The notes below the pieces were generated by a model. The model had not been told where the DNA came from. It was given only the letters and a program-made list of their open reading frames with translations, and did no database searches. The translations under genes and the position numbers were made by a program. 64,000 nucleotides of DNA from Mycolicibacterium tusciae JS617 (GTDB taxonomy: Bacteria; Actinomycetota; Actinomycetes; Mycobacteriales; Mycobacteriaceae). Location: assembly GCF_000243415.2 (NCBI RefSeq), contig NZ_KI912270.1, forward strand, positions 2,852,001 to 2,916,000. The letters run 5' to 3'. Positions 1 to 64,000 of this stretch are shown here, piece after piece (position 1 is the stretch's first letter; each line of letters opens with the position of its first letter).

Positions 1-155
1 ACCTCATCCCACAGATCGCGCACGGACACCGGGCGGTCGTCGAGCAACGCGATCTCGTCGTCGATGCAATCGAGCGCCGCCGAAACCCATTCCGGCCGAA
101 CATCGTTGGCCCCGCGAATAGCCCCCGGTCCCACCTCGATCACGACTTCCGTCAC
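1..155 (-). CDS. ESX-4-associated hypothetical protein (Rv3446c-like), N-terminal fragment
   Basis: Only the first 51 codons are present; the gene continues off the left edge. It starts with GTG at 155, and that codon overlaps the eccC4 stop in a GTGA junction, so the two genes are translationally coupled. The visible protein begins MTEVVIEVG and includes the acidic segment CIDDEIALLDDRPV. In M. tuberculosis an alanine/valine-rich protein of unknown function (Rv3446c) sits at this position, between eccC4 and the esxU/esxT genes; I assign homology from position and a remembered N-terminus. A role in ESX-4 assembly or substrate handling is inference from context only. No catalytic motif or membrane segment is visible in this fragment. 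Confidence 0.75.
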   Translation of the reverse strand, partial: MTEVVIEVGPGAIRGANDVRPEWVSAALDCIDDEIALLDDRPVSVRDLWDE

Positions 156-3100
156 GGTGGATCGGTCCAGGCCACCTGTACGAGCTGATCTGCGTCGCTG
201 CGAGTGATCAACGTTCCCCGCCCCGGCGGAAGTGCTGAAGGTCGGACCGTCCCGAGCAGCACCCCCTCCTCCGGGCTCGCGCTCATCATCAACCCCATGC
301 AGCCGAGCTCGCGCAACCTAGCGAGCACCGGATCGAACATCGCACGTGCGGCACCACCGGAGCGCCGGGCGACGACGACGTGCAGTCCGAGATCCTTGGC
401 ATGCGGTAGGAAGTCGGCCAGCGGAGCGAGCGGGTTACCGGTCGCTCCTGCCGCCAGGTCGTAGTCATCGATGACGAGATAGATGTCGGGGCCTGACCAC
501 CAAGACCGCGTGCGCAGCTGCTGCTGGGTGACGTTCTCGCCGGGCATCCGCGCTTCCAGCCTGCCGAGTATCGCCGACAATCGTGATGCCAGAGATACCG
601 GCGACATTGCGTAACCGGTGAGGTGTTTGGACTCGACGACGCCGAGCAGGGTCCGGCGAAAGTCGACGATCTCCAATTGAGTCTCGTCGCTGGTGTTGTT
701 GCGAGTCAGTTCTCGACACAGCAGCCGAAGTACCGCCGACTTTCCGCACCCGGCTTCTCCGAGCACGATCAGGTGAGACTGTGCCGCGAAATCGACGTGG
801 ACGGGCTTCAACTCGTTCTCGCCGATGCCGATCAACACTTCTGGCCCGTGCCGCCCATCGTGATCCACGAGGTCCTCACAGGGGATCCGCCTCGGTAGCA
901 ACCGGACCACCGGCGCAGAGTTCGGCGCCCACCGGTCGCGCAGGCGTTCGCACTCGGCAGCGATCGCTTCGGCGAGCCCGTTCGTGGTCGGCTCGCCGTC
1001 GAACCGCGGCAGTGCAATCGCGAATTCCCGGCGGTTTGCCGCGATGCCGCGTCCTGGCGGTCGGTCAGAAAGGTCACGCGCACGCTTACGGTCTACCTCG
1101 GATTCAGAGGGGTCACCGAGGCGGAGCTCGATGCGTGTCGCGATCTGATCCTTCAATGCAGGCCGCAATTCCGCCCAGCGCGATGCAGCAATGACGACAT
1201 GAATACCGAACGAAAGGCCCTGTGCGGCAATCGCAGTGATCGGCCCCTCAAGGAAGTCGAACTCCTGGCGCAGCGTCGACCAGCCATCGATGACCAGAAA
1301 TACGTCGCCGAAACGCCCCTCGCCTCTTTCGCACGACGCCTCCCGCCGCTGCAATATCGAGGCCACTGCCGCAACGGTCCGGCGGCACAGGTCGATGTCA
1401 GAACGCCCGGCCATCGAGCCCACATGCGGCAGTCGCCGCAGGGTCGATAGGGTTCCGCCGCCGAAGTCCAGGCAGTAGAACCCCACATCGGCCGGATCAT
1501 GGTCTCGGGCCAATGCCAGCAGCATCGCGCGCAGCGCCGTCGACTTCCCGGACCGCGGTGCGCCAACGACCGCGACATTGCCTGCTGAGCCGTGGAGTTC
1601 GAGGAGGAGCGGATCTCGGCGCTGCTGGAAGGGATTGTCCACGACGCCGATCGGCACCGTCAGCCTCCGAAGCCCGGGCCCCGGCATCAACGCATCGAGA
1701 GTCGGCGACCGGGTCAGCGGCGGCAGCCACACCTGATGCGCGGGCGGACCGTGGCCCGCAAGGCGATCCAGCATCGCGTCCAACACGGTGCGAGCCGGTT
1801 GCTGAGGCCGATCGGTATCGGCCGGCTCGCGGATCGCTCTTACCTGCGCGGCGGTGAACACCCGTGGAACCGCCGGTGTCGTCGACGCGGGCGCGCTGGG
1901 TCGCTCGCTGTCAGCACCGGAAACGAATGCGGTCTGAAACCGCACGAGCTCACCCGAAGCGGTCTTGAGATAGGCCGCCCCAGGTGCGGTCGGCAGGTGA
2001 TAGGCGTCGGGAACACCGAGGACCGCTCGAGATTCACCGGCCGAGAACGTCTTCAGGCAAATCCGGTACGACAGATGGGTCTCGAGTCCCCGCAACCGGC
2101 CTTCGTCCAGTCGTTGGCTGGCGAGCAACAGGTGCATGCCCAGCGATCGGCCCAACCGTCCGATCGCGACGAACAGTTCGGCGAAGTCGGGATGCTGGGT
2201 AAGCAGTTCGGAGAATTCGTCCACCAGGATGAACAACGCCGGCATTGGCGGCAGTCCAGCCTCCCGCGACCGCGCCGTTCGATACTGCGCGAGATTCGCG
2301 AATCCCCCCGCCGCCCGAAGTATCTCCTGGCGTCTGTTCATCTCACCGGCGAGCGCATCGTTCATCCTGCTGACCAGGTGCGCTTCGCCAGCCAGATTGG
2401 TGATGACCGCGCCGACGTGGGATGCTCGCTCCAGCCCGAGGAACGTTGCGCCGCCTTTGAAGTCGACCAGGATGAGGTTGAGGACGTCCGGAGGATGCGA
2501 CGCGATCATCCCGAGGGCCAGCGTGCGCAGCAGTTCAGATTTTCCTGAGCCGGTGGCGCCCACGCACAGGCCGTGCGGTCCCATCCCGTTTCGCGCCGCC
2601 TCGTTGATATCAAGTAGCACGCGAGTCCCGTCTTCAGTGACCCCTATGGGCACCGCCCTGATATTCCCGTCATCTGCTGTAAGCCAATACTTTTCGGGAT
2701 CAAACCGGTTCTCGTCGATCCCCATCAGGTCCAGCCACCCGGTCGACTCTGTGCGCCGGTGCTCCGCGGGTCGGTACTGCGTGAGACGCCGAGCACACGC
2801 CAATGCTTGGGTTATCGACAGTAGATCAGGCCGCGCAATCACCTCATCTTCGTCCTGATCGCGAACGGCTACGGTTTCTGTGTCGACGTGTATGTGCAAT
2901 CGGTTTGCCGAAGCGGTCGTCTGCAGCGACATTGCGAACTCGACGATCGTGGCGGAATTCCTCTCGTAGAGCGCGCTTTCGAGGTCCGACAAGTCACCGC
3001 CGTCCAGAATCGTCACGACGTGACGCTGCTCGACACCACCTTCGGGCAGTGCGTGCTGATGGTGTGGCAGCCATTTCAGCCAATCCCATTCACCGCTCGC

Positions 3101-3856
3101 CTCGGCACTGACGACAGCACCGATCGCGATGTGGTCGGGACCATGGAGGACGGCAAGTTGACAGATCAGCGATCGGACGAGCGCCCTTGCGACCTGCGTG
3201 TCACCGTCGATCGTGATCACCGCGAAGCGGCGCAGAGCCACCGTGATTGGTGTTTCGGCGAGGGTCGACCGACTCCGAATCAAACGCTGCATCGCGGTCA
3301 CAGTCACCGGGTCAAGTTCATCGACGCTGTTCAGGTCGGGTTCGATCAGCGCCGTCGACAGTGGTTGGCCACCGATGCCCACCCGGACAACGCAATAGTC
3401 CTGATCATGTGGTCGTCGCTCCCACATCCGTCTGCCCCCGGCCAGGGTCCAGAGCGCTCGCGGTTCAGGGTGACACCACCGCAATGAGCGCCGTTGAGCG
3501 TCAGCAGTGTTTGCGGCCGCCCGGTCCAGGGTGTCGAGGTAGTTGAGATACTTCTGCCGATCCTTGTTGATGTCAGCGGTGCGGCCGGTTCCGCGGGCGC
3601 CGTACACCAGCGTCCCGACCACCGACGTCAGCATCATCACGGGAAAGAACAGATACATCGGGTTGCGCATCGTCTGGGCGCCTGACGTGAAGTACACCGC
3701 CATCATTCCGATGGCCGCGGCGAGCATGGCCACTGGCAGCAGCCGGGCGAGCAGATTCGTCGGCATAGCCATCGGAATCTCCGGTGGCGCATCGACGACA
3801 ACGGGGCCGTGGGCCATGGCGGGCGCCGGCACTCGTTGCTCGCGAACGAAATCCAT
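152..3856 (-). CDS. eccC4: ESX-4 type VII secretion FtsK/SpoIIIE ATPase EccC4
   Basis: Motor ATPase of the ESX-4 secretion system, 1234 aa, anchored in the inner membrane. Two N-terminal membrane segments (about 35-56 and 67-88) are followed by three FtsK-like ATPase modules. Their Walker A motifs are GATGSGKS near residue 435, GAPRSGKS near 767 and GEAGCGKS near 1035. Module 1 has a full Walker B with glutamate (ILVDEFSELL). Modules 2 and 3 end in VIDG and VIDD without that glutamate, which fits the known picture that only the first ATPase is strongly catalytic while the others regulate and bind substrate. EccCa and EccCb are fused, as usual for ESX-4. The gene is divergent from eccD4, and its stop overlaps the start of the next minus-strand gene. 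Confidence 0.95.
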   Translation of the reverse strand: MDFVREQRVPAPAMAHGPVVVDAPPEIPMAMPTNLLARLLPVAMLAAAIGMMAVYFTSGAQTMRNPMYLFFPVMMLTSVVGTLVYGARGTGRTADINKDRQKYLNYLDTLDRAAANTADAQRRSLRWCHPEPRALWTLAGGRRMWERRPHDQDYCVVRVGIGGQPLSTALIEPDLNSVDELDPVTVTAMQRLIRSRSTLAETPITVALRRFAVITIDGDTQVARALVRSLICQLAVLHGPDHIAIGAVVSAEASGEWDWLKWLPHHQHALPEGGVEQRHVVTILDGGDLSDLESALYERNSATIVEFAMSLQTTASANRLHIHVDTETVAVRDQDEDEVIARPDLLSITQALACARRLTQYRPAEHRRTESTGWLDLMGIDENRFDPEKYWLTADDGNIRAVPIGVTEDGTRVLLDINEAARNGMGPHGLCVGATGSGKSELLRTLALGMIASHPPDVLNLILVDFKGGATFLGLERASHVGAVITNLAGEAHLVSRMNDALAGEMNRRQEILRAAGGFANLAQYRTARSREAGLPPMPALFILVDEFSELLTQHPDFAELFVAIGRLGRSLGMHLLLASQRLDEGRLRGLETHLSYRICLKTFSAGESRAVLGVPDAYHLPTAPGAAYLKTASGELVRFQTAFVSGADSERPSAPASTTPAVPRVFTAAQVRAIREPADTDRPQQPARTVLDAMLDRLAGHGPPAHQVWLPPLTRSPTLDALMPGPGLRRLTVPIGVVDNPFQQRRDPLLLELHGSAGNVAVVGAPRSGKSTALRAMLLALARDHDPADVGFYCLDFGGGTLSTLRRLPHVGSMAGRSDIDLCRRTVAAVASILQRREASCERGEGRFGDVFLVIDGWSTLRQEFDFLEGPITAIAAQGLSFGIHVVIAASRWAELRPALKDQIATRIELRLGDPSESEVDRKRARDLSDRPPGRGIAANRREFAIALPRFDGEPTTNGLAEAIAAECERLRDRWAPNSAPVVRLLPRRIPCEDLVDHDGRHGPEVLIGIGENELKPVHVDFAAQSHLIVLGEAGCGKSAVLRLLCRELTRNNTSDETQLEIVDFRRTLLGVVESKHLTGYAMSPVSLASRLSAILGRLEARMPGENVTQQQLRTRSWWSGPDIYLVIDDYDLAAGATGNPLAPLADFLPHAKDLGLHVVVARRSGGAARAMFDPVLARLRELGCMGLMMSASPEEGVLLGTVRPSALPPGRGTLITRSDADQLVQVAWTDPP

Positions 3857-3984
3857 CGAACTATGGACGCCGCCATCGCCGATCTGGTTCCATCCACCAT
3901 CTATCCCCAGCCCGAGCGATTGCCGCGATTGCGCTCCCGCGAACGGGGTTACGGTTACGTCGCGTCACACCCGAGGGGAGATCG

Positions 3985-5289
3985 ATGCCAGATTCGCTGT
4001 GCCCGCTCACCGTTGCGGTCTGTACCGCTGACACACATCGCGCAATCGACCTGACCGTGCCGGCCGACATACACATCGGCCAGCTGCTGCCGCAGATCGT
4101 CGAGATCGTGCACCGCGATGCTGATCCGGACACCGCACGCGACTGGCGGCTGTCGAGACTCGGCGACCTGCCGATGGACGAGTCTATGACTCTGAACGAC
4201 AACGATGTTCGTGCAGGCGAAGTGTTGATACTCACGACCGCCGAGCCTCCGGTCGCCGAATGGGTCGACTACGACCCATGCCACGCCGCTGCGGCCGGGG
4301 CTGCGGTTGCCCCGATCCCCCGAATACTCCCCGCTGTCTGCTGCGTTCTGTTCGGCGGATTCGGTGCGGTGGCATTGGTCCTACCCGCGGCGCGTGCCAC
4401 CGCCACCGGCCTCGTCACCGGCACGTGTCTGGCAGTCGGCGCAGCGGTTGGGGCGGCCGTCGTTGCACGCATTCACGGTGACCCGCTGGCGTGTGTATCG
4501 CTGAGTATGATCGCAGCGCTCTACGCGGGCGTAATCGGTTTTCTGAGCGTACCGGCTGGTTCGCACGCCTCCGGCCTGCTGCTCGCATCCGCAGCCATGA
4601 TGTCCGCGGCGATTCTTCTAGTGCGCGTGACAGGCTGCGGCAGAGTCTGTTTGACGGCGTTGGCTACCGTCTCCGGACTGGTGGCAGCCAGCTCGGCCGC
4701 CACTGTGACGTGGAGCCTGCAGCTCAACGCGTGCGGCGCGGCGCTCGCCACTTTGTCACTCGCGACGCTCGCGTTCGCGCCGAGGTTGTCCATGACTCTC
4801 AGTGGCACCGCGCCGGACGCGGCACCCGACGTCGGGTTAGTACATCGCAATTTGACCGGCCTGGTGGTGGGGTCGTCGATCGGCGCAGCGCTCGGCGCCA
4901 CTGGGGTTGTCATCAGCGAGGTCCGTGACGCGGGGTCGGCGCTGCGCGGAACCGCTTTCGGCGCGATCGTCGCGCTGGTGCTCCTGCTGCGGGTGCGCAG
5001 CCATGTCGATTCGTCCCGTCGCATCGGCCTCGCCGGTGCCGCAGTGCTCACTGGTGCAGCGGGTTTCGCTGCGGTTGTCATCTCCTATCCGCCACCAGCG
5101 CAAGTTGTCGGCGCGCTCGCTGCCACCGCGGGTGCTGCCGCACTGGGTTGCGTCGTCAGGCCGACGGTAAGCCCGATCGCGCTGCGCGCCGTGGAGGTCG
5201 CCGAGTATCTCGCGCTTGCGGCAGTCGTCCCCTTGGCCTGCTGGGTCGGAGGAATCTACGGATGGGCTCGGGAAATGAATCTGATATGA
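3985..5289 (+). CDS. eccD4: ESX-4 membrane channel component EccD4
   Basis: Multi-pass core component of the type VII membrane complex, 434 aa. The first ~90 residues form the YukD ubiquitin-like cytosolic domain (starts MPDSLCPLTV). The remainder is a run of hydrophobic helices separated by short loops; EccD proteins have eleven and the length fits. I chose the ATG at 3985 because it follows a GAGGGGAG ribosome site and gives the normal EccD N-terminus. The open frame extends upstream to 3784, but that part is Arg-rich, antisense to eccC4, and unlike the family. Its stop overlaps the mycP4 start (ATGA), so the two are coupled. About 130 bp separate it from divergent eccC4, leaving room for promoters both ways. 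Confidence 0.92.
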   Translation: MPDSLCPLTVAVCTADTHRAIDLTVPADIHIGQLLPQIVEIVHRDADPDTARDWRLSRLGDLPMDESMTLNDNDVRAGEVLILTTAEPPVAEWVDYDPCHAAAAGAAVAPIPRILPAVCCVLFGGFGAVALVLPAARATATGLVTGTCLAVGAAVGAAVVARIHGDPLACVSLSMIAALYAGVIGFLSVPAGSHASGLLLASAAMMSAAILLVRVTGCGRVCLTALATVSGLVAASSAATVTWSLQLNACGAALATLSLATLAFAPRLSMTLSGTAPDAAPDVGLVHRNLTGLVVGSSIGAALGATGVVISEVRDAGSALRGTAFGAIVALVLLLRVRSHVDSSRRIGLAGAAVLTGAAGFAAVVISYPPPAQVVGALAATAGAAALGCVVRPTVSPIALRAVEVAEYLALAAVVPLACWVGGIYGWAREMNLI

Positions 5290-6644
5290 GGAAATTCGTC
5301 CGACTGGTGGCAGCCAGTGTTTTCGCAGTCATGCCGCTGTGGACTGCACCGGCCGCAGTTGCGGTGACGCCACCGGTGGTCGATATGTCAATACTGCCCA
5401 AGCCGGGATCGCCAGGACCGCCGCAGCGCACCGAACAACAGGAGCACTGCGCCGTTTCTCCCGGCGGCGGTATCGAGAACGCCGTCGACGATCCGGTCGA
5501 TCTGCTGAGGCTGCGCGATGTTTGGCCACTCACGCGTGGTGCGGGTCAAACGGTCGCGGTGATCGACACCGGCGTATCGCGGCACCGCCTGCTCCCCCGC
5601 CTCGTCCCCGGCGGTGACTACGTGTCGACCGGTGACGGCACCGCAGACTGCGACGGTCACGGCACGATTGTGGCCGGGATCATCGGCGCGTCCGGAGACC
5701 CGGACAACGAATTCAGTGGAATCGCGCCCGAAGCCACGATCATCGGCATCCGGCAGTCCAGCAACAAGTTCCGGGCGGTCGACGACCCGGCCGGGGTCGG
5801 GTTCGGCGATGTCGACACCCTGGCGATGGCGGTGCGTACCGCTGCCGATATGGGAGCGACCGTGATCAACCTGTCGACGGTTGCCTGCCTATCGACGAAG
5901 GACGAATTGGATGACCGCGCGTTGGGCGCAGCGCTGGCCTACGCGGTCGATGTCAAGAACGCGGTGGTGGTGACCGCGGCCGGAAACGTCGGCTCGGCCG
6001 GTCAGTGCTCTGACCAGAATCCGACGACCGATCCGCGCCGACCCGGCACGCCCAACTGGTCCGACGTGAACACTGTGGTGACTCCTGGCTGGTACGACGA
6101 CTATGTGCTGACCGTGGGCTCAGTGGGCCGCGACGGTATCCCATCACCTTTCAGCCTCGCGGGACCGTGGGTCGACGTCGCCGCGGTGGGCGAAGAGATC
6201 GTGTCGTTGGACCCCGACGGCGAAGGACTGATTGACAGGCTCGCCGCGGCCGGCGACGAGAGACCGATTTCGGGAACGAGTTACGCCGCACCTGTCGTCA
6301 GTGGCATCGTGGCGCTGCTGCGGTCCCGAGCACCGGAACTGACGGCTCGACAGGTCATGCAGCGCATCGAAGACACCGCGCAGGGCCCGTCCGCCCGTTG
6401 GGATCCCGTTGTCGGCAACGGGACGGTCGATGCGGTCGCAGCGGTGAGTGCGGGCCCTGGGTCGCACCGCGACGCAAGCACACCGCGGCCGCTGCCGATC
6501 TCAGGTCCCGAGCCGCCAGAGGCACCCAACCACTTTGCGCTGCGAGGGGCCGCCCTCTGTGTCGCGGCGTCGATCGCGCTCGGTGCGACGACAGCGTTGG
6601 TGCGGCGGCTACGACATCGGACCGACGCTGTCCCTCTCGACTGA
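5286..6644 (+). CDS. mycP4: mycosin MycP4, membrane-anchored subtilisin-like protease of ESX-4
   Basis: Serine protease of the type VII system, 452 aa. A Sec signal peptide (MRKFVRLVAASVFAVMPLW and following) is followed by the subtilase domain with a full triad: Asp in VIDTGVS (about residue 94), His in DGHGT (about 125) and Ser in GTSYAAP (about 331). A C-terminal hydrophobic helix (GAALCVAASIALG) followed by RRLRHR anchors the protease in the membrane with its catalytic domain outside the cytoplasm. Mycosins stabilise the ESX membrane complex and process substrates. The ATG at 5286 overlaps the eccD4 stop; the longer upstream frame would erase the signal peptide. The 3' end overlaps convergent eccB4 by 36 bp. 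Confidence 0.94.
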   Translation: MRKFVRLVAASVFAVMPLWTAPAAVAVTPPVVDMSILPKPGSPGPPQRTEQQEHCAVSPGGGIENAVDDPVDLLRLRDVWPLTRGAGQTVAVIDTGVSRHRLLPRLVPGGDYVSTGDGTADCDGHGTIVAGIIGASGDPDNEFSGIAPEATIIGIRQSSNKFRAVDDPAGVGFGDVDTLAMAVRTAADMGATVINLSTVACLSTKDELDDRALGAALAYAVDVKNAVVVTAAGNVGSAGQCSDQNPTTDPRRPGTPNWSDVNTVVTPGWYDDYVLTVGSVGRDGIPSPFSLAGPWVDVAAVGEEIVSLDPDGEGLIDRLAAAGDERPISGTSYAAPVVSGIVALLRSRAPELTARQVMQRIEDTAQGPSARWDPVVGNGTVDAVAAVSAGPGSHRDASTPRPLPISGPEPPEAPNHFALRGAALCVAASIALGATTALVRRLRHRTDAVPLD

Positions 6645-7973
6645 CGCGGCACCGACGCTGAGTTCGGGGCCTCGCGGCAACTGAGCAAGCACCGTCCACG
6701 GCGCGGGCAGCGGGTTCGCCAGGCCCAGGCGTTGCGCCGCGTCCGCGTCGCGTATCCCGAACACCACACCGGAGTCGTTGACGAAGTAGAGCGTGCCGGT
6801 CGCGGCCCCCTCACCCGACACACTCGTCGCGCGGACGAACGCGCTCCGCCCGGGTGCCATGACGAAGCTGTCGACATTTGCGCCTGTGTCGTCGGCCTGC
6901 GCAAGTTGCACGGCGCGGTCATCCGCGGACCGCAGTGAATCGCCGACGAGGACAGCTCCGGATTGCGTACAGAGCAATGGACTTTCGGCGACACGAGCGC
7001 GGTCGGGGAATGTGGCAACGGGCAGTTCGTGGACAATCGGCACATTGCCGATGAGATCCGGCGCCACGGTCACGATGTCGCGTCGCGCCGAATACGTGAA
7101 CCTGATGAGGTCCGCCGCGACCTCGCCGACACGCTGCACGCCCCCTGCGAGCGCGACGTAGTACTCAGCGGAACCAGCGCGAGTCAGTCGCACCACCGTA
7201 CCCACCGGGAAGCCGGGCAGCACAGACGAGATGCCGGCCGCAGGGATGACAGGCGCGGTGATGCCCGGCGCCTCCGGTACCGCGTCGAGCAGTGCACGCG
7301 AAACCGGCCGTGGTGCAACGCCGTCGAGCTTCAGCGCGCGGACAGCGGCGTGGTTGCGCAGGTCCACCCTCGCTCGCCGCCCGTCGTAAAGCAGGTAAGT
7401 CGTCGCCGCGCTCTCACCGCGCGCCGTGACCAGTACAGTCCGGCTCGAATCCAGATGTGTTGGCGGGCGACCGACCAGCACCGTGGTTCGCTCCGTGGCG
7501 CCTTCGCACACCGTCCAGAGCGATTCGTCCGCGCCGAGTGGAACCCCAATCATGTCCGGGGCGCCGGGAATACCCACGAGCGGGCCGCGCTTGGTCCGGT
7601 CCAGAGCCGAGGCGCTGACCAGTTCGGGCTCATCGGACGCGCCGGTGATCAACCGTGCGGATGCCAGATTGAGCGCGGGATGCATGGTGTCACCGATACG
7701 TACGTAAAGCGCACCGGATTCGCGGGCCATGACGATCGCGGCGCCGCCGACATCACCTCTGGGCTGGAGGAACGCGAGAACCCCGCACACCGCGACCACG
7801 ATGGCCGCCAGCACACACCCCACAGCCAGTGAAAGCGATTGTGCACGTAGCGGATCGTCGAGCATACGGACATCGCCGCGCACCAGCGCGTGTTCCATCC
7901 GCCGCCCCAGGAAGCGATACCCGCTGACGTGCAGTCTGTTGGTCGAACGTCCTGAATTCAGTGATCCAGCCAT
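6609..7973 (-). CDS. eccB4: ESX-4 periplasmic core component EccB4
   Basis: Core subunit of the ESX-4 membrane complex, 454 aa. It has a short cytosolic N-terminus carrying the family-typical HVSGYRFLGRRMEHALVRGD segment, one membrane helix (about 46-68), and a large periplasmic domain that in EccB proteins has repeat domains and joins neighbouring protomers. Length and topology are normal for EccB. The gene is convergent to mycP4 and overlaps its 3' end by 36 bp, so the two coding regions share sequence on opposite strands. All four ESX-4 core genes in this window look intact; the Esx substrates esxT/esxU, which usually follow the eccC4-side genes, would lie beyond the left edge. Confidence 0.93.
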   Translation of the reverse strand: MAGSLNSGRSTNRLHVSGYRFLGRRMEHALVRGDVRMLDDPLRAQSLSLAVGCVLAAIVVAVCGVLAFLQPRGDVGGAAIVMARESGALYVRIGDTMHPALNLASARLITGASDEPELVSASALDRTKRGPLVGIPGAPDMIGVPLGADESLWTVCEGATERTTVLVGRPPTHLDSSRTVLVTARGESAATTYLLYDGRRARVDLRNHAAVRALKLDGVAPRPVSRALLDAVPEAPGITAPVIPAAGISSVLPGFPVGTVVRLTRAGSAEYYVALAGGVQRVGEVAADLIRFTYSARRDIVTVAPDLIGNVPIVHELPVATFPDRARVAESPLLCTQSGAVLVGDSLRSADDRAVQLAQADDTGANVDSFVMAPGRSAFVRATSVSGEGAATGTLYFVNDSGVVFGIRDADAAQRLGLANPLPAPWTVLAQLPRGPELSVGAASVERDSVGPMS

Positions 7974-8115
7974 CCCCTCCCCCGCAGCCAGCGTAACGGG
8001 CGGCGCAGGGCGGCAGGGACACAGATTTCAGCGCCAGCGGGCCCGGTTGGGCGTCGGCGAACGCCTGCTCGAAGTTAGCTTCGGCCACATCCTCCTGAAG
8101 AGGATTGCAGCCTGT

Positions 8116-8694
8116 TTATTTGGCTTGGCGCGTCGACGGCTTCGACCGACGTTCCCGATAGGCCGCCACGTGTTGACGGTTACCGCAATTTCCGGTGTCA
8201 CAGAACTTCCCCGAGCGATTCCGCGAGAGGTCCACCAATACCGCGTCGCAATCCGATGCGGCGCAGATCTTGAGCCGGCGCAGCTCGCCGATGCGGATCA
8301 GGTCGGCCAGTGCCATGGCCATCTCCGCGCCCATCCGCTGCCAGAGCGGATCGTGCACCGACGCCAGGTGCAGGTGCCACTCGGGCATTTCCTTGTGGCG
8401 GGTCAGCCACGGCGCTGCGTGGGTGTCACTCAGCAGTGCATTCACCTGAGAGACCGTCTGCTCCTCGTCGCCGGCGACCGACCAGATCGTGCCGAGCCGC
8501 TCCCGCAGGCGATGCACCGAATCCAGTTCTGCCGCATCGTGATCGCGTCTGCCGGTCCAGCCGAACCCGTCCAGATACGCATCGAGTTCCCCCAGGTGAG
8601 CGAGCTGTTCGCCATCGATCCGGGCGCTGTTCACCAGCACACATGCGGCGCGCAACGTGAGCTCGGTGTCATGACTGAAAAGCATTTGACTCAT
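8116..8694 (-). CDS. CGNR zinc-finger transcriptional regulator (ABATE-domain family)
   Basis: Predicted cytosolic DNA-binding regulator, 192 aa from the chosen start. The N-terminal part resembles the ABATE domain (LVNSARIDGEQLAHLGELDAY). The C-terminal ~45 residues contain the zinc-binding CGNR domain with cysteines in CAASDCD and FCDTGNCGNRQH, then an Arg/Lys-rich tail. I chose ATG 8694 because GGAAGGGGG lies just upstream; ATG 8685 (MLFSHDTE) is an alternative that matches the usual N-terminus of the family and has better ribosome-site spacing. The gene is divergent from the DMT exporter at 8761, so autoregulation plus control of the exporter is a natural inference. A direct repeat overlaps this start (see 8669-8743). 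CGNR proteins are poorly characterised; ligand unknown. Confidence 0.85.
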   Translation of the reverse strand: MSQMLFSHDTELTLRAACVLVNSARIDGEQLAHLGELDAYLDGFGWTGRRDHDAAELDSVHRLRERLGTIWSVAGDEEQTVSQVNALLSDTHAAPWLTRHKEMPEWHLHLASVHDPLWQRMGAEMAMALADLIRIGELRRLKICAASDCDAVLVDLSRNRSGKFCDTGNCGNRQHVAAYRERRSKPSTRQAK

Positions 8695-8743
8695 GACCCC
8701 CTTCCCGGCTAGCGTCATGACCAAAGCATATTTTACTCATTAC
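8669..8743. repeat. pair of imperfect 29-bp direct repeats at the CGNR start / intergenic region
   Basis: Copy 1 is 8669-8697 and copy 2 is 8715-8743, 46 bp apart. Both share TCATGAC, AAAGCAT and ACTCAT in the same order with a few substitutions and small gaps. Copy 1 overlaps the start codons of the CGNR gene. Copy 2, read on the minus strand, encodes a very similar false start (MSKICFGHD against MSQMLFSHD), so the repeat may be a partial duplication of the gene's 5' end. It could equally be a two-site operator for the divergent pair. Each copy also contains the small palindrome TCATGA. Confidence 0.6.
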
Positions 8744-8760
8744 ATGCCGGAGGTGCAGCC

Positions 8761-9774
8761 GTGACCGCGAATCAGCTCGACGAACGCGCGTCCGTCGACC
8801 ATTTCCGGCTCGGCCTGCTGTTCGCCGTCGGCTCCGCCCTCGCATTCGGGTCATCGGGTCCGATCGCCAAGGCGCTGATGGAGGCGGGCTGGAGTCCGAC
8901 GGCGGCTGTCGTCGCCCGGCTCGCCGGCGGCGCCCTGGTTATGGCTGTGTTCGCGACGATCGTGCGGCCCGGCTGGGTTCGCGAGGCGCTGCGCCACACG
9001 AAGACCGTGATTCTGTACGGGGCGATCCCGATCGCGGGCGCGCAGCTGTTCTACTACAACGCGGTCGCGCATCTGTCCGTCGGCGTCGCTCTGCTGTTGG
9101 AGTACACCGCGCCGATTCTCGTCGTCGCCTGGGTCTGGACGACCACGCGGCGCAGGCCGACCAACCTGACGCTCACCGGGGTCGCCTTGGCGGTGGCCGG
9201 AATCATGTTGGTGTTGAACGTATTCAGCGGCGCTCATATCAATCTGATCGGCGTGGCCTGGGGGCTGGCCGCTGCGGTGTGCGCTGCGTGTTACTTCGTA
9301 ATGTCGGCCAACGCCAGCAACGGCTCAGCCGACAGCGACGGCGTCAACCCCATCACGCTGTCCGCCGCTGGTCTGGTGGTCGGCGCCGCCGCGGTCACGC
9401 TGCTGGGCGCCGTTGGCATCATGCCGCTGACGTTCACGACCAACGACACCGTCATCGCCGGGTGGACCACCTCGTGGGCGATTCCGGTCGTCGCGCTGGG
9501 AGTGGTGGCCACCGCGGTCGCATACACACTCGGCATCGTGGGCATCTCGATGTTGCGCCCGCGGTTCGCCTCACTGGTCGGCCTGTCCGAGGTGATGTTC
9601 GCCGTGCTCGCCGCCTGGGTGCTTCTGGGCGAGGCGATGACAACGATTCAGGCCGTCGGCGGAGCCATCGTCCTGGTGGGCTTGGCGCTGGCGCGTCAGG
9701 GTGACCGGAGCGAGGAGTCGGCGGACGTGACACTGCCCGAAGCCGTCCCGTCGGCGCGCGCGACAGGACGATGA
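8761..9774 (+). CDS. EamA/DMT-family transporter, 10 TM
   Basis: Inner-membrane drug/metabolite transporter, 337 aa. It has two EamA repeats (about 18-150 and 165-310), each with a run of five hydrophobic helices, and the typical glycine/proline-rich segments (AFGSSGPIAKALMEAG, LLEYTAPILVVAWVW, LSEVMFAVLAAWVLLGEAM). Members export amino acids or other small metabolites; the substrate cannot be read from sequence. It starts with GTG at 8761 behind a clear GGAGGTG ribosome site. The gene is divergent from the CGNR regulator with only 66 bp between starts, which suggests local regulation. The C-terminal tail after the last helix is short, polar and cytosolic. Confidence 0.9.
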   Translation: MTANQLDERASVDHFRLGLLFAVGSALAFGSSGPIAKALMEAGWSPTAAVVARLAGGALVMAVFATIVRPGWVREALRHTKTVILYGAIPIAGAQLFYYNAVAHLSVGVALLLEYTAPILVVAWVWTTTRRRPTNLTLTGVALAVAGIMLVLNVFSGAHINLIGVAWGLAAAVCAACYFVMSANASNGSADSDGVNPITLSAAGLVVGAAAVTLLGAVGIMPLTFTTNDTVIAGWTTSWAIPVVALGVVATAVAYTLGIVGISMLRPRFASLVGLSEVMFAVLAAWVLLGEAMTTIQAVGGAIVLVGLALARQGDRSEESADVTLPEAVPSARATGR

Positions 9775-9848
9775 CCTTCGCTAATTGACGCGGGCGTCGA
9801 AGCCGAGGAGTTGGCCGCGGCAGCCTCCGATATGGGAAAATAACCGAC

Positions 9849-10568
9849 GTGAATTTGCTCCGCATGTCATCACGGCTGGCCGCAGGTGTTTCGACCGTTT
9901 TCTGCGCCGCTTCGGCACTCGTTGCCCCATCGGCGCTCGCCCAGCCCGGACCTGCGCCGGGGCCGGGACCTGCGCCCGTGCCCGGTCCCGCCGCGACACC
10001 GTCATCTGCGTGCCCCGACATCGAGGTGATATTCGCCCGCGGAACCGACGACACACCGGGGCTCGGCACGCCCGGCACCGCGTTCGTCAATGCGCTGCGC
10101 CCGCTGGTTGGCGGCCGCACGCTCACCGCGTACGCGGTCGACTATCCCGCCTCGTATGACTTCCTGGCTGCTGCCGACGGCGCCATCGACGCTCAGAACC
10201 GCATTCAGATGCTGTCGCAGAGCTGCCCTTCGACGCAGATCGTGCTCGGCGGATACTCGCAGGGCGCGGCCGTCGTCGACATGCTGGCAGGGGTCCCGCC
10301 CCTCGGCAACAAGATCGGCGAGATCGGTTCGGCGCCGCCGTTGCCCGCGAGCCTTCAGTCCAAGATCGCCGCGGTGGCCGTGTTCGGCAACCCCGCAACG
10401 AAGTTCAGTAATCCGCTCACCAGCTCGGTCTTCGGCGGTCGGGCGATCGATCTCTGCAAGGACGGCGACCCCATCTGTTCGGGCGGCAGAAATCCGTTCG
10501 CGCACAACGATTACGTGTCCGCCGGCATGGTTGCGCAGGCGGCGAACTTCGTCGCTGGACGGGTTTGA
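9849..10568 (+). CDS. secreted cutinase-family serine hydrolase (first of three)
   Basis: Exported alpha/beta hydrolase, 239 aa, of the mycobacterial cutinase-like (Culp) family, acting on esters or lipids outside the membrane. A signal peptide ending around SALA is followed by a proline-rich linker (PGPAPGPGPAPVPGP) and the catalytic domain starting CPDIEVIFARGT. Catalytic residues are visible: Ser in GYSQG (about 136), Asp in the disulfide-bounded CKDGDPIC, and His in FAHNDYV. GTG 9849 is the only start that keeps the signal peptide. In M. tuberculosis this position holds cut3/cut4 (Rv3451/Rv3452); I do not assign which paralogue this is. It lies 28 bp upstream of the next cutinase. Confidence 0.92.
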   Translation: MNLLRMSSRLAAGVSTVFCAASALVAPSALAQPGPAPGPGPAPVPGPAATPSSACPDIEVIFARGTDDTPGLGTPGTAFVNALRPLVGGRTLTAYAVDYPASYDFLAAADGAIDAQNRIQMLSQSCPSTQIVLGGYSQGAAVVDMLAGVPPLGNKIGEIGSAPPLPASLQSKIAAVAVFGNPATKFSNPLTSSVFGGRAIDLCKDGDPICSGGRNPFAHNDYVSAGMVAQAANFVAGRV

Positions 10569-10581
10569 CGGCGTTTGCCGC

Positions 10582-10587
10582 TACTCT
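10582..10587 (+). promoter_or_regulatory. candidate -10 element (TACTCT) for a leaderless cutinase transcript
   Basis: TACTCT fits the TANNNT -10 pattern and lies 9 nt upstream of GTG 10597, with no Shine-Dalgarno sequence in between. In mycobacteria this arrangement usually means transcription starts at or next to the start codon. No good -35 hexamer is visible, so this is suggestive only. Confidence 0.35.
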
Positions 10588-10596
10588 ATTGATCTT

Positions 10597-11274
10597 GTGA
10601 CCATTGATCGACTCCGCAGCCGGTTCATCACCGCGCTAGCCGCCGCACTGACCGCCTCCGCCGCGCTCCTCGCGCCTGCCTTGTCCCCCATGCCTATCGC
10701 TGGCCTTCCGACCGCATCGGCCCAGGGTTGCCCCGACATCGAGGTCGTATTCGCGCGCGGCACCAATGAGGACGCCGGCCTCGGCGTGGTGGGCGGCACG
10801 TTCGTCGACCAGTTGCGGGGCAAGGTCGGCGGCAGATCCGTTGGCGCCTACGCGGTCAACTACCCCGCGACGTTCGACTTCCTCGAAGCGGCCGCAGGGG
10901 CCAACGACGCGAGCGGCCACATCCAGTACATGGTCAACACTTGCCCGAACACCCGACTGGTGCTGGGCGGGTACTCCCAAGGTGCGGGGGTGATCGACGT
11001 GATCAGTGCCGTGCCGGTACCCGGCATCGGCTTCGACAACCCGCTGCCGCCCAACGTGGGCGCGCATGTCGCGGCGATCGCCGTGTTCGGCAATCCGTCC
11101 GCCAAGCTGGGACTGCCGCTCACGGTCAGCCCCGTCTGGGGTGGGCGGGCCATCGATCTGTGCAACCCGGGCGATCCGATCTGCCAGACGAACGGCGAGG
11201 ATGTTGCCGCGCACCGCGCGTACGCAGGCGGGCCCACCAATCAGGCCGCCGACTTCGTCGCAGGGCACCTCTGA
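10597..11274 (+). CDS. secreted cutinase-family serine hydrolase (second of three)
   Basis: Exported cutinase-like hydrolase, 225 aa. An N-terminal signal peptide (residues ~1-45, ending near TASAQ) is followed directly by the mature domain CPDIEVVFARGTNED, without the proline-rich linker of its upstream neighbour. Nucleophile Ser sits in GYSQG (about residue 127), Asp in CNPGDPIC, and the catalytic His in the DVAAHRAYAGG segment near the C-terminus. I chose GTG 10597 over upstream in-frame codons because it starts the signal peptide; the longer frame reads antisense-like Arg/Ser-rich sequence through the previous gene. No ribosome site is visible, consistent with a leaderless mRNA. It is most similar in layout to the secreted CFP21/Cut4-type proteins. 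Confidence 0.92.
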   Translation: MTIDRLRSRFITALAAALTASAALLAPALSPMPIAGLPTASAQGCPDIEVVFARGTNEDAGLGVVGGTFVDQLRGKVGGRSVGAYAVNYPATFDFLEAAAGANDASGHIQYMVNTCPNTRLVLGGYSQGAGVIDVISAVPVPGIGFDNPLPPNVGAHVAAIAVFGNPSAKLGLPLTVSPVWGGRAIDLCNPGDPICQTNGEDVAAHRAYAGGPTNQAADFVAGHL

Positions 11275-11319
11275 CCTCGCCTTCTCCCGCCACTTGTGAG
11301 CGCGTCAAGCATCTTCCAC

Positions 11320-11325
11320 TAGCAT
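11320..11325 (+). promoter_or_regulatory. candidate -10 element (TAGCAT) for a leaderless third cutinase
   Basis: TAGCAT lies 7 nt before GTG 11333, the distance at which transcription would begin on the start codon itself. There is no polypurine ribosome site between them apart from a short GGGG adjoining the codon. Together with the second cutinase this suggests separate promoters rather than one cutinase operon. Confidence 0.35.
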
Positions 11326-11332
11326 CCGTGGG

Positions 11333-12001
11333 GTGATCCGCCGCCATCTGCTCACCGGTCTCGTCGCTGTCCTCGTCTTCGGTGCGCTGCTCATCGCTCC
11401 CCAGACGGTCGCCTCACTGACGCCGTCGGCACATGCCCAGTCGTGCCCTGACGCCGAGGTGATCTTCGCCAGGGGCCGCCTGGAATCGCCGGGGGTCGGG
11501 AGGCTCGGTAACGCGTTCGTCAGCGCGCTGCGCAACAAGACGAACAAGAACATCGACGTCTACGCGGTGCAGTACCCCGCCGATAACGAGATCGATGTGG
11601 GCGCCAACGATATGAGCGGCCACATCCAGCACATGATCAACACCTGCCCGAATACGCGATTGGTGCTCGGGGGTTATTCACTCGGCGCAGCGGTCACCGA
11701 CGTGGTGCTCGCAGTGCCGTTCGCCTTCTTCGGCTGGGACAATCCATTGCCACCCGGCGCCGACACCCATATCGCTGCGGTCGCGCTGTTCGGGAACGGC
11801 GCCTCCTGGGTGGGACCCATCACGAACTTCAATCCGCTCTACCGCGAGCGGACCATCGAGCTCTGCCACGGCGCCGACCCCATCTGCAACCCGGCCGATC
11901 CGAACACGTGGGAAGACAACTGGCCCGCCCACCTCGCCGGCGCGTACATCGACGCGGGAATGGCGAACCAGGCTGCCGACTTCGTCGCGAGTCGGATCTA
12001 G
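11333..12001 (+). CDS. secreted cutinase-family serine hydrolase (third of three), GYSLG nucleophile elbow
   Basis: Exported cutinase-like hydrolase, 222 aa, with a signal peptide ending around AHAQ and mature domain [13 protein letters not shown]. The nucleophile elbow reads GYSLG (Ser about 115) instead of the usual GYSQG. In cutinases the residue after Ser contributes to the oxyanion hole, so the Gln-to-Leu change may alter but need not abolish activity. Asp (CHGADPIC) and His ([13 protein letters not shown]) are present. The C-terminal [16 protein letters not shown] is typical of mycobacterial cutinases. Its TAG stop overlaps the truA stop on the opposite strand in a shared CTAG, so the two genes converge with no spacer. 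Confidence 0.92.
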
Positions 12002-12891
12002 TCGAGCACCCGCAGATCGCGGGTGACCTTCGTACGGGCCTCGAGTTCGGCGTCGGGCGGATATTCGACGCTAACGAGCGTCAGGCCCTGCGGCGGTGCC
12101 GCCGCGAACTCACTGGACCGGTTCGTCGCGTCCAATAGCGTGGCGCACCAGCCGGGTTCGCGGCGGTGTTCACCGACCGCCAGCAGCGCGCCCACCACAG
12201 ACCGCACCATCGCCCAGCAGAACGCGTCCGCGGTGACATGGGCGGTGACCCGGTCTCCCTCACGCGAGATGTCCAGTCGCTGCAGATCGCGGATGGTGGT
12301 AGCGCCGTCGCGATGGCGGCAGAACGCCGCGAAGTCGTGCAACCCCAATAGATCCCGTGACGCGGCCGCCATGGCGTCGACATCCAGCGGCCGAGGCCAC
12401 GCCGTCACGAAGCGCGCTTCCTGGGGTTCGACGCCGTACGGCGCCGTCGACAGGCGGTAGGCGTAGTGCCGGCGCAGCGCGGAGAACCGGGCATCGAAAC
12501 CCGGTGCTGCGCGGCCGATGTCGAGCACCCGCACGTCGGTGGGGATGAATCGGGCGAGCCGTTGGACAAGCGGAAGAAACTCACTTTGACCGGGTCGGGC
12601 CGTGCGCGGATACGCATGCGGCAGCGCGTCGGCAGGCACATCGACATGGGCGACCTGACCCGTGGCATGGACGCCGGTGTCGGTGCGTCCGGCGGCCCGC
12701 AGCTGCAGCCGGGTCCGAAACACCGTCGACAGGGCATCGTCGAGCACCCCTGCCACGGTGCGCTGCCCGGTCTGTGCCGCCCAGCCCGCGAAGTCCGTTC
12801 CGTCGTAGGCGATGTCGAGACGAAGACGAACAAACCCGCCACCGTTGTCGATGGCGGGCTTGTTCACAGCACTACTAGGACTTGTCGTCAT
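11998..12891 (-). CDS. truA: tRNA pseudouridine(38-40) synthase TruA
   Basis: Modifies uridines 38-40 of the tRNA anticodon arm; cytosolic. About 297 aa from ATG 12891. The catalytic aspartate lies in the conserved [17 protein letters not shown] motif. Other family hallmarks are [13 protein letters not shown] near the start and [16 protein letters not shown] near the C-terminus. The open frame continues upstream to 13074 inside rplQ, but that part is an Arg/Pro-rich shadow. I prefer ATG 12891, which overlaps the rplQ 3' end by 17 bp; GTG 12867, just after the rplQ stop, is a credible alternative. It is the last gene of the alpha operon, as in other mycobacteria. Confidence 0.93.
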
Positions 12892-13453
12892 CCTCGGCTT
12901 CGGCCGCAGCCTCGGCAGCCTCAGCTTCCTGGCCCTCCTCGATCGCGGCATCCTCGGCCTTGACGTCGTCGACGGTCTCGACCTCGGTCGGACCCTCGGC
13001 GGCCTCGGGCTCGACCGCGGCCTGGGGCGCCGCCGCAGCGGCGATCTTCTGCGACGACGCAGCGCGGCGCGCACGGTTCGCCTCGTCGGTCACGGTCTTC
13101 TCCCGCACCAGTTCGATGACGGCCATCGGGGCGTTGTCGCCCTTGCGTGCCTCCACCTTGATGATGCGGGTATAGCCGCCGTTGCGGTCGGAGAAGAACG
13201 GACCGATCTCGGCGAACAGCGTGTGCACCACGTCCTTGTCGCGGATCTTCTTCATCACCTCACGCCGGTTGTGCAGCGTGCCCTTTTTGGCGTGGGTGAT
13301 GAGCTTCTCCGCGTAGGGCCGCAACGCCCGCGCCTTGGGCTCGGTCGTCTTGATGCGGCCGTGCTCGAAGAGCGACGTGGCCAGGTTGGCCAGCAGCGCC
13401 TTCTGGTGTGAGGACGAACCGCCGAGGCGAGGACCCTTTGTGGGCTTGGGCAT
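12875..13453 (-). CDS. rplQ: 50S ribosomal protein L17 with acidic C-terminal tail
   Basis: Large-subunit ribosomal protein near the exit tunnel, 192 aa. The first ~120 residues are the conserved L17 core ([28 protein letters not shown]-like [11 protein letters not shown] and GGYTRI). The last ~70 residues form an Ala/Glu/Asp-rich extension ending EAEDDDKS. Such acidic tails are usual in mycobacterial L17 and absent from the ~120-130 aa E. coli protein; their role is not established. It follows rpoA by 75 bp and overlaps truA, continuing the alpha operon order. Confidence 0.97.
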
Positions 13454-13471
13454 TGCGACTATCTCCTAAAT

Positions 13472-13483
13472 GGGGCCGGCCCC
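13472..13483 (-). repeat. GC palindrome in the rpoA-rplQ spacer
   Basis: A perfect 12-bp palindrome, GGGGCCGGCCCC, sits in the 75-bp gap between rpoA and rplQ, about 20 nt before the rplQ start codon. In RNA it could fold only as a short tight hairpin or pair between molecules. No U-tract follows, so it is not a classical terminator. Confidence 0.4.
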
Positions 13484-13528
13484 CGTATCAGGTAGGACCG
13501 GGACGGTTCTCTTTCGAGATATCGGGGT

Positions 13529-14608
<1,080 letters not shown>

Positions 14609-14633
14609 CTATTTGACGTCTTTCGGGGGGGTG

Positions 14634-14656
14634 CTCGGGGGGCGGCGCCCCCCGAG
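14634..14656 (-). promoter_or_regulatory. perfect GC-rich hairpin between rpsD and rpoA
   Basis: A perfect 10-bp inverted repeat (CTCGGGGGGC / GCCCCCCGAG) with a 3-nt loop begins 8 nt after the rpsD stop and lies about 50 nt before rpoA. It is not followed by a T-tract on the minus strand. Read as RNA it would be a very stable stem that could act as a processing site, a 3' stabiliser for the upstream mRNA, or a weak attenuator. Confidence 0.5.
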
Positions 14657-14663
14657 TGTGGGT

Positions 14664-15269
14664 TTACTTCGAGTAGAGCTCGACGATCAGCTGTTCGGTC
14701 AGCGGGATGTCGATCTGCGCCCGCTCAGGCAGCTGGTGCACCAGGATGCGCTGACGTTCGCCGACAACCTGCAGCCAGCCCGGGATCGGACGGTCGCCGG
14801 CAGTTTCACGCGCGACCTCGAAAGGCAGCGTGTTGAGCGACTTTTCCTTGACGTCGATGATGTCGTACTGCGACACCCGGTAGCTCGGGATGTCGACCTT
14901 GACACCGTTGACGGTGAAGTGGCCGTGGCTGACCAGCTGACGCGCCATCCGGCGGGTCCGGGCCAGGCCCGCGCGGTAGACGACGTTGTCCAGCCGACTC
15001 TCGAGGATGCGCAGCAGGTTGTCGCCGGTCTTGCCGGGCTGCCGGTTGGCCTCTTCGTAGTAGCGACGGAACTGCTTCTCCATCACGCCGTAGCTGAAGC
15101 GGGCCTTCTGCTTCTCCTGCAGCTGCTGACGGTATTCGCTCTCCTTGATCCGCGCGCGACCATGCTGGCCGGGCGGGTAGGGGCGCTTCTCGAACGACTG
15201 ATCTCCGCCGACCAGGTCGACGCCGAGGCGACGCGACTTGCGGGTTGCGGGTCCGGTATAACGAGCCAT
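14664..15269 (-). CDS. rpsD: 30S ribosomal protein S4
   Basis: Primary 16S rRNA-binding protein that nucleates 30S assembly, 201 aa. It starts MARYTGPATRKSRRLG and carries the S4 RNA-binding domain around residues 90-150 (ESRLDNVVYRAGLARTRRMA, RQLVSHGHFTVNG). The N-terminus has no zinc-binding cysteines, which marks it as the zinc-free type. It lies 23 bp downstream of rpsK in the alpha operon. Confidence 0.98.
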   Translation of the reverse strand: MARYTGPATRKSRRLGVDLVGGDQSFEKRPYPPGQHGRARIKESEYRQQLQEKQKARFSYGVMEKQFRRYYEEANRQPGKTGDNLLRILESRLDNVVYRAGLARTRRMARQLVSHGHFTVNGVKVDIPSYRVSQYDIIDVKEKSLNTLPFEVARETAGDRPIPGWLQVVGERQRILVHQLPERAQIDIPLTEQLIVELYSK

Positions 15270-15292
15270 TTTCTGTGTATCTCCTCGTCCTT

Positions 15293-15712
15293 CTAGACCC
15301 GGCGCCGCTTGGGCGGACGGCAGCCGTTGTGCGGCTGTGGCGTGACATCGGCGATGGCGCCGACCTCGAGGCCTGCGGCCTGCAACGAGCGGATGGCGGT
15401 TTCGCGGCCCGAGCCCGGGCCCTTCACGAAGACGTCGACCTTCTTGACGCCGTGCTCCTGGGCCTTGCGCGCGGCGTTCTCGGCGGCCAACTGCGCGGCG
15501 AACGGGGTCGACTTACGCGAACCCTTGAAGCCGACGTGTCCCGAGGACGCCCACGCGATGACGTTGCCCTGCGGGTCGGTGATCGTCACGATCGTGTTGT
15601 TGAACGTGCTCTTGATGTGAGCAGCACCGTGCGGGACGTTCTTCTTTTCCCGGCGACGAGTCTTCTGAGCCTTCTTGGGCGCTCCGCCTGATGCCTTCTT
15701 TGCGGGTGGCAT
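15293..15712 (-). CDS. rpsK: 30S ribosomal protein S11
   Basis: Platform protein of the 30S subunit that contacts mRNA near the E site, 139 aa. The N-terminus is Lys/Ala-rich ([20 protein letters not shown]) and the core contains [21 protein letters not shown], with the C-terminal PPKRRRV typical of S11. Its start codon overlaps the rpsM stop by one base, so the two are translationally coupled. Confidence 0.98.
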
Positions 15713-16086
15713 TACTTGGCCTTCTTCTTACCGGCGATGGTGCGCTTCGGGCCCTTGCGGGTGCGCGCATTGGTCTTGGTCCGCTGGCCACGCACCGGGA
15801 GGCCGCGGCGGTGCCGCAGACCCTGGTAGCAGCCGATCTCGATCTTGCGGCGGATGTCGGACTGCACCTCGCGGCGCAGGTCGCCCTCCACCTTGAGGTT
15901 GCCCTCGATGTAGTCACGCAGCTGGGTCACCTGATCATCGGTCAGGTCCTTGGTGCGCAGGTCCCGGTCGATGCCGGTGGCTTCCAGGATCTCCTGGGAG
16001 CGGGTACGGCCGACGCCGTAGATGTAGGTCAGGGCGATCTCCATGCGCTTATCGCGCGGGAGGTCAACGCCCACTAGACGTGCCAC
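15712..16086 (-). CDS. rpsM: 30S ribosomal protein S13
   Basis: Head protein of the 30S subunit that contacts the P-site tRNA and the 50S subunit through intersubunit bridges, 124 aa. It starts [24 protein letters not shown] and contains [15 protein letters not shown] before the basic C-terminal tail (KKKAK). It is the third gene of the alpha operon, 149 bp downstream of rpmJ. That gap is longer than the others in the operon and shows no obvious terminator. Confidence 0.98.
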
Positions 16087-16235
16087 AGTGGTGTGTTCCT
16101 TCTCGTTGCGGAGGTCTGTTCCCAGCCCGTTCCCGACGGCGTCGGGGTCCGGCCTCCGTGCCGGACGTGGCGAGCGGCCTATCCGCTCAGTGGTGCTGGG
16201 ATTGCGTCATTGAGTTGTGGCAGCGAGCGCTCTGA

Positions 16236-16349
16236 TTATCCCTGGCGCTGCTTGTGGCGAGGATCAGAGCAGATCACCATGACCCGCCCATGCCGACGGA
16301 TCACCCTGCACTTGTCGCAGATGGGCTTGACGCTCGGGTTCACCTTCAC
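16236..16349 (-). CDS. rpmJ: 50S ribosomal protein L36 (zinc-binding type)
   Basis: Small 37-aa ribosomal protein reading [19 protein letters not shown] in its first half, followed by [11 protein letters not shown]. The C-x2-C ... C-x4-H zinc ribbon ligands are all present, so this is the zinc-dependent (C+) paralogue; mycobacteria also keep a zinc-free form elsewhere for zinc starvation. The start is GTG at 16349. It is easily missed because it is short and sits inside a longer open frame in the same register. It lies between infA and rpsM in the alpha operon. Confidence 0.95.
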
Positions 16350-16380
16350 GGCTGTGTCGATCCTTCTTCTGTGCTTCTGG

Positions 16381-16602
16381 TTACTTGTATCGGTAAACGA
16401 TGCGGCCCCGAGAAAGGTCGTATGGAGACAACTCCACGACGACACGATCCTCGGGCAGGATGCGGATGTAGTGCTGCCGCATCTTGCCGCTGATGTGAGC
16501 GAGAACCTTGTGACCGTTCTCCAGCTCAATGCGAAACATCGCATTGGGCAGGGGTTCGACCACGCGACCCTCGACCTCGATGGCACCGTCTTTCTTGGCC
16601 AT
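16381..16602 (-). CDS. infA: translation initiation factor IF-1
   Basis: 73-aa OB-fold protein that binds the 30S A site during initiation. The sequence [20 protein letters not shown] with [16 protein letters not shown] and the C-terminal GRIVYRYK is essentially invariant in actinobacteria. Start ATG 16602 has a GGAGG ribosome site 15 nt upstream. As first gene of the alpha operon, its promoter must lie in the 341-bp divergent gap shared with the response-regulator fusion. Confidence 0.98.
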
Positions 16603-16943
16603 TATCTTTCGGAGATCCTCCGTGTCCTAACGATTCGTTGGCGCCTAACCGCCGCGAGCGGCGGGTACTGCTCAGGCACAGTTGCACTCCGACTACAAAA
16701 CGTGAGCCTGTAGCCAGAAATTCCAGCGAATCGAGGACAGAGTGCACGCAAAGAGCCGGCGCGGAAGCCGCACCGTCGATCCATACTACCCGCTCGGCCG
16801 TCGCTCCCAAAATCGCTGAACTTGCAGCTCAGCGTGTAGACGGCGCCGCGCAGGTGGCAAGGGCCGGACCGGCTGGTTCGCTCATGGCGAACCCTAGCCC
16901 TGACCGCGATATCCGCTGGACTACGGGCGCATACTTATTACCG
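16603..16943. promoter_or_regulatory. 341-bp divergent intergenic region between infA and the response-regulator fusion
   Basis: No gene is seen here. On the minus strand it must hold the alpha-operon promoter and the infA leader; a 7-bp perfect inverted repeat (CCGCCGC/GCGGCGG, 16649-16664) would form a leader hairpin about 50 nt before infA. On the plus strand, CATACTTAT around 16930-16938 resembles a -10 element 8-14 nt before ATG 16944, with no ribosome site, so a leaderless start for the fusion gene is possible. No convincing -35 hexamers were found. Confidence 0.45.
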
Positions 16944-18647
16944 ATGACCGCCCCTTCCCCGCAGGCCCGAAAACCCGTCATTCTCTCCGTCGACGACGAC
17001 CCGGCCGTGTCGCGTGCCGTCGCCCGCGATCTCCGACGCCACTACGGCGAGAGATACCGCATCGTCCGTGCCGAGTCCGGTGCCGACGCCATCGAGACAC
17101 TCAAGGAACTCAAGCTGCGCGGTGACGCCGTCGCGGTCTTCGTCGCCGACTACCGGATGCCGCAGATGAGCGGCATCGAGTTTCTCGAGAAGGCGATGGA
17201 CTTCTTCCCGCTGGCGCGCCGCGTGCTGTTGACGGCATACGCGGACACCCACGCGGCGATCGACGCCATCAACGTCGTCGACCTAGACCATTACCTGCTC
17301 AAGCCGTGGGATCCGCCGGAGGAGAAGCTCTATCCGGTGATCGACGGCCTGCTCGAGGAGTGGCGCTCGGTCGGCGACCGAGCGATGCCCTACACCAAGG
17401 TCATCGGACACCCCTACAGCGAGCGCTCATGGGAGGTCCGGCAGTTCCTGGCCCGCAACGAGTACTCGTTCCGTGCCGTCAACGCCGAGGAACCCAAGGG
17501 CCGGCAGCTGCTCGAAGCCGCGGGGCTCGACGACAGCCGGCTGCCCGTCGTCATCACCGAGAAGGGCGAAACCCTCGTCGAGCCGACGGACGTCGAATTG
17601 GCCACGCTGCTCGGTCTGTCGACCAGCCCGCAGCTGGACATGTACGACCTCGCGGTCATCGGCGGCGGCCCCGCGGGCCTGGCCGCGGCGGTGTACGGCG
17701 CTTCGGAGGGCCTCAGGACCGTCCTCATCGAGAAGGCCACCACCGGCGGGCAGGCGGGCCGCAGTTCCAAGATCGAGAACTACCTTGGCTTTCCCACCGG
17801 CGTCTCGGGTGCCGAGCTCACCACGTCGGCACGCCGCCAAGCCGAACGTTTCGGCGCGGAGGTCATCACGACCCAGGAGGCGGGCCGGCTCGAGATCAAC
17901 GGGGTGGGTGCGGCGCACTCGATCCACCTCAACGACGACAACACCATCGGCGCGCGCGCCGTGATCCTGGCGACCGGGGTCGACTACCGCCACCTCCAGA
18001 TCACCGGGTGCTGGGACGATCCCGACGATCCGAACTGCAACTACATCGGCCGCGGGGTGTTCTACGGCGCATCGGTTTCGGACAACAGCGAGTGCGCCGG
18101 TGAAGACGTCTTCATCGTCGGTGGCGCCAACTCGGCGGGCCAGGCCGCGATGTATATGTCGCAGACGGCCAAATCTGTGACCATGCTGATCCGCGGTGCG
18201 TCGCTGGAGGCAGGCATGTCGCAGTACCTCGTCGACCGGATTCTCAAGACCCCGAACATCACGGTGCGAACCTGCACCGAAGTCATCAACACCGTCGCCC
18301 AAGACGACCATCTGTCGGGGCTGGTGCTGTTCGACAGGCGCACGGAAGAGACCGAGACCGTCACGTGCGACCGGATGTGCTGCTTCATCGGCGCGACGCC
18401 CCGCACCGACTGGCTCGAAGAAGCGGGAATAGCCCGCGACGATCACGGCTTTGTCCTATCCGGACCCGATTTGCGCGACAAGGTCGGCTGGACGCTGGAT
18501 CGTCCGCCGCACCATCTGGAAACAAGCGTGCCGGGTGTGTTTGTTGCAGGAGACGTGCGTTCGGAGTCCGCGAAGCGGGTTGCGGCCGCTGTCGGCGAAG
18601 GGTCGATGGCCGTGATGTTGGTGCACAGGTATTTGGCGGAAGCTTGA
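16944..18647 (+). CDS. response regulator fused to a thioredoxin-reductase-like FAD/NAD(P) oxidoreductase
   Basis: 567-aa cytosolic fusion. Residues ~10-130 are a receiver domain (ILSVDDDPAVSRAVARDL; phospho-acceptor Asp about 69 in VADYRMPQMSG; Lys in LLKPW). Residues ~150-225 look like a glutaredoxin fold (TKVIGHPYSERSWEVRQFL ... LPVVIT), but HPYS stands where redox CPYC would be. From ~235 there is a TrxR-like flavoprotein: FAD motif VIGGGPAGLAAA, NAD(P) motif VIVGGANSAGQAA-like (IVGGANSAGQAA, about 391), and C-terminal FVAGDVRSESAKRVAAAVGEGS. The TrxR active-site CATC is replaced by GASV (RGVFYGASVSDNSECAG), so it probably is not a true thioredoxin reductase. I chose ATG 16944; the open frame upstream to 16638 lacks family features. 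A histidine kinase follows 64 bp downstream. Confidence 0.88.
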   Translation: MTAPSPQARKPVILSVDDDPAVSRAVARDLRRHYGERYRIVRAESGADAIETLKELKLRGDAVAVFVADYRMPQMSGIEFLEKAMDFFPLARRVLLTAYADTHAAIDAINVVDLDHYLLKPWDPPEEKLYPVIDGLLEEWRSVGDRAMPYTKVIGHPYSERSWEVRQFLARNEYSFRAVNAEEPKGRQLLEAAGLDDSRLPVVITEKGETLVEPTDVELATLLGLSTSPQLDMYDLAVIGGGPAGLAAAVYGASEGLRTVLIEKATTGGQAGRSSKIENYLGFPTGVSGAELTTSARRQAERFGAEVITTQEAGRLEINGVGAAHSIHLNDDNTIGARAVILATGVDYRHLQITGCWDDPDDPNCNYIGRGVFYGASVSDNSECAGEDVFIVGGANSAGQAAMYMSQTAKSVTMLIRGASLEAGMSQYLVDRILKTPNITVRTCTEVINTVAQDDHLSGLVLFDRRTEETETVTCDRMCCFIGATPRTDWLEEAGIARDDHGFVLSGPDLRDKVGWTLDRPPHHLETSVPGVFVAGDVRSESAKRVAAAVGEGSMAVMLVHRYLAEA

Positions 18648-18691
18648 TTGCCGGCACCGCCGGCGGAAGCTCGATCGGCACCGCCGGCGGG
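18635..18691 (+). repeat. imperfect tandem repeat in the regulator-kinase spacer
   Basis: A 27-bp and a 24-bp unit lie head to tail (18635-18661 and 18662-18685), both of form GGCGGAAGCTYGAT...GGCACCGCC, followed by the start of a third unit. The first unit overlaps the stop codon of the fusion gene. Each unit contains the GCCGGCACCGCCGGC-type inverted repeat, so the spacer RNA can fold. It may be slippage duplication or a functional mRNA element between the coupled genes. Confidence 0.5.
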
Positions 18692-18711
18692 CCAAAGGAA
18701 GGAAGGCGCCG

Positions 18712-20217
18712 ATGAGCACGCAAAAAGAAGAGGAGTGCGTGCGCGACGAGCTGCGGACCCTGTTCCTGTTCGAGGACCTGTCCGACGACCAGCTCGACAT
18801 TCTGTGCGCCGCCGGCCACATCGAAACGTTCCCTGCGGGCTCCGTCGTTCAGGAAGGCGAACCGGCGACCTGCTTCTACGTGATGATCGACGGCGAGCTG
18901 ATCATGTCGAAGCGCTCCGGCGGCGTCGACATCCAGACCAACCGCACGTCTCAGCGCGGTGTGTACTTCGGCGCGTGGTCGGCCTACATCCCCGGTGAGG
19001 AGCAGGCCTACCAGGCCTCGGTACGGCTCACCAAGCCTGCGCGCTGCTTCGTGTTGGACTCCAACAAGTTCGCCGACTTCATGCGGACCCAATTCCCCAT
19101 GGCCGTCCATCTGCTCGAGGGCCACCTCGTCGGCGGACGTCGACAGACCCAGATCATCGGTCAGCGCGAGAAGCTGCTCGCCCTCGGAACCATCACCGCC
19201 GGCCTGACCCATCAGCTCAACAACCCGGCTGCGGCCACGGCTCGTGCGGTGGCCGACCTGCGCGAGGGCGTCGGCCACATGCGGCACAAGCTCGCGATGC
19301 TGGCCGAGGCCAAGTTCACCCCGGAGGCCCTGCGCGTCCTGGTGAACATTCAGGACGAGGTCGCCGAGCAGGTCGCCAAGACCCGCGATCACGAACTGAC
19401 CGCACTCGAGGCCTCCGATCGCGAAGATCAGATCGGCGACTGGTTGGAAGACCACGGCATCGCCGGCGCCTGGGACTACGCGCCGACGTTCGTGGATGCG
19501 GGCCTGGACACCGACTGGCTCGAGCGGGTTTCGGCGTTGGTCGACGATGTCGACAAGACCGCGTCGTTGCAGGGCGCGATCGGGTGGCTGAAGTACACGA
19601 TCGACAACGAGCTGCGAATGAACGAGATTGCCGAAGCCTCCAAGCGCGTCTCAGCACTGCTCGCCGGCGCGAAGCAGTACTCGCAGATGGACAGGGGCTC
19701 CTACGGCAGCGCCGACGTCCACGAATTACTACGGAGCACGCTGATGATGTTCGGCGACAAGATCGGTATGGCGGGCAAGGGCAAGCCCGTCACCCTGGTC
19801 AAGGAAATGGACAAGTCGCTGCCCCAATTGCAGTGCTATCCAGGGGATCTCAATCAGGTGTGGACCAACATCATCGAAAACGCCATTCAGGCGATGGACG
19901 GGCACGGCACCCTGACCATCCGGACGACACGTGAGAACGACGAGATGGTTCGCGTCGAAATCTGCGACGACGGCCCCGGAATCCCCGAGGACATCATCGG
20001 CCGCATCTTCACCCCCTTCTTCACCACCAAGCCGTTCGGCGAGGGCACCGGCCTCGGGCTGGACCTGGCCTGGCGCATCGTCGTCGAGAAGCATGGCGGA
20101 AACATGGCGGTGCAGTCCGAACCGGGCGACACCCGGTTCATCGTGTGCCTGCCACTGGTGGCGCCCGCTCCGATCACGCCAACTCCCGGCGAGCTTTCGG
20201 CCGCGGGTACCGAATAG
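18712..20217 (+). CDS. cyclic-nucleotide-binding-domain histidine kinase
   Basis: Soluble sensor kinase, 501 aa, with no membrane segment. Residues ~15-135 form a cNMP-binding-like domain (LFLFEDLSDDQLDIL, FPAGSVVQEGEPATCFYVMIDGEL). Phospho-acceptor His about 166 lies in GLTHQLNNPAAA. Between it and the ATPase domain are ~200 helical residues, far longer than a simple dimerisation hairpin. The HATPase boxes are complete: N box NIIENAIQAM (about 386), G1 DDGPGIP (about 420), F FTPFFTTKP, and G2 GEGTGLGLDLA (about 443). Ribosome site AAGGAAGGAAGG precedes ATG 18712. Adjacent, same-strand placement makes the receiver-flavoprotein fusion its likely phosphorylation partner. The cNMP-like pocket may bind cAMP/cGMP or only provide structure. 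Confidence 0.9.
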   Translation: MSTQKEEECVRDELRTLFLFEDLSDDQLDILCAAGHIETFPAGSVVQEGEPATCFYVMIDGELIMSKRSGGVDIQTNRTSQRGVYFGAWSAYIPGEEQAYQASVRLTKPARCFVLDSNKFADFMRTQFPMAVHLLEGHLVGGRRQTQIIGQREKLLALGTITAGLTHQLNNPAAATARAVADLREGVGHMRHKLAMLAEAKFTPEALRVLVNIQDEVAEQVAKTRDHELTALEASDREDQIGDWLEDHGIAGAWDYAPTFVDAGLDTDWLERVSALVDDVDKTASLQGAIGWLKYTIDNELRMNEIAEASKRVSALLAGAKQYSQMDRGSYGSADVHELLRSTLMMFGDKIGMAGKGKPVTLVKEMDKSLPQLQCYPGDLNQVWTNIIENAIQAMDGHGTLTIRTTRENDEMVRVEICDDGPGIPEDIIGRIFTPFFTTKPFGEGTGLGLDLAWRIVVEKHGGNMAVQSEPGDTRFIVCLPLVAPAPITPTPGELSAAGTE

Positions 20218-20275
20218 TTCTACTCACCGCGCGCCGAACGGAATAGGCAATCACCACCGAAGGGTTGGATCAACC

Positions 20276-21121
20276 ATGACCAAGCCTCATCTCGGCAAGT
20301 TCGGCGTATTCGGCCACTATTCGGGGTGGCAGCAGCTCTCCCCGCAGCAGCTCAAGGACATCGAGGGCCTCGGGTACGGCGCGATCTGGGCCGGTGGCTC
20401 ACCGCCCGCCGAGCTCGACTGGGTCGACCCCATCCTCGGCGCCACCGAGTCGCTGAAACTCGCGACCGGCATCGTCAACATCTGGACCGCTGCGGCCGGC
20501 CCTGTCTCGGAATCCTTCCATCGCATCGAGAAGGCCTACCCCGGGCGCTTTCTGCTCGGCATCGGCGTCGGCCATCCCGAGGCACACCAGGAGTACAAGA
20601 AGCCCTACGACGCCCTGGCCGACTACCTCGACAAGCTCGACGAGTACGGCGTTCCGAAGGAGCGCCGGGTGGTGGCCGCGCTGGGACCGCAGGTGCTCAA
20701 GCTGTCGGCCCGCCGCAGCGCGGGCGCGCATCCCTACCTGACCACGCCCGAGCACACCGCACAGGCACGCGAGCTCGTCGGTCCCGACGCGTTCATCGCC
20801 CCCGAGCACAAGGTGGTGCTGACCACGGATGCAGAGGCGGCGCGCGCCGTCGGCCGCAAGGCGCTCGAGATCTACCTGAATCTGGCGAACTACCTGAACA
20901 ACTGGAAGCGCCTTGGCTTCACCGACGACGATGTCGCCAAGCCGGGCAGCGACCGCCTCGTCGACTCGGTCGTGGCGTACGGAACCCCCGACGCCATCGC
21001 GGCACGACTCACCGAGCATCTCAGCGCCGGCGCCGATCATGTTCCGGTTCAGGTGCTGACGGGTACAGACAAGCTCGTGCCCGCGCTCACCGAGCTGGCG
21101 GGCCCGCTAGGACTCCAGTGA
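20276..21121 (+). CDS. LLM-class (F420-type) oxidoreductase, first of a tandem pair
   Basis: 281-aa luciferase-like monooxygenase family protein, TIM-barrel, likely using deazaflavin F420 in a mycobacterium. Visible features: GYGAIWAGGSP, ATGIVNIWTA, YPGRFLLGIGVGHPE and the C-terminal GADHVPVQVL. ATG 20276 gives the usual N-terminus; the upstream extension of the frame overlaps the kinase gene. It is about 65% identical by eye to the next gene, so the two arose by tandem duplication. M. tuberculosis has a single homologue (Rv3463) next to infA. The substrate is unknown; placement behind the redox two-component genes hints at a shared redox theme but does not prove an operon (58-bp gap). Confidence 0.9.
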   Translation: MTKPHLGKFGVFGHYSGWQQLSPQQLKDIEGLGYGAIWAGGSPPAELDWVDPILGATESLKLATGIVNIWTAAAGPVSESFHRIEKAYPGRFLLGIGVGHPEAHQEYKKPYDALADYLDKLDEYGVPKERRVVAALGPQVLKLSARRSAGAHPYLTTPEHTAQARELVGPDAFIAPEHKVVLTTDAEAARAVGRKALEIYLNLANYLNNWKRLGFTDDDVAKPGSDRLVDSVVAYGTPDAIAARLTEHLSAGADHVPVQVLTGTDKLVPALTELAGPLGLQ

Positions 21122-21131
21122 AGGGGAACAC

Positions 21132-21974
21132 ATGACTGAGCTCAAACCCGATCTCGGCCGTTTCGGGGTGTGGACGTTCGGCACGCCCAAGCCCGAGCAG
21201 GCCACTGAGATCGAGCGGCTGGGCTACGGCGCGCTCTGGATCGGCGGCTCACCGGCGGGCGATCTCGAATACGTCGAACCGCTGCTGGACGCCACCGAGT
21301 CACTTCAGGTGGCCACCGGCATCATCAACGTGTGGACGGCCCCGGCCGAGCAGGTCGGCGAGGCATATCACCGCATCGAGGACAAGTACCCCGGCCGGTT
21401 CCTGCTCGGCATCGGTATCGGTCACCCGGAACACACCGATGAGTACCGCAAGCCCTATGACGTGCTCGTCGAATACCTCGACGTGCTCGATAGCAAGAAG
21501 GTGCCGACGAGCCGACGAGTCATCGCGGCACTCGGGCCGAAGGTGCTCAAGCTCGCAGCGCAGCGCAGCGCAGGCGCGCACCCCTACCTCACCACCCCGC
21601 AGCACACCGGAGAGGCGCGAAACATTCTGGGGCCGACGGTGTTTCTCGCTCCCGAACACAAAGTGGTGCTGGCGCGCGACGCGGAAGCGTCACGGAAAAT
21701 CGGCCGCGACACCGTCGATTTCTATCTCAACCTCTCCAACTACCTGAACAACTGGAAGCGGCTGGGGTTCACCGACGACGACATCGCCAAGCCCGGCAGT
21801 GATCGCCTGATCGACGCGGTCGTCGCCCATGGCACCCCCGATGACATCGCCAAGCAGCTCAACGAGCACCTCGAAGCCGGAGCCGATCACGTCGCGATCC
21901 AGGTGCTCGGCGGCTGGGACAACCTGCTTCCGACGTTGGAAGAACTGGCGGGCCCGCTCGGGCTCAAGGGCTGA
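21132..21974 (+). CDS. LLM-class (F420-type) oxidoreductase, second of a tandem pair
   Basis: 280-aa paralogue of the preceding gene, 10 bp downstream and clearly co-transcribed (ribosome site AAGGGG before ATG 21132). The same landmarks occur: GYGALWIGGSP, ATGIINVWTAP, YPGRFLLGIGIGHPE, SNYLNNWKRLGFTDDD. Differences cluster in the 'LDSKKVPTSRR' region and the C-terminus. Two intact adjacent copies with retained core motifs suggest different substrates or a heteromeric enzyme. The cofactor assignment (F420H2) is inferred from the family. Confidence 0.9.
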   Translation: MTELKPDLGRFGVWTFGTPKPEQATEIERLGYGALWIGGSPAGDLEYVEPLLDATESLQVATGIINVWTAPAEQVGEAYHRIEDKYPGRFLLGIGIGHPEHTDEYRKPYDVLVEYLDVLDSKKVPTSRRVIAALGPKVLKLAAQRSAGAHPYLTTPQHTGEARNILGPTVFLAPEHKVVLARDAEASRKIGRDTVDFYLNLSNYLNNWKRLGFTDDDIAKPGSDRLIDAVVAHGTPDDIAKQLNEHLEAGADHVAIQVLGGWDNLLPTLEELAGPLGLKG

Positions 21975-21982
21975 CGCGATTG

Positions 21983-22012
21983 TTGACCGATTCGTAGGCA
22001 TTCGCTTACGAT
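21983..22012 (+). promoter_or_regulatory. strong sigmaA-type promoter for a leaderless transcript
   Basis: TTGACC (21983-21988), an 18-bp spacer, and TACGAT (22007-22012) match the vegetative consensus well. The expected start point is about 22019, exactly the G of the GTG start codon of the next gene. There is no Shine-Dalgarno sequence in the gap. This is the clearest leaderless promoter in the window. Confidence 0.7.
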
Positions 22013-22018
22013 CTACAC

Positions 22019-22645
22019 GTGAATACGAATACGGCTACCCTCCCCCTCCATCGCACCGCGGTACTGGCGTCTGTTGACGTGGTCAATGCCGTCACACGCG
22101 ACGATCTCGCCCGGCCGACGCCCTGTGCCGGGTGGGATCTGGCAGCACTGCTCGCGCACATGACCGTCCAGCACCGCGGCTTCGCGGCAGCGGCCCGCGG
22201 CGGGACCGACCTCGATGTGTGGGACGTCGCGACCGTCGCCGATGCGGTCGCCTCCGACCCCGCCGGCACCTATTCGGCGGCCGCGGACGACGTGCTCGAT
22301 GCGTTCGAGGCCGACGGTGTGCTCGACGCGACTTTCGCGCTCCCCGAATTCGGTCCCGACGCAACATTTCCCGGAGCGATGGCCATCGGTTTTCACTTCG
22401 TCGACTACGTGGTGCACGGCTGGGACGTCGCGCGCAGCATCGGCGCCGCATTCGAGCCGCCGCACGACGTCATCGAGGCCGTGCTGCCGATCGCATTCGC
22501 CGTACCCGACGGCGAATTCCGTACCGAGGAGGGCAGCCCGTTCCGTCGTGCCGTCGCGGTCGACGACGATGCGCGCAGCATGGACCGGATACTCGCCCAT
22601 CTCGGCCGCTCACCGGCCTGGACGTCACTGTCGATTCAACGCTGA
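22019..22645 (+). CDS. TIGR03086-type DinB/maleylpyruvate-isomerase-fold protein
   Basis: 208-aa protein of the DinB-like four-helix family, annotated elsewhere as TIGR03086 metal-binding proteins or mycothiol-dependent isomerase N-terminal domain. Typical features: RPTPCAGWDLAALLAHM near residues 30-48 and AIGFHFVDYVVHGWDVARSIG around 120-140, which supply the metal-ligand histidines. Members use mycothiol or metal in poorly defined reactions; no substrate can be inferred. It starts with GTG 22019 immediately at a predicted transcription start. It is separated by 76 bp from rmlB and appears to have its own promoter. Confidence 0.82.
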   Translation: MNTNTATLPLHRTAVLASVDVVNAVTRDDLARPTPCAGWDLAALLAHMTVQHRGFAAAARGGTDLDVWDVATVADAVASDPAGTYSAAADDVLDAFEADGVLDATFALPEFGPDATFPGAMAIGFHFVDYVVHGWDVARSIGAAFEPPHDVIEAVLPIAFAVPDGEFRTEEGSPFRRAVAVDDDARSMDRILAHLGRSPAWTSLSIQR

Positions 22646-22709
22646 TTTCAGCTCCGGTCCCAGCTCCCCATATGGGAGCCCGGATGACTGCTGCCATGTG
22701 AGCGCTGGT

Positions 22710-24310
<1,601 letters not shown>

Positions 24311-24352
24311 CGCAGCCTTCTCCACCCGCCCTTGCGCAGGCGATCGGGCCAT

Positions 24353-24377
24353 TACTAGGATATCCAAGTATCTAGTA
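24353..24377 (+). promoter_or_regulatory. imperfect palindrome and -10-like element upstream of mmsA
   Basis: TACTAGGATA / TATC-TAGTA forms an imperfect inverted repeat around TCCAAG, 14 bp before mmsA. It contains TAGGAT, a possible -10, so a repressor bound here would block transcription. The ribosome site GAGGA follows. The regulator is unknown; no divergent regulator gene is adjacent. Confidence 0.4.
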
Positions 24378-24390
24378 GCGAGGAACGAAC

Positions 24391-25908
24391 ATGACCACAC
24401 AGATTTCGCATTTCATCGACGGCAAGCGCGTGGCCGGGCAATCCACTCGGACGGCCGATGTCATGAATCCCAGCACCGGCGAGGTGCAGGCCAAGGTGCC
24501 GATGGCTTCGCGGGCCGATGTCGACGCCGCCGTCGCCGGAGCCGCCGAGGCGCAAAAGGGGTGGGCGGCGTGGAACCCTCAGCGTCGCGCCCGCGTGATG
24601 ATGAAGTTCATCGAGCTGGTCAACCAGAACGTCGACGAGTTGGCCGAACTCCTCTCCCTCGAACACGGCAAGACCGTCCCCGACTCCAAAGGCGACATCC
24701 AGCGCGGCATCGAGGTGATCGAGTTCGCGATCGGCATCCCGCATCTGATCAAGGGTGAGTACACCGAGGGCGCGGGCACCGGCATCGACGTCTACTCGCT
24801 GCGTCAGCCGCTCGGCGTGGTCGCCGGCATCACCCCGTTCAACTTCCCCGCGATGATCCCGCTGTGGAAGGCCGGTCCCGCGCTCGCGTGCGGCAACGCG
24901 TTCATCCTCAAGCCCAGCGAGCGTGACCCGTCGGTGCCTGTCCGGTTGGCCGAATTGTTCCTCGAGGCCGGCCTGCCGCCGGGCGTGTTCCAGGTGGTGC
25001 ACGGCGACAAGGAAGCCGTCGACGCGATCCTCGAGCACCCCGAAATCAAGGCCGTCGGCTTCGTCGGCAGCTCCGATATCGCGCAGTACATCTACTCCAA
25101 TGCGGCCGCCAACGGGAAGCGTGCGCAGTGCTTCGGCGGCGCCAAGAACCACATGATCGTGATGCCCGACGCCGATATGGACAACGCTGTCGACGCGCTG
25201 ATCGGCGCGGGTTACGGCAGCGCGGGCGAGCGTTGCATGGCGATCAGTGTCGCGGTGCCCGTCGGCGAGCAGACCGCAGACCGGCTACGCGCCAGGCTGG
25301 TCGAGCGCGTCAACGAATTGCGCGTCGGCCACAGCCTCGACCCGAAGGCCGACTACGGCCCGCTGGTCACCGAGGCCGCGCTGGCCCGGGTCAAGGACTA
25401 CATCCAGCAGGGCGTGGACGCAGGCGCCGAGGCCGTCGTCGACGGCCGTGAACGCGCCAGCGACGAACTGACCTTCGACGAAGCCGACCTGTCGAAGGGT
25501 TACTTCATCGGCCCGACACTGTTCGACCACGTCACCCCCGACATGTCGATATACACCGACGAGATCTTCGGCCCGGTGCTGTGCATCGTGCGCGCCAACG
25601 ATTACGAAGAGGCACTCGCGCTGCCATCCGAGCACGAATACGGCAACGGCGTGGCGATCTTCACCCGCGACGGCGACACTGCGCGCGACTTCGTATCCCG
25701 GGTGCAGGTCGGGATGGTCGGCGTGAACGTGCCGATCCCGGTCCCCGTGGCCTACCACAGCTTCGGCGGCTGGAAGCGCTCTGGCTTCGGCGATCTGAAT
25801 CAGCACGGACCCTCGTCGATCATCTTCTACACGAAGACCAAGACGGTGACGCAGCGTTGGCCCGCGGGCAGCCACGGTGCCGAGTTCGTCATCCCGACCA
25901 TGAAGTAG
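24391..25908 (+). CDS. mmsA: CoA-acylating methylmalonate-semialdehyde dehydrogenase
   Basis: Converts (methyl)malonate semialdehyde plus CoA and NAD+ to propionyl-CoA/acetyl-CoA; last step of valine degradation and important for propionate and inositol metabolism. 505 aa, ALDH superfamily. NAD-binding segments GITPFNFPAMIPLW and FVGSSDIAQYIY precede the nucleophile Cys about 282 in GERCMAISVAV, with the C-terminal SGFGDLNQHGPSS. It heads a three-enzyme operon with an acyl-CoA dehydrogenase and 3-hydroxyisobutyrate dehydrogenase, the valine catabolic set (Rv0753c-Rv0751c in M. tuberculosis, there located elsewhere). Start ATG has GAGGA six bases upstream. Confidence 0.95.
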   Translation: MTTQISHFIDGKRVAGQSTRTADVMNPSTGEVQAKVPMASRADVDAAVAGAAEAQKGWAAWNPQRRARVMMKFIELVNQNVDELAELLSLEHGKTVPDSKGDIQRGIEVIEFAIGIPHLIKGEYTEGAGTGIDVYSLRQPLGVVAGITPFNFPAMIPLWKAGPALACGNAFILKPSERDPSVPVRLAELFLEAGLPPGVFQVVHGDKEAVDAILEHPEIKAVGFVGSSDIAQYIYSNAAANGKRAQCFGGAKNHMIVMPDADMDNAVDALIGAGYGSAGERCMAISVAVPVGEQTADRLRARLVERVNELRVGHSLDPKADYGPLVTEAALARVKDYIQQGVDAGAEAVVDGRERASDELTFDEADLSKGYFIGPTLFDHVTPDMSIYTDEIFGPVLCIVRANDYEEALALPSEHEYGNGVAIFTRDGDTARDFVSRVQVGMVGVNVPIPVPVAYHSFGGWKRSGFGDLNQHGPSSIIFYTKTKTVTQRWPAGSHGAEFVIPTMK

Positions 25909-25934
25909 GCCGCAGGCCTACAGAAAGCGCTGTG

Positions 25935-27110
25935 ATGGACTACTTCGGGCTCGACGAGCACGAACGCGTGATCGCCGAGACGGCGGCCGCGTTCGCCGAG
26001 AAGCGGCTCGCGCCATACGCGTTGGAGTGGGACGACAGCCACCACTTCCCCACCGACGTGTTGCGCGAGGCCGCCAAACTCGGGATGGCGGCGATCTACT
26101 GCCGGGAGGATGTCGGCGGTAGCGAGCTGCGCCGGCTGGACGCCGTGCGGATCTTCGAGCAGTTGGCGACGGCCGACCCGACCATCGCCTCATTCTTGTC
26201 GATTCACAACATGTGTGCGTGGATGGTCGACACGTACGGGACTGACGAGCAGCGCAAGTCGTGGTTGCCGCGGCTGGCCTCGATGGAGGCGATCGCCAGT
26301 TATTGCCTGACCGAGCCGGGCGCCGGATCGGATGCGGGGGCGTTGCGCACCAAGGCGGTCCGCACCGGGTCAAGCGGTGGAGACTATGTGCTCGACGGCG
26401 TCAAGCAGTTCATCTCCGGGGCCGGATCATCCGACGTGTACGTCGTCATGGCCCGCACGGGCGGCGACGGCCCACGAGGCATCTCTGCCTTTCTCGTCGA
26501 GAAGGACACGCCAGGACTGAGTTTCGGTGCATACGAGGACAAGATGGGATGGAATGCCCAACCCACCGCGCAGGTGATCTTGGAAGGTGCGCGGGTTCCC
26601 GCCGATGCGATGCTCGGCGGCGTCGACGGTGAGGGCACTGGGTTCGGCATCGCGATGAACGGACTCAACGGTGGCCGCATCAATATCGCCGCGTGCTCGC
26701 TCGGCGGCGCCCAGGCGGCCCACGACAAGGCGCGCAGCTATCTGGCGGACAGACAGGCATTCGGCGGCTCGCTCCTCGACGAACCGACCATAAGGTTCGC
26801 CCTCGCGGATATGGCGACGACGTTGCAGGCTTCACGAACCTTGTTGTGGCGCGCGGCATCCGCGCTCGACGAGAACCATCCGGAGAAGGTCGAACTGTGC
26901 GCGATGGCCAAACGCTTTGTCACCGACGCCTGCTTCGACGTAGCCGATCAGGCGCTGCAACTACACGGCGGCTACGGGTACCTGCGCGAATACGGACTCG
27001 AGAAGATCGTGCGCGATCTGCGGGTGCATCGAATCCTCGAGGGCACCAACGAAATCATGCGTGTGGTCATAGGTCGGGCCGAAGCGGCCCGGGCCCGCGC
27101 GTCGGCTTAA
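25935..27110 (+). CDS. fadE9: acyl-CoA dehydrogenase FadE9, probable isobutyryl-CoA dehydrogenase
   Basis: 391-aa FAD enzyme. Between mmsA and mmsB it most likely oxidises isobutyryl-CoA to methacrylyl-CoA in valine breakdown. Landmarks: substrate/FAD loop YCLTEPGAGSDAGAL, FISGAGSSDVYVVMARTG, QALQLHGGYGYLREYGLEKI, and the catalytic base Glu in ILEGTNEIMR near the C-terminus. I chose ATG 25935; the GTG one codon upstream is possible. It ends TAA at 27108-27110, immediately followed by a strong Shine-Dalgarno sequence that appears to serve the small ORF, not mmsB directly. Confidence 0.93.
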   Translation: MDYFGLDEHERVIAETAAAFAEKRLAPYALEWDDSHHFPTDVLREAAKLGMAAIYCREDVGGSELRRLDAVRIFEQLATADPTIASFLSIHNMCAWMVDTYGTDEQRKSWLPRLASMEAIASYCLTEPGAGSDAGALRTKAVRTGSSGGDYVLDGVKQFISGAGSSDVYVVMARTGGDGPRGISAFLVEKDTPGLSFGAYEDKMGWNAQPTAQVILEGARVPADAMLGGVDGEGTGFGIAMNGLNGGRINIAACSLGGAQAAHDKARSYLADRQAFGGSLLDEPTIRFALADMATTLQASRTLLWRAASALDENHPEKVELCAMAKRFVTDACFDVADQALQLHGGYGYLREYGLEKIVRDLRVHRILEGTNEIMRVVIGRAEAARARASA

Positions 27111-27118
27111 GGAGACAC

Positions 27119-27223
27119 ATGAGCACGCGAAGACGAGCGCGAGTGAGGATCGCAGCGAGGTACGAGCGAGGACCGGTGGGCCCACGCCCGCAGGGCAGGG
27201 GACGAGTGGGAGTCGAGCAATGA
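27119..27223 (+). CDS. 34-aa arginine-rich small ORF between fadE9 and mmsB
   Basis: ATG 27119 is preceded by AAGGAG (27109-27114), one of the best ribosome sites in the window, and the ORF stops exactly over the mmsB start in an ATGA overlap. The peptide starts MSTRRRARVRIAARYERG and contains 10 Arg in 34 residues plus PVGPRPQGRGRVG. That arrangement suggests a translated coupling peptide. Against it: the DNA is rich in GAGCGAG/CGAGCG repeats like short interspersed spacers seen in mycobacterial genomes, and I know no family it belongs to. No function is proposed. Confidence 0.5.
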   Translation: MSTRRRARVRIAARYERGPVGPRPQGRGRVGVEQ

Positions 27224-28095
27224 CCGTAGTTGCGTTCCTCGGGTTGGGCCATATGGGTGGCCCGATGTCGGCCAATCTGGTCGCCGCCGGCCACACCGTG
27301 CATGGCTTCGATCCGGTTGCCGCACTGAGGGATGCCGCGGCCGCCAACGGTGCGCAGGTCTTCGACAGCGTCGCTGCGGCGGCGGCAGGAGCGGACGTCG
27401 TCATCACCTCGCTACCCAACGGCAACATCGTGAAGGCGGTGTACGCCGATGCACTGCCCGCGGCGCCGAGAGGGACGCTGTTCATCGACACCTCCACCAT
27501 CTCGGTTGACGACGCGCGCGGAATTCACGCCGAGGCCGCCGAACACGGGCACGCGCAGCTCGACGCGCCGGTGTCGGGTGGGGTGAAGGGCGCGACGGCT
27601 GGCACGCTGGCCTTCATGGTCGGCGGTGAGGACGATGCGGTCGAGCGTGCCCGTCCGGTGCTGGATCCGATGGCGGGCAAGGTCATTCACTGTGGCGGCT
27701 CGGGGACGGGCCAGGCAGCCAAACTGTGCAACAACATGGTGCTCGCCGTCCAGCAGATCGCCGCAGGTGAGGCGTTCGTGCTGGCCGAGAAGCTCGGCCT
27801 TTCCGCGCAGTCGTTGTTCGACGTGATCACCGGTGCGACCGGCAACTGCTGGGCGATCCACACGAACTGCCCGGTTCCCGGCCCGGTTCCGACGTCGCCG
27901 GCCAACAATGATTTCAAGCCAGGCTTCGCGACCGCGTTGATGCACAAGGACATCGGGCTGGCGATGGATGCGGTCAAATCGACGGGGTCGACGGCACCGC
28001 TGGGCACCCACGCCGCCGAAATCTACGCGAAGTTCAACGAGTCCAACTCCGACAAGGACTTCAGCGCGGTCATCGAGCTGCTCCGCAAGGGTTAA
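27220..28095 (+). CDS. mmsB: 3-hydroxyisobutyrate dehydrogenase MmsB
   Basis: Oxidises 3-hydroxyisobutyrate to methylmalonate semialdehyde, the substrate of MmsA. 291 aa, beta-hydroxyacid dehydrogenase family. N-terminal NAD(P) motif [15 protein letters not shown], substrate motif [22 protein letters not shown], and catalytic Lys in [11 protein letters not shown] are present. ATG 27220 is overlapped by the stop of the small ORF, and it also has its own GGGAG about seven bases upstream. It converges with the decayed HNH gene, overlapping its stop by 4 bp. Confidence 0.95.
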
Positions 28096-29502
28096 AACGG
28101 GGCGGGTGCTTCATAGCGAGTGCGTTCGGACCTGATCCGTGAGGCGAACTCGGCGGCGCGCGTGCGTCGCCGTCTCGGCATCATGAGACCGCGGTCGGCG
28201 TCGGTTGGGACCATAATCGGCGGAGGCGGAAGGTCGGCGGTGGTCGTGTCCCACTTCTCGAAAAACAACCGACTGCCGGGTTTGGTTGTGTACTTCCTGC
28301 CGCTCGGTGAGGTCCAGATGACTGTACCGTCGGGCAGTTGAACGTCCTGCCATCCGTCAAATGTCTTCATCAGATGGTTCTTTCGGCACAAGCACTTGAG
28401 GTTCGACGCATGAGTCGGCCCGTGCGGATACGGGATGGTGTGATCGATGTCGCAACGATCGGCCGGTACGTCACAGCCAGGAGCCCGGCAGAACAGATCT
28501 CGCATCCGCACGAACTCGGCCAACCCCGCGGACGGCTGATAGCGCGGCTCCGCGTCGTCGCTGGGCGTGGCGACCGGACGGACTTTGGCACCGCCGCGAA
28601 TCAACTCCGACAGCAGCGGCGTCGGCACCGTGCCCTCTCCGACGATCAGCGCCGCGGGCGCCTGTCCAGGGGTAGGTGCCTGCTCGCGCGAAGCCGCCTC
28701 CACCGCGGATTGATTGCCAGAACATGAATCACGATGTTCGAAGAACCGGGCGCGCTTTCTGCGGCGCACCTTTCAGAACCGCACTTGCACGCCAGACGGT
28801 CATGGCCCGCGACAATCGCGCCAACTGCGTCTGAACGGCGTTCTCCCATGGAGCGAGGATCCTCATCGCAAACGCTTGCCACCATCGCCGCCACGCGACG
28901 CTTGAGCACCGCGGCGTCGGTGGCCAACAGCCGACCCCACACCGACGTGGTCTCGGCCGGATCGTCGAGGTCGCCGATCGAGAAGTCCCGCGAGCGCTTG
29001 GATGCTTCGGTCCGCCGCACTGCCGCAGGATCGAATCTCTCAATCCAGGCATCGATCTTCTGATCCAGTTTCTGCTCCGACAGCTGACCCCCGGGTTCTC
29101 GCGCTCTCCGCCAGTGCGCCGTCGATCAGCGCGATCGCCTGCGGGTCTTCTACCAACTGGGTGCGCCGGGTGATGGTGGAGACCACCCGCGAGCTCACCA
29201 GCCCCTGCATGTACAGCGCAGCGACGCGGGGAAGCCGGTCGCGCAGCGCAGCCGCGATCCGCATCTGGCCTGACGCTCGCCGATGCCCGACTGTCGTCGC
29301 GGCCGCTACTTCGGCGGCAGCCGAATCCCACCCATCGAATGCCCAATTCGCCCGATCGTCATTGTCGTCGACCCGCCGGCGGGCCAGCTCAGCGATCGCG
29401 GACAGGCGGCGCGCCGCCGCGGCGGCCTCCGGCCCGTGTGCCGTCCTCGATCGCGGCGACCACCGTCGCGTCATCCGCCGCGACGAACTCGGAGTCGAAC
29501 AT
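28092..29502 (-). pseudogene. decayed 13E12-family DUF222/HNH endonuclease gene with three frameshifts
   Basis: All parts of a DUF222-HNH (13E12 repeat-family) protein are present, but in changing frames. It begins at ATG 29502 ([21 protein letters not shown]). Near 29430 an extra base in a GCC/GG context shifts to the frame reading [17 protein letters not shown]. Near 29086-29095, at a C5/G3 run, it shifts to [19 protein letters not shown]. Near 28711-28716 it shifts back for [19 protein letters not shown] and the HNH domain ([21 protein letters not shown], with the NHLMKT tail). The last 678 bp remain open and could make a stand-alone HNH fragment from 28769. Three indels in 1.4 kb in a window with otherwise intact genes indicate real decay. 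13E12 proteins are multicopy in mycobacteria. Confidence 0.85.
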
Positions 29503-29552
29503 ATTCGATTATGCCAGCCTGCACCGACACGCGAAGGCGCTATCCACAGGGA

Positions 29553-30767
29553 CTAGATCTGCGTTCTTGCCCCGAGTACGTCTCGGAACAAGGCTTGGCG
29601 CAGGGCGAGTTCCCTGGGGTCGCTGAACGCGTGGTAGCCGAGCTTGTTCATCGCGTAGCCGTACCCGACGCCGGTATCCGGATCAGCGAATCCGAAAGAG
29701 CCACCGAGGCCAGGCCATCCGAAAGCCTTACCGGTGGAACCGAACACGAATTTGGATGTCGGCTTGCCGAACCCAAGCGAGAAGGACGCGTCGAGATACA
29801 TGATCCTGTCGCGCGACCCACCGGACGGCGTCACCGCGGGGCCCTCCAGGGCATCGCGAACGGGTTGGCTCAAACCCAGCTTTGGATCGCCCGTGGCCGC
29901 GCTTCCGTAGAGCTTGGCGATCGAGGAGGCGGTCGCAGTCCCGTTGACTGATGGGATTTCCGGTATCCGCACCTCGTCGCGGTTGAAGTCGGCGGCCTCC
30001 TTGATTCCTGCGGCGATGAGGAACGCTCGCGCGGTCAGACTGCGCGGGTTGAACAGGCCCGCTACGAACTTCGGGGGCATCGTGTGCAAATGCAACAGCA
30101 TGTCGGTCCGGGTGACGGGGTCGAGCAGCGCCACCCGGTTGCGATCGACCGACTCCGGTAAACCGATGTGGAAGTCCAGACCCAGTGGGCCCGCGACCTC
30201 GTCGGCGAAGAACCGGCCCAGCGTGCGTTTCTGCGGGTCGACGCGGTGGATGAGCGCCGACTGATACCAGCCGAGCGTCACGGCGTGGTAGCCGTATCGG
30301 GTACCCGGCGGCCAGGCCGGAACCTGCGCCGCGATCTTCGCCGACAACTTTTCTGGATCAGCTATGTCGGCGAGCGTCAGCGGCGGCTTGATCGCGACGA
30401 GGCCGGCCTGGTGGCCGAGCAACTGCCGGACGGTGATGGCGCCCTTGCCACCCTGCGCGAACTCGGGCCAGTAGTCGGCGACCTTGGCGTCGTAGTCGAT
30501 GAGCCCGCGCGATGCGGCAACCGCTACGGTAAGTGAGGCAACACCTTTCGTGGTCGAGAAGACGTTGACGATCGTGTCCTGCTCCCAGGGCGCCTGGGTC
30601 CTGCCATTGCGGTGGCCGCCCCACAGATCAACCACCTTGCGGCCGTCGCGGTATACCGCGAAAGCGGCACCGATCTCCCTGCCGCTGTTGAGATTGCGAC
30701 GAAACGCGTCCGCCACTTTTCCATAACCCTCGTCGACGTCACCGCCCATGAAAGCCCTTTCGTTCAC
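29553..30767 (-). CDS. serine hydrolase of the beta-lactamase/esterase (class VIII) family, downstream copy
   Basis: 404-aa penicillin-binding-fold hydrolase; in mycobacteria these act as lipases/esterases rather than beta-lactamases. SxxK nucleophile motif VFSTTKG is near residue 73, a YGYH motif (about 165) can supply the catalytic tyrosine, and GGSFGFADPDTGVGYGYAMNKLG is the typical C-terminal strand. No signal peptide is seen. ATG 30767 overlaps the stop of the upstream paralogue in ATGA, so the two form a coupled tandem pair of about 60% identity by eye. The N-terminal GGDVDEGYGKVADAFRRNL block is shared with its twin. Natural substrate unknown. Confidence 0.88.
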   Translation of the reverse strand: MNERAFMGGDVDEGYGKVADAFRRNLNSGREIGAAFAVYRDGRKVVDLWGGHRNGRTQAPWEQDTIVNVFSTTKGVASLTVAVAASRGLIDYDAKVADYWPEFAQGGKGAITVRQLLGHQAGLVAIKPPLTLADIADPEKLSAKIAAQVPAWPPGTRYGYHAVTLGWYQSALIHRVDPQKRTLGRFFADEVAGPLGLDFHIGLPESVDRNRVALLDPVTRTDMLLHLHTMPPKFVAGLFNPRSLTARAFLIAAGIKEAADFNRDEVRIPEIPSVNGTATASSIAKLYGSAATGDPKLGLSQPVRDALEGPAVTPSGGSRDRIMYLDASFSLGFGKPTSKFVFGSTGKAFGWPGLGGSFGFADPDTGVGYGYAMNKLGYHAFSDPRELALRQALFRDVLGARTQI

Positions 30768-32002
30768 CTCTGGGGTCTGGCGCCGAGAACATCGCGAAAC
30801 AGCGCTTGCCGCAGTCGAAGTGCTCGCGGGTCGCTGATGAAATGGAACCCTAGCTTGTTCATCACGTAGCCGAACCCGATACCGGTATCCGGATCGGCGA
30901 AGCCGACCGAACCGCCCGCGCCGGGTGCCCCGAATGCCTTGTCGGAGGATCCGATCACATACTTCGTACTATTCGGGATGGGCCTGCCGAAGCCGAGGGA
31001 GAACAACGTGTCTACGTGCAACACCTTGTCGCGCAGTCCCTTCGTCGGATACACCGGGGGCGCCGTCAACGCGTCGAAGACCTCCGCGGTCAAGCCAATA
31101 CCGGAGCCGCCGACAGCGGCATCGCCGTAGAGTCTCGCCACCGATTCCGCGGTGCCCGTTCCGTTGGCGGCGGGTATCTCGACGACACGGACTTCTTCCC
31201 GGTTGAACGTCGACAGGCCGCTTGCCCCTTCGAATGCGACGCCCGCTTGCGCCGTCAGCGTCATTGGAATGAACCAGGCGGCCGCCAACTTCGGTGGCAG
31301 CACATGCAGATGCATCAGCGTCGCGATCTGAGAAGGAACGTGTAGATGCGCCACGCGATCGCGGTCGACGGAGTCCGGCAGGCCAATGTGAAAGTCCAGG
31401 CCTAACGGCCGGGCGATCTCGTCGGCGAAATACCGGCCCAGAGTGCGCCCATCGGGATCGACATGCCGAATGAGTTCGGACGCGTACCACCCGAGAGTGA
31501 CGCCGTGATATCCATGTCGGGTGCCCGGCGGCCAGGCGGGGACCTGCGCCGCCAATCTCTCCGACAGTCTCTCGGGCGCAGCGATATCGGCGAGGGTGAG
31601 CAGCGGTTTGATCACCGGCAGCCCGGCCTGGTGGGCCAGCAGTTGCCGAACCGTCACCGCCTCCTTACCGCCCGCCGCGAACTCGGGCCAGTAATCGGCC
31701 ACCCTCGCGTCATAGTCCAACAGCCCGAGAGATACCGCCCGGGCCACTGTCAGTGCGGCAACGCCCTTGGTCGTCGAGAACGTATTGACCAGGGTGTCGT
31801 TCGTCCACGGGGCTCGAGTGGTCCCGTTGCGAAATCCACCCCAAAGGTCCACGACTTTGCGTCCGTCGCGGTAGACGGCGACCGCGGCTCCGACCTCCGC
31901 GCCGCGCGTCAGATTGAGCCGAAACGCGTCGGCAACTTTTCCGTAGCCCTCATCGACGTCACCGCAGACAAGCTCGGGCGTGACCCTGGTTCTCTGAGCC
32001 AT
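30764..32002 (-). CDS. serine hydrolase of the beta-lactamase/esterase (class VIII) family, upstream copy
   Basis: 412-aa paralogue of the next gene, first in the two-gene operon. SxxK motif is TFSTTKG, the tyrosine motif is HGYHGVTLGWY, and the end of the fold reads GGSVGFADPDTGIGFGYVMNKLG. It begins MAQRTRVTPELVCGDVDEGYGKV and carries no signal peptide. The promoter probably lies in the 96-bp gap before the HAD gene, where a TAAAAT -10 is framed by an inverted repeat. Tandem duplication with both active sites intact suggests retained, perhaps diverged, ester specificity. Confidence 0.88.
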   Translation of the reverse strand: MAQRTRVTPELVCGDVDEGYGKVADAFRLNLTRGAEVGAAVAVYRDGRKVVDLWGGFRNGTTRAPWTNDTLVNTFSTTKGVAALTVARAVSLGLLDYDARVADYWPEFAAGGKEAVTVRQLLAHQAGLPVIKPLLTLADIAAPERLSERLAAQVPAWPPGTRHGYHGVTLGWYASELIRHVDPDGRTLGRYFADEIARPLGLDFHIGLPDSVDRDRVAHLHVPSQIATLMHLHVLPPKLAAAWFIPMTLTAQAGVAFEGASGLSTFNREEVRVVEIPAANGTGTAESVARLYGDAAVGGSGIGLTAEVFDALTAPPVYPTKGLRDKVLHVDTLFSLGFGRPIPNSTKYVIGSSDKAFGAPGAGGSVGFADPDTGIGFGYVMNKLGFHFISDPRALRLRQALFRDVLGARPQR

Positions 32003-32051
32003 GACCTAGTTCACCGCCTAAACGGCGAGCTCAGCCAACGACACACCGCCG

Positions 32052-32074
32052 TGCGCAGGAATTTTATCTGCGCA
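32052..32074 (-). promoter_or_regulatory. TGCGCAG/CTGCGCA inverted repeat enclosing a -10-like TAAAAT
   Basis: A perfect 7-bp inverted repeat (32052-32058 and 32068-32074) flanks an A/T-rich 9-bp core. On the minus strand that core contains TAAAAT (32061-32066), a good -10 match, about 60 bp upstream of the esterase pair. A dimeric repressor bound here would cover the -10. A -35 is not obvious. Alternatively it is a weak hairpin at the end of the HAD transcript. Confidence 0.45.
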
Positions 32075-32098
32075 GACGCGGCGAGAACTGCGATTGGG

Positions 32099-32902
32099 CT
32101 AAGCGGCGGAGGGCTTGCGCTTCGACCACCAACGACCGTGCAGACGTTGGCAATCTCCGACCCGCAGCGGCGCATCGCCGCCGAAGTCCGGCCGCACGGC
32201 GACCGCGGCCGGGATTTCGGGCACACCTTCTCCGGTGATGACGATGGTCGCCAGCCCGGCGCCGTTTGCCGCGCGCAGCCCGGAGGCCGAGCCGCTGACC
32301 GCGAGAGCGTTCTCAGCGGTGATCCCCAGTTCACACAGGGCGAGGCGGTGAGCTTCGGGATTCGGCATCGTCTTCTTGACGTCCTCGGTGGTCGCCACCA
32401 TCTCGACGATTCCCTCGCCGACCAGCTGCCGCACCAGGGGCTCCGCCCAGCTCCGCTGCCCGCTAGTCACGACGGCGACCTGCACACCCGCCGCGAAGGT
32501 GTCTGCGACGAAGTCGACAAGACCGGGGCGCGGGGCGAGATCGCGGTCGAGGATCAGCTCGTCGAACAACATCGTCTTGGTCGTGTAGACCTCGTCGGCG
32601 AGCAGCTTGGTCAGCACATCGGACTCGGTCGCCACACCGCGCTTGCGCAGTTCAGCCGCGACCCGCTGCCGTTCATCGGTGAGTGCCAGCAGCTGGCGGT
32701 AACGCGTCACCGACCATTGGAAGTCGAGACCATGCGCGGCGAAAGCCGCGTTGTACGCTTCCCGGTGGCCGTCGCATTCGATGTCAGTAAGGGCATCGAG
32801 GTCGAAGATCACGGCGCGTAGCGGGCAGCCGGAGCCAGCAGGCGACGCGGAATCCCACCAGAAGCGGCCCGCGCGCCAAGTCGTCTCATGCGTTGTAGGC
32901 AT
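32099..32902 (-). CDS. HAD-superfamily hydrolase, phosphoglucomutase-like subfamily
   Basis: About 267 aa. The HAD motif I reads AVIFDLDALTD, with both aspartates present. Motif II is VAVVTSGQRS (Ser/Thr after a hydrophobic strand), the Lys of motif III is probably in DVKKTMPNPEAH, and a GSASGLRAANGAG motif stands where the acidic motif IV normally is. The usual DD/GDxxxD acidic pair there is replaced by SGSASG, so metal binding and phosphatase activity may be altered. The start is uncertain: GTG 32920, ATG 32902, or an internal GTG just before the motif I strand. Divergent from the two-component pair. Confidence 0.75.
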   Translation of the reverse strand: MPTTHETTWRAGRFWWDSASPAGSGCPLRAVIFDLDALTDIECDGHREAYNAAFAAHGLDFQWSVTRYRQLLALTDERQRVAAELRKRGVATESDVLTKLLADEVYTTKTMLFDELILDRDLAPRPGLVDFVADTFAAGVQVAVVTSGQRSWAEPLVRQLVGEGIVEMVATTEDVKKTMPNPEAHRLALCELGITAENALAVSGSASGLRAANGAGLATIVITGEGVPEIPAAVAVRPDFGGDAPLRVGDCQRLHGRWWSKRKPSAA

Positions 32903-33007
32903 GCAGCTAGGGTGGCCCACGTCACAGCATTCTTACCTCCCCCATTTGGGGGATCGGCGATGCCAACTTCCCCTGCCCCAGAAAATGCCAGCTCTAAGGT
33001 GGTGAAC

Positions 33008-33670
33008 ATGTCCGAAAGCCCTCCGGTGCGTCTTGTGCTCGTCGATGACCACGAGATGGTCATCGAGGGTCTCAAGGCGATGCTCGCGGCCTTTCAGGAG
33101 CGTGTCGAAGTTGTCGGACAGGCCATCGGCGCTGAGCGGGCGCTCAGCGTGGTCGACGAACTCAATCCCGACATCGTGCTGTCAGATGTGCGCATGCACG
33201 GCTCCAGCGGGCTGGACCTCTGCATGGAGCTGCGCGAGCGGGATCCCAAGCGCAAGGTCGTGATGCTGTCGGTCTACGACGACGAGCAGTACCTGTTTCA
33301 GGCCCTGCGCGTCGGCGCGTCCGGGTACCTCCTGAAGAGCATCAGCAGCGACGAGCTCGTTCGTCAGCTCGAATTCGTCCACCGCGGCGAGACCGCGATC
33401 GATCCGAGCATGGCGGCCAGGGCGGCGGACACCGCCGCACGGATGCAGCGTGACGAATTCTGGCCCGGTGCGCGGCAGGGGTTGACACAGCGGGAGAGCG
33501 AGATTCTGTCGTACGTCGTGAACGGTCTGTCCAACCGCGCCATCGCCTCCAAGCTGGTGATCGGCGACGAGACGGTCAAGACCCATCTGAGCTCCATCTA
33601 CCGCAAGCTCGGGGTCAATGACCGCACCGGCGCAGTGGCAACAGCCCTTCGCGAGGGCATTTACCAGTGA
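33008..33670 (+). CDS. LuxR/NarL-family response regulator
   Basis: 220-aa DNA-binding regulator. Receiver domain ~8-125: acidic DDHE (about 12), phospho-acceptor Asp about 59 in IVLSDVRMHG, and conserved Lys in YLLKSIS. The LuxR helix-turn-helix is at ~155-205 (LTQRESEILSYVVNGLSNRAIASKL, VKTHLSSIYRKLGV). I chose ATG 33008, which has AAGGTGG five bases upstream; an earlier in-frame ATG at 32960 would add MPTSPAPENASS. Its stop overlaps the GTG of the GAF kinase (GTGA), so they form a coupled two-component system. Targets cannot be read from sequence. Confidence 0.92.
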   Translation: MSESPPVRLVLVDDHEMVIEGLKAMLAAFQERVEVVGQAIGAERALSVVDELNPDIVLSDVRMHGSSGLDLCMELRERDPKRKVVMLSVYDDEQYLFQALRVGASGYLLKSISSDELVRQLEFVHRGETAIDPSMAARAADTAARMQRDEFWPGARQGLTQRESEILSYVVNGLSNRAIASKLVIGDETVKTHLSSIYRKLGVNDRTGAVATALREGIYQ

Positions 33671-34902
33671 GCCAGGAAGCGCGTCCGCCCATCGCCGGCT
33701 CCAACGTTCAGGACCTCGTCGACACCGATCGCGAACTCGCATTGCTGCGCGAACTGATCCAGGCCGCATCCAAGGGTCCCGGAGTCGAGCCGCTGGCCGC
33801 CGCGGCGGCGCGGATGATCACCGCGGCCACCGCCAGCGATGTGTGCTTCGTGCACGTCCTCGATGACAGCGACCGGTCATTGACGCTCGCCGGCGCGACA
33901 CCGCCCTTCGACGCCGAAGTGGGCAAGATCCGGCTGCCGTTGGGTCAGGGCATATCCGGCTGGGTCGCCAGCCACCGCGAGCCCGTCGTGATCACCCAGG
34001 ACAAGGAGACCGATCCGCGCTACATGCCGTTCGAGTCCCTGCGCGGCAAGGACTTCACGTCGATGGTCTCGGTTCCGATGGAGACCGACCCTGGCGGGCT
34101 GGTCGGCGTGCTGAATGTCCACACCGTCGACCGGCGCGAGTTCACCTCGCGTGACGTCGAACTGCTTCTGGTGATCGGCAGGCTGATCGCCGGCGCCCTA
34201 CATCAGGCTCGATTACACCGACAGCTGGTGGCGCGTGAACGGGCACACGAGAACTTCGTCGAGCAGGTGATCGAGGCGCAGGAGCTCGAACGGCGGCGGC
34301 TGGCCGGTGACATTCACGACGGCATCTCGCAGCGGCTGGTCACCCTGTCGTACCGGCTCGACGCGGCGAGTCGCTCGGTGCCCGACGACCCGGGGGCTGC
34401 CGCCGAACAGTTGGAGAAGGCCCGCGAATTGGTCGACCTGACGTTGCAGGAGGCCCGCGCCGCGATCGGTGGGTTGCGACCTCCTGTGCTCGACGACCTC
34501 GGCCTTGCCGGTGGGCTGGCCAGCCTCGCGCGTTCCATCCCCCAGATCGGTATCGACGTCGACCTGGTGGAAACTCGTGTGCCCGACCACATCGAGATCG
34601 CCTTGTACCGGATCGCTCAGGAATGCCTGCAGAACGTCGTCAAGCACGCGAAGGCCACGTCCGCTCGGCTCACCTTCACTGTGGACGCCGGGGACACCGG
34701 GGAGATCGCCCGGCTCGAAATCATCGACGACGGAGTCGGTTTCGACACATTCGAGCATCCGCTGGGCAGCGACGAGATGGGCGGTTACGGCCTGCTGTCG
34801 ATGGCCGAACGAGCCGAGATCGTCGGCGGCAGACTCAACATCCGCTCGCGCCCGGGTTCGGGCACTGCGGTGACGGCGACGATCCCGCTGCCCCGCAGCT
34901 AG
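33667..34902 (+). CDS. GAF-domain sensor histidine kinase (HisKA_3/NarX type)
   Basis: 411-aa soluble kinase partner of the LuxR regulator. A GAF domain spans ~45-190 (VCFVHVLDDSDRSLTLAGATPP, GISGWVASHREPVVI), followed by a coiled helical linker rich in Arg/Glu. Phospho-acceptor His about 217 lies in GDIHDGISQRLVTLSYRLD. The HATPase domain has RIAQECLQNVVKHAKAT (N box), DDGVGFD and GGYGLLSMAERAEIVGG. No membrane helix is seen, so it senses a cytosolic signal through GAF, as DevS-type kinases do, though only one GAF is present and no haem-ligand assignment is possible. Its stop codon overlaps that of the convergent MarR gene in CTAG. Confidence 0.92.
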   Translation: MSQEARPPIAGSNVQDLVDTDRELALLRELIQAASKGPGVEPLAAAAARMITAATASDVCFVHVLDDSDRSLTLAGATPPFDAEVGKIRLPLGQGISGWVASHREPVVITQDKETDPRYMPFESLRGKDFTSMVSVPMETDPGGLVGVLNVHTVDRREFTSRDVELLLVIGRLIAGALHQARLHRQLVARERAHENFVEQVIEAQELERRRLAGDIHDGISQRLVTLSYRLDAASRSVPDDPGAAAEQLEKARELVDLTLQEARAAIGGLRPPVLDDLGLAGGLASLARSIPQIGIDVDLVETRVPDHIEIALYRIAQECLQNVVKHAKATSARLTFTVDAGDTGEIARLEIIDDGVGFDTFEHPLGSDEMGGYGLLSMAERAEIVGGRLNIRSRPGSGTAVTATIPLPRS

Positions 34903-35411
34903 AAGTCGCCGGAGTTGCGGCGCAGTGTCTCGATGGACTCCGCGAGCGAGCGTGACTGGCTGTCAGACATGCCGATATCGGCGAACACCTCGGTGTTGAG
35001 TGTGACTGTGGCGTCTTCCACCGTCGACCGGCCGAGATCAGTGATCTGCACCAGGGTGGTGCGTCCGTCGGTCGGATGGGGGATGCGTTCGACCAGGCCG
35101 TCGGCCTCCAGCCGCCGGATGGCATGCGTGACGCTGGTGACGTGTACCTGCAGCCGGTCGGACGCCTTGGTGATCGGCAGCGCGCCGCCGCGGCTGAACG
35201 CCAGCAGCCGCAACAATTCGTATCGGGAAAAGCTGAGGTCGTACGGCCGCAGCGCATTCTCGACCCGGGCCAGCAGAATCTGGTGCGCCCGCATCACCGA
35301 CGTGACCGCGACCATGCCGTCGGCAACGTCGCCCCAGCCGGAGCGCTCCCAGTTGGTGCGCGCCAACGCGATGGGATCGCGCTTGCGCGGCCACGGAGGT
35401 TGGGAGGGCAC
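34899..35411 (-). CDS. MarR-family transcriptional regulator
   Basis: 170-aa winged-helix regulator. The DNA-binding region is around residues 65-125 (SRYELLRLLAFSRGGALPITKASDRLQ, VTSVTHAIRRLEADGLVERIPHPTDGRTTLVQIT). It starts with GTG 35411. It lies 53 bp downstream of the aminotransferase on the same strand, so it could be the last gene of the SigL-linked operon or an independent unit. In M. tuberculosis a MarR-like gene (Rv0737) follows sigL-rslA directly, as I recall. That would make the four enzyme genes between rslA and this gene an insertion relative to M. tuberculosis, and this gene a conserved flank. Confidence 0.87.
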   Translation of the reverse strand: MPSQPPWPRKRDPIALARTNWERSGWGDVADGMVAVTSVMRAHQILLARVENALRPYDLSFSRYELLRLLAFSRGGALPITKASDRLQVHVTSVTHAIRRLEADGLVERIPHPTDGRTTLVQITDLGRSTVEDATVTLNTEVFADIGMSDSQSRSLAESIETLRRNSGDF

Positions 35412-35464
35412 GCCTCTTCATACCGCACCCGGCAGGTTCCGGTTGCGGGGATGACCCGTCTGCG

Positions 35465-36502
35465 TCAGTGGAGCGCGGCCCCCACGGCGGTCAACACTGC
35501 CCGGGTGGACTGGCGGCTACCGACGGTGATGCGCACGCCACCGTCGGCGTAGCCGCGGACATTCAATCCGGTCTCGGCGAACACCTCCCGCCACTTCCGA
35601 CCCCACGGCGGCAGGTAGACGAAGTTGGCGTGCGTGTCAGTGCTGTAAACACCCATGGCTCTCAGCCGCATCCACAGATAGCGACGCTCGACAGTGATGA
35701 TCCGGATACGTTGTTGCAGCTCGCTTTCCGCATCGTACGACGCGGCGACCGCCACCAGTCCGGTGATGGCGATACCGAACGGTTGCTGCATGGTCCACAG
35801 TTTGCGAGCCAGCCCGGGGGCGCAGAAACCGTAGCCGACGCGAAGCCCGGCCAGCCCGTACGCCTTCGAGAAGGTTCGCACTACCACCACGTTCGGGTGC
35901 CGCGCGACGAGCGCCGGACCATCGATTCGATGGTGCGGCGAGACGAACTCCACATAGGCCTCGTCGAGCACCACGACGGTTCCAGCCGGGACTCGGCGAA
36001 GAAACCGCTCGATATCTGCCGGCGAGTCAATGGTTCCCGTCGGATTATGCGGTCGGCACAGCACCACGACGCGGGCGTTCGCGGCCGCGTCGGCCATGGC
36101 ATCGAGATCGTGATGGCCGTGCGCGTCGAGGCCGACGGTCACCGACTCCAGCCGCGCCATCTTGGCGAAGATCGGAAAGCCGTCGAATGTCGGCGACGCC
36201 ATCACCATCCGGTCACCCGGATTGGTGAGCGCGTTCAGCACCTGCATGATGACACCTGTGGCGCCGACCCCGATGATGACCTGCTCGTCGCACACACCGA
36301 CATGGCCGGCAATCAGGGTGCGGAGCCGCTCGGGCAGGAACTCCGGATACCGATTACCCGAGTCGATCGCGCAGACAAGCGCAGACCGAACCGTCGACAG
36401 TGGTGGAAAGGGATTCTCGTTGAGCGACAGCGCCATCGGGTTCACCGCGCCGGGTAAAGCTCCGACGACAGCATCCGTCACATGCCGATTCGGTGTGGAC
36501 AT
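35465..36502 (-). CDS. class I/II PLP aminotransferase, HisC-like
   Basis: 345-aa fold-type I PLP enzyme resembling histidinol-phosphate or aromatic aminotransferases. Substrate/PLP motifs: LSLNENPFPP near the N-terminus, VGVGATGVIMQVL, CRPHNPTGT, VVLDEAYVEF, and Schiff-base Lys about 212 in RTFSKAYGLAGLRVGYG. ATG 36502 overlaps the stop of the upstream KAS III gene by one base (TGATG), so they are coupled; GTG 36520 is an alternative. As the fourth enzyme gene of the operon it is expected to aminate a ketone made by the ThDP/KAS enzymes. A primary role in histidine synthesis is unlikely because no his genes are nearby. Confidence 0.88.
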   Translation of the reverse strand: MSTPNRHVTDAVVGALPGAVNPMALSLNENPFPPLSTVRSALVCAIDSGNRYPEFLPERLRTLIAGHVGVCDEQVIIGVGATGVIMQVLNALTNPGDRMVMASPTFDGFPIFAKMARLESVTVGLDAHGHHDLDAMADAAANARVVVLCRPHNPTGTIDSPADIERFLRRVPAGTVVVLDEAYVEFVSPHHRIDGPALVARHPNVVVVRTFSKAYGLAGLRVGYGFCAPGLARKLWTMQQPFGIAITGLVAVAASYDAESELQQRIRIITVERRYLWMRLRAMGVYSTDTHANFVYLPPWGRKWREVFAETGLNVRGYADGGVRITVGSRQSTRAVLTAVGAALH

Positions 36503-37512
36503 CAGCCTCGACCGCCCCACCTGACGGCGGCGGCTCCCGCGAAGTCCCCGGCATGGGCGAAAGCCGACATCAGCACGAGGTCGCCCCTCTTCAGCTGGCC
36601 TTCGGTGATGGCGCGGTCCAGGTTGACCGGAATTCCCGCGGCGAACAGATTCCCACAGTCCTCGAACGTATCGCGGTGCCGTTCCTTCGGAAGTTCGAGC
36701 GCCTCACGCCAGTTCCGCAGGAACGCGCGATTCGGCTGATTGGTGACCAGGAGGTCAAGATCCTTGGGCTTCACACCGATTCGGTCGCAGACGGCGTAGG
36801 AGACTTCGGGCACCTGGCGGTTACCGCGGGCCAGCACCTTGGTGATCTTGCTTTCGGTGAAGCCGATGCTGGCCTCCCCTGGCCCGGGCTGCCACCATTT
36901 ACGAGGCGGATCGACCGCGAGTGTCATGTCGCCCGCGAACTCCCCATACGTGCGGCATTCGATGTCAAGGATCGGCGACTCGTCCGACAGGGTCACCAGC
37001 CCGACCGCGGCGCCATCGCCGGGTACCGACGCCTGGGCCTTGGTCCGAACCGTCGGCTGGTCGAACGCCTGGCCCGCCGCGTTCTGGGCTATCGCGACCA
37101 GCGCGGTTCGGCCTTCACCCGACTCGATCAGATTGCGTGCGACCTTAAGCCCGAGTACGAATGCCGCGCATCCGCCGTTGTGCAGGTCGAGGACCCAATT
37201 CGGTTTCATGCCAAGGCGATGCGCCATTCCACCACCACCACCGTAAAACGGCATGTCCGGCATCTGGGTGTGGGTGATGAGGATATCGGCACCGGCGACC
37301 ATGTCGTGACCGTGGCGTTCGATCAGCCCGGCCGCGGCGCGCTCCACCATGTCGATGGCGGTTTCGTCCTCGGCCACATGATGACGGAACTTGGGCGCCC
37401 GGAACATCACATTGTCCCGCAGGTCGTCAGACTCGGCGAACTGCGCGTAGTAGTCGGCGCTGATCGGTTCTCCCGGCAGATACGTCGACACATCGAGAAG
37501 GCTGACGCTCAT
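36502..37512 (-). CDS. KAS III (FabH)-like acyl-condensing or acyl-transfer enzyme with altered catalytic triad
   Basis: 336-aa thiolase-fold protein. The nucleophile Cys, about 115, lies in LHNGGCAAFVLGL, the position of FabH Cys112. The third triad residue Asn (about 288) is in EDCGNLFAAGIPVNL. The second residue, normally His in HQAN, is Asn here: TNQPNRAFL (about 256). Loss of that His argues against ordinary malonyl-ACP decarboxylation and favours an acyltransferase or unusual C-C bond role. No acyl carrier protein is encoded beside it. It follows the SRPBCC gene by 7 bp and is coupled to the aminotransferase. Confidence 0.85.
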   Translation of the reverse strand: MSVSLLDVSTYLPGEPISADYYAQFAESDDLRDNVMFRAPKFRHHVAEDETAIDMVERAAAGLIERHGHDMVAGADILITHTQMPDMPFYGGGGGMAHRLGMKPNWVLDLHNGGCAAFVLGLKVARNLIESGEGRTALVAIAQNAAGQAFDQPTVRTKAQASVPGDGAAVGLVTLSDESPILDIECRTYGEFAGDMTLAVDPPRKWWQPGPGEASIGFTESKITKVLARGNRQVPEVSYAVCDRIGVKPKDLDLLVTNQPNRAFLRNWREALELPKERHRDTFEDCGNLFAAGIPVNLDRAITEGQLKRGDLVLMSAFAHAGDFAGAAAVRWGGRG

Positions 37513-37519
37513 GAGTTCC

Positions 37520-38191
37520 TCACTTCATCCAATCCGGCTTGACGGCAAGGCCGTTGCTATGGCGATATTCGGCGATCGCCTTGAGGTTCTTCAACTCCAG
37601 TAGGTGACCCGGGCCGAACATGTCCCAGAAATCCCCCACCCACACCGGCCGCTTGGGCGGCGCGGTCTCCGGGTACGGGTTCTTGTCGTAGAACGGATGG
37701 TGGCAGTTTGTCCACAGCACCACCGAGCCCGGCTTGTCGAATACCAACTGCGCATCGATGATTCGCATCAGATAGATCATCCAGAGGTGCTTGCCCTGAT
37801 CCCAGGCGCAGTGATAGTCGATCGTCCGCGATTCGGGATTGGCGACAGTGCGGGTGTAGATCGGGCTGCCGGTCTCCCCGCCGAGTTTGTCATAGGCCAC
37901 CCACAGGCCCGGTTCCTCCGTCGGCTCGAAGCCGCGCAGGCTGTAGGTCCACTCCTCCAGGCAGCGAGTGTCGGCCAACCATTCGTAGAGCTCATCTGGC
38001 GGGCAGTCCACATAATCATTTACGGTGCAGTACGTTCCGAACACCTCATCGTGCGGATAGACCGAACGCATCATCTCCATGATGATCGGTGTCGCCTTCT
38101 CCCTTGGCGAGGTCTCGACGCGGATCACACCGTCGATCGGATCGGTGGTACCCCGATCGACTGCGATGTCCTCAAGTGCGGGCAGTGACAT
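37520..38191 (-). CDS. SRPBCC/START-like protein
   Basis: 223 aa; no family is recognised with certainty. The stretch around residues 55-200 has SRPBCC character: NDYVDCPPDELYEWLADTRC resembles the usual start of such folds ('v..p.e.vw..ltd...w'), followed by alternating strands rich in Trp/Tyr and an amphipathic C-terminal helix. These folds bind hydrophobic ligands and include polyketide cyclases and aromatases, so binding or cyclising the pathway intermediate is plausible but unproven. ATG 38191 has a strong AAAGGAG site. It overlaps the end of the ThDP gene by 20 bp, showing tight operon packing. Confidence 0.65.
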   Translation of the reverse strand: MSLPALEDIAVDRGTTDPIDGVIRVETSPREKATPIIMEMMRSVYPHDEVFGTYCTVNDYVDCPPDELYEWLADTRCLEEWTYSLRGFEPTEEPGLWVAYDKLGGETGSPIYTRTVANPESRTIDYHCAWDQGKHLWMIYLMRIIDAQLVFDKPGSVVLWTNCHHPFYDKNPYPETAPPKRPVWVGDFWDMFGPGHLLELKNLKAIAEYRHSNGLAVKPDWMK

Positions 38192-39902
38192 ATGAGTGCT
38201 CCTTTTTGGTGATGGACGGTTTGGTGGCAGCACCGGCGCCGTTGCCGAGGAAGGCTGCGAATGGGGGCACTTCATCCGCGGAGCACTCGAGACTTATTAC
38301 CGATGGGCCGTCGAGGGCGAGTGCGGCCTCGAGCGCGGCCGGCAACGCGTCGAGATCGTGAACGTCCACCGATCGCAGCTCCGGGAACATCGCCGCCAGT
38401 CCGGCACCCAACCGGCTCGGTCCGAACCGGTTGTAGCTGTAGACGTCGCCGTAGAACTGTTGCTCACGCGTCACACACATCGCGTGGGCATGGTTGTCGA
38501 ACAGCAGAAAGGTGACCGGCAGCCGGTATTGCAGTGCCGTGTGAATCTCCATGCCGTGCATGAAGAATGAGCCGTCACCGGCGATGACAACGGTGCGCCC
38601 CCTTGAGTCTGCACCGCGGCCGAACGCCACGCCGATCCCTGCGCCGAAGCTGTAGCCCATCCCTCCCATGCCCAGCGCGACGATGAACCGGCCATCGCGG
38701 CGGACCGGCAGGTGATGTATCGCCGAGGCGCCGATGTTGCCGGCATCGACGACGACGTCGGATCCATCGGGCAGTATCCGATCGAGCACCGTCATCGCAT
38801 CGCGGTACCGAATCCCCGGCCCACTGTGGTCCGGCGTGCGCAACTCCGTACGCCGTACCGTATCTGGCACGCGGACGCGGGCCGGGCGGCCTCGGCCTGA
38901 CAGTGCGGCGGTGAGCATCGACAGCGATCCGCGCAAGTCATCGGTGTGTACGTGGGTGCACGGCAGGTGCGGCGTCTCGGCGCCGATCGAGTACACGCGC
39001 GTCGACGCCAGAGCGTCGTCCAGACCCGCCCGGGCCGTCACCGACAGCCGGGTACCGACCACGAGGCACAACGCGCTCTCGGCAATGGCATTGGCGACGC
39101 TCGGATGGCCCATCACGCCAGTCACTCCCAGCGCGGACGACGATCCCATCCCGGGCGTGCCCGCGACATCTTTGGCGTCGGGCACGCACGCCACCCGCGC
39201 CCGCAACAGCGAACGCAACTGCTCGAGTTCTGCGCGAGCGTCATCACGAGCCACCTGTTCGCCTGCGATGATCGTGACCGACCCGTCGACCCGCCGAAGC
39301 GCCCGCGCGATCGGATGCGGATCGCCGATGTGCACGTCCCGCTGATCGACGAAGACGTCGCTGCCGTTTACCGCGCGAAGTGCCGCCTGCTGAATATCCT
39401 TGGGCAGCAACAGCACTGCCGGTCCTCCGGAGCGGGCGGCGGCAACCGCCTCCGGCAGCGCCGTGATGATGCCTTCGGGTGTCGTCACCCGCTTGCAGTA
39501 GACCGACACCGCCGAGAACAGCGCCGCGGCGTCGAGTGCGCCGTTGCGACCGCTGGTGTCCTGAAACGCACCCCGCCCGTCCAGGGAGGTAGGTGCCTGC
39601 CCGATCAGCGCCAGCACCGGAATCCGGCTCGCGAAGGCCTCTCCGAGGCCCGGCACTGTGTTGAGGCATCCGCCACCCGATGTCGCGGCCACGACGCCGA
39701 GCCCGGCCCCACTGCGGCTGTATCCGTCGGCCATTGTCGCAGCGGAGAATTCGTGCTTGGCAAGCACTGCCGTGATGTCCGTGCGATAGAACGCCGCATC
39801 GTAGAGGTCTTCGATATTGGCGCCGTCGACGCCGAAAATGTAGCCGGCGCCGATCCCAGCGAGATACTCGACAATGTGGTCGACAACTCGATGCCTGGCC
39901 AT
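38172..39902 (-). CDS. thiamine-diphosphate-dependent enzyme, acetolactate-synthase-like
   Basis: 576 aa, three-domain ThDP enzyme, first gene of the four-enzyme operon. The catalytic Glu that activates ThDP is about residue 51 in AKHEFSAATMADGYSRSG. The central domain contains GTRLSVTARAG. The C-terminal PP domain has the GDGS motif (VIAGDGSFFMHGME, about 442) ending in the expected LLFDN metal-binding Asn. Such enzymes decarboxylate 2-oxoacids and transfer the acyl anion to an aldehyde, ketone or acyl thioester. It is not the housekeeping acetolactate synthase: no ilvN subunit is adjacent and it is preceded by a SigL-type promoter. Ribosome site AGGTG lies upstream of ATG 39902. Confidence 0.88.
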   Translation of the reverse strand: MARHRVVDHIVEYLAGIGAGYIFGVDGANIEDLYDAAFYRTDITAVLAKHEFSAATMADGYSRSGAGLGVVAATSGGGCLNTVPGLGEAFASRIPVLALIGQAPTSLDGRGAFQDTSGRNGALDAAALFSAVSVYCKRVTTPEGIITALPEAVAAARSGGPAVLLLPKDIQQAALRAVNGSDVFVDQRDVHIGDPHPIARALRRVDGSVTIIAGEQVARDDARAELEQLRSLLRARVACVPDAKDVAGTPGMGSSSALGVTGVMGHPSVANAIAESALCLVVGTRLSVTARAGLDDALASTRVYSIGAETPHLPCTHVHTDDLRGSLSMLTAALSGRGRPARVRVPDTVRRTELRTPDHSGPGIRYRDAMTVLDRILPDGSDVVVDAGNIGASAIHHLPVRRDGRFIVALGMGGMGYSFGAGIGVAFGRGADSRGRTVVIAGDGSFFMHGMEIHTALQYRLPVTFLLFDNHAHAMCVTREQQFYGDVYSYNRFGPSRLGAGLAAMFPELRSVDVHDLDALPAALEAALALDGPSVISLECSADEVPPFAAFLGNGAGAATKPSITKKEHSYVTART

Positions 39903-39944
39903 ATGTCACCTGTCCCCTATGCTCGTCGAGCGGCTTATACAGAG

Positions 39945-39972
39945 GACACGAGTGGCTAGTGGATTTGGTTCA
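39945..39972 (-). promoter_or_regulatory. predicted SigL promoter for the ThDP-SRPBCC-KAS-aminotransferase operon
   Basis: On the minus strand, TGAACC (39967-39972), a 16-bp spacer, and CGTGTC (39945-39950). This matches the consensus I recall for SigL promoters in M. tuberculosis (TGAACC with CGTgtc). It starts 15 bp after the rslA stop and predicts transcription about 35 nt before the ThDP start codon. The same -35, the same spacing and a CGT core occur before sigL itself, which supports it. Confidence 0.75.
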
Positions 39973-39986
39973 CCCCGTGGCTCGAA

Positions 39987-40715
39987 TCACAGTTGCTTTT
40001 CCAGCAGTACCTGACCCGAGTCAGACGAAACCAGTTGCACAGCAGCGATTTCCTCCATCGGGAGGGGGGTGTTTGCGCTGGGCAGCGCCGTCGCACCGGA
40101 CAGTCCGAGCCACGTCGCGACCTGACTCTGACTGCCGTCGCGGCCGACGATGACCATGCCCAGGTTCTGCGGCGGCGCGTCGCGTCGGCCCCAGTCTCCG
40201 TACGTGCACGCCATATCGATGCGGGTACCCCACCCGTAACCGGTCATGCTGATGGTCGCGTTGATCGGTGTCTCAGACACCTTCGTCATCTCCATCGCGG
40301 CGACCTGTCCTGTGCCGGTCTGCATCCCGAGACTGTCCGGGCGGATCGCGATCACCAGACCGATCGCCAGCACGGCCGCCGCCACGGCGAGCGCGGCAGT
40401 GGTCACCCACCGGGAGCGCCTGCGACGCGCGTCGACGCGGTGCAGCAGCGAATCCAGCACCTGCGGTCGCAACTGCGGCTCAGCAGAGTCCCCGTCGAGA
40501 GACGCAACGTCGGCGGAGTCGAGTTTGGCGAGCAAGGGCGGGATTTCACCCAATTCCGCCACGGCGGCGCGACACCGCGAGCACGTCTGCAGGTGCGCTT
40601 CGTATTCTCGGCGGTCGTCTGCGGATAGGGAGCCAAGGACGTAGGCGGCGTCCCACGTCGCATAGCGATCGTCGTCCACGTCGTCACCCCCTCTGGGTAG
40701 CCCGAACAGTGTCAT
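39987..40715 (-). CDS. rslA: anti-sigma-L factor RslA (ZAS domain, membrane-anchored)
   Basis: 242-aa anti-sigma factor holding SigL inactive at the membrane. The cytosolic N-terminus has the zinc-binding motif H41-x3-C45-x2-C48 (HLQTCSRC), a membrane helix lies at ~104-126, and the extracytoplasmic domain ends in AAVQLVSSDSGQVLLEKQL, close to M. tuberculosis Rv0736. In the M. tuberculosis protein zinc release on oxidation frees SigL; conservation of the ligands suggests the same here. Its ATG overlaps the sigL stop (ATGA), giving stoichiometric co-translation. The downstream operon begins just after it. Confidence 0.94.
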   Translation of the reverse strand: MTLFGLPRGGDDVDDDRYATWDAAYVLGSLSADDRREYEAHLQTCSRCRAAVAELGEIPPLLAKLDSADVASLDGDSAEPQLRPQVLDSLLHRVDARRRRSRWVTTAALAVAAAVLAIGLVIAIRPDSLGMQTGTGQVAAMEMTKVSETPINATISMTGYGWGTRIDMACTYGDWGRRDAPPQNLGMVIVGRDGSQSQVATWLGLSGATALPSANTPLPMEEIAAVQLVSSDSGQVLLEKQL

Positions 40716-41245
40716 CTCCTCACCCCCATCTCCTGCAGCTTGAGTCGCAGGGCCCGCATCCCGTAGTGCAGCCGCGACTTCACGGTGCCCTCGGCGATGT
40801 CCAGTTCGGCGGCGATCTGCGCGGTGCTGGCGCCTTGGTAATACGCGCGGCTGATGACCGCCCGGTGGTCCTCGGACAGCTGGGCCATGGCCTCAATGAG
40901 CAACATGCGGTCCAACGCCGTCTCCACCTCGTCGGGCCCCGCGTGGTCGGCCGCCTTCTCCATGTCGGGCGTGCCCGATTCGCTGCGGAACCTCGCGCTT
41001 CGTCTCTCGTCGATAACGAGGTTACGCGCGACGGTGAACAGCCACGCCCGCGCGGATCTCTCTTTGTCAGCGGTCACCTCGGGGTGGCGCCACGCACGCA
41101 GTAGCGTCTCCTGCACGACATCCTCCGCCCGAGCCGTATCCCCGGTGAGCCGCACGGCGTAGCGCCAAAGAGCTGCGGCGTGCTCTTCATAGAGCACCCG
41201 CATGACCTGGCCGTCCAGTCGTGCCCTAGTCTCCGGGTCGTCCAA
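40712..41245 (-). CDS. sigL: ECF sigma factor SigL
   Basis: 177-aa extracytoplasmic-function sigma factor with regions 2 (LYEEHAAALWRYAVRLTGD, AEDVVQETLLRAW, ARNLVIDERRSARF) and 4 (AMAQLSEDHRAVISRAYYQGAS, TAQIAAELDIAEGTVKSRLHYGMRALR). It starts with TTG 41245, seven bases after GGAGG; an internal ATG further in would remove part of region 2. It is followed by its anti-sigma factor with start-stop overlap. A SigL-type promoter sits just upstream, indicating autoregulation as known in M. tuberculosis. Confidence 0.94.
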   Translation of the reverse strand: MDDPETRARLDGQVMRVLYEEHAAALWRYAVRLTGDTARAEDVVQETLLRAWRHPEVTADKERSARAWLFTVARNLVIDERRSARFRSESGTPDMEKAADHAGPDEVETALDRMLLIEAMAQLSEDHRAVISRAYYQGASTAQIAAELDIAEGTVKSRLHYGMRALRLKLQEMGVRR

Positions 41246-41263
41246 ATTTCAACCTCCGTTGGT

Positions 41264-41291
41264 AATACGAGGTTGCGGGGCATCCGGTTCA
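41264..41291 (-). promoter_or_regulatory. predicted autoregulatory SigL promoter of sigL-rslA
   Basis: On the minus strand, TGAACC (41286-41291), a 16-bp spacer, then CGTATT (41264-41269). The predicted start lies near 41257, so the GGAGG ribosome site would be at the very 5' end of the mRNA and the TTG start about 12 nt in. It shares its -35, spacer length and CGT core with the promoter at 39945-39972. Confidence 0.75.
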
Positions 41292-41381
41292 TTGTTGGCG
41301 GGTTGCCATACGTTGCCCAGTGTGGACTTGATGCACGCGAAACGCGACTAGCACGTGCGGGCAACCCACGTTCGGCGGGAT

Positions 41382-42185
41382 CTAGAGCAGCGTCAGAATC
41401 CGCGGTCCGTCATCGGTGACTGCCACGGTGTGCTCCCAATGTGCGGCACGGGAGCCGTCGGCGGTGACGACGGTCCATTCGTCTTCGAGAACAACCGTCT
41501 TCGTGGTGCCCAGGGTGAGCATCGGTTCGATGGCCAAAACGGATCCCGGCGCCAGGTGAGGACCGCGGCCGGGCGCCCCCTCATTGGGCAGGAACGGGTC
41601 CATGTGCATTTGCCTGCCGATGCCGTGACCGCCGTAGCCGGCGACGATTCCGAACTTGCGGTCGTACTTGGCCTCGGCGGCGTGCGTCCCGACCTCGATG
41701 GCGTGTGACACGTCGGTGAGCCGGTTGCCGGGAACCATCGCAGCGATGCCGGCCTCCATGGCCTCCCTGGTCGCCGCGGACAGCGCTTCGTCGACTCCGA
41801 TCAGCGCACCGATACCGAAGGTGACGGCCGAGTCGCCGTGCCAGCCATCGAGAATGGCCCCGCAGTCGATGGACACCAGATCACCCGATGCCAGGGTTTC
41901 GGATGCCGTGGGAATGCCATGCACCACACGGTCATTGACCGACGAGCAGATGCTGGCCGGGAAGCCGTGGTAGCCGAGGAACGACGGAATACCGCCACCG
42001 TCGCGGATCACCGATTCGGCGATCTCGTCCAGCTCGAGCGTCGATACGCCCGGGGCGGCGGCGTTGCGGACGGCCAGCAACGCGGAGGCAACGAGTGCGC
42101 CCGCGGCGGCCATGGCATCAAGTTCAGCGGGGGTCCGCTGCGGGACGACCCGGCGGCTCCGTAGCCCTGGCAGACCCATCATCAA
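41382..42185 (-). CDS. map: type I methionine aminopeptidase
   Basis: Removes N-terminal methionine co-translationally; 267 aa or slightly less. The five dinuclear metal ligands are in place: two Asp ([20 protein letters not shown]), His ([10 protein letters not shown]), Glu ([10 protein letters not shown]) and Glu (WEHTVAVT). The N-terminus has consecutive ATG codons (42185, 42182, 42179), so the exact start is open by one or two residues. Order secY-adk-map is the standard spc-distal arrangement. It is 136 bp upstream of sigL, whose promoter lies in that gap. Confidence 0.96.
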
Positions 42186-42194
42186 TCCGTTCGG

Positions 42195-42743
42195 CTAGCG
42201 CCCGAGCGCCCGCAACGCCCGGGCGAAGACCTCGTCCAGGGCGCCGACCGCATCGACGGTCTGCAGATTGTTGTGCGAGTAGTACTCGAGCAACGGCTCA
42301 GTCTCGTCGCGGTACACCTGCATACGGTTACGGATCACGTCTTCGGTGTCGTCGGCCCGGCCACGGGCCTTGAGCCGCTTGAACAGCTCGTCCTCCGAGA
42401 CGGCGAACTCCAGGACGGCGTCGAGCTTGGTGTTGTGGTTCTTCAGCATCTCGTCGAGCGCCTTGGCCTGCTCAACCGAGCGAGGATAGCCGTCGAGGAT
42501 GAACCCGCCAGCCGCGTCCTCGTCTTCGATCCGGTCCTCGACCAGCGCATTGGTGAGGGTGCTTGGCACCAGGTCGCCGGCATCGAGGTAACGCTTGGCC
42601 TCGACCCCCAGTTCGGTGCCTTCGTTGATGTTCTTGCGGAACAGGTCTCCGGTCGAGATCTGCGGGATGCCGAGCTTCTCGGAGAGCTTCTGCGCCTGGG
42701 TTCCTTTGCCCGTCCCGGGCGGTCCGAGCAGCACGACTCTCAC
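42195..42743 (-). CDS. adk: adenylate kinase
   Basis: Interconverts ATP + AMP and 2 ADP; 182 aa, short-lid form without the zinc-binding LID insertion, usual for mycobacteria. P-loop [13 protein letters not shown]-binding [11 protein letters not shown] and [13 protein letters not shown], and the LID arginines in [19 protein letters not shown] are visible. GTG 42743 overlaps the secY stop (GTGA), so expression is coupled to the translocon gene. Confidence 0.98.
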
Positions 42744-44077
42744 TTGAGGAACCCTTCGTAGTTTCTTTGCATCAGCTGGCTCTCGATTTGCTTCACGGTA
42801 TCCAAGCCGACACCAACCATGATCAAAACTCCGACACCGCCGAATGGCAGGTTCTGTGCGGGCCCGCTGGTTCCGACCGTGAGGAACAAGTTCGGTAGCA
42901 CGGCGATCACGCCGAGATAGATGGAGCCCGGCAGGGTGATCCGGTTGAGCACATATCGCAGATAGTCGGCGGTGGGCGCGCCCGGGCGGATGCCGGGGAT
43001 GAACCCACCGAACTTCTTCATTTCGTCGGCACGTTCTTCGGGGTTGAACGTGATCGACACATAGAAGTACGTGAAGAAGACGATCAGTCCGAAGTAGACC
43101 GCGATATAGGCCGGGTCCGACGGGTTTGTCAGATACTCCGCGATGAACCGGGAGAATCCGCTGTTGGCCGCGTTCGGATCGCCGCTGGTGACGAGCTGGG
43201 TGATCAGGTGCGGGATGTAGATGAGCGACGACGCGAAGATGACCGGGATGACGCCTGCCTGGTTGACCTTCAGTGGCAGGTACGTCGATGTGCCGCCGTA
43301 CATCCGCCTGCCCACCATGCGCTTGGCGTACTGGACCGGTATGCGTCGTTGGCCCTGCTCGACGAACACCACACCGACGATGATCGCCAGCGCCCCCACA
43401 CAGACCATGGTGAACACCAGGCCACCGCGGCTGTCCAGGATGGCCTTGCCCTCACCCGGCATGGCCGAGGCGATGCTGGCGAAGATGATCAGCGACATGC
43501 CGTTGCCGATGCCGCGCTCGGTGACCAGCTCGCCCATCCACATCACCAGCGCCGCGCCTGCGGTCATCACCAGCACCATGACGACGAGGGTGAAGATGTT
43601 CAGGCCCTCGTCCTGGCCCTGGATGATCTCCAACGTGCAGCCCTGCAGCAGCCCACCGTTGGCGGCCAGCGCGATGATGCTCGTGGATTGCAGCAGCGCC
43701 AACGCAATCGCAAGATAACGCGTGTACTGCGTCATCTTGGTCTGGCCGGCCTGACCCTCTTTACGCAGCTGCTCGAATCGTGGAATGACCACGGTCAACA
43801 GCTGGACGATGATGCTGGCGGTGATGTAGGGCATGATGCCGACCGCGAACACCGAGAGTTGCAGCAGCGCGCCGCCGGAGAACAGGTTGATCAATGAGTA
43901 GACCTGGCCGGACTCGCCGCCGCTGACCTCTGCGATGCACTGCTGCACGTTCGGGTAGTTGACGCCGGGCGACGGAATCGAGGCGCCCACCCGGTAGAGA
44001 ATGACGATTCCCAGTGTGAGGAGGATTTTCCGCCTGAGGTCGACCGTCCGCAGTGACGAGATGAAAGCCGAAAGCAC
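42740..44077 (-). CDS. secY: Sec translocon channel subunit SecY
   Basis: Ten-helix protein-conducting channel, 445 aa. Start [23 protein letters not shown], plug region near [32 protein letters not shown] in helix 2, and the cytosolic loop with [24 protein letters not shown] are all typical. The GTG start follows GGAGGAAG. In this genome it heads secY-adk-map and is separated from the spc ribosomal genes by the methyltransferases and sppA, as in M. tuberculosis. Confidence 0.98.
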
Positions 44078-44123
44078 TCTTCCTCCTGCGCAGCCGACCT
44101 GTGACTAGCGGCATGCAAATGTG

Positions 44124-44138
44124 GCTGGTCTGACCAGC
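44124..44138 (-). promoter_or_regulatory. perfect 15-bp palindrome in the secY leader / methyltransferase divergent region
   Basis: GCTGGTC-T-GACCAGC lies 46 bp upstream of the secY start. The rest of the 272-bp divergent gap (44078-44349) shows no gene; near its right end AGGGG is the ribosome site for the first methyltransferase. The palindrome may be a dimeric-regulator site or a leader hairpin of secY mRNA. Confidence 0.4.
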
Positions 44139-44349
44139 GGGTTCTGGTTAAGTCGGGTGTGCATCCCCGTCAGGCGCGCAGCCTGCGAAGTCACGCGTCA
44201 AACAGTCTACGAGACTAACAGTTGCAGCTCGGATGCCCCGCATCACGCTGCCCGGATCGACACTCACAGTGCCTTCTCAGCTCGGGAACATACCGTGGGC
44301 CCCATCTCGTTATATCCACTAAGTAAATGACTCGATTTAGGGGCTATTG

Positions 44350-45285
44350 ATGACAAGGACTGACAACGACACCTGGGATCTCGCATCGAGCGTTGGTGCG
44401 ACGGCCACGATGGTCGCCGCGGCGCGTGCGATCGCGACCACGGCCGACGACCCGTTGATCAACGATCCCTTTGCCGAACCGCTGGTGCGGGCGGTCGGCG
44501 TGGACTTCTTCACCAAGCTCGCCAGCGGGGAACTGCGCGCCGAGGATCTCGACGTCGACAACGCAGCCGCCGGGATGGCGCGGATGACCGACAACATGGC
44601 GGTGCGGACCAAGTTCTTCGACGAGTTCTTCGCAGAGGCCGTCACCGGAGGCATCCGGCAGGCGGTCATCCTCGCCTCCGGTCTCGACTCCCGGGCCTAC
44701 CGGCTGGCGTGGCCTGCAGGGACGACGGTCTACGAGATCGATCAGCCCGAGGTCATCGAGTTCAAGACCAGGACGCTCGCGGATCTCGGCGCCGAGCCGA
44801 CCTCAGACCGCAGGACCGTCGCGGTGGATCTTCGCTTCGACTGGCCGTCGGCACTGATCGCCGCTGGGTTTGATCCGAGCCAGCCCACCGCGTGGAGCGC
44901 CGAAGGTCTTCTCGGCTACCTGCCGCCGGAGGCCCAGGACAAGTTGCTCGACACCATCACCGAACTCAGCGCCATCGGCAGTCGCGCCGCGGTGGAAAGC
45001 ACACCAAGCATCGACCCCGCGGACCACGAGAAAGCAATGGAGCGGATGGCCCAGGCCGCCCAGCAGTGGCGCAGCCACGGCTTCGAACTCGACTTCGCCG
45101 ACCTGATCTACCTGGGTGATCGCAACGAGGCCTCCACATATCTGGCCGATCGCGGCTGGCAGATCTCATGCCAGAGCGTCAAACAGCTGCTGAGTGAGAA
45201 CGGCCTGCCTGACATCACTGAATCCGATGAGGACATCGCCCGCTTCGGTGACCTGCAATATGTCAGCGGCATACTCAAGTCATGA
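44350..45285 (+). CDS. SAM-dependent methyltransferase, TIGR00027 family (1 of 4)
   Basis: 311-aa class I methyltransferase of the mycobacterium-expanded TIGR00027/LCM-like family. Signature N-terminus [25 protein letters not shown]-binding [16 protein letters not shown], acidic [13 protein letters not shown], and [14 protein letters not shown] use ATG 44350 with AGGGG upstream; the TTG at 44347 is less likely. It is the most divergent of the four tandem copies (the C-terminus ends in a long acidic segment before [10 protein letters not shown]). Stop and next start overlap (ATGA). Substrates of this family are mostly unknown. Confidence 0.92.
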
Positions 45286-46211
45286 GCCGGACGGATCACC
45301 GAACGGACGGCGACAGCTGGGATCTGGCGTCCAGCGTGGGCACCACCGCCACGATGGTGGCCGCGGCGCGCGCGGTGGCCAGCCGTGAGCCGGACCCGCT
45401 GTTCGACGACCCGTATGCCGCGCCGCTGGTGCGCGCCGTCGGGCTGGACTTCTTCACCAGGCTCGCCGACGGACAGGTGGAGCTGCCCGACGATGGTGAT
45501 CCCGGCGGCCCGGCGTTCCTCGCCACCTCGATCGCGGTGCGGACCCGGTTCTTCGACGACTTCTTCACGGATTCAGGGGCCGCCGGGATACGGCAGGCGG
45601 TGATCTTGGCGTCAGGGCTGGATTCGCGCGCCTATCGGTTGGAGTGGCGTGACGGCACCGTCGTGTACGAGATCGACCAGCCGCAGGTCATCGAGTTCAA
45701 ATCCGCGACCATGGCGTCCATCGGCGCATCTGCGGCCGCAGAGCACCGCACGGTCGGCATCGACCTGCGCGAGGATTGGCCGAACGCGTTGCGCGCCAGC
45801 GGCTTCGACGTCAACCAGCCCACCGCGTGGAGCGCGGAAGGACTGCTCGTCTATCTGCCGCCCGAGGCACAGGATCAGCTGTTCGACGACATCACAGAAC
45901 TCAGCGCACCGGGCAGCCGACTGGCGACCGAATACCACCCGGACGCCGCCGCCAGCATCGGCGCGCGCGTGCGGGATATGAAGGAGCAGTGGGGCCCCGA
46001 GCTGACCCAAGCCCACGTCGACCTGGACATCACGAAGTTGTTCTACGACGGCGAGCGCAACGGCGTCGTCGAATACCTCACCGACCACGGCTGGCAGGTG
46101 TCCGCCCGCCCCCGCCCAGATGTGTTCGCCGGTTACGGTCGCGTGTTTCCCGATAACGAATCGCTGGTGCCCCTGCGCGATTCGCTTGCTGTCATCGCAA
46201 CCCGAAAGTAG
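45282..46211 (+). CDS. SAM-dependent methyltransferase, TIGR00027 family (2 of 4)
   Basis: 309 aa, second copy in the tandem array; ATG 45282 overlaps the stop of copy 1. Same signature blocks: [74 protein letters not shown]. It has a longer loop after the [17 protein letters not shown] block than copies 3 and 4. Only 5 bp separate it from copy 3, so all four genes are probably one transcript. Confidence 0.92.
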
Positions 46212-46216
46212 GACGC

Positions 46217-47119
46217 ATGCCCCGCACAGACAACGACTCATGGGACCTGGCGTCCAGCGTCGGAGCCACCGCCACTGCAGTCGCGGCCTCGCGCGCGATG
46301 GCCTCCACGGGCCCTGACGCCCTCCTCGATGATCCTTTTGCCGACCCACTCGTCCGCGCCGTCGGGCTGGAACACTTCGTCAAGATGGTCGACGGCGAGA
46401 TTGCGATCGACGACGATCCGCTGCTGAACCGCCGCACGATGAACGAGCAGATCGCAGTCCGGACAAGGTTTTTCGATACCTTCTTCACGACGGCAGCGGC
46501 TGCAGGCGTGCATCAGGCTGTCATCCTCGCGTCCGGACTCGACACGCGCGCCTATCGTCTGCCGTGGCCGGCGGACACGGTGGTATTCGAGGTCGACCAG
46601 CCTGAAGTGATCGCGTTCAAGAGCGCGACGCTCGACGGGATCGGCGCGACACCACGCGCGACACTGCGCACTGTCGGCATAGACCTGCGCGATGACTGGC
46701 CGACGGCCCTACGCGACGCCGGATTCGATCCCTCCGCACCCACCGCATGGATAGCCGAGGGATTGCTGGTTTATCTACCGCCCGAGGCCCAGGATCGCTT
46801 GTTCGACAACATCACCGCGTTGTCGGCGCCCGGAAGCCGGGTGGCCACCGAGCACATGGACATGGCCTCGCTCCCGGAGGACTTCGCGCGGGTGCTCACC
46901 GAGCGCTCCCGTCGGTTCGGCTCCGAGATCGACCTTGCCGATCTGTTCTACGGCGGTGAGCGCAATTCCGCAGGCGACTATCTGTCGTCGCTCGGATGGA
47001 CGGTCACTGTGCAGACAACCAAGGAGGCGTTTGCCACCAACGGTTTTCAGCTTCCCGACGGTCCGCTCACCGTCGGCATGGCCGTTACCTCCGGCTACCT
47101 CTCGGCAATCCTGAAGTAG
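46217..47119 (+). CDS. SAM-dependent methyltransferase, TIGR00027 family (3 of 4)
   Basis: 300 aa. Signature blocks: [74 protein letters not shown], and a [13 protein letters not shown] segment shared with copy 4. Begins 5 bp after copy 2 and ends 5 bp before copy 4. Sequence by eye is closest to copy 4, suggesting these two are the latest duplication. Confidence 0.92.
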
Positions 47120-47124
47120 CAGAC

Positions 47125-48024
47125 ATGGCACGCTCTGACAACGACTCATGGGATCTGGCGTCCAGCGTCGGGTCGACCGCGACGATGGTCGCCGCACAGC
47201 GGGTGCTGAGCAACCGTGAGGGACTCATCTATGACCCCTACGCCGAGCCGCTGGTGCGCGCCGTCGGCCTCGACTTCTTCACCCGGGCGCTCGACGGTGA
47301 GATCGACCTCGATGATGTCGACCCTCGGTTCAACATGCGCCGCGCGGCGGAGGGAATGGCAGTCCGCACCCGCCATTTCGACACGCTGTTCACCGATGCG
47401 GCCGCCGCAGGCGTGCGTCAGGCCGTGATACTTGCCGCGGGCCTGGACGCGAGGGCCTATCGGTTGGCCTGGCCCGCGGGCACCACCATCTACGAGCTGG
47501 ACCAGCCCGAGGTCATCGCCTTCAAGGGCGAGACGCTGGCACAATTGGGCGCCGAGCCGGCAGCAGATCGTCGGCCGGTCGCGATCGATCTCCGCGAGGA
47601 CTGGCCGAAAGCGCTGCGGGACAACGGCTTCGACCCCGCTCAGCCGACGGCGTGGATCGCCGAGGGACTGCTGATCTACCTGCCGCCCGAGGCACAGGAT
47701 CTGCTGTTCGACCGCATCGATGCGCTCAGCGCACCCGGTAGCCGTGTCGCCACCGAGCACATCCCCGACATCAGCGCATTCTCCGACGAGAGGTCGCAGG
47801 AGATCGCCGATCGGCTCAAGGAGTACGGCCACGACATCGAAATGTCAGATCTGATCTATCGCGACGAGCGCAATGACGTCATCGACTACCTCACCACGCG
47901 AGGTTGGGATGTCACCGCCCAGGCGATGCGGGACGCGTACGCCGCCAACGGGTTCGAATTCCCCGAGGATGGCGCGATGGGCTTCTTCGCAGATATGAGC
48001 TACCTGTCCGCGATCAAGGCTTAG
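47125..48024 (+). CDS. SAM-dependent methyltransferase, TIGR00027 family (4 of 4)
   Basis: 299 aa. I chose ATG 47125 ([19 protein letters not shown]); the frame is open upstream to 46996 but overlaps copy 3. Blocks: [59 protein letters not shown] at the C-terminus. The array ends in a strong bidirectional hairpin shared with convergent sppA. Confidence 0.92.
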   Translation: MARSDNDSWDLASSVGSTATMVAAQRVLSNREGLIYDPYAEPLVRAVGLDFFTRALDGEIDLDDVDPRFNMRRAAEGMAVRTRHFDTLFTDAAAAGVRQAVILAAGLDARAYRLAWPAGTTIYELDQPEVIAFKGETLAQLGAEPAADRRPVAIDLREDWPKALRDNGFDPAQPTAWIAEGLLIYLPPEAQDLLFDRIDALSAPGSRVATEHIPDISAFSDERSQEIADRLKEYGHDIEMSDLIYRDERNDVIDYLTTRGWDVTAQAMRDAYAANGFEFPEDGAMGFFADMSYLSAIKA

Positions 48025-48050
48025 CCGGCTGCGTCGCAAGAACCCCATGG

Positions 48051-48099
48051 GATTTGTGTGCGTTTGCGTGCGCCCACCACACGAAAACGCACACAAATC
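48051..48099. terminator. bidirectional terminator-like hairpin between the methyltransferase array and sppA
   Basis: Arms 48051-48070 and 48080-48099 are 20 bp long with a single mismatch (GATTTGTGTGCGTTT pairs fully with AAACGCACACAAATC) around a 9-nt loop. It lies between two convergent stop codons (48024 and 48108). The A/T-rich outer ends give a short U-run in either direction, so it can terminate both transcripts. Confidence 0.8.
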
Positions 48100-48107
48100 G
48101 CCACGCA

Positions 48108-49904
48108 CTAAAAGCGGTAGTCACCCAACCAGAGCGCGCTGACGCCGGTAACCGATTGGTCCATCTGATTGAACACCCCGGCGACCGACCGGCCTATCAG
48201 GACCGCGAGCGCATCGGGCAACGACGCGGCCGCGGGCGCAGACGATGGTTTGGGCCGCAGCATGTCCATGAAGGACGAGCCGGGATAGTGGACCGTGCGG
48301 ACGTCGTCGTCGGGCTCCAGGCCGGATAGCACCTTGGCTCTGTTGATCGCGGTGCGGAATCCGCCGAGTTCGTCGACCAGACCGTGTTCCAGCGCGTCGG
48401 CCCCGGTCCACACCCGCCCGCGGGCGACCGCATCGACCGCCTCAACCGTCATCTTGCGGCCAACGGCGACCCGCTCGACGAAATCGGTGTAGAACAGGTC
48501 GGCTTCGGCTTCGACGTGCGCTTGCTGCGCGTCGGTGAACGGCTGGTTGATAGACCACGCGTCGGCGTTAGCGTTGGTCCGCACTGAATCCGAGCCGACT
48601 CCGAGGCGGTCCTTGAGCTCACGGGCGACCAGCTTTCCGGTCACCACGCCGATCGAGCCGGTGATCGTTCCGGCGTTGGCCACGATCGCATCGGCGGACA
48701 TTGATACGTAGTAGCCCCCAGAAGCCGCGACGGCACCCATCGAGGCGACGACAGGCTTCCCGCCGTCACGGACCCGATTCACCTCGCGCCAAATGGTTTC
48801 CGAGGCGGTGACCGATCCGCCGGGGCTGTCGACGCGCAGCACGATAGCTGAGACGGAATCGTCGGCCGCCGCCTCGCGCAGCGCCGCGGCAATGGTGTCG
48901 CCGCCTGCGCTCGAATTGCCGATCGGCAGCACCTGCGGTCCGCCCCGGCCGCTGACGATCGGGCCGTGCAGGGTGACGACGGCGATGGTCGGCTTGCCCT
49001 TGCGCCCGGGCACCGACGGCATCGGTGGCGACGGCCGCGAAGCGGTGGCCTTCCCGTAGCGCGACAGATACAGCCGGGGCGGCGCATCATCGGAGTCTGC
49101 GTCCCTGGTTCCGGGTGAAATATCGGGTGCGCCAACGAGTTCGCCAATACGGCCATATGCCTCGTCACGGAATCCGATTCGGTCGACCAATCGACCGGCG
49201 ACGGCATCGTCGCGCAGCAACGGCGCCTTGTCAGCGAGCGCGTCGAGGGCCGACAACTCGAGATGGCGCGAATCGGCGACCGCCTGCCACACCTGGGCCT
49301 GCAGGCTCTCGATCAGTCTGCTGTCAGCCTCACGGTGCGAGTCGGTATAGCTGTCCTGCGTGAAAAGGTTTGCGAACGACTTGTATTCGCCGCGCGCGAT
49401 GAACTGCGCCTCGATACCCGCCTTGTCGAGCGCATCCCGAAGGAACATCGCGTTGGTGGCGAAGCCGACCAACCCGACGGTGCCCGAGGGCTGCATCCAG
49501 ACCTCGCGGAACGCCGATGCGAGGTAGTACGACAGCGTGCCGGGGTAGGTTTCGGCCCACGCCAGCGAAGGCTTGACATCACTGAATGCCGAGATCGCCG
49601 CGCGCAGTTCCTGCACCGGCCCCGCCGTGGCGGCGGGCAGCTGAACACGTGCGATCAGCCCGGCCACTCTCGGATCGTCGGCGGCGCGGTGAATCGTCGC
49701 GACGGCGTCGCGCAGCACCATCGGCCTGTTACCGACGTTGATCATCGCTAGCGGGTCGAATCCGCCGGTCTCCTGTGGTTCCGCCAGCAGATCAAGCTCC
49801 AGCACACACCCGTCGGGGACTCCGCGATGTCGGGCGGTGTCGACCCGCCTGCCGAGAGCGCGAAGATCGTCGATCCCGGGGATACCGGGCAGAAATGCGA
49901 ACAT
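48108..49904 (-). CDS. sppA: signal peptide peptidase SppA, 67-kDa type
   Basis: 598-aa protease with two tandem ClpP-like domains that degrades cleaved signal peptides. The catalytic Lys of the N-terminal domain is in RGEYKSFANLF (about 173), and the nucleophile Ser of the C-terminal domain is in GAVAASGGYYVSM (about 393), the split dyad of the long SppA class. IVLRVDSPGGSVTASE and GTITGSIGVVTG are further hallmarks. The N-terminus (MFAFLPGIPGIDDLRALG) lacks a clear membrane anchor, so association with the membrane may be peripheral. In M. tuberculosis it is likewise beside rplO and the methyltransferases. Confidence 0.93.
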   Translation of the reverse strand: MFAFLPGIPGIDDLRALGRRVDTARHRGVPDGCVLELDLLAEPQETGGFDPLAMINVGNRPMVLRDAVATIHRAADDPRVAGLIARVQLPAATAGPVQELRAAISAFSDVKPSLAWAETYPGTLSYYLASAFREVWMQPSGTVGLVGFATNAMFLRDALDKAGIEAQFIARGEYKSFANLFTQDSYTDSHREADSRLIESLQAQVWQAVADSRHLELSALDALADKAPLLRDDAVAGRLVDRIGFRDEAYGRIGELVGAPDISPGTRDADSDDAPPRLYLSRYGKATASRPSPPMPSVPGRKGKPTIAVVTLHGPIVSGRGGPQVLPIGNSSAGGDTIAAALREAAADDSVSAIVLRVDSPGGSVTASETIWREVNRVRDGGKPVVASMGAVAASGGYYVSMSADAIVANAGTITGSIGVVTGKLVARELKDRLGVGSDSVRTNANADAWSINQPFTDAQQAHVEAEADLFYTDFVERVAVGRKMTVEAVDAVARGRVWTGADALEHGLVDELGGFRTAINRAKVLSGLEPDDDVRTVHYPGSSFMDMLRPKPSSAPAAASLPDALAVLIGRSVAGVFNQMDQSVTGVSALWLGDYRF

Positions 49905-49962
49905 CCTGTGAGTCTACGGACGCCTCAATGACTCGATCTTCCTCGCAGCGTGCAGTCGAGTT

Positions 49963-50319
49963 TCAGCGCCCGATGAACCGGCCGAATTGCGGGCAGTACA
50001 CGAGCACCGAGGCCTGCATGAAGCCGATCGCCTGCTCACGACTAAAGTTGCTGTTCTGCAACGTGCCGACGATGCCCCGGACCACCGGCACCGGGTTGGG
50101 GTTTTGCGCCAACTGCTGGGTCATCGCGTCGCACACGGAGCGTCCCATGGCCGGGATGTCGGTTTGGGGGCCCGCATTGATCCCCAGCGAGCTCACCGCC
50201 TCCTCGAACTTCTCGTCATTGGTCTGGGCGTTGGCCGACTGCAGGGTCGCCGCACCGCCGAACATTGCGAGACCGGCGGCGACCATCACAACGGTGATGG
50301 CGCGGCGGACAGTGGTCAT
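49963..50319 (-). CDS. secreted DUF732 protein
   Basis: 118-aa small exported protein. A signal peptide (MTTVRRAITVVMVAAGLAMFG, ending about ANAQ at residue 32) precedes a DUF732-type domain: a repeat of about 70 residues with two cysteines (SVCDAMTQQL ... LVYCPQFGRF) likely joined by a disulfide, and the NFSREQAIGFMQASVLVYC motif. Function of DUF732 is not known; members are small secreted mycobacterial proteins. I chose ATG 50319 with AGGAG upstream; the frame extends 53 codons further but that part has no signal peptide. It sits between the rplO terminator and sppA. Confidence 0.85.
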   Translation of the reverse strand: MTTVRRAITVVMVAAGLAMFGGAATLQSANAQTNDEKFEEAVSSLGINAGPQTDIPAMGRSVCDAMTQQLAQNPNPVPVVRGIVGTLQNSNFSREQAIGFMQASVLVYCPQFGRFIGR

Positions 50320-50391
50320 GTTGCTCCTGAGGTTTCGGCACGCGCAATGTAGATCGCACCCGCACCCATATGCGTTACCGCATTCGGGGAC

Positions 50392-50426
50392 ACAAGAGCC
50401 CCCACCGTAACGGCAGGGGCTCTTGT
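50392..50426 (-). terminator. terminator hairpin after the spc ribosomal operon
   Basis: A perfect 11-bp inverted repeat (ACAAGAGCCCC at 50392-50402 / GGGGCTCTTGT at 50416-50426) with a 13-nt loop lies 12 bp beyond the rplO stop on the minus strand. There is little U-tract, as is common in mycobacteria. It separates the ribosomal operon from the DUF732 gene. Confidence 0.75.
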
Positions 50427-50438
50427 CGACAACTCGAT

Positions 50439-50903
50439 CTACTCGTCGGTCGCGGACCGGCCGGCAACGTCGGTGCATGATCCGCCCGCGGAGGTGATCT
50501 TCTCGCGTGCGCTGCCGCTGAATTTGTGAGCGGTGACGTTGACCTTCACAGTCAGCTTGCCGTCGCCGAGCACCTTGATCAACGAGTTCTTGCGAACCGC
50601 GCCCGATGCCACCAGCTCGTCGATACCGACGTCGCCGCCCTTGGGGAACAGCTTGTCGAGATCACCGACGTTGACGACCTCGTAGGAGGTCCGGAACCGG
50701 TTGCGGAAGCCCTTGAGCTTCGGCAGCCGCATGTGGATGGGCATCTGGCCACCCTCGAACGTCGCGGGCACGTTCTTGCGTGCCTTGGTGCCCTTGGTGC
50801 CGCGACCGGCGGTCTTGCCCTTGGAGCCTTCACCGCGACCCACACGGGTCTTGGCGGTCTTCGACCCCGGCGCCGGGCGCAGGTCATGCAATTTGATAGT
50901 CAT
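50439..50903 (-). CDS. rplO: 50S ribosomal protein L15
   Basis: 154-aa 23S-binding protein. [20 protein letters not shown], the glycine-rich [17 protein letters not shown] segment, and KLPKLKGF-like [12 protein letters not shown] identify it. The C-terminus ([12 protein letters not shown]) is a few residues longer than usual. It is the last ribosomal gene of the spc block here, followed by a terminator; secY is 6.4 kb away rather than adjacent. Confidence 0.97.
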
Positions 50904-50905
50904 TG

Positions 50906-51085
50906 CTAAACCTCTTCTACCTCGACGAGGTGGTGGACGGTCTTGATGAGTCCACGGGTCTGCGCGTTGTCCTCACGAACCACGGTCTGCCTTATCTTGC
51001 GCAGGCCGAGTGTCCGCAGGCTCTCGCGTTGCTTCCAGCGCGCACCAATAGTGCCGCGCACCTGGGTGATCTTCAGGTCTGCCAT
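50906..51085 (-). CDS. rpmD: 50S ribosomal protein L30
   Basis: 59-aa protein, [21 protein letters not shown] followed by [15 protein letters not shown] and VKHLVEV-like [14 protein letters not shown] 51085 is the family start; the frame remains open for 18 further codons upstream into rpsE, which is not coding. Spacing to rpsE is 4 bp and to rplO 2 bp. Confidence 0.96.
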
Positions 51086-51089
51086 GGTT

Positions 51090-51767
51090 TTACGCCGATC
51101 CTTCACGGGCGGCCGACGCGGCGAGCGCCTCGGCTTCACGCCGCGCCCGCAGCATGCCTGCCGGTGCCACTTCCTCGATGGTCAGACCACGCCGGGCCGC
51201 CACCTCTTCGGGACGCTGCAGCAGCTTGAGCGCGGCAACGGTGGCATGCACCACGTTGATCGCGTTGTCGCTGCCCAGTGACTTGGCCAAAATGTCGTGC
51301 ACGCCGGCGCATTCCAGCACGGCGCGCGCCGCACCACCGGCGATCACACCGGTACCGGGGCTGGCCGGGCGGAGCATCACCACGCCCGCTGCGGCCTCGC
51401 CCTGCACCGGGTGGACGATGGTGCCGCCGATCAGCGGAACCCGGAAGAAGCCCTTGCGCGCTTCCTCGACACCCTTGGCGATGGCGGCCGGGACCTCTTT
51501 GGCCTTGCCGTAGCCGACACCGACCATGCCCTTGCCGTCGCCGACGATGACCAGTGCGGTGAAGCTGAACCGCCGGCCACCCTTGACCACCTTGGAGACA
51601 CGGTTGATCGCGACGACGCGCTCGATGTAGTTGCTCTTCTCGCCGCCGTCGCGCCCGCCTCGGCCACCACGGTCGTCGCGACGACCGCGGCCGTCGCGGT
51701 CACCGCGAGAACCTCTGTTGTCGGACGTCGGAGGCCCGGCTGCTCCTGCTGCCTGCTCGGCCATCAT
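51090..51767 (-). CDS. rpsE: 30S ribosomal protein S5
   Basis: 225-aa protein of the decoding-region/ram site. The first ~45 residues are a Gly/Arg/Asp-rich low-complexity extension ([22 protein letters not shown]) typical of actinobacterial S5. The conserved core starts at [19 protein letters not shown]. The two leading ATG codons (51767, 51764) leave a one-residue ambiguity. Confidence 0.97.
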
Positions 51768-51789
51768 GCAGTCCTTCCGTAATCACTCA

Positions 51790-52203
51790 TTAGAACTTCA
51801 GCCCGCCTTCGCGTGCCGCGTCAGCCAGTGCCGCGATGCGTCCGCCATAGGTGTAGCCACCGCGGTCGAACACCACCGCGTCGATCCCTGCGGCCTTGGC
51901 ACGCTCAGCGATCAGCTGACCGACCCGCACGCTGTGGGCCTTCTTGTCGCCGTCGACCGCGCGCACGTCCGCCTCGATAGAGGATGCCGCTGCGACGGTG
52001 GTGCCGTCCAGGTCGTTGATCAGCTGCACGTGGATGTGGCGCGCCGACCTGTTGACCATCAAGCGCGGCACCTCGGCCGTGCCTTCGACCTTCTTACGCA
52101 GCCGCGCGTGCCGACGCAGTCGCGAGACCCGCCGGGCCTGCGACACGCTCTGTCCCACCGGCTTACGCGCCGACGTCGCGGAGTCTTTTGTGTTGGTAGC
52201 CAT
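51790..52203 (-). CDS. rplR: 50S ribosomal protein L18
   Basis: 137-aa 5S rRNA-binding protein. [19 protein letters not shown] and [21 protein letters not shown] are characteristic, with the end [26 protein letters not shown]. The N-terminus ([19 protein letters not shown]) is slightly extended. It lies 2 bp after rplF. Confidence 0.97.
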
Positions 52204-52205
52204 TA

Positions 52206-52745
52206 CTACTTACCTGTCTTTCCGACCTTGCGGCGGATCTGCTCACCCTCATAGCGAATGCCCTTGCCCTTATAGGGATCGCTCTTGCGCAGGCGGCGGA
52301 TGTTCGCCGCGATCTGGCCGACCTTCTGCTTGTCGATGCCGGAGATCGAGAACTTCGTCGGTGTCTCCACCGCGAACGTCACACCCTCAGGGGCGTTGAT
52401 CAGCACCGGATGGCTGTAACCCAGGGCGAACTCGAGGTTGCTGCCCTTGGCCACCACGCGGTAGCCGACGCCGAAGATCTCCATCTTGATGGTGTAGCCG
52501 TCGGTGACCCCGGTGACGAGGTTGGCCACCAGCGTCCGCGACAACCCGTGCAACGAACGGTTGCGCCGCTCGTCGTCCGGCCTGGCCACGACGATCGCGC
52601 CGTCGTCGCCGCGCGACACCTTGATCGGTTCGGCCACCGCCAGTTCAAGAGTTCCCTTGGGGCCCTTGACCGAGACGTTCTGGCCGTCGATCGACACGTC
52701 GACCCCGGTGGGAACCGGGACCGGTTGCTTTCCAATTCGCGACAT
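52206..52745 (-). CDS. rplF: 50S ribosomal protein L6
   Basis: 179-aa protein near the factor-binding site, two tandem RNA-binding domains. [48 protein letters not shown] and the basic [19 protein letters not shown] near the C-terminus identify it. Confidence 0.98.
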
Positions 52746-52768
52746 ATCTCTTTACGCTGCCTCTCCCG

Positions 52769-53167
52769 CTACCACACGTACGCGAGGACTTCGCCGCCAA
52801 CGCCCTCTCGGGCGGCCTGGCGGTCGGTCCTCAGACCCGACGACGTGGAGATGATCGCCACGCCAAGACCGCCGAGCACGCGCGGCAGATTGGTGGACTT
52901 CGCGTAGACACGCAGACCGGGCTTGCTCACCCGGCGCAGTCCCGCGATGCTGCGTTCACGGCTCGGGCCGTATTTCAGTTGCACCACAAGCGACTGGCCC
53001 ACCCGGGCATCCTCGGTGTGGTAGTCGGTGATGTAACCCTCGCGCTTGAGGATCTCGGCGATATTGGCCTTGATCTTGCTGTGCGGCAGGGACACCTCAT
53101 CGTGATACGCCGAATTGGCGTTGCGCAGACGTGTCAAAAAGTCTGCGATCGGATCCGTCATGGTCAT
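52769..53167 (-). CDS. rpsH: 30S ribosomal protein S8
   Basis: 132-aa primary 16S rRNA binder. [21 protein letters not shown] and the C-terminal [11 protein letters not shown] motif are typical. ATG 53167 is used; a second in-frame ATG follows two codons later. A 124-bp spacer separates it from rpsN, the longest gap within this block; no hairpin-plus-U terminator was seen there. Confidence 0.98.
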
Positions 53168-53291
53168 GACAGCCGGTTCACCTTCCTCGCGGCGGTTCCC
53201 ACTGGGTTAAATCCCTTTGGGGCCTACCGCAACCTTTTTGGTTAGTAGTTGTGGGCTGACTAGGGCTTAGCGCTCTTCGCGCAAGCGCTCA

Positions 53292-53477
53292 TCACCAGCT
53301 GGACTTCTGCACACCCGGCAGTTCGCCGGCGTGCGCCATTTCGCGCAGGCAGATACGGCACAGGCCGAACTTGCGGTAAACCGCGTGCGGGCGTCCGCAC
53401 CTGTTGCAACGGGTGTACCCGCGCACCTTGAACTTGGGCTTCTTATTGGCCTTGTTGACCAGAGCCTTCTTTGCCAT
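53292..53477 (-). CDS. rpsN: 30S ribosomal protein S14, zinc-binding type Z
   Basis: 61-aa short S14 with four zinc cysteines (CNRCGRPH ... CRIC), the C+ form used when zinc is available. [20 protein letters not shown] begins it and GVQKSSW ends it. The open frame is longer upstream, but ATG 53477 is the family start. It lies 4 bp after rplE. Confidence 0.97.
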
Positions 53478-53481
53478 CTGT

Positions 53482-54054
53482 TCAGTTCTCCTTGAACGGG
53501 AAGCCAAGTGCACGCAGCAGCGCGCGGCCTTCGTCGTCGTTCGTCGCCGAGGTGACGACGGTGATGTCCATGCCGCGGGGCCGATCGATGTCGTCGATGT
53601 TGATCTCGTGGAACATCGACTGCTCGTTGAGGCCGAAGGTGTAGTTGCCGGTGCCGTCGAACTGCTTGGGGCTCAACCCGCGGAAGTCGCGGATACGCGG
53701 CAGCGCGATCGAGGTCAGCCGATCGAGGAACTCCCACATCCGGTCACCGCGCAGCGTCACGCGCGCCCCGATCGGCATGCCCTCACGCAGCTTGAACTGT
53801 GCGATGGACTTGCGGGCCTTGCGAATCTCGGGCTTCTGGCCGGTGATCAGCGCCAGGTCGTTGACCGCACCGTTGATCAGCTTGGCGTCCCTGGCGGCGT
53901 CGCCGACGCCCATGTTGACGACAACCTTGACCACGCCGGGGATCTGCATGACGTTGGCGTAGTTGAACTCGGACTGCAACGCGCCGCGGATCTCCTCGCG
54001 GTAGCGCTGCTTGAGCCGGGGGATGGTCTTCTCTGAAGTCTCAGCAGTAGTCAT
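53482..54054 (-). CDS. rplE: 50S ribosomal protein L5
   Basis: 190-aa 5S rRNA-binding protein. Recognised by [44 protein letters not shown], and [21 protein letters not shown]. Stop and start are separated by one base from rplX, indicating tight coupling. Confidence 0.98.
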
Positions 54055-54055
54055 C

Positions 54056-54373
54056 TCAGATGTCCTTGCCGTTGGTCTTGGCGATGCGGACCTTCTTGCC
54101 GCTCTCTTCGTCCGTGCGGTAGGTGATCCGGGTCGGCTTGCCGTCGGAGTCCACGACCATCACGTTGCTCACGTGGATCGGCGCCTCCTGCGTGACGATG
54201 CCGCCGGATTGCGCGCCGCGCTCGTTGCGCGAGATCGCGGTGTGCTTCTTGATCCGGTTGACGCCCTCGACGAGGATCTTGTCTCGGGTCGGATAGGCCT
54301 GCAGCACCTTGCCCTTGGCACCCTTGTCTTTACCGGAGACGACCAGAACGGTGTCGCCCTTGTGGACCTTCAT
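54056..54373 (-). CDS. rplX: 50S ribosomal protein L24
   Basis: 105-aa assembly-initiator protein with an N-terminal KOW motif ([23 protein letters not shown]) and [30 protein letters not shown] middle ([17 protein letters not shown]). It starts immediately after the rplN stop. Confidence 0.98.
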
Positions 54374-54742
54374 TTACAACACCTCCGGAGCAAGCGAGAC
54401 GATCTTCATGAAGCGCTTCTCGCGCAGTTCACGGCCGACCGGGCCGAAGATGCGCGTACCGCGTGGGTCGTTATCGGCCTTGATGATGACGGCAGCGTTC
54501 TCGTCGAACTTGATGTAGCTGCCATCGGCGCGACGGCGCTCCTTGACCGTGCGCACGATGACGGCCTTGACGACCTCACCGCGCTTGATGTTGCCACCGG
54601 GGATGGCGTCCTTGACGGTGGCCACGATGATGTCGCCGATGCCGGCATAGCGCCGTCCGGATCCACCGAGCACGCGGATGCACAAGATCTCCTTGGCGCC
54701 CGTGTTGTCGGCGACCTTCACCCGCGATTCCTGCTGAATCAC
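54374..54742 (-). CDS. rplN: 50S ribosomal protein L14
   Basis: 122-aa protein starting at GTG 54742 ([18 protein letters not shown]), with [19 protein letters not shown] and the C-terminal [13 protein letters not shown]. First gene of the spc block; its promoter must lie in the 270 bp to the right, where a leader hairpin is visible. Ribosome site GAGGAG is 7-8 nt upstream. Confidence 0.98.
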
Positions 54743-55016
54743 TCGAACTCCTCGACCTGGTATTTGAACGTACGGCAGGCCTCAACATCTGGGGGGCACA
54801 GCCCACCAGAGACCTGACGTGCGCGGTCTTGCTGTCGCCGAAGAGCACGCAGGGCCATGTCCTTACGATGAGCGCTTGCGCGAAGAGCACATCAGAGCTT
54901 GGCCGAGGTCTGCCCAAGGCAACCCGTTGATTCTAGGTGACGACCTGCGAGGAACCAAATCGCTGCTGGTCGGACCACCTGGCTCGACACCGTCGTTCGG
55001 CAATCCCGTCGCGTAG
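54743..55016 (-). promoter_or_regulatory. spc operon leader region with hairpin
   Basis: No gene is supported in this stretch. On the minus strand a 9-bp stem (CTGGTGGGC / GCCCCCCAG, one mismatch, 54789-54809) with a 3-nt loop lies about 50 nt upstream of rplN, a position suited to a ribosomal-protein leader. The remaining sequence has weak coding character; a 65-codon plus-strand frame here (54819-55016) looks accidental. No clear -35/-10 pair was found. Confidence 0.4.
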
Positions 55017-55281
55017 GAAGCTTTCCGTATCCACACGGGGCGGCCTTTCTACTGGACAATCCGGTCCGACGGCTGTTCGCCGACCCGGCCGACCTCGCCG
55101 ACGCGCTAGAGCTGACCGGCGGCGGAAACAGTGCTGGAACTCGGACCCGGCTCCGGCTTCTTCAGCCGGGCGGTCGCGGGTGGACTCCCCCGCGGCCGAG
55201 CCCCAGGGATTCCGTCTGCGCGATGCCAGCGGGACTTTCGTTCGCGACATCGTCCGCTTTCGACAACACCTGACCGGCTAG
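55017..55281 (+). pseudogene. remnant of a SAM-dependent methyltransferase gene (frameshift plus internal deletion)
   Basis: On the plus strand three fragments of one protein can be read in order. FPYPHGAAFLLDNPVRRLF continuing to DLADALELTG is in one frame; then after an indel near 55123, ETVLELGPGSGFFSRAVAGG, the SAM-binding motif I; then, after a jump at about 55200, GFRLRDASGTFVRDIVRFRQ to the TAG at 55279-55281. The middle ~80-100 residues of a normal class I methyltransferase are missing. The N-terminal part may extend left of 55017 but is not recognisable. It converges with, and its stop overlaps, the FGE gene. Confidence 0.7.
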
Positions 55282-56156
55282 AGATCAGCCACGCAGCGGA
55301 ACCCGATATGGGTCGTGGCGCTGTCCTGCGACTGTGGCGAGCGTGCCGCAGGCCGGTACCGGTGGCAGTACTCCGGCGCACACAGGTGCGATCCGCCCTT
55401 GAGGGTCTGGTTCACGGCGGGGTCCGCCGTCGCGGGCGGGGTGCAACAACCCTTGTTCTCGTCGAGCCGGTGATGCGTCGAGAATTCCGTGGTCGTCCAC
55501 TCCCAGACGTTGCCGATCATGTCGAGCAGACCGAACGCGTTCGCTTCGAAGGTGCCGACGGGAGACGTGCCCGCCCAGCCGAGCGCACCTTCGTTGAGAT
55601 AGGGAAAGCGGCCTTGCCACGTGTTGGCCATCAGCCGGCCCTCGGGTGCCGCATCCTCACCCCACGGGTAGGTAGTGGTGACCCCCCCGCGCGCGGCGTA
55701 CTCCCATTCCGCCTCCGTCGGCAGCCGGCGGCCTGCCCATAGCGCGTAGGCCGCGGCGTCGGGGTAGGCGACCTGCACCACCGGATGATCGAGTCTGTCG
55801 TCAATCGTGCTGTCGACTCCGAACGGCTGCCGCCAGTTGGCCCCCGGTTCCCAGGTCCACCACTGCCGCCAGTCCCGAAGGTCCACCGGGCCGCTCGTCG
55901 GCCGGAACACCAACGCACCCGGCACCAGATCCTCCGGTGCCACACCGGGATAGAGCGCGGGGTCCATCGGCTGCTCGGCAACGGTGAGATAACCGGTGGC
56001 ATCGATAAATTCGGCGAACTGCGCATTGGTCACCGGATGGCGTTCGACGGCGATAGCGGCGACGGTCGCGGTGTGCGCGGGCGCCTCTTCCGGATAGAAC
56101 TGCGTCGAGCCCATGCGAAATGATCCGCCAGGAATCTCGACGAGCTCAGTGAGCAT
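55278..56156 (-). CDS. formylglycine-generating enzyme (sulfatase-modifying factor)
   Basis: 292-aa copper-dependent oxidase that converts the sulfatase active-site Cys (CxPxR) to formylglycine. N-terminal VEIPGGSFRMGSTQFYPEEAP, RLPTEAEWEYAARGG, GNVWEWTTTEF, and the paired active-site cysteines 259 and 264 in SHLCAPEYCHRYRP are the SUMF1/FGE hallmarks, followed by SATTHIGFRCV. It is the M. tuberculosis Rv0712 equivalent. It lies downstream of atsA and a lipoprotein gene on the same strand, so it is co-expressed with its probable client AtsA. Confidence 0.94.
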   Translation of the reverse strand: MLTELVEIPGGSFRMGSTQFYPEEAPAHTATVAAIAVERHPVTNAQFAEFIDATGYLTVAEQPMDPALYPGVAPEDLVPGALVFRPTSGPVDLRDWRQWWTWEPGANWRQPFGVDSTIDDRLDHPVVQVAYPDAAAYALWAGRRLPTEAEWEYAARGGVTTTYPWGEDAAPEGRLMANTWQGRFPYLNEGALGWAGTSPVGTFEANAFGLLDMIGNVWEWTTTEFSTHHRLDENKGCCTPPATADPAVNQTLKGGSHLCAPEYCHRYRPAARSPQSQDSATTHIGFRCVADL

Positions 56157-56159
56157 GGC

Positions 56160-56876
56160 TCAGGGGATTTCGATGGCGAAATCGTCCATCATCGGCGAAG
56201 TGAACGGGTCGAAATCCGCACTGCCCTGCGGCCCCTGCACGTGCACGACGACCAGGTAGTCGCCGGAGTTCGTCCAAACGTGAGCGACCCGGTCGCCGAA
56301 CTCCACCGCCTGCTCAGGGGTATCCGCCCAGGAGCCGAGCAGCTTCTGACCGCTGTACCCGCAGAGGTCGGCGGGCAGCACGCTGACACTGCTGATGGCC
56401 GACGCAGCCATCGCCTCGTCGGCGTACTGCTTGAACGCGGCCGCGGGGTCCAAAGCCGTCTTGGCGATGGTGACCGTTGCCGAAATCCCGTCCGGCCCGG
56501 TCAGCTTCGCGCCGACGTCACCGTCGCCTTGCGTCGTCGACCAGCCGGCCGGCAGAGCAACAGTGATCTTCGGTGCCCCCGGATCCGCAACCGCTGCCGT
56601 CACGACCTCCGACGAAGGATCCGGAAGGGCACAGGTCACCGTGCCGGGTGCCACCGAGGTGCGCGTAGTGGGCAGCACGCCGGGTTCGGTGAGGTCGGCC
56701 TCCGGCGTCGGGATGGCTCTTGTTGTCTGCGTTGACGTCACGGTCGTCGACGGCGTCGAGTCGGCGACCGACTGCACGTCGTCGGCGACGGGTTCGCCCT
56801 CACTGGTCTTGCCGCAGCCCGACACCAGCACGGTCGTCAGGCACAGTGCGGCGAGCGCCGCCGATCGAGTTCTCAT
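56160..56876 (-). CDS. putative lipoprotein between atsA and the FGE gene
   Basis: 238-aa exported lipoprotein: signal peptide MRTRSAALAALCLTTVLVSG with lipobox ending at Cys21 (LVSGC). A Ser/Thr/Pro-rich linker (~25-85) leads to a globular C-terminal domain of ~150 residues (PKITVALPAGWSTTQGDGDVG onward) that resembles the LpqN/LpqT-like fold of mycobacterial lipoproteins. Function unknown. It is 5 bp from atsA and 3 bp from the FGE gene, so it belongs to the sulfatase operon and may act in the envelope. I do not recall a counterpart between Rv0711 and Rv0712 in M. tuberculosis. Confidence 0.82.
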   Translation of the reverse strand: MRTRSAALAALCLTTVLVSGCGKTSEGEPVADDVQSVADSTPSTTVTSTQTTRAIPTPEADLTEPGVLPTTRTSVAPGTVTCALPDPSSEVVTAAVADPGAPKITVALPAGWSTTQGDGDVGAKLTGPDGISATVTIAKTALDPAAAFKQYADEAMAASAISSVSVLPADLCGYSGQKLLGSWADTPEQAVEFGDRVAHVWTNSGDYLVVVHVQGPQGSADFDPFTSPMMDDFAIEIP

Positions 56877-56881
56877 GGGTT

Positions 56882-59233
56882 TCAGTCCTTCGAGAAGGCG
56901 CGCGCGAACTCGCGCTCCAGATCCACATACGGCTGACCAGTTACATCGACGTTCACCTGAGCGATAGTGCCACCTGTGAACGCGAACGGCGCCGTGTATG
57001 CCCGCGACACCGGCGATCCGGTGTTGCGGCCGACAGCCAGGGTGGCTCCTGCGAGACCGAAGGTGCCGGGGTGGATTCTGACGCCCGCTCTTGACGCCAC
57101 CTCGGTGCCGTCGATGTAGAGCGCCGCATCACCCAGCGGCGTATGGCTGCCCTCGACCGTCCCGGTCCGCGTGTATGCGACACCGAATGTGTGCTTTCCC
57201 ACCGGAACGGCCTCCGGTGACGACAGGTCCTGTTCCTCCTCGCCGAGGAAGTTGTAGACGTAGTGCAGCCGCCCGTCCTGCATGAAGAGAACGTGCCCAC
57301 CGTGTGCGCCGCCGTGCTTGAACAGGACACCCTCCGCGCCGGCGCTGTCGATGGTCACCTCGGCGATCAGGGCGAACGACCGGCCTCCGATCTCCGCGGC
57401 CGCCCCCACCCCGACGTCGGCGGTGCCGGGATAGTAGAAGTACGACTCGCGAGTGCCGCTCAGGTAGGGCCGCCACCGTGACAGCGTCTCGAGGATGTTC
57501 AGATCCGACAGCGGAAGCCCGTTGTACTTCTGCGCCTCGCTGAACCACAGCGTTTTGAGTTCGGCGAGCTTGTCGGGATTCTGCGCCGCCAGGTCGTGGC
57601 ACTGGCTTCGGTCGGCCTCAATGTGGAACAACTCCCAGCGGTCCTTGTCGAAGTGCGACCAGCCGGCAGGCGACGCGGCGTGCACGGCATTGGCGAACCA
57701 GCCTTCGTGCCAGATGCCCCTGGTGCCCAGCATCGCGTAGAACTGGGTCTTTTTGCCCGTGGCGGCTGTCGGGTCTTCAAGGGCCACTTTGAAACTGACG
57801 CCATCGAGGGGCTTTTGGGCGTAGCCCTTGACGATCGCGGGCGGATCGATACCGAGCAGGTCGTACACCGTTGGGGTGATATCGCAGACGTTGACATAGT
57901 TGTCGCGGACCTCGCCGTGGGCAGCAATACCCGCGGGCCATGAGACGATCGCGGTGTCGGCGATGCCACCCTCGTGCGAGGCGTAGCGCTTGTACAACTT
58001 GTAGGGCGTGTTGAAGGCCATCGCCCAGCCGATCGGATAGTGGTTGTAGGTCTGCGGCCCGCCAAGGTTGTCCATGAACCGCAGACCTTCTTCGACGGTG
58101 TCGACGTAACCGTTGAAGAACTTGACCTCGTTGACCGATCCGTTCGGTCCGCCCTCACCGCTGGCGCCGTTGTCGGAGATGACCACGATTATGGTGTTGT
58201 CGAGTTGACCGGACTCCTCCAAATAGTCAAGGATGCGGCCGATTTGGGCGTCGGTGTAGCTCAGGAATCCGGCGAAAACTTCGGCCATTCGGCTGAACAA
58301 CCGCTTGTCGTCGTCCTCGAGCGAGTCCCACGGCCGCACGGTGTCCCCCACGGGCCATGGTTCACCGTTGGGCCCCTTGACATCGGCGTACGGGTTGATG
58401 GGCGACAGCTCGGTGTCGACTGGGACGATGCCCAGACGCTTCTGGTTCTCCAACACGATCTCGCGGTACCGCTCGTAGCCCATGTCGAATGTGCCCGCGT
58501 AACGATCTGCCCACTCCTTGAAGACGTGATGCGGCGCATGACCGGCGCCGGGGCAGACATAGGAGAACCATGGCTTGTCGGGAGCGATCACCTTGGCGTC
58601 GCGGATGAATTCGATCGTCTTGTCGGCGATGTCCTTCGACAGGTGGTAGCCGTCTTCCGGCAGCCCGGGCGGTGCGACGGGGTGATTGTCGTAGACGAGT
58701 TCGGGATACCACTGGTCGGTCTCGCCGCCCATGAAGCCGTAGAACCGTTCGAATCCGCGCGACAGCGGCCAATGTCGTTTGGTGGATGCGAGATTGGACT
58801 CCTCCAGCGGAGTCAGATGCCACTTGCCGACGCAATAGGTGTTGTATCCGTTTTCAGCGAGGACTTCCGACAGCAGCGCGGTCTCGTTCGGGATGCGTCC
58901 GTTGCAGCCCGGGAACCCGTCGGTGAACTCCTCGATGGTCGCCATGCCGACGGTGGTGGCGTTGCGCCCGGTCAGCAGCGAGGCGCGCGTCGGCGAGCAC
59001 AGGGCCGTGGTGTGAAACTGCGAGAGCCGGACACCACGCTCGGCGATACGGCTCATCGTCGGCATCTCCACCAGGCCACCGAAGCAGTCCCAGGTTGCGA
59101 TGCCGGTGTCGTCCCACACGAGATAGAGGACGTTGGGCGCGCCTTCCGGCGCGGTTGGCGCGGCGTAGGGACCCCAGTCCGGTTCCGAATCTCGGATGTC
59201 GAGTTCGATTCTGCCGTTGAATTCCGTAGCCAT
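56882..59233 (-). CDS. atsA: arylsulfatase AtsA
   Basis: 783-aa type I sulfatase that hydrolyses sulfate esters. Metal-binding Asp pair at 41-42 (LVWDDTG); the active-site Cys79 lies in ALCSPTRASLLTGR, the CxPxR signature that FGE converts to formylglycine. VISDNGASGEGGPNGS supplies further metal ligands. The ~200-residue C-terminal extension is beta-rich (GTREVYFYYPG-like, GKHTFGVAYTRTG) as in Pseudomonas and mycobacterial AtsA. No signal peptide is seen, so it is probably cytosolic. It is the first gene of the sulfatase-lipoprotein-FGE operon. Confidence 0.95.
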   Translation of the reverse strand: MATEFNGRIELDIRDSEPDWGPYAAPTAPEGAPNVLYLVWDDTGIATWDCFGGLVEMPTMSRIAERGVRLSQFHTTALCSPTRASLLTGRNATTVGMATIEEFTDGFPGCNGRIPNETALLSEVLAENGYNTYCVGKWHLTPLEESNLASTKRHWPLSRGFERFYGFMGGETDQWYPELVYDNHPVAPPGLPEDGYHLSKDIADKTIEFIRDAKVIAPDKPWFSYVCPGAGHAPHHVFKEWADRYAGTFDMGYERYREIVLENQKRLGIVPVDTELSPINPYADVKGPNGEPWPVGDTVRPWDSLEDDDKRLFSRMAEVFAGFLSYTDAQIGRILDYLEESGQLDNTIIVVISDNGASGEGGPNGSVNEVKFFNGYVDTVEEGLRFMDNLGGPQTYNHYPIGWAMAFNTPYKLYKRYASHEGGIADTAIVSWPAGIAAHGEVRDNYVNVCDITPTVYDLLGIDPPAIVKGYAQKPLDGVSFKVALEDPTAATGKKTQFYAMLGTRGIWHEGWFANAVHAASPAGWSHFDKDRWELFHIEADRSQCHDLAAQNPDKLAELKTLWFSEAQKYNGLPLSDLNILETLSRWRPYLSGTRESYFYYPGTADVGVGAAAEIGGRSFALIAEVTIDSAGAEGVLFKHGGAHGGHVLFMQDGRLHYVYNFLGEEEQDLSSPEAVPVGKHTFGVAYTRTGTVEGSHTPLGDAALYIDGTEVASRAGVRIHPGTFGLAGATLAVGRNTGSPVSRAYTAPFAFTGGTIAQVNVDVTGQPYVDLEREFARAFSKD

Positions 59234-59287
59234 GGCCGCCCCGTCCCGGTTCGCTGATCGCCGCGTACCCGGCGATCGCGGTGGAGA

Positions 59288-59971
59288 TTACCCCGGCGAT
59301 ATGAGCTCAGACTGAGAAATCGGCGATGGCGGGGCACCTCGCGTGCGAGTCAGCCACCACTGCACTCCTCCCAACGGAATAGTCCACCCCAGCCACGCGC
59401 CCAGCCCGGCCACCAACCAGAGATAGTGCTCCTCATTTCCGCCAAACACGCTGTTCTGCAACGGCTGCAGCGTAATGAAGAGTACCGGTGTCCAGATCCG
59501 GTTGGCGATCGTCGACAGCGCAACCGTGGCGCTGCGGACCATGTGCCTTCGGTGGTCGGCGAAGCGCCGCTGCCGCGCCGCCGCGAACCCGTTGATGGTG
59601 AACCACAGCCACACCGCGCCCAACACAACGTTGCTGACCGCCAGCAGCGGACCGAAAGGGGTCGCCGCCCCGATCACCATCGCGAATACCGCGGCCGGGA
59701 TCGCCGCGGCCACATACACGCGCCCGGTGCGACGGTGCAACGCCGGGTGACGGCTGCGCAGCCGGGGCCAGATCTGCGCGACGGCGGTAACCATCGCCAC
59801 GCTGCCGAGCATCACATGGGCGACCAGCAGTGGATAGTGCCACGCGAACGTCGCGGGGACCCGGCTGCCGCCGGTGAGGTACGGCGGCAACGAGAACATC
59901 AGGAACGCCGCCACGATCACCGTCAGAAACGGGGTCAACCATCTCGCGCGCGGCCGGATTGCGTATGTCAT
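59288..59971 (-). CDS. DUF2306 integral membrane protein
   Basis: 227 aa with about six hydrophobic helices (FLTVIVAAFLMFSLPPYL, YPLLVAHVMLGSVAMVTAVAQ, AAIPAAVFAMVIGAA, LLAVSNVVLGAVWLWFTINGF). HPALHRRTGRVYV and FADHRRHMVRSATVAL are the conserved His/Arg motifs of DUF2306, which recall di-haem membrane redox proteins, but function is not known. ATG 59971 lies inside a palindrome, and the gene is divergent from a TetR regulator 58 bp away, so regulation by that TetR is likely. Confidence 0.85.
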   Translation of the reverse strand: MTYAIRPRARWLTPFLTVIVAAFLMFSLPPYLTGGSRVPATFAWHYPLLVAHVMLGSVAMVTAVAQIWPRLRSRHPALHRRTGRVYVAAAIPAAVFAMVIGAATPFGPLLAVSNVVLGAVWLWFTINGFAAARQRRFADHRRHMVRSATVALSTIANRIWTPVLFITLQPLQNSVFGGNEEHYLWLVAGLGAWLGWTIPLGGVQWWLTRTRGAPPSPISQSELISPG

Positions 59972-60007
59972 ACGCAGAAAGCGTACGGCATACGCACGCG
60001 CGTATGC
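59961..60007. promoter_or_regulatory. TetR-type operator cluster between the DUF2306 and TetR genes
   Basis: Two perfect palindromes built from the same half-site: GCGTATG-T-CATACGC (59961-59975), which covers the DUF2306 start codon, and GCATACGC-ACGC-GCGTATGC (59988-60007). A further half-site (GGCATACGC) overlaps the second, and GCTTATGC follows at 60012-60019. The repeated CATACGC/GCGTATG core suggests two dimers of the adjacent regulator. Confidence 0.7.
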
Positions 60008-60029
60008 AATCGCTTATGCTTGGCAACAA

Positions 60030-60731
60030 ATGAGCGATCCACTGCCCCGCGCGCTGGAGATCTTGTGGCACGAGCCGAGTGCCCCCGGCCGTTCACGAGG
60101 GCTGAGCCGCGAACGTATCGTCACCGCGGCCGTTGAGCTGGCCGACACCGAGGGCCTTGGCGCGCTGTCGATGGCGCGGCTGGCCGAGCGGCTCGGCTGC
60201 GGCACGATGTCGCTGTACCGCCACGTCGCCAACAAGGACGAGTTGGTGACCTTCATGCTCTCGACGGCGCCCGGACCCCCGCCCGCACCCACCGATTCCG
60301 CGGATTGGCGTGGCGCGCTGAGGGATTGGGCCGCGGGCCTGTGGGACATCTACCACCGGCACCCCTGGGTCCTGGCGGCCGCCGCGGCCGGCCCGCCCGC
60401 GGACCCCGGCCAGCTGGCCTGGCTCAATGCGGGCTTGGCCGCACTCTCTGCGACTGGATTGCCCGAACGCGACAAGCTCGCCGCGGTGATGGCGGTGTTG
60501 CACTTCGTTCGCGGCGCGGCGGCATTGAACATCGAGGCGGCAAAGGTGCAGGGCCCCGACTATCCCGTGCTGCTCCGGCGGTTCGTCGACGCCGACCGGT
60601 TCCCGGCACTCGCGGCGGCCCTGAACGCCGGCGTGTTCGACGCTGCGGACGCGGATCACCTGGATGATTTCCACTCGGGCCTGGGGCAGTTCCTCGACGG
60701 GGTGGCCGCGAGGATGCAAGCGCACAGCTGA
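60030..60731 (+). CDS. TetR/AcrR-family regulator
   Basis: 233 aa. The N-terminal helix-turn-helix spans ~27-75 (RERIVTAAVELADTEGLGALSMARLAERLGCGTMSLYRHVANKDEL), preceded by a 25-residue basic/proline-rich leader as in the TetR_C (tetracyclin-repressor-like C-terminal) subgroup; ligand-binding helices follow. I chose ATG 60030, since the open frame further upstream crosses the operator region. It is divergent from the DUF2306 gene and only 9 bp upstream of zwf, so zwf may be read through from its promoter. Confidence 0.88.
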   Translation: MSDPLPRALEILWHEPSAPGRSRGLSRERIVTAAVELADTEGLGALSMARLAERLGCGTMSLYRHVANKDELVTFMLSTAPGPPPAPTDSADWRGALRDWAAGLWDIYHRHPWVLAAAAAGPPADPGQLAWLNAGLAALSATGLPERDKLAAVMAVLHFVRGAAALNIEAAKVQGPDYPVLLRRFVDADRFPALAAALNAGVFDAADADHLDDFHSGLGQFLDGVAARMQAHS

Positions 60732-60740
60732 CATGGGAGC

Positions 60741-62261
60741 ATGCCGAGAGTGGCGACAAGCAAACCGCAGACCATCTCCTATCCGCATCCCGGCTCGCGT
60801 CCCGGCCGTCATGACGACTATGCGGTGGACCCGCATGTCGTGGTTCTGTTCGGCGCAACGGGCGATCTCGCCAGACGCAAGTTGATCCCCGGCCTGGCCT
60901 ATCTGGATCAGTCGGACCTGGCACCCCACATCGAGATCGTCGCGACATCCCTTGAGGACATCTCCACGGAGGACTTCCTCCAACTGGCAAAAGAGGCCAT
61001 CGACGACTTCGGCACCCACAAGCTTTCCAAGGAACAGTGGACACGGTTCGCCGAGACGGTCGCCTATGTGCCTCAGAACGCGGGACCCGACGCGCTTGCC
61101 GAGGCCGTTGCGGCCGCCGAGGCCAAGCTCGGCCCCGACGTCCGCCGCCTGCACTACCTGTCGGTGCCACCGAAGGCGGCCCGCGCGGTCATCACGATGC
61201 TGAAGGACGCCAACCTGGTGGACCGCTCCCGAGTTGTGATGGAGAAGCCGTTCGGCACTGATTTGGCCAGCGCTGTCGAGCTGAACACCTTTGTCCACGA
61301 GACGTTTGACGAACGGCAGATCTTCCGGATCGACCACTTCCTCGGCAAGGAAGCGGCACAGAACATCCTGGCTTTCCGCTTCGCGAACGGCCTGTTCGAG
61401 CCGATCTGGAACCGCAACTTCATCGACCACATCCAGATCGATATCCCCGAGACCCTTGGCCTGGATCAGCGCGCCAACTTCTACGAGAGCACCGGCGCCT
61501 ACAAGGACATGGTGGTCACCCATCTCTTCCAGGTGATGGCGTTCGTGGTGATGGAACCGCCGACGGCGTTGGAACCGCGCGCCATCAGTGAAGAGAAGAA
61601 CAAGGTGTTCCGGTCGATGCTCCCGGTGAGCTGTTCGGATGTGGTGCGCGGCCAGTACGCCGGCTACCGCGACAACGACGGTGTGGCAAAGGATTCCGAT
61701 ACCGAGACGTTCATCGCGCTGAAGGTCGGCATCGACAACTGGCGCTGGGCGGGCGTGCCCATCTATCTCCGCACCGGAAAGCGAATGGCCGAAGGCATCC
61801 GGATCATCTCGATCGCGTTCAAGGAGGCGCCGCGGACGATGTTTCCTTCGGGATCGGGCGTCGGAGCCCAAGGCCCCGACCACCTCACCTTCGATCTGGC
61901 CGACAACTCGAAGGTCTCATTGTCGTTCTACGGCAAGCGGCCCGGTCCCGGCATGAAGCTGGACAAGCTGTCGATGCAGTTCTCGACTCAGGAGATCGAT
62001 ACCGCCGGTGATGTGTTGGAGGCCTACGAACGCCTGATCCTCGACGCGATGCGCGGCGACCACACCCTGTTCACCACCGCCGAGGGCATCGAGTCACTAT
62101 GGGAGCGCTCGGAAGCACTGCTGAAGGACCCGCCTCCCGCGAAGGTCTACCAACCGGGCACCTGGGGTCCCAACTCGATCCATCAGCTGATCGCACCCAA
62201 CGCGTGGAGGTTGCCCTTCGAGCGGGCATGGCGCGAATCCAAGAACGGCGACGACGACTAG
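60741..62261 (+). CDS. zwf: glucose-6-phosphate 1-dehydrogenase
   Basis: Oxidises glucose-6-phosphate to 6-phosphogluconolactone, making NADPH; 506 aa. Cofactor-binding VLFGATGDLARRKL near residue 35, the catalytic RIDHFLGKEAAQN (active-site His), and the EKPFGTDL motif are intact. The first ~30 residues (MPRVATSKPQTISYPHPGSRP) are a polar extension. It follows the TetR gene by 9 bp. Mycobacteria may carry more than one G6PDH; no transaldolase or 6PGDH gene is adjacent here, so this is not the classic pentose-phosphate cluster. Its 3' end overlaps the convergent membrane protein by 4 bp. Confidence 0.95.
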   Translation: MPRVATSKPQTISYPHPGSRPGRHDDYAVDPHVVVLFGATGDLARRKLIPGLAYLDQSDLAPHIEIVATSLEDISTEDFLQLAKEAIDDFGTHKLSKEQWTRFAETVAYVPQNAGPDALAEAVAAAEAKLGPDVRRLHYLSVPPKAARAVITMLKDANLVDRSRVVMEKPFGTDLASAVELNTFVHETFDERQIFRIDHFLGKEAAQNILAFRFANGLFEPIWNRNFIDHIQIDIPETLGLDQRANFYESTGAYKDMVVTHLFQVMAFVVMEPPTALEPRAISEEKNKVFRSMLPVSCSDVVRGQYAGYRDNDGVAKDSDTETFIALKVGIDNWRWAGVPIYLRTGKRMAEGIRIISIAFKEAPRTMFPSGSGVGAQGPDHLTFDLADNSKVSLSFYGKRPGPGMKLDKLSMQFSTQEIDTAGDVLEAYERLILDAMRGDHTLFTTAEGIESLWERSEALLKDPPPAKVYQPGTWGPNSIHQLIAPNAWRLPFERAWRESKNGDDD

Positions 62262-63946
62262 TAGCCCTCCGGTGAAATTTCGTTGACTCGGTACAACCGC
62301 CAGTCGGGCTGGCTATCACCGTTGTTAGGTACTTCGAGTTCGAGCGTGGCTATATCGGCGCCCGTGTCGTACAGCGTGGGGAAACGCAAGTTGAGCGCGT
62401 CTGCGGTACCGCGGCCCTCTCGAGGTATCGCAAGCATGTATTTGATGCCATGCAAAGCCGGTTCATTCAGCGCAGTGGTGAAGTCCGGGTCGGACGGCAC
62501 CACAAATGTTCTCGGGTTGTCGGAGGCCGCAATTACGGCGAATCCGTATTCGGTGTCGGTGATTACCGAACCCTCTGGAAGGTTCAGTCGCTCCAAGTAA
62601 TGCGCGATGTCGCATTCGGTGGAAAAGCTGGCGGCGATGCGATGCTCGATTGCTTTGCGTTCGCTGACGCTGTCGGGGTCTGGTGCCAGCACCGCGCCGA
62701 GCGCGTACTCCTGCGGTGCGTATTTGGGCTGTCCCATCCCCCACGCTGTGACGGGTATTGCCACCGCGAACACCGTTGCTACTGGCACGTAGGCTGCCCA
62801 TGACCGCCGTTGTGGCTGCGGTCCCACGGGGGGTATCGGTGCGTACTTGCCTGGCCGCTTGGCGGGCGCCAGGGCACCGTCGGGAACGGCCAGCATCGCA
62901 AGACAGGCCGCCAAGGGGATCGCGACGATGTAGAACCGCAGGAACGGGAACGTCGATCCGGTGGCATAGCTGACGGCCTGAAACATCAGTGCGGCGCCGT
63001 ATATCGCCACCGGCACAATCAGCACATGCCAATCGGGCGTGCGTCGGCGGCGCGCTACGGCCCACAGCGCAAGGGGGACCAACGTCGGCGCCAGCAAGCA
63101 GATGCACACGGCCGCGAACGTGAGACCGTCGCCCAATCCCGGTGAACTATGGCCGGTTTGCTCAAGAATCGCGGCATTGCCGTACTGCGAGCTGAACTGC
63201 CCGAAGGCCACCCCGGTGATCAACCAGCTGATCCCAGCCCATCCGATAAATGCCACCAGACCAGGACCGCTCACCATGATCAGGTCCAGCAGCGCACGGC
63301 GTGGCCGGGGTGCCGGACGTGCGCGCAGATACGTGGTCAGTCCGACCAGTGTTCCCGCAGCGGCAACGCAGGCTACGGCGTCGTAGCGCGTCAGATACGC
63401 CAGCCCCATCGCGATGCCGCCCGCTGTCACCAGATGGTGGACATCGTCGTCCACCATCCACCTGATGAGACGGCGCACCGCCCACGTCATGAAGAAGAGG
63501 AACGGCGCCTCACTCATGCCATTGGCGCCGTAGAAGATGATCATCGGGTTGAGTGCGAACAGCGCAGTTATCGCGAGCACGTACCTTCGGGGCAGTCCGC
63601 GGTCAGTGCCCATGCTCATGATCTGGACGGCGGCACCGGCCATGAAGACAGCGGACATCATGGTTCCGGAGAAGGCCCGTTCGGTCATATCCGTCCACAG
63701 CGGACTCATCGCGATGGCGGGGATCTGCACGACCGCGGTCAGCGGAGTGAAGATGAAGCCGATCGCCGCCAGATGAGGATCACGGCTGAAAACCACGCCT
63801 TGTGCCGCGGCCACCCTCGACAGTGCGTCACCCAAGATGAATCCGTGCCGTACCTGGAGCCAGTAACCGACGGCCAGGTAACCCGTCAGCACCACCGAAA
63901 AGACCGTCCCCTTGAGCCGCCGGTCCGACCACACCGCAGTCATCAC
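62258..63946 (-). CDS. polytopic GT-C-like membrane protein
   Basis: 562 aa with about ten to twelve hydrophobic helices, then a soluble C-terminal domain (~430-562). The first extracytoplasmic loop after helix 1 carries GDALSRVAAAQGVVFSRDPHL; an acidic residue in this loop is the catalytic position in GT-C glycosyltransferases using polyprenyl-phosphate sugars. FYGANGMSEAPFLFFM and YLTRYDAVACVAAAG are also typical of that fold. A glycosyltransferase role is therefore plausible but unproven. GTG 63946 overlaps the stop of the next gene upstream (GTGA); a following ATG at 63943 is an alternative start. Confidence 0.75.
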   Translation of the reverse strand: MMTAVWSDRRLKGTVFSVVLTGYLAVGYWLQVRHGFILGDALSRVAAAQGVVFSRDPHLAAIGFIFTPLTAVVQIPAIAMSPLWTDMTERAFSGTMMSAVFMAGAAVQIMSMGTDRGLPRRYVLAITALFALNPMIIFYGANGMSEAPFLFFMTWAVRRLIRWMVDDDVHHLVTAGGIAMGLAYLTRYDAVACVAAAGTLVGLTTYLRARPAPRPRRALLDLIMVSGPGLVAFIGWAGISWLITGVAFGQFSSQYGNAAILEQTGHSSPGLGDGLTFAAVCICLLAPTLVPLALWAVARRRRTPDWHVLIVPVAIYGAALMFQAVSYATGSTFPFLRFYIVAIPLAACLAMLAVPDGALAPAKRPGKYAPIPPVGPQPQRRSWAAYVPVATVFAVAIPVTAWGMGQPKYAPQEYALGAVLAPDPDSVSERKAIEHRIAASFSTECDIAHYLERLNLPEGSVITDTEYGFAVIAASDNPRTFVVPSDPDFTTALNEPALHGIKYMLAIPREGRGTADALNLRFPTLYDTGADIATLELEVPNNGDSQPDWRLYRVNEISPEGY

Positions 63947-64000
63947 TCTTGGTCGTCAGCGTCTTTAGGCTGCTCTGTCAGCCCATGAAAGGTCTTCTCC
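63943..64000 (-). CDS. C-terminal end of an unidentified gene
   Basis: Only the last 18 codons and stop are inside the window (ending KTFHGLTEQPKDADDQE, stop TGA at 63943-63945). The GTGA overlap with the GT-C-like gene is the usual signature of a coupled upstream gene. Too short to identify. Confidence 0.5.
   Translation of the reverse strand, partial: EKTFHGLTEQPKDADDQE

Follow-up and report, generated by a model that had tools for sequence, protein, structure and literature searches.

A conserved SigL-type promoter ahead of a putative carbazole operon beside sigL-rslA in mycobacteria and their relatives

The regulon of SigL and its anti-sigma factor RslA in Mycobacterium tuberculosis was reportedly studied in Hahn 2005 and Dainese 2006. 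RslA of that species binds zinc via an HXXXCXXC motif and releases it on oxidation (PMC2877774), and SigL acts on pks7 and pks10 (PMC13002591, citing Hahn 2005). The Rip1 protease is also known to have SigL among its regulatory targets, and growth in low iron requires SigL; in the sigL mutant of that study, as far as the available text goes, the SigL gene sets defined earlier were not seen, and thus inducing conditions matter (PMC10449499).

A second body of work concerns the carbazoles made by Streptomyces, carquinostatin (cqs) and neocarazostatin (nzs). In the published scheme, an aminotransferase turns Trp into indole-3-pyruvate, a ThDP enzyme adds pyruvate, a KASIII-like enzyme condenses the result with a 3-hydroxyacyl thioester, and CqsB2, the carquinostatin carbazole synthase, then acts; the conserved core is NzsJ-NzsI-NzsH, to which ACP and a classical KASIII are accessory (PMC7466098). 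The chlocarbazomycin cluster encodes a HisC-like aminotransferase, a ThDP enzyme, a KASIII, an ACP, and an SRPBCC carbazole synthase (PMC10100901). Carbazoles of this family are antioxidants and radical scavengers, and the title of one reference in the same review names antioxidative lipocarbazoles from Tsukamurella pseudospumae (PMC7466098). We found no lipocarbazole gene cluster, no mycobacterial carbazole, and no redox ECF sigma factor coupled to a carbazole operon in open-access papers, and the available text of the carbazole review does not contain the string "mycobacter" (PMC7466098).

The window analyzed here, 64,000 nucleotides of Mycolicibacterium tusciae JS617, bears on both (Table 1). 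This strain shares with M. tuberculosis the zinc motif of RslA, a putative type III PKS target, and a MarR gene downstream; the latter stands in the place of Rv0737, its orthology being assigned by position. In M. tuberculosis, rv0737 directly follows sigL-rslA, with no four-gene operon between (PMC13002591), the same order that the earlier note had given for a MarR-like gene. In the window, the SRPBCC and ThDP genes overlap by 20 bp, and the operon motif starts 14 bp beyond the rslA stop (39987) and 70 bases ahead of the ThDP ATG (39902). The zinc residues of RslA, already picked out in the earlier note, occur in the window protein and in every one of 60 aligned rows.

Table 1. Features of the sigL-rslA-operon locus (window coordinates)
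Feature	Position	Strand	Basis
MarR-family regulator	34899..35411	-	Pfam match and conserved position
HisC-like aromatic aminotransferase, putative CqsB7/NzsD role	35465..36520	-	Domain match; GTG start at 36520 uncertain
KASIII-like condensing enzyme, putative CqsB1/NzsJ role	36502..37512	-	C115, N258 (FabH His position), N288
SRPBCC protein, CqsB2/NzsI-like putative carbazole synthase	37520..38191	-	PDB relative 6ipv; invariant residues
ThDP-dependent carboligase, putative CqsB3/NzsH role	38172..39902	-	Pfam TPP_enzyme N/M/C; gene order
Operon promoter, -10 element CGTGTC	39945..39950	-	Motif match and conservation
Operon promoter, -35 element TGAACC	39967..39972	-	Motif match and conservation
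rslA, zinc anti-sigma factor	39987..40715	-	zf-HC2; H41/C45/C48
sigL, ECF sigma factor	40712..41245	-	NF007227, E 9.1e-79, 263.5 bits vs cut-off 202
sigL autoregulatory promoter TGAACC-N16-CGTATT (candidate)	41264..41291	-	Motif match

Like the Streptomyces clusters, the operon combines an aminotransferase, a ThDP enzyme, a KASIII-like enzyme, and a CqsB2-type synthase; all four enzyme classes of the carbazole scheme are present. The pathway left unnamed in the earlier note matches that of carquinostatin and neocarazostatin. Unlike cqs and nzs, it lacks an ACP and a classical KASIII as well as a prenyltransferase and an IPP isomerase, its KASIII-like enzyme has His replaced by Asn, and it adjoins an ECF sigma factor gene with a matching promoter. 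Tsukamurella, the lipocarbazole genus, belongs to the same order, and a ThDP-SRPBCC-KASIII trio lies on a plasmid of T. tyrosinosolvens; unlike the window operon, that trio has no sigL in the surrounding stretch.

The SRPBCC protein has no Pfam match, and its sole relative in the PDB at E ≤ 1 is CqsB2 (6ipv, E 1.4e-46). A Foldseek search with its AlphaFold model, which is of moderate confidence (pLDDT 67.6), again placed 6ipv first, at 3.4e-14, with the next match at 3.9e-5. The residues named for CqsB2, Tyr144, Tyr172, Glu105, His206, and Glu209 (PMC7466098), have as counterparts Y140, Y168, D101, H196, and E199, none of which varies in the 81 rows; four of the five proposed catalytic residues are thus identical, and Glu105 is replaced by Asp. 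From this homology, the retained residues, and the fit of the neighboring genes to CqsB3, CqsB1, and CqsB7, the operon probably makes a carbazole. That it does so as a target of SigL is a reading we consider likely on comparative grounds.

Matches of the ThDP enzyme and the aminotransferase reach broad families only. The former keeps the Glu of KHE in 77 of 80 rows and GDG in all 80 and is predicted to join indole-3-pyruvate and pyruvate by acyloin condensation. For the aminotransferase, predicted to convert Trp to indole-3-pyruvate, the best PDB relative is 4r2n, a "putative phenylalanine aminotransferase"; the NzsD homologue in a published carbazole cluster is also HisC-like (PMC10100901). 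The KASIII-like enzyme retains Cys115 and Asn288, and Asn258 takes the place of the FabH catalytic His, with Asn in 80 of 80 rows; at an Embleya locus, both KASIII relatives beside the SRPBCC gene retain His. Its AlphaFold model (pLDDT 75.9) is better than that of the SRPBCC protein, and the 50 Foldseek matches listed are all synthases of the FabH, PqsBC, or PqsD type. We found neither a dedicated ACP nor a classical KASIII for the acyl donor between sigL and the MarR gene in the window. A paralogous cluster (L074), which has neither the motif nor sigL, carries an ACP and a fatty-acyl-AMP ligase between the KASIII and aminotransferase genes, and this content suggests that long acyl chains may be used there.

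TGAACC-N16-CGT occurs exactly twice in the window, at 39972-39948 on the minus strand ahead of the operon and at 41291-41267 on the minus strand ahead of sigL, in keeping with the earlier note, which had seen no other such hexamer with CGT 16 bp downstream. What we take to be the M. tuberculosis SigL consensus, TGAACC with CGTgtc, fits both sites. Shuffled windows hold a mean of 0.62 copies, and 14 of 100 shuffles reach 2, so the count in the window is by itself weak evidence. Genome-wide, the exact pattern has 88 copies, compared to 41 for the reversed control, and the strict form TGAACY-N15-17-CGTRTM has 6, compared to 6, with no enrichment. We therefore dropped genome-wide counting as proof of a promoter, since true sites were not separable from background; with a short pattern this common, the sequence of one genome is no proof, and it is conservation that carries the promoter.

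A weight matrix was built from 76 distinct sites upstream of sigL (85 of 93 loci); this genome contributed none of them, and no training site is identical to a window site. Training sites were selected for having TGAAC and CGT, so the information content at these letters is built in. Among 127,932 positions in the window, the sigL site ranked first (35.47) and the operon site second (13.75), the latter by a small margin over a third position, which scores 12.15 and does not have CGT at -10. Of the six strict genome sites, one serves as a positive control: it starts 49 bases ahead of a type III PKS gene that has Pks11 as its closest relative of solved structure (E 4.7e-160). Across 17 type III PKS loci at ≥66% identity, a set that includes the window genome's own gene and counts some genomes twice, TGAAC-N16-18-CGT lies at -43 to -49 in nine and in strict form in six. 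Four further strict sites comprise one (L127) about 136 bases ahead of a gene start, within the end of the preceding frame, and three inside longer frames.

The mycobacterial sample comprised the best 80 of at least 492 confirmed SRPBCC relatives and so leans to close relatives; sigL stands beside the operon in 59 of these 80 loci (60 of 81 labeled rows with the window included). Other genera of the family contributed a further 20 operon regions. Pooled with plasmid loci, this gave 73 operon loci with sigL in the stretch; all of these except L036 have a usable ThDP start, leaving 72. The site that the earlier note had read ahead of the four-enzyme operon, TGAACC-N16-CGTGTC, is borne out by the comparison with relatives that it had suggested: a relaxed form, TGAAC-N17-CGT, lies within 160 bp upstream of the ThDP start in 72 of 72 sigL-neighbored operons. 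The same form is found upstream of SRPBCC in 0 of 73, KASIII in 1 of 72, and the aminotransferase in 0 of 73, and upstream of the neighboring MarR, rslA, and map genes in 0 of 58, 0 of 73, and 0 of 52, respectively. A strict form, TGAACY-N15-17-CGTRT, is present in 66 of 72 loci at ThDP and in none at those six other genes; the reversed pattern gave 0 and shuffled ThDP upstream regions gave 0.0014. Ahead of sigL itself, 54 of 73 loci have the strict and 65 of 73 the relaxed form. Of 30 operons with no sigL in the stretch, seven carry the strict form, all of them mycobacterial, and seven the relaxed form, L037 replacing L064; upstream of KASIII in such operons, the relaxed count is 2 of 32. Conservation thus argues that the operon promoter is real, and its dependence on SigL is predicted. 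Nine of the 72 loci have 12 to 16 bases from the CGT to the ThDP start, a distance that would fit a leaderless transcript.

Outside Mycobacterium, the arrangement of sigL-rslA relative to the operon varies and is sometimes on the opposite strand, and TGAACY-N15-17-CGT nevertheless precedes ThDP in all 14 operons near sigL-rslA. These are Nocardia farcinica (L086), 12 loci of one genus taken as Nocardia, and one (L106) of another genus. Among related operons with no sigL in the stretch (Tsukamurella, Rhodococcus, Nocardia, Embleya, and other genera), the motif was found in 0 of 12. Judged by its staying with ThDP across rearranged loci, the motif belongs to the operon.

These rearrangements bear directly on two other accounts of the promoter. 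One could suppose that the motif is simply the conserved 3′ end of rslA and that the operon is transcribed by readthrough from sigL-rslA, as the distance of only 14 bp from the rslA stop in the window might suggest. This we regard as very improbable: in six loci (L021, L022, L025, L029, L032, and L063), rslA and ThDP lie about 0.9 kb apart, and there the motif remains at ThDP, just as it is kept outside Mycobacterium when sigL-rslA lies elsewhere or on the opposite strand. It is somewhat less improbable, and still quite unlikely, that the conserved promoter is read mainly by another ECF sigma factor, such as SigM, SigE, or a second SigL-like protein, for which this genome has a match. The sites of SigL, SigE, and SigH are similar (PMC4821874), and the seven motif-bearing operons with no nearby sigL would suit such an idea. 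Two patterns speak instead for SigL, namely, the same bipartite site ahead of sigL in 85 of 93 loci and ahead of the operon in all 72, and the way in which the motif tracks the sigL neighborhood over rearranged loci outside Mycobacterium.

A separate question is the product. The operon might be driven by SigL and make something other than a carbazole, the altered KASIII and a different aryl pyruvate leading to another acyloin-derived aromatic. The invariant change of His to Asn is in line with this, as are the broad family assignments of the aminotransferase and ThDP enzymes and the putative phenylalanine aminotransferase that is the closest aminotransferase of solved structure. We nonetheless think it unlikely, given that CqsB2 is the only PDB match to the SRPBCC sequence, that the proposed catalytic residues are kept, and that Tsukamurella, a genus that produces lipocarbazoles, has the ThDP-SRPBCC-KASIII trio as well.

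Taking the operon, then, as a probable SigL-controlled carbazole pathway, we imagine the following sequence of events. RslA would release SigL either by oxidation of its zinc site or by regulated proteolysis, and SigL-RNA polymerase would start at TGAACC-N16-CGTGTC and at the sigL promoter, creating positive feedback if SigL binds both as predicted. The aminotransferase and ThDP enzyme would supply an acid for condensation with an acyl thioester by the KASIII-like enzyme; closure of ring A would fall to the SRPBCC carbazole synthase. The product would presumably be a carbazole of ortho-quinone or hydroxylated form that carries an acyl-derived chain and is most likely a lipid-soluble radical scavenger. 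Since carbazoles of this family are antioxidants, a protective envelope compound is a likely role and the least certain step of the proposal; the operon may be induced by oxidative stress. If true, SigL-RslA acquires a specific chemical output beyond the polyketide and envelope genes to which it has so far been tied, and a large group of mycobacteria gains a metabolite class.

The pathway had been described in the earlier note as an extra of this species, a view that the counts do not support: at E ≤ 1e-20, an SRPBCC match is found in 266 of 396 Mycobacterium genomes, nine of them weak. In the family sample, matches at E ≤ 1e-15 are found in 152 of 401 genomes and 16 of 31 genera. SigL (E ≤ 1e-55) is present in 251 of the 257 Mycobacterium genomes with a strong SRPBCC match (the 266 minus the nine weak ones), compared to 77 of 139 others, as raw counts that ignore kinship and assembly gaps. 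SigL occurs with no SRPBCC match in 71 genomes. In 20 operon-free sigL loci, drawn from the best-listed SigL matches among these 71, the MarR gene directly follows rslA in 19, with about 25 to 180 bp between the matched ends; at the other locus (L126), no MarR gene was found. On the simplest reading, the operon-free arrangement looks like loss of the operon. One can envision, as a tentative idea that may well prove wrong, that the old, local output of SigL-RslA across mycobacteria and their relatives was a carbazole antioxidant anchored in the membrane and produced once the zinc redox switch had opened. On this view, the M. tuberculosis lineage lost the pathway and kept the sensor and the sigma factor together with MarR, whose place next to rslA would be a relic of the operon. 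If true, this would explain the position of Rv0737 beside rslA.

PMC8965627, taken up as a possible link between the SRPBCC and ThDP genes under UV, is, from the portion available, unrelated. In the EMSA of PMC13002591, the Ms_1488 promoter fragment is a nontarget control; if MSMEG_1488 is the ThDP gene, as counting gene order back from Ms_1492 suggests, this argues against binding of MarR to the operon promoter. MSMEG_1488 is also mentioned in passing as upregulated by both G-quadruplex ligands.

A strict SigL-type site (TGAACY-N15-17-CGTRTM) lies 49 bases 5′ of the gene for a Pks11-like type III polyketide synthase in the M. tusciae genome, and a similar site (TGAAC-N16-18-CGT) was found at 9 of 17 Pks11-like loci (at least 66% identity; the M. 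tusciae gene is included and some genomes are counted twice). At E <= 1e-55, a count over the whole M. tusciae genome includes a second match to SigL-like proteins besides SigL itself, and the two may have the promoter motif in common. In the window, the translations, judged by eye, place a LuxR-type response regulator and a sensor kinase beside the MarR gene, on the opposite strand.

At L090, sigL-rslA is separated from the operon by the ATPase and permease of an ABC transporter together with an EXLDI-family protein; frames resembling this set, as judged by eye, are seen at L086. In Mycolicibacterium peregrinum, a methyltransferase-like frame on the opposite strand lies between rslA and the ThDP gene.

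Mycolicibacterium brisbanense carries a second carbazole-type cluster, without sigL, in which an ACP and a fatty-acyl-AMP ligase stand between the KASIII and aminotransferase genes. In Mycolicibacterium houstonense, the aminotransferase match precedes a ThDP match that is truncated, an order that sets this locus apart from the other sigL-linked loci of mycobacteria whose gene order was compared; it reflects either a rearrangement or an assembly fault.

Positions of the features discussed (L, fetched loci; G000, M. tusciae genome)
Feature	Position	Strand	Basis
Pks11-like type III polyketide synthase gene	L129:921-2028 / L132 (G000:C4 2376569-2377673)		
LuxR-type response regulator and sensor kinase	window 32888-34902	opposite MarR gene	translations, by eye
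ABC transporter and EXLDI-family protein	L090:2758-5124		
Frames resembling the L090 set	L086:1847-4384		by eye
Methyltransferase-like frame, M. peregrinum	L021:3357-4082	opposite	
Second carbazole-type cluster, M. brisbanense	L074:7715-9792		
Aminotransferase and truncated ThDP matches, M. houstonense	L036:4170-6014
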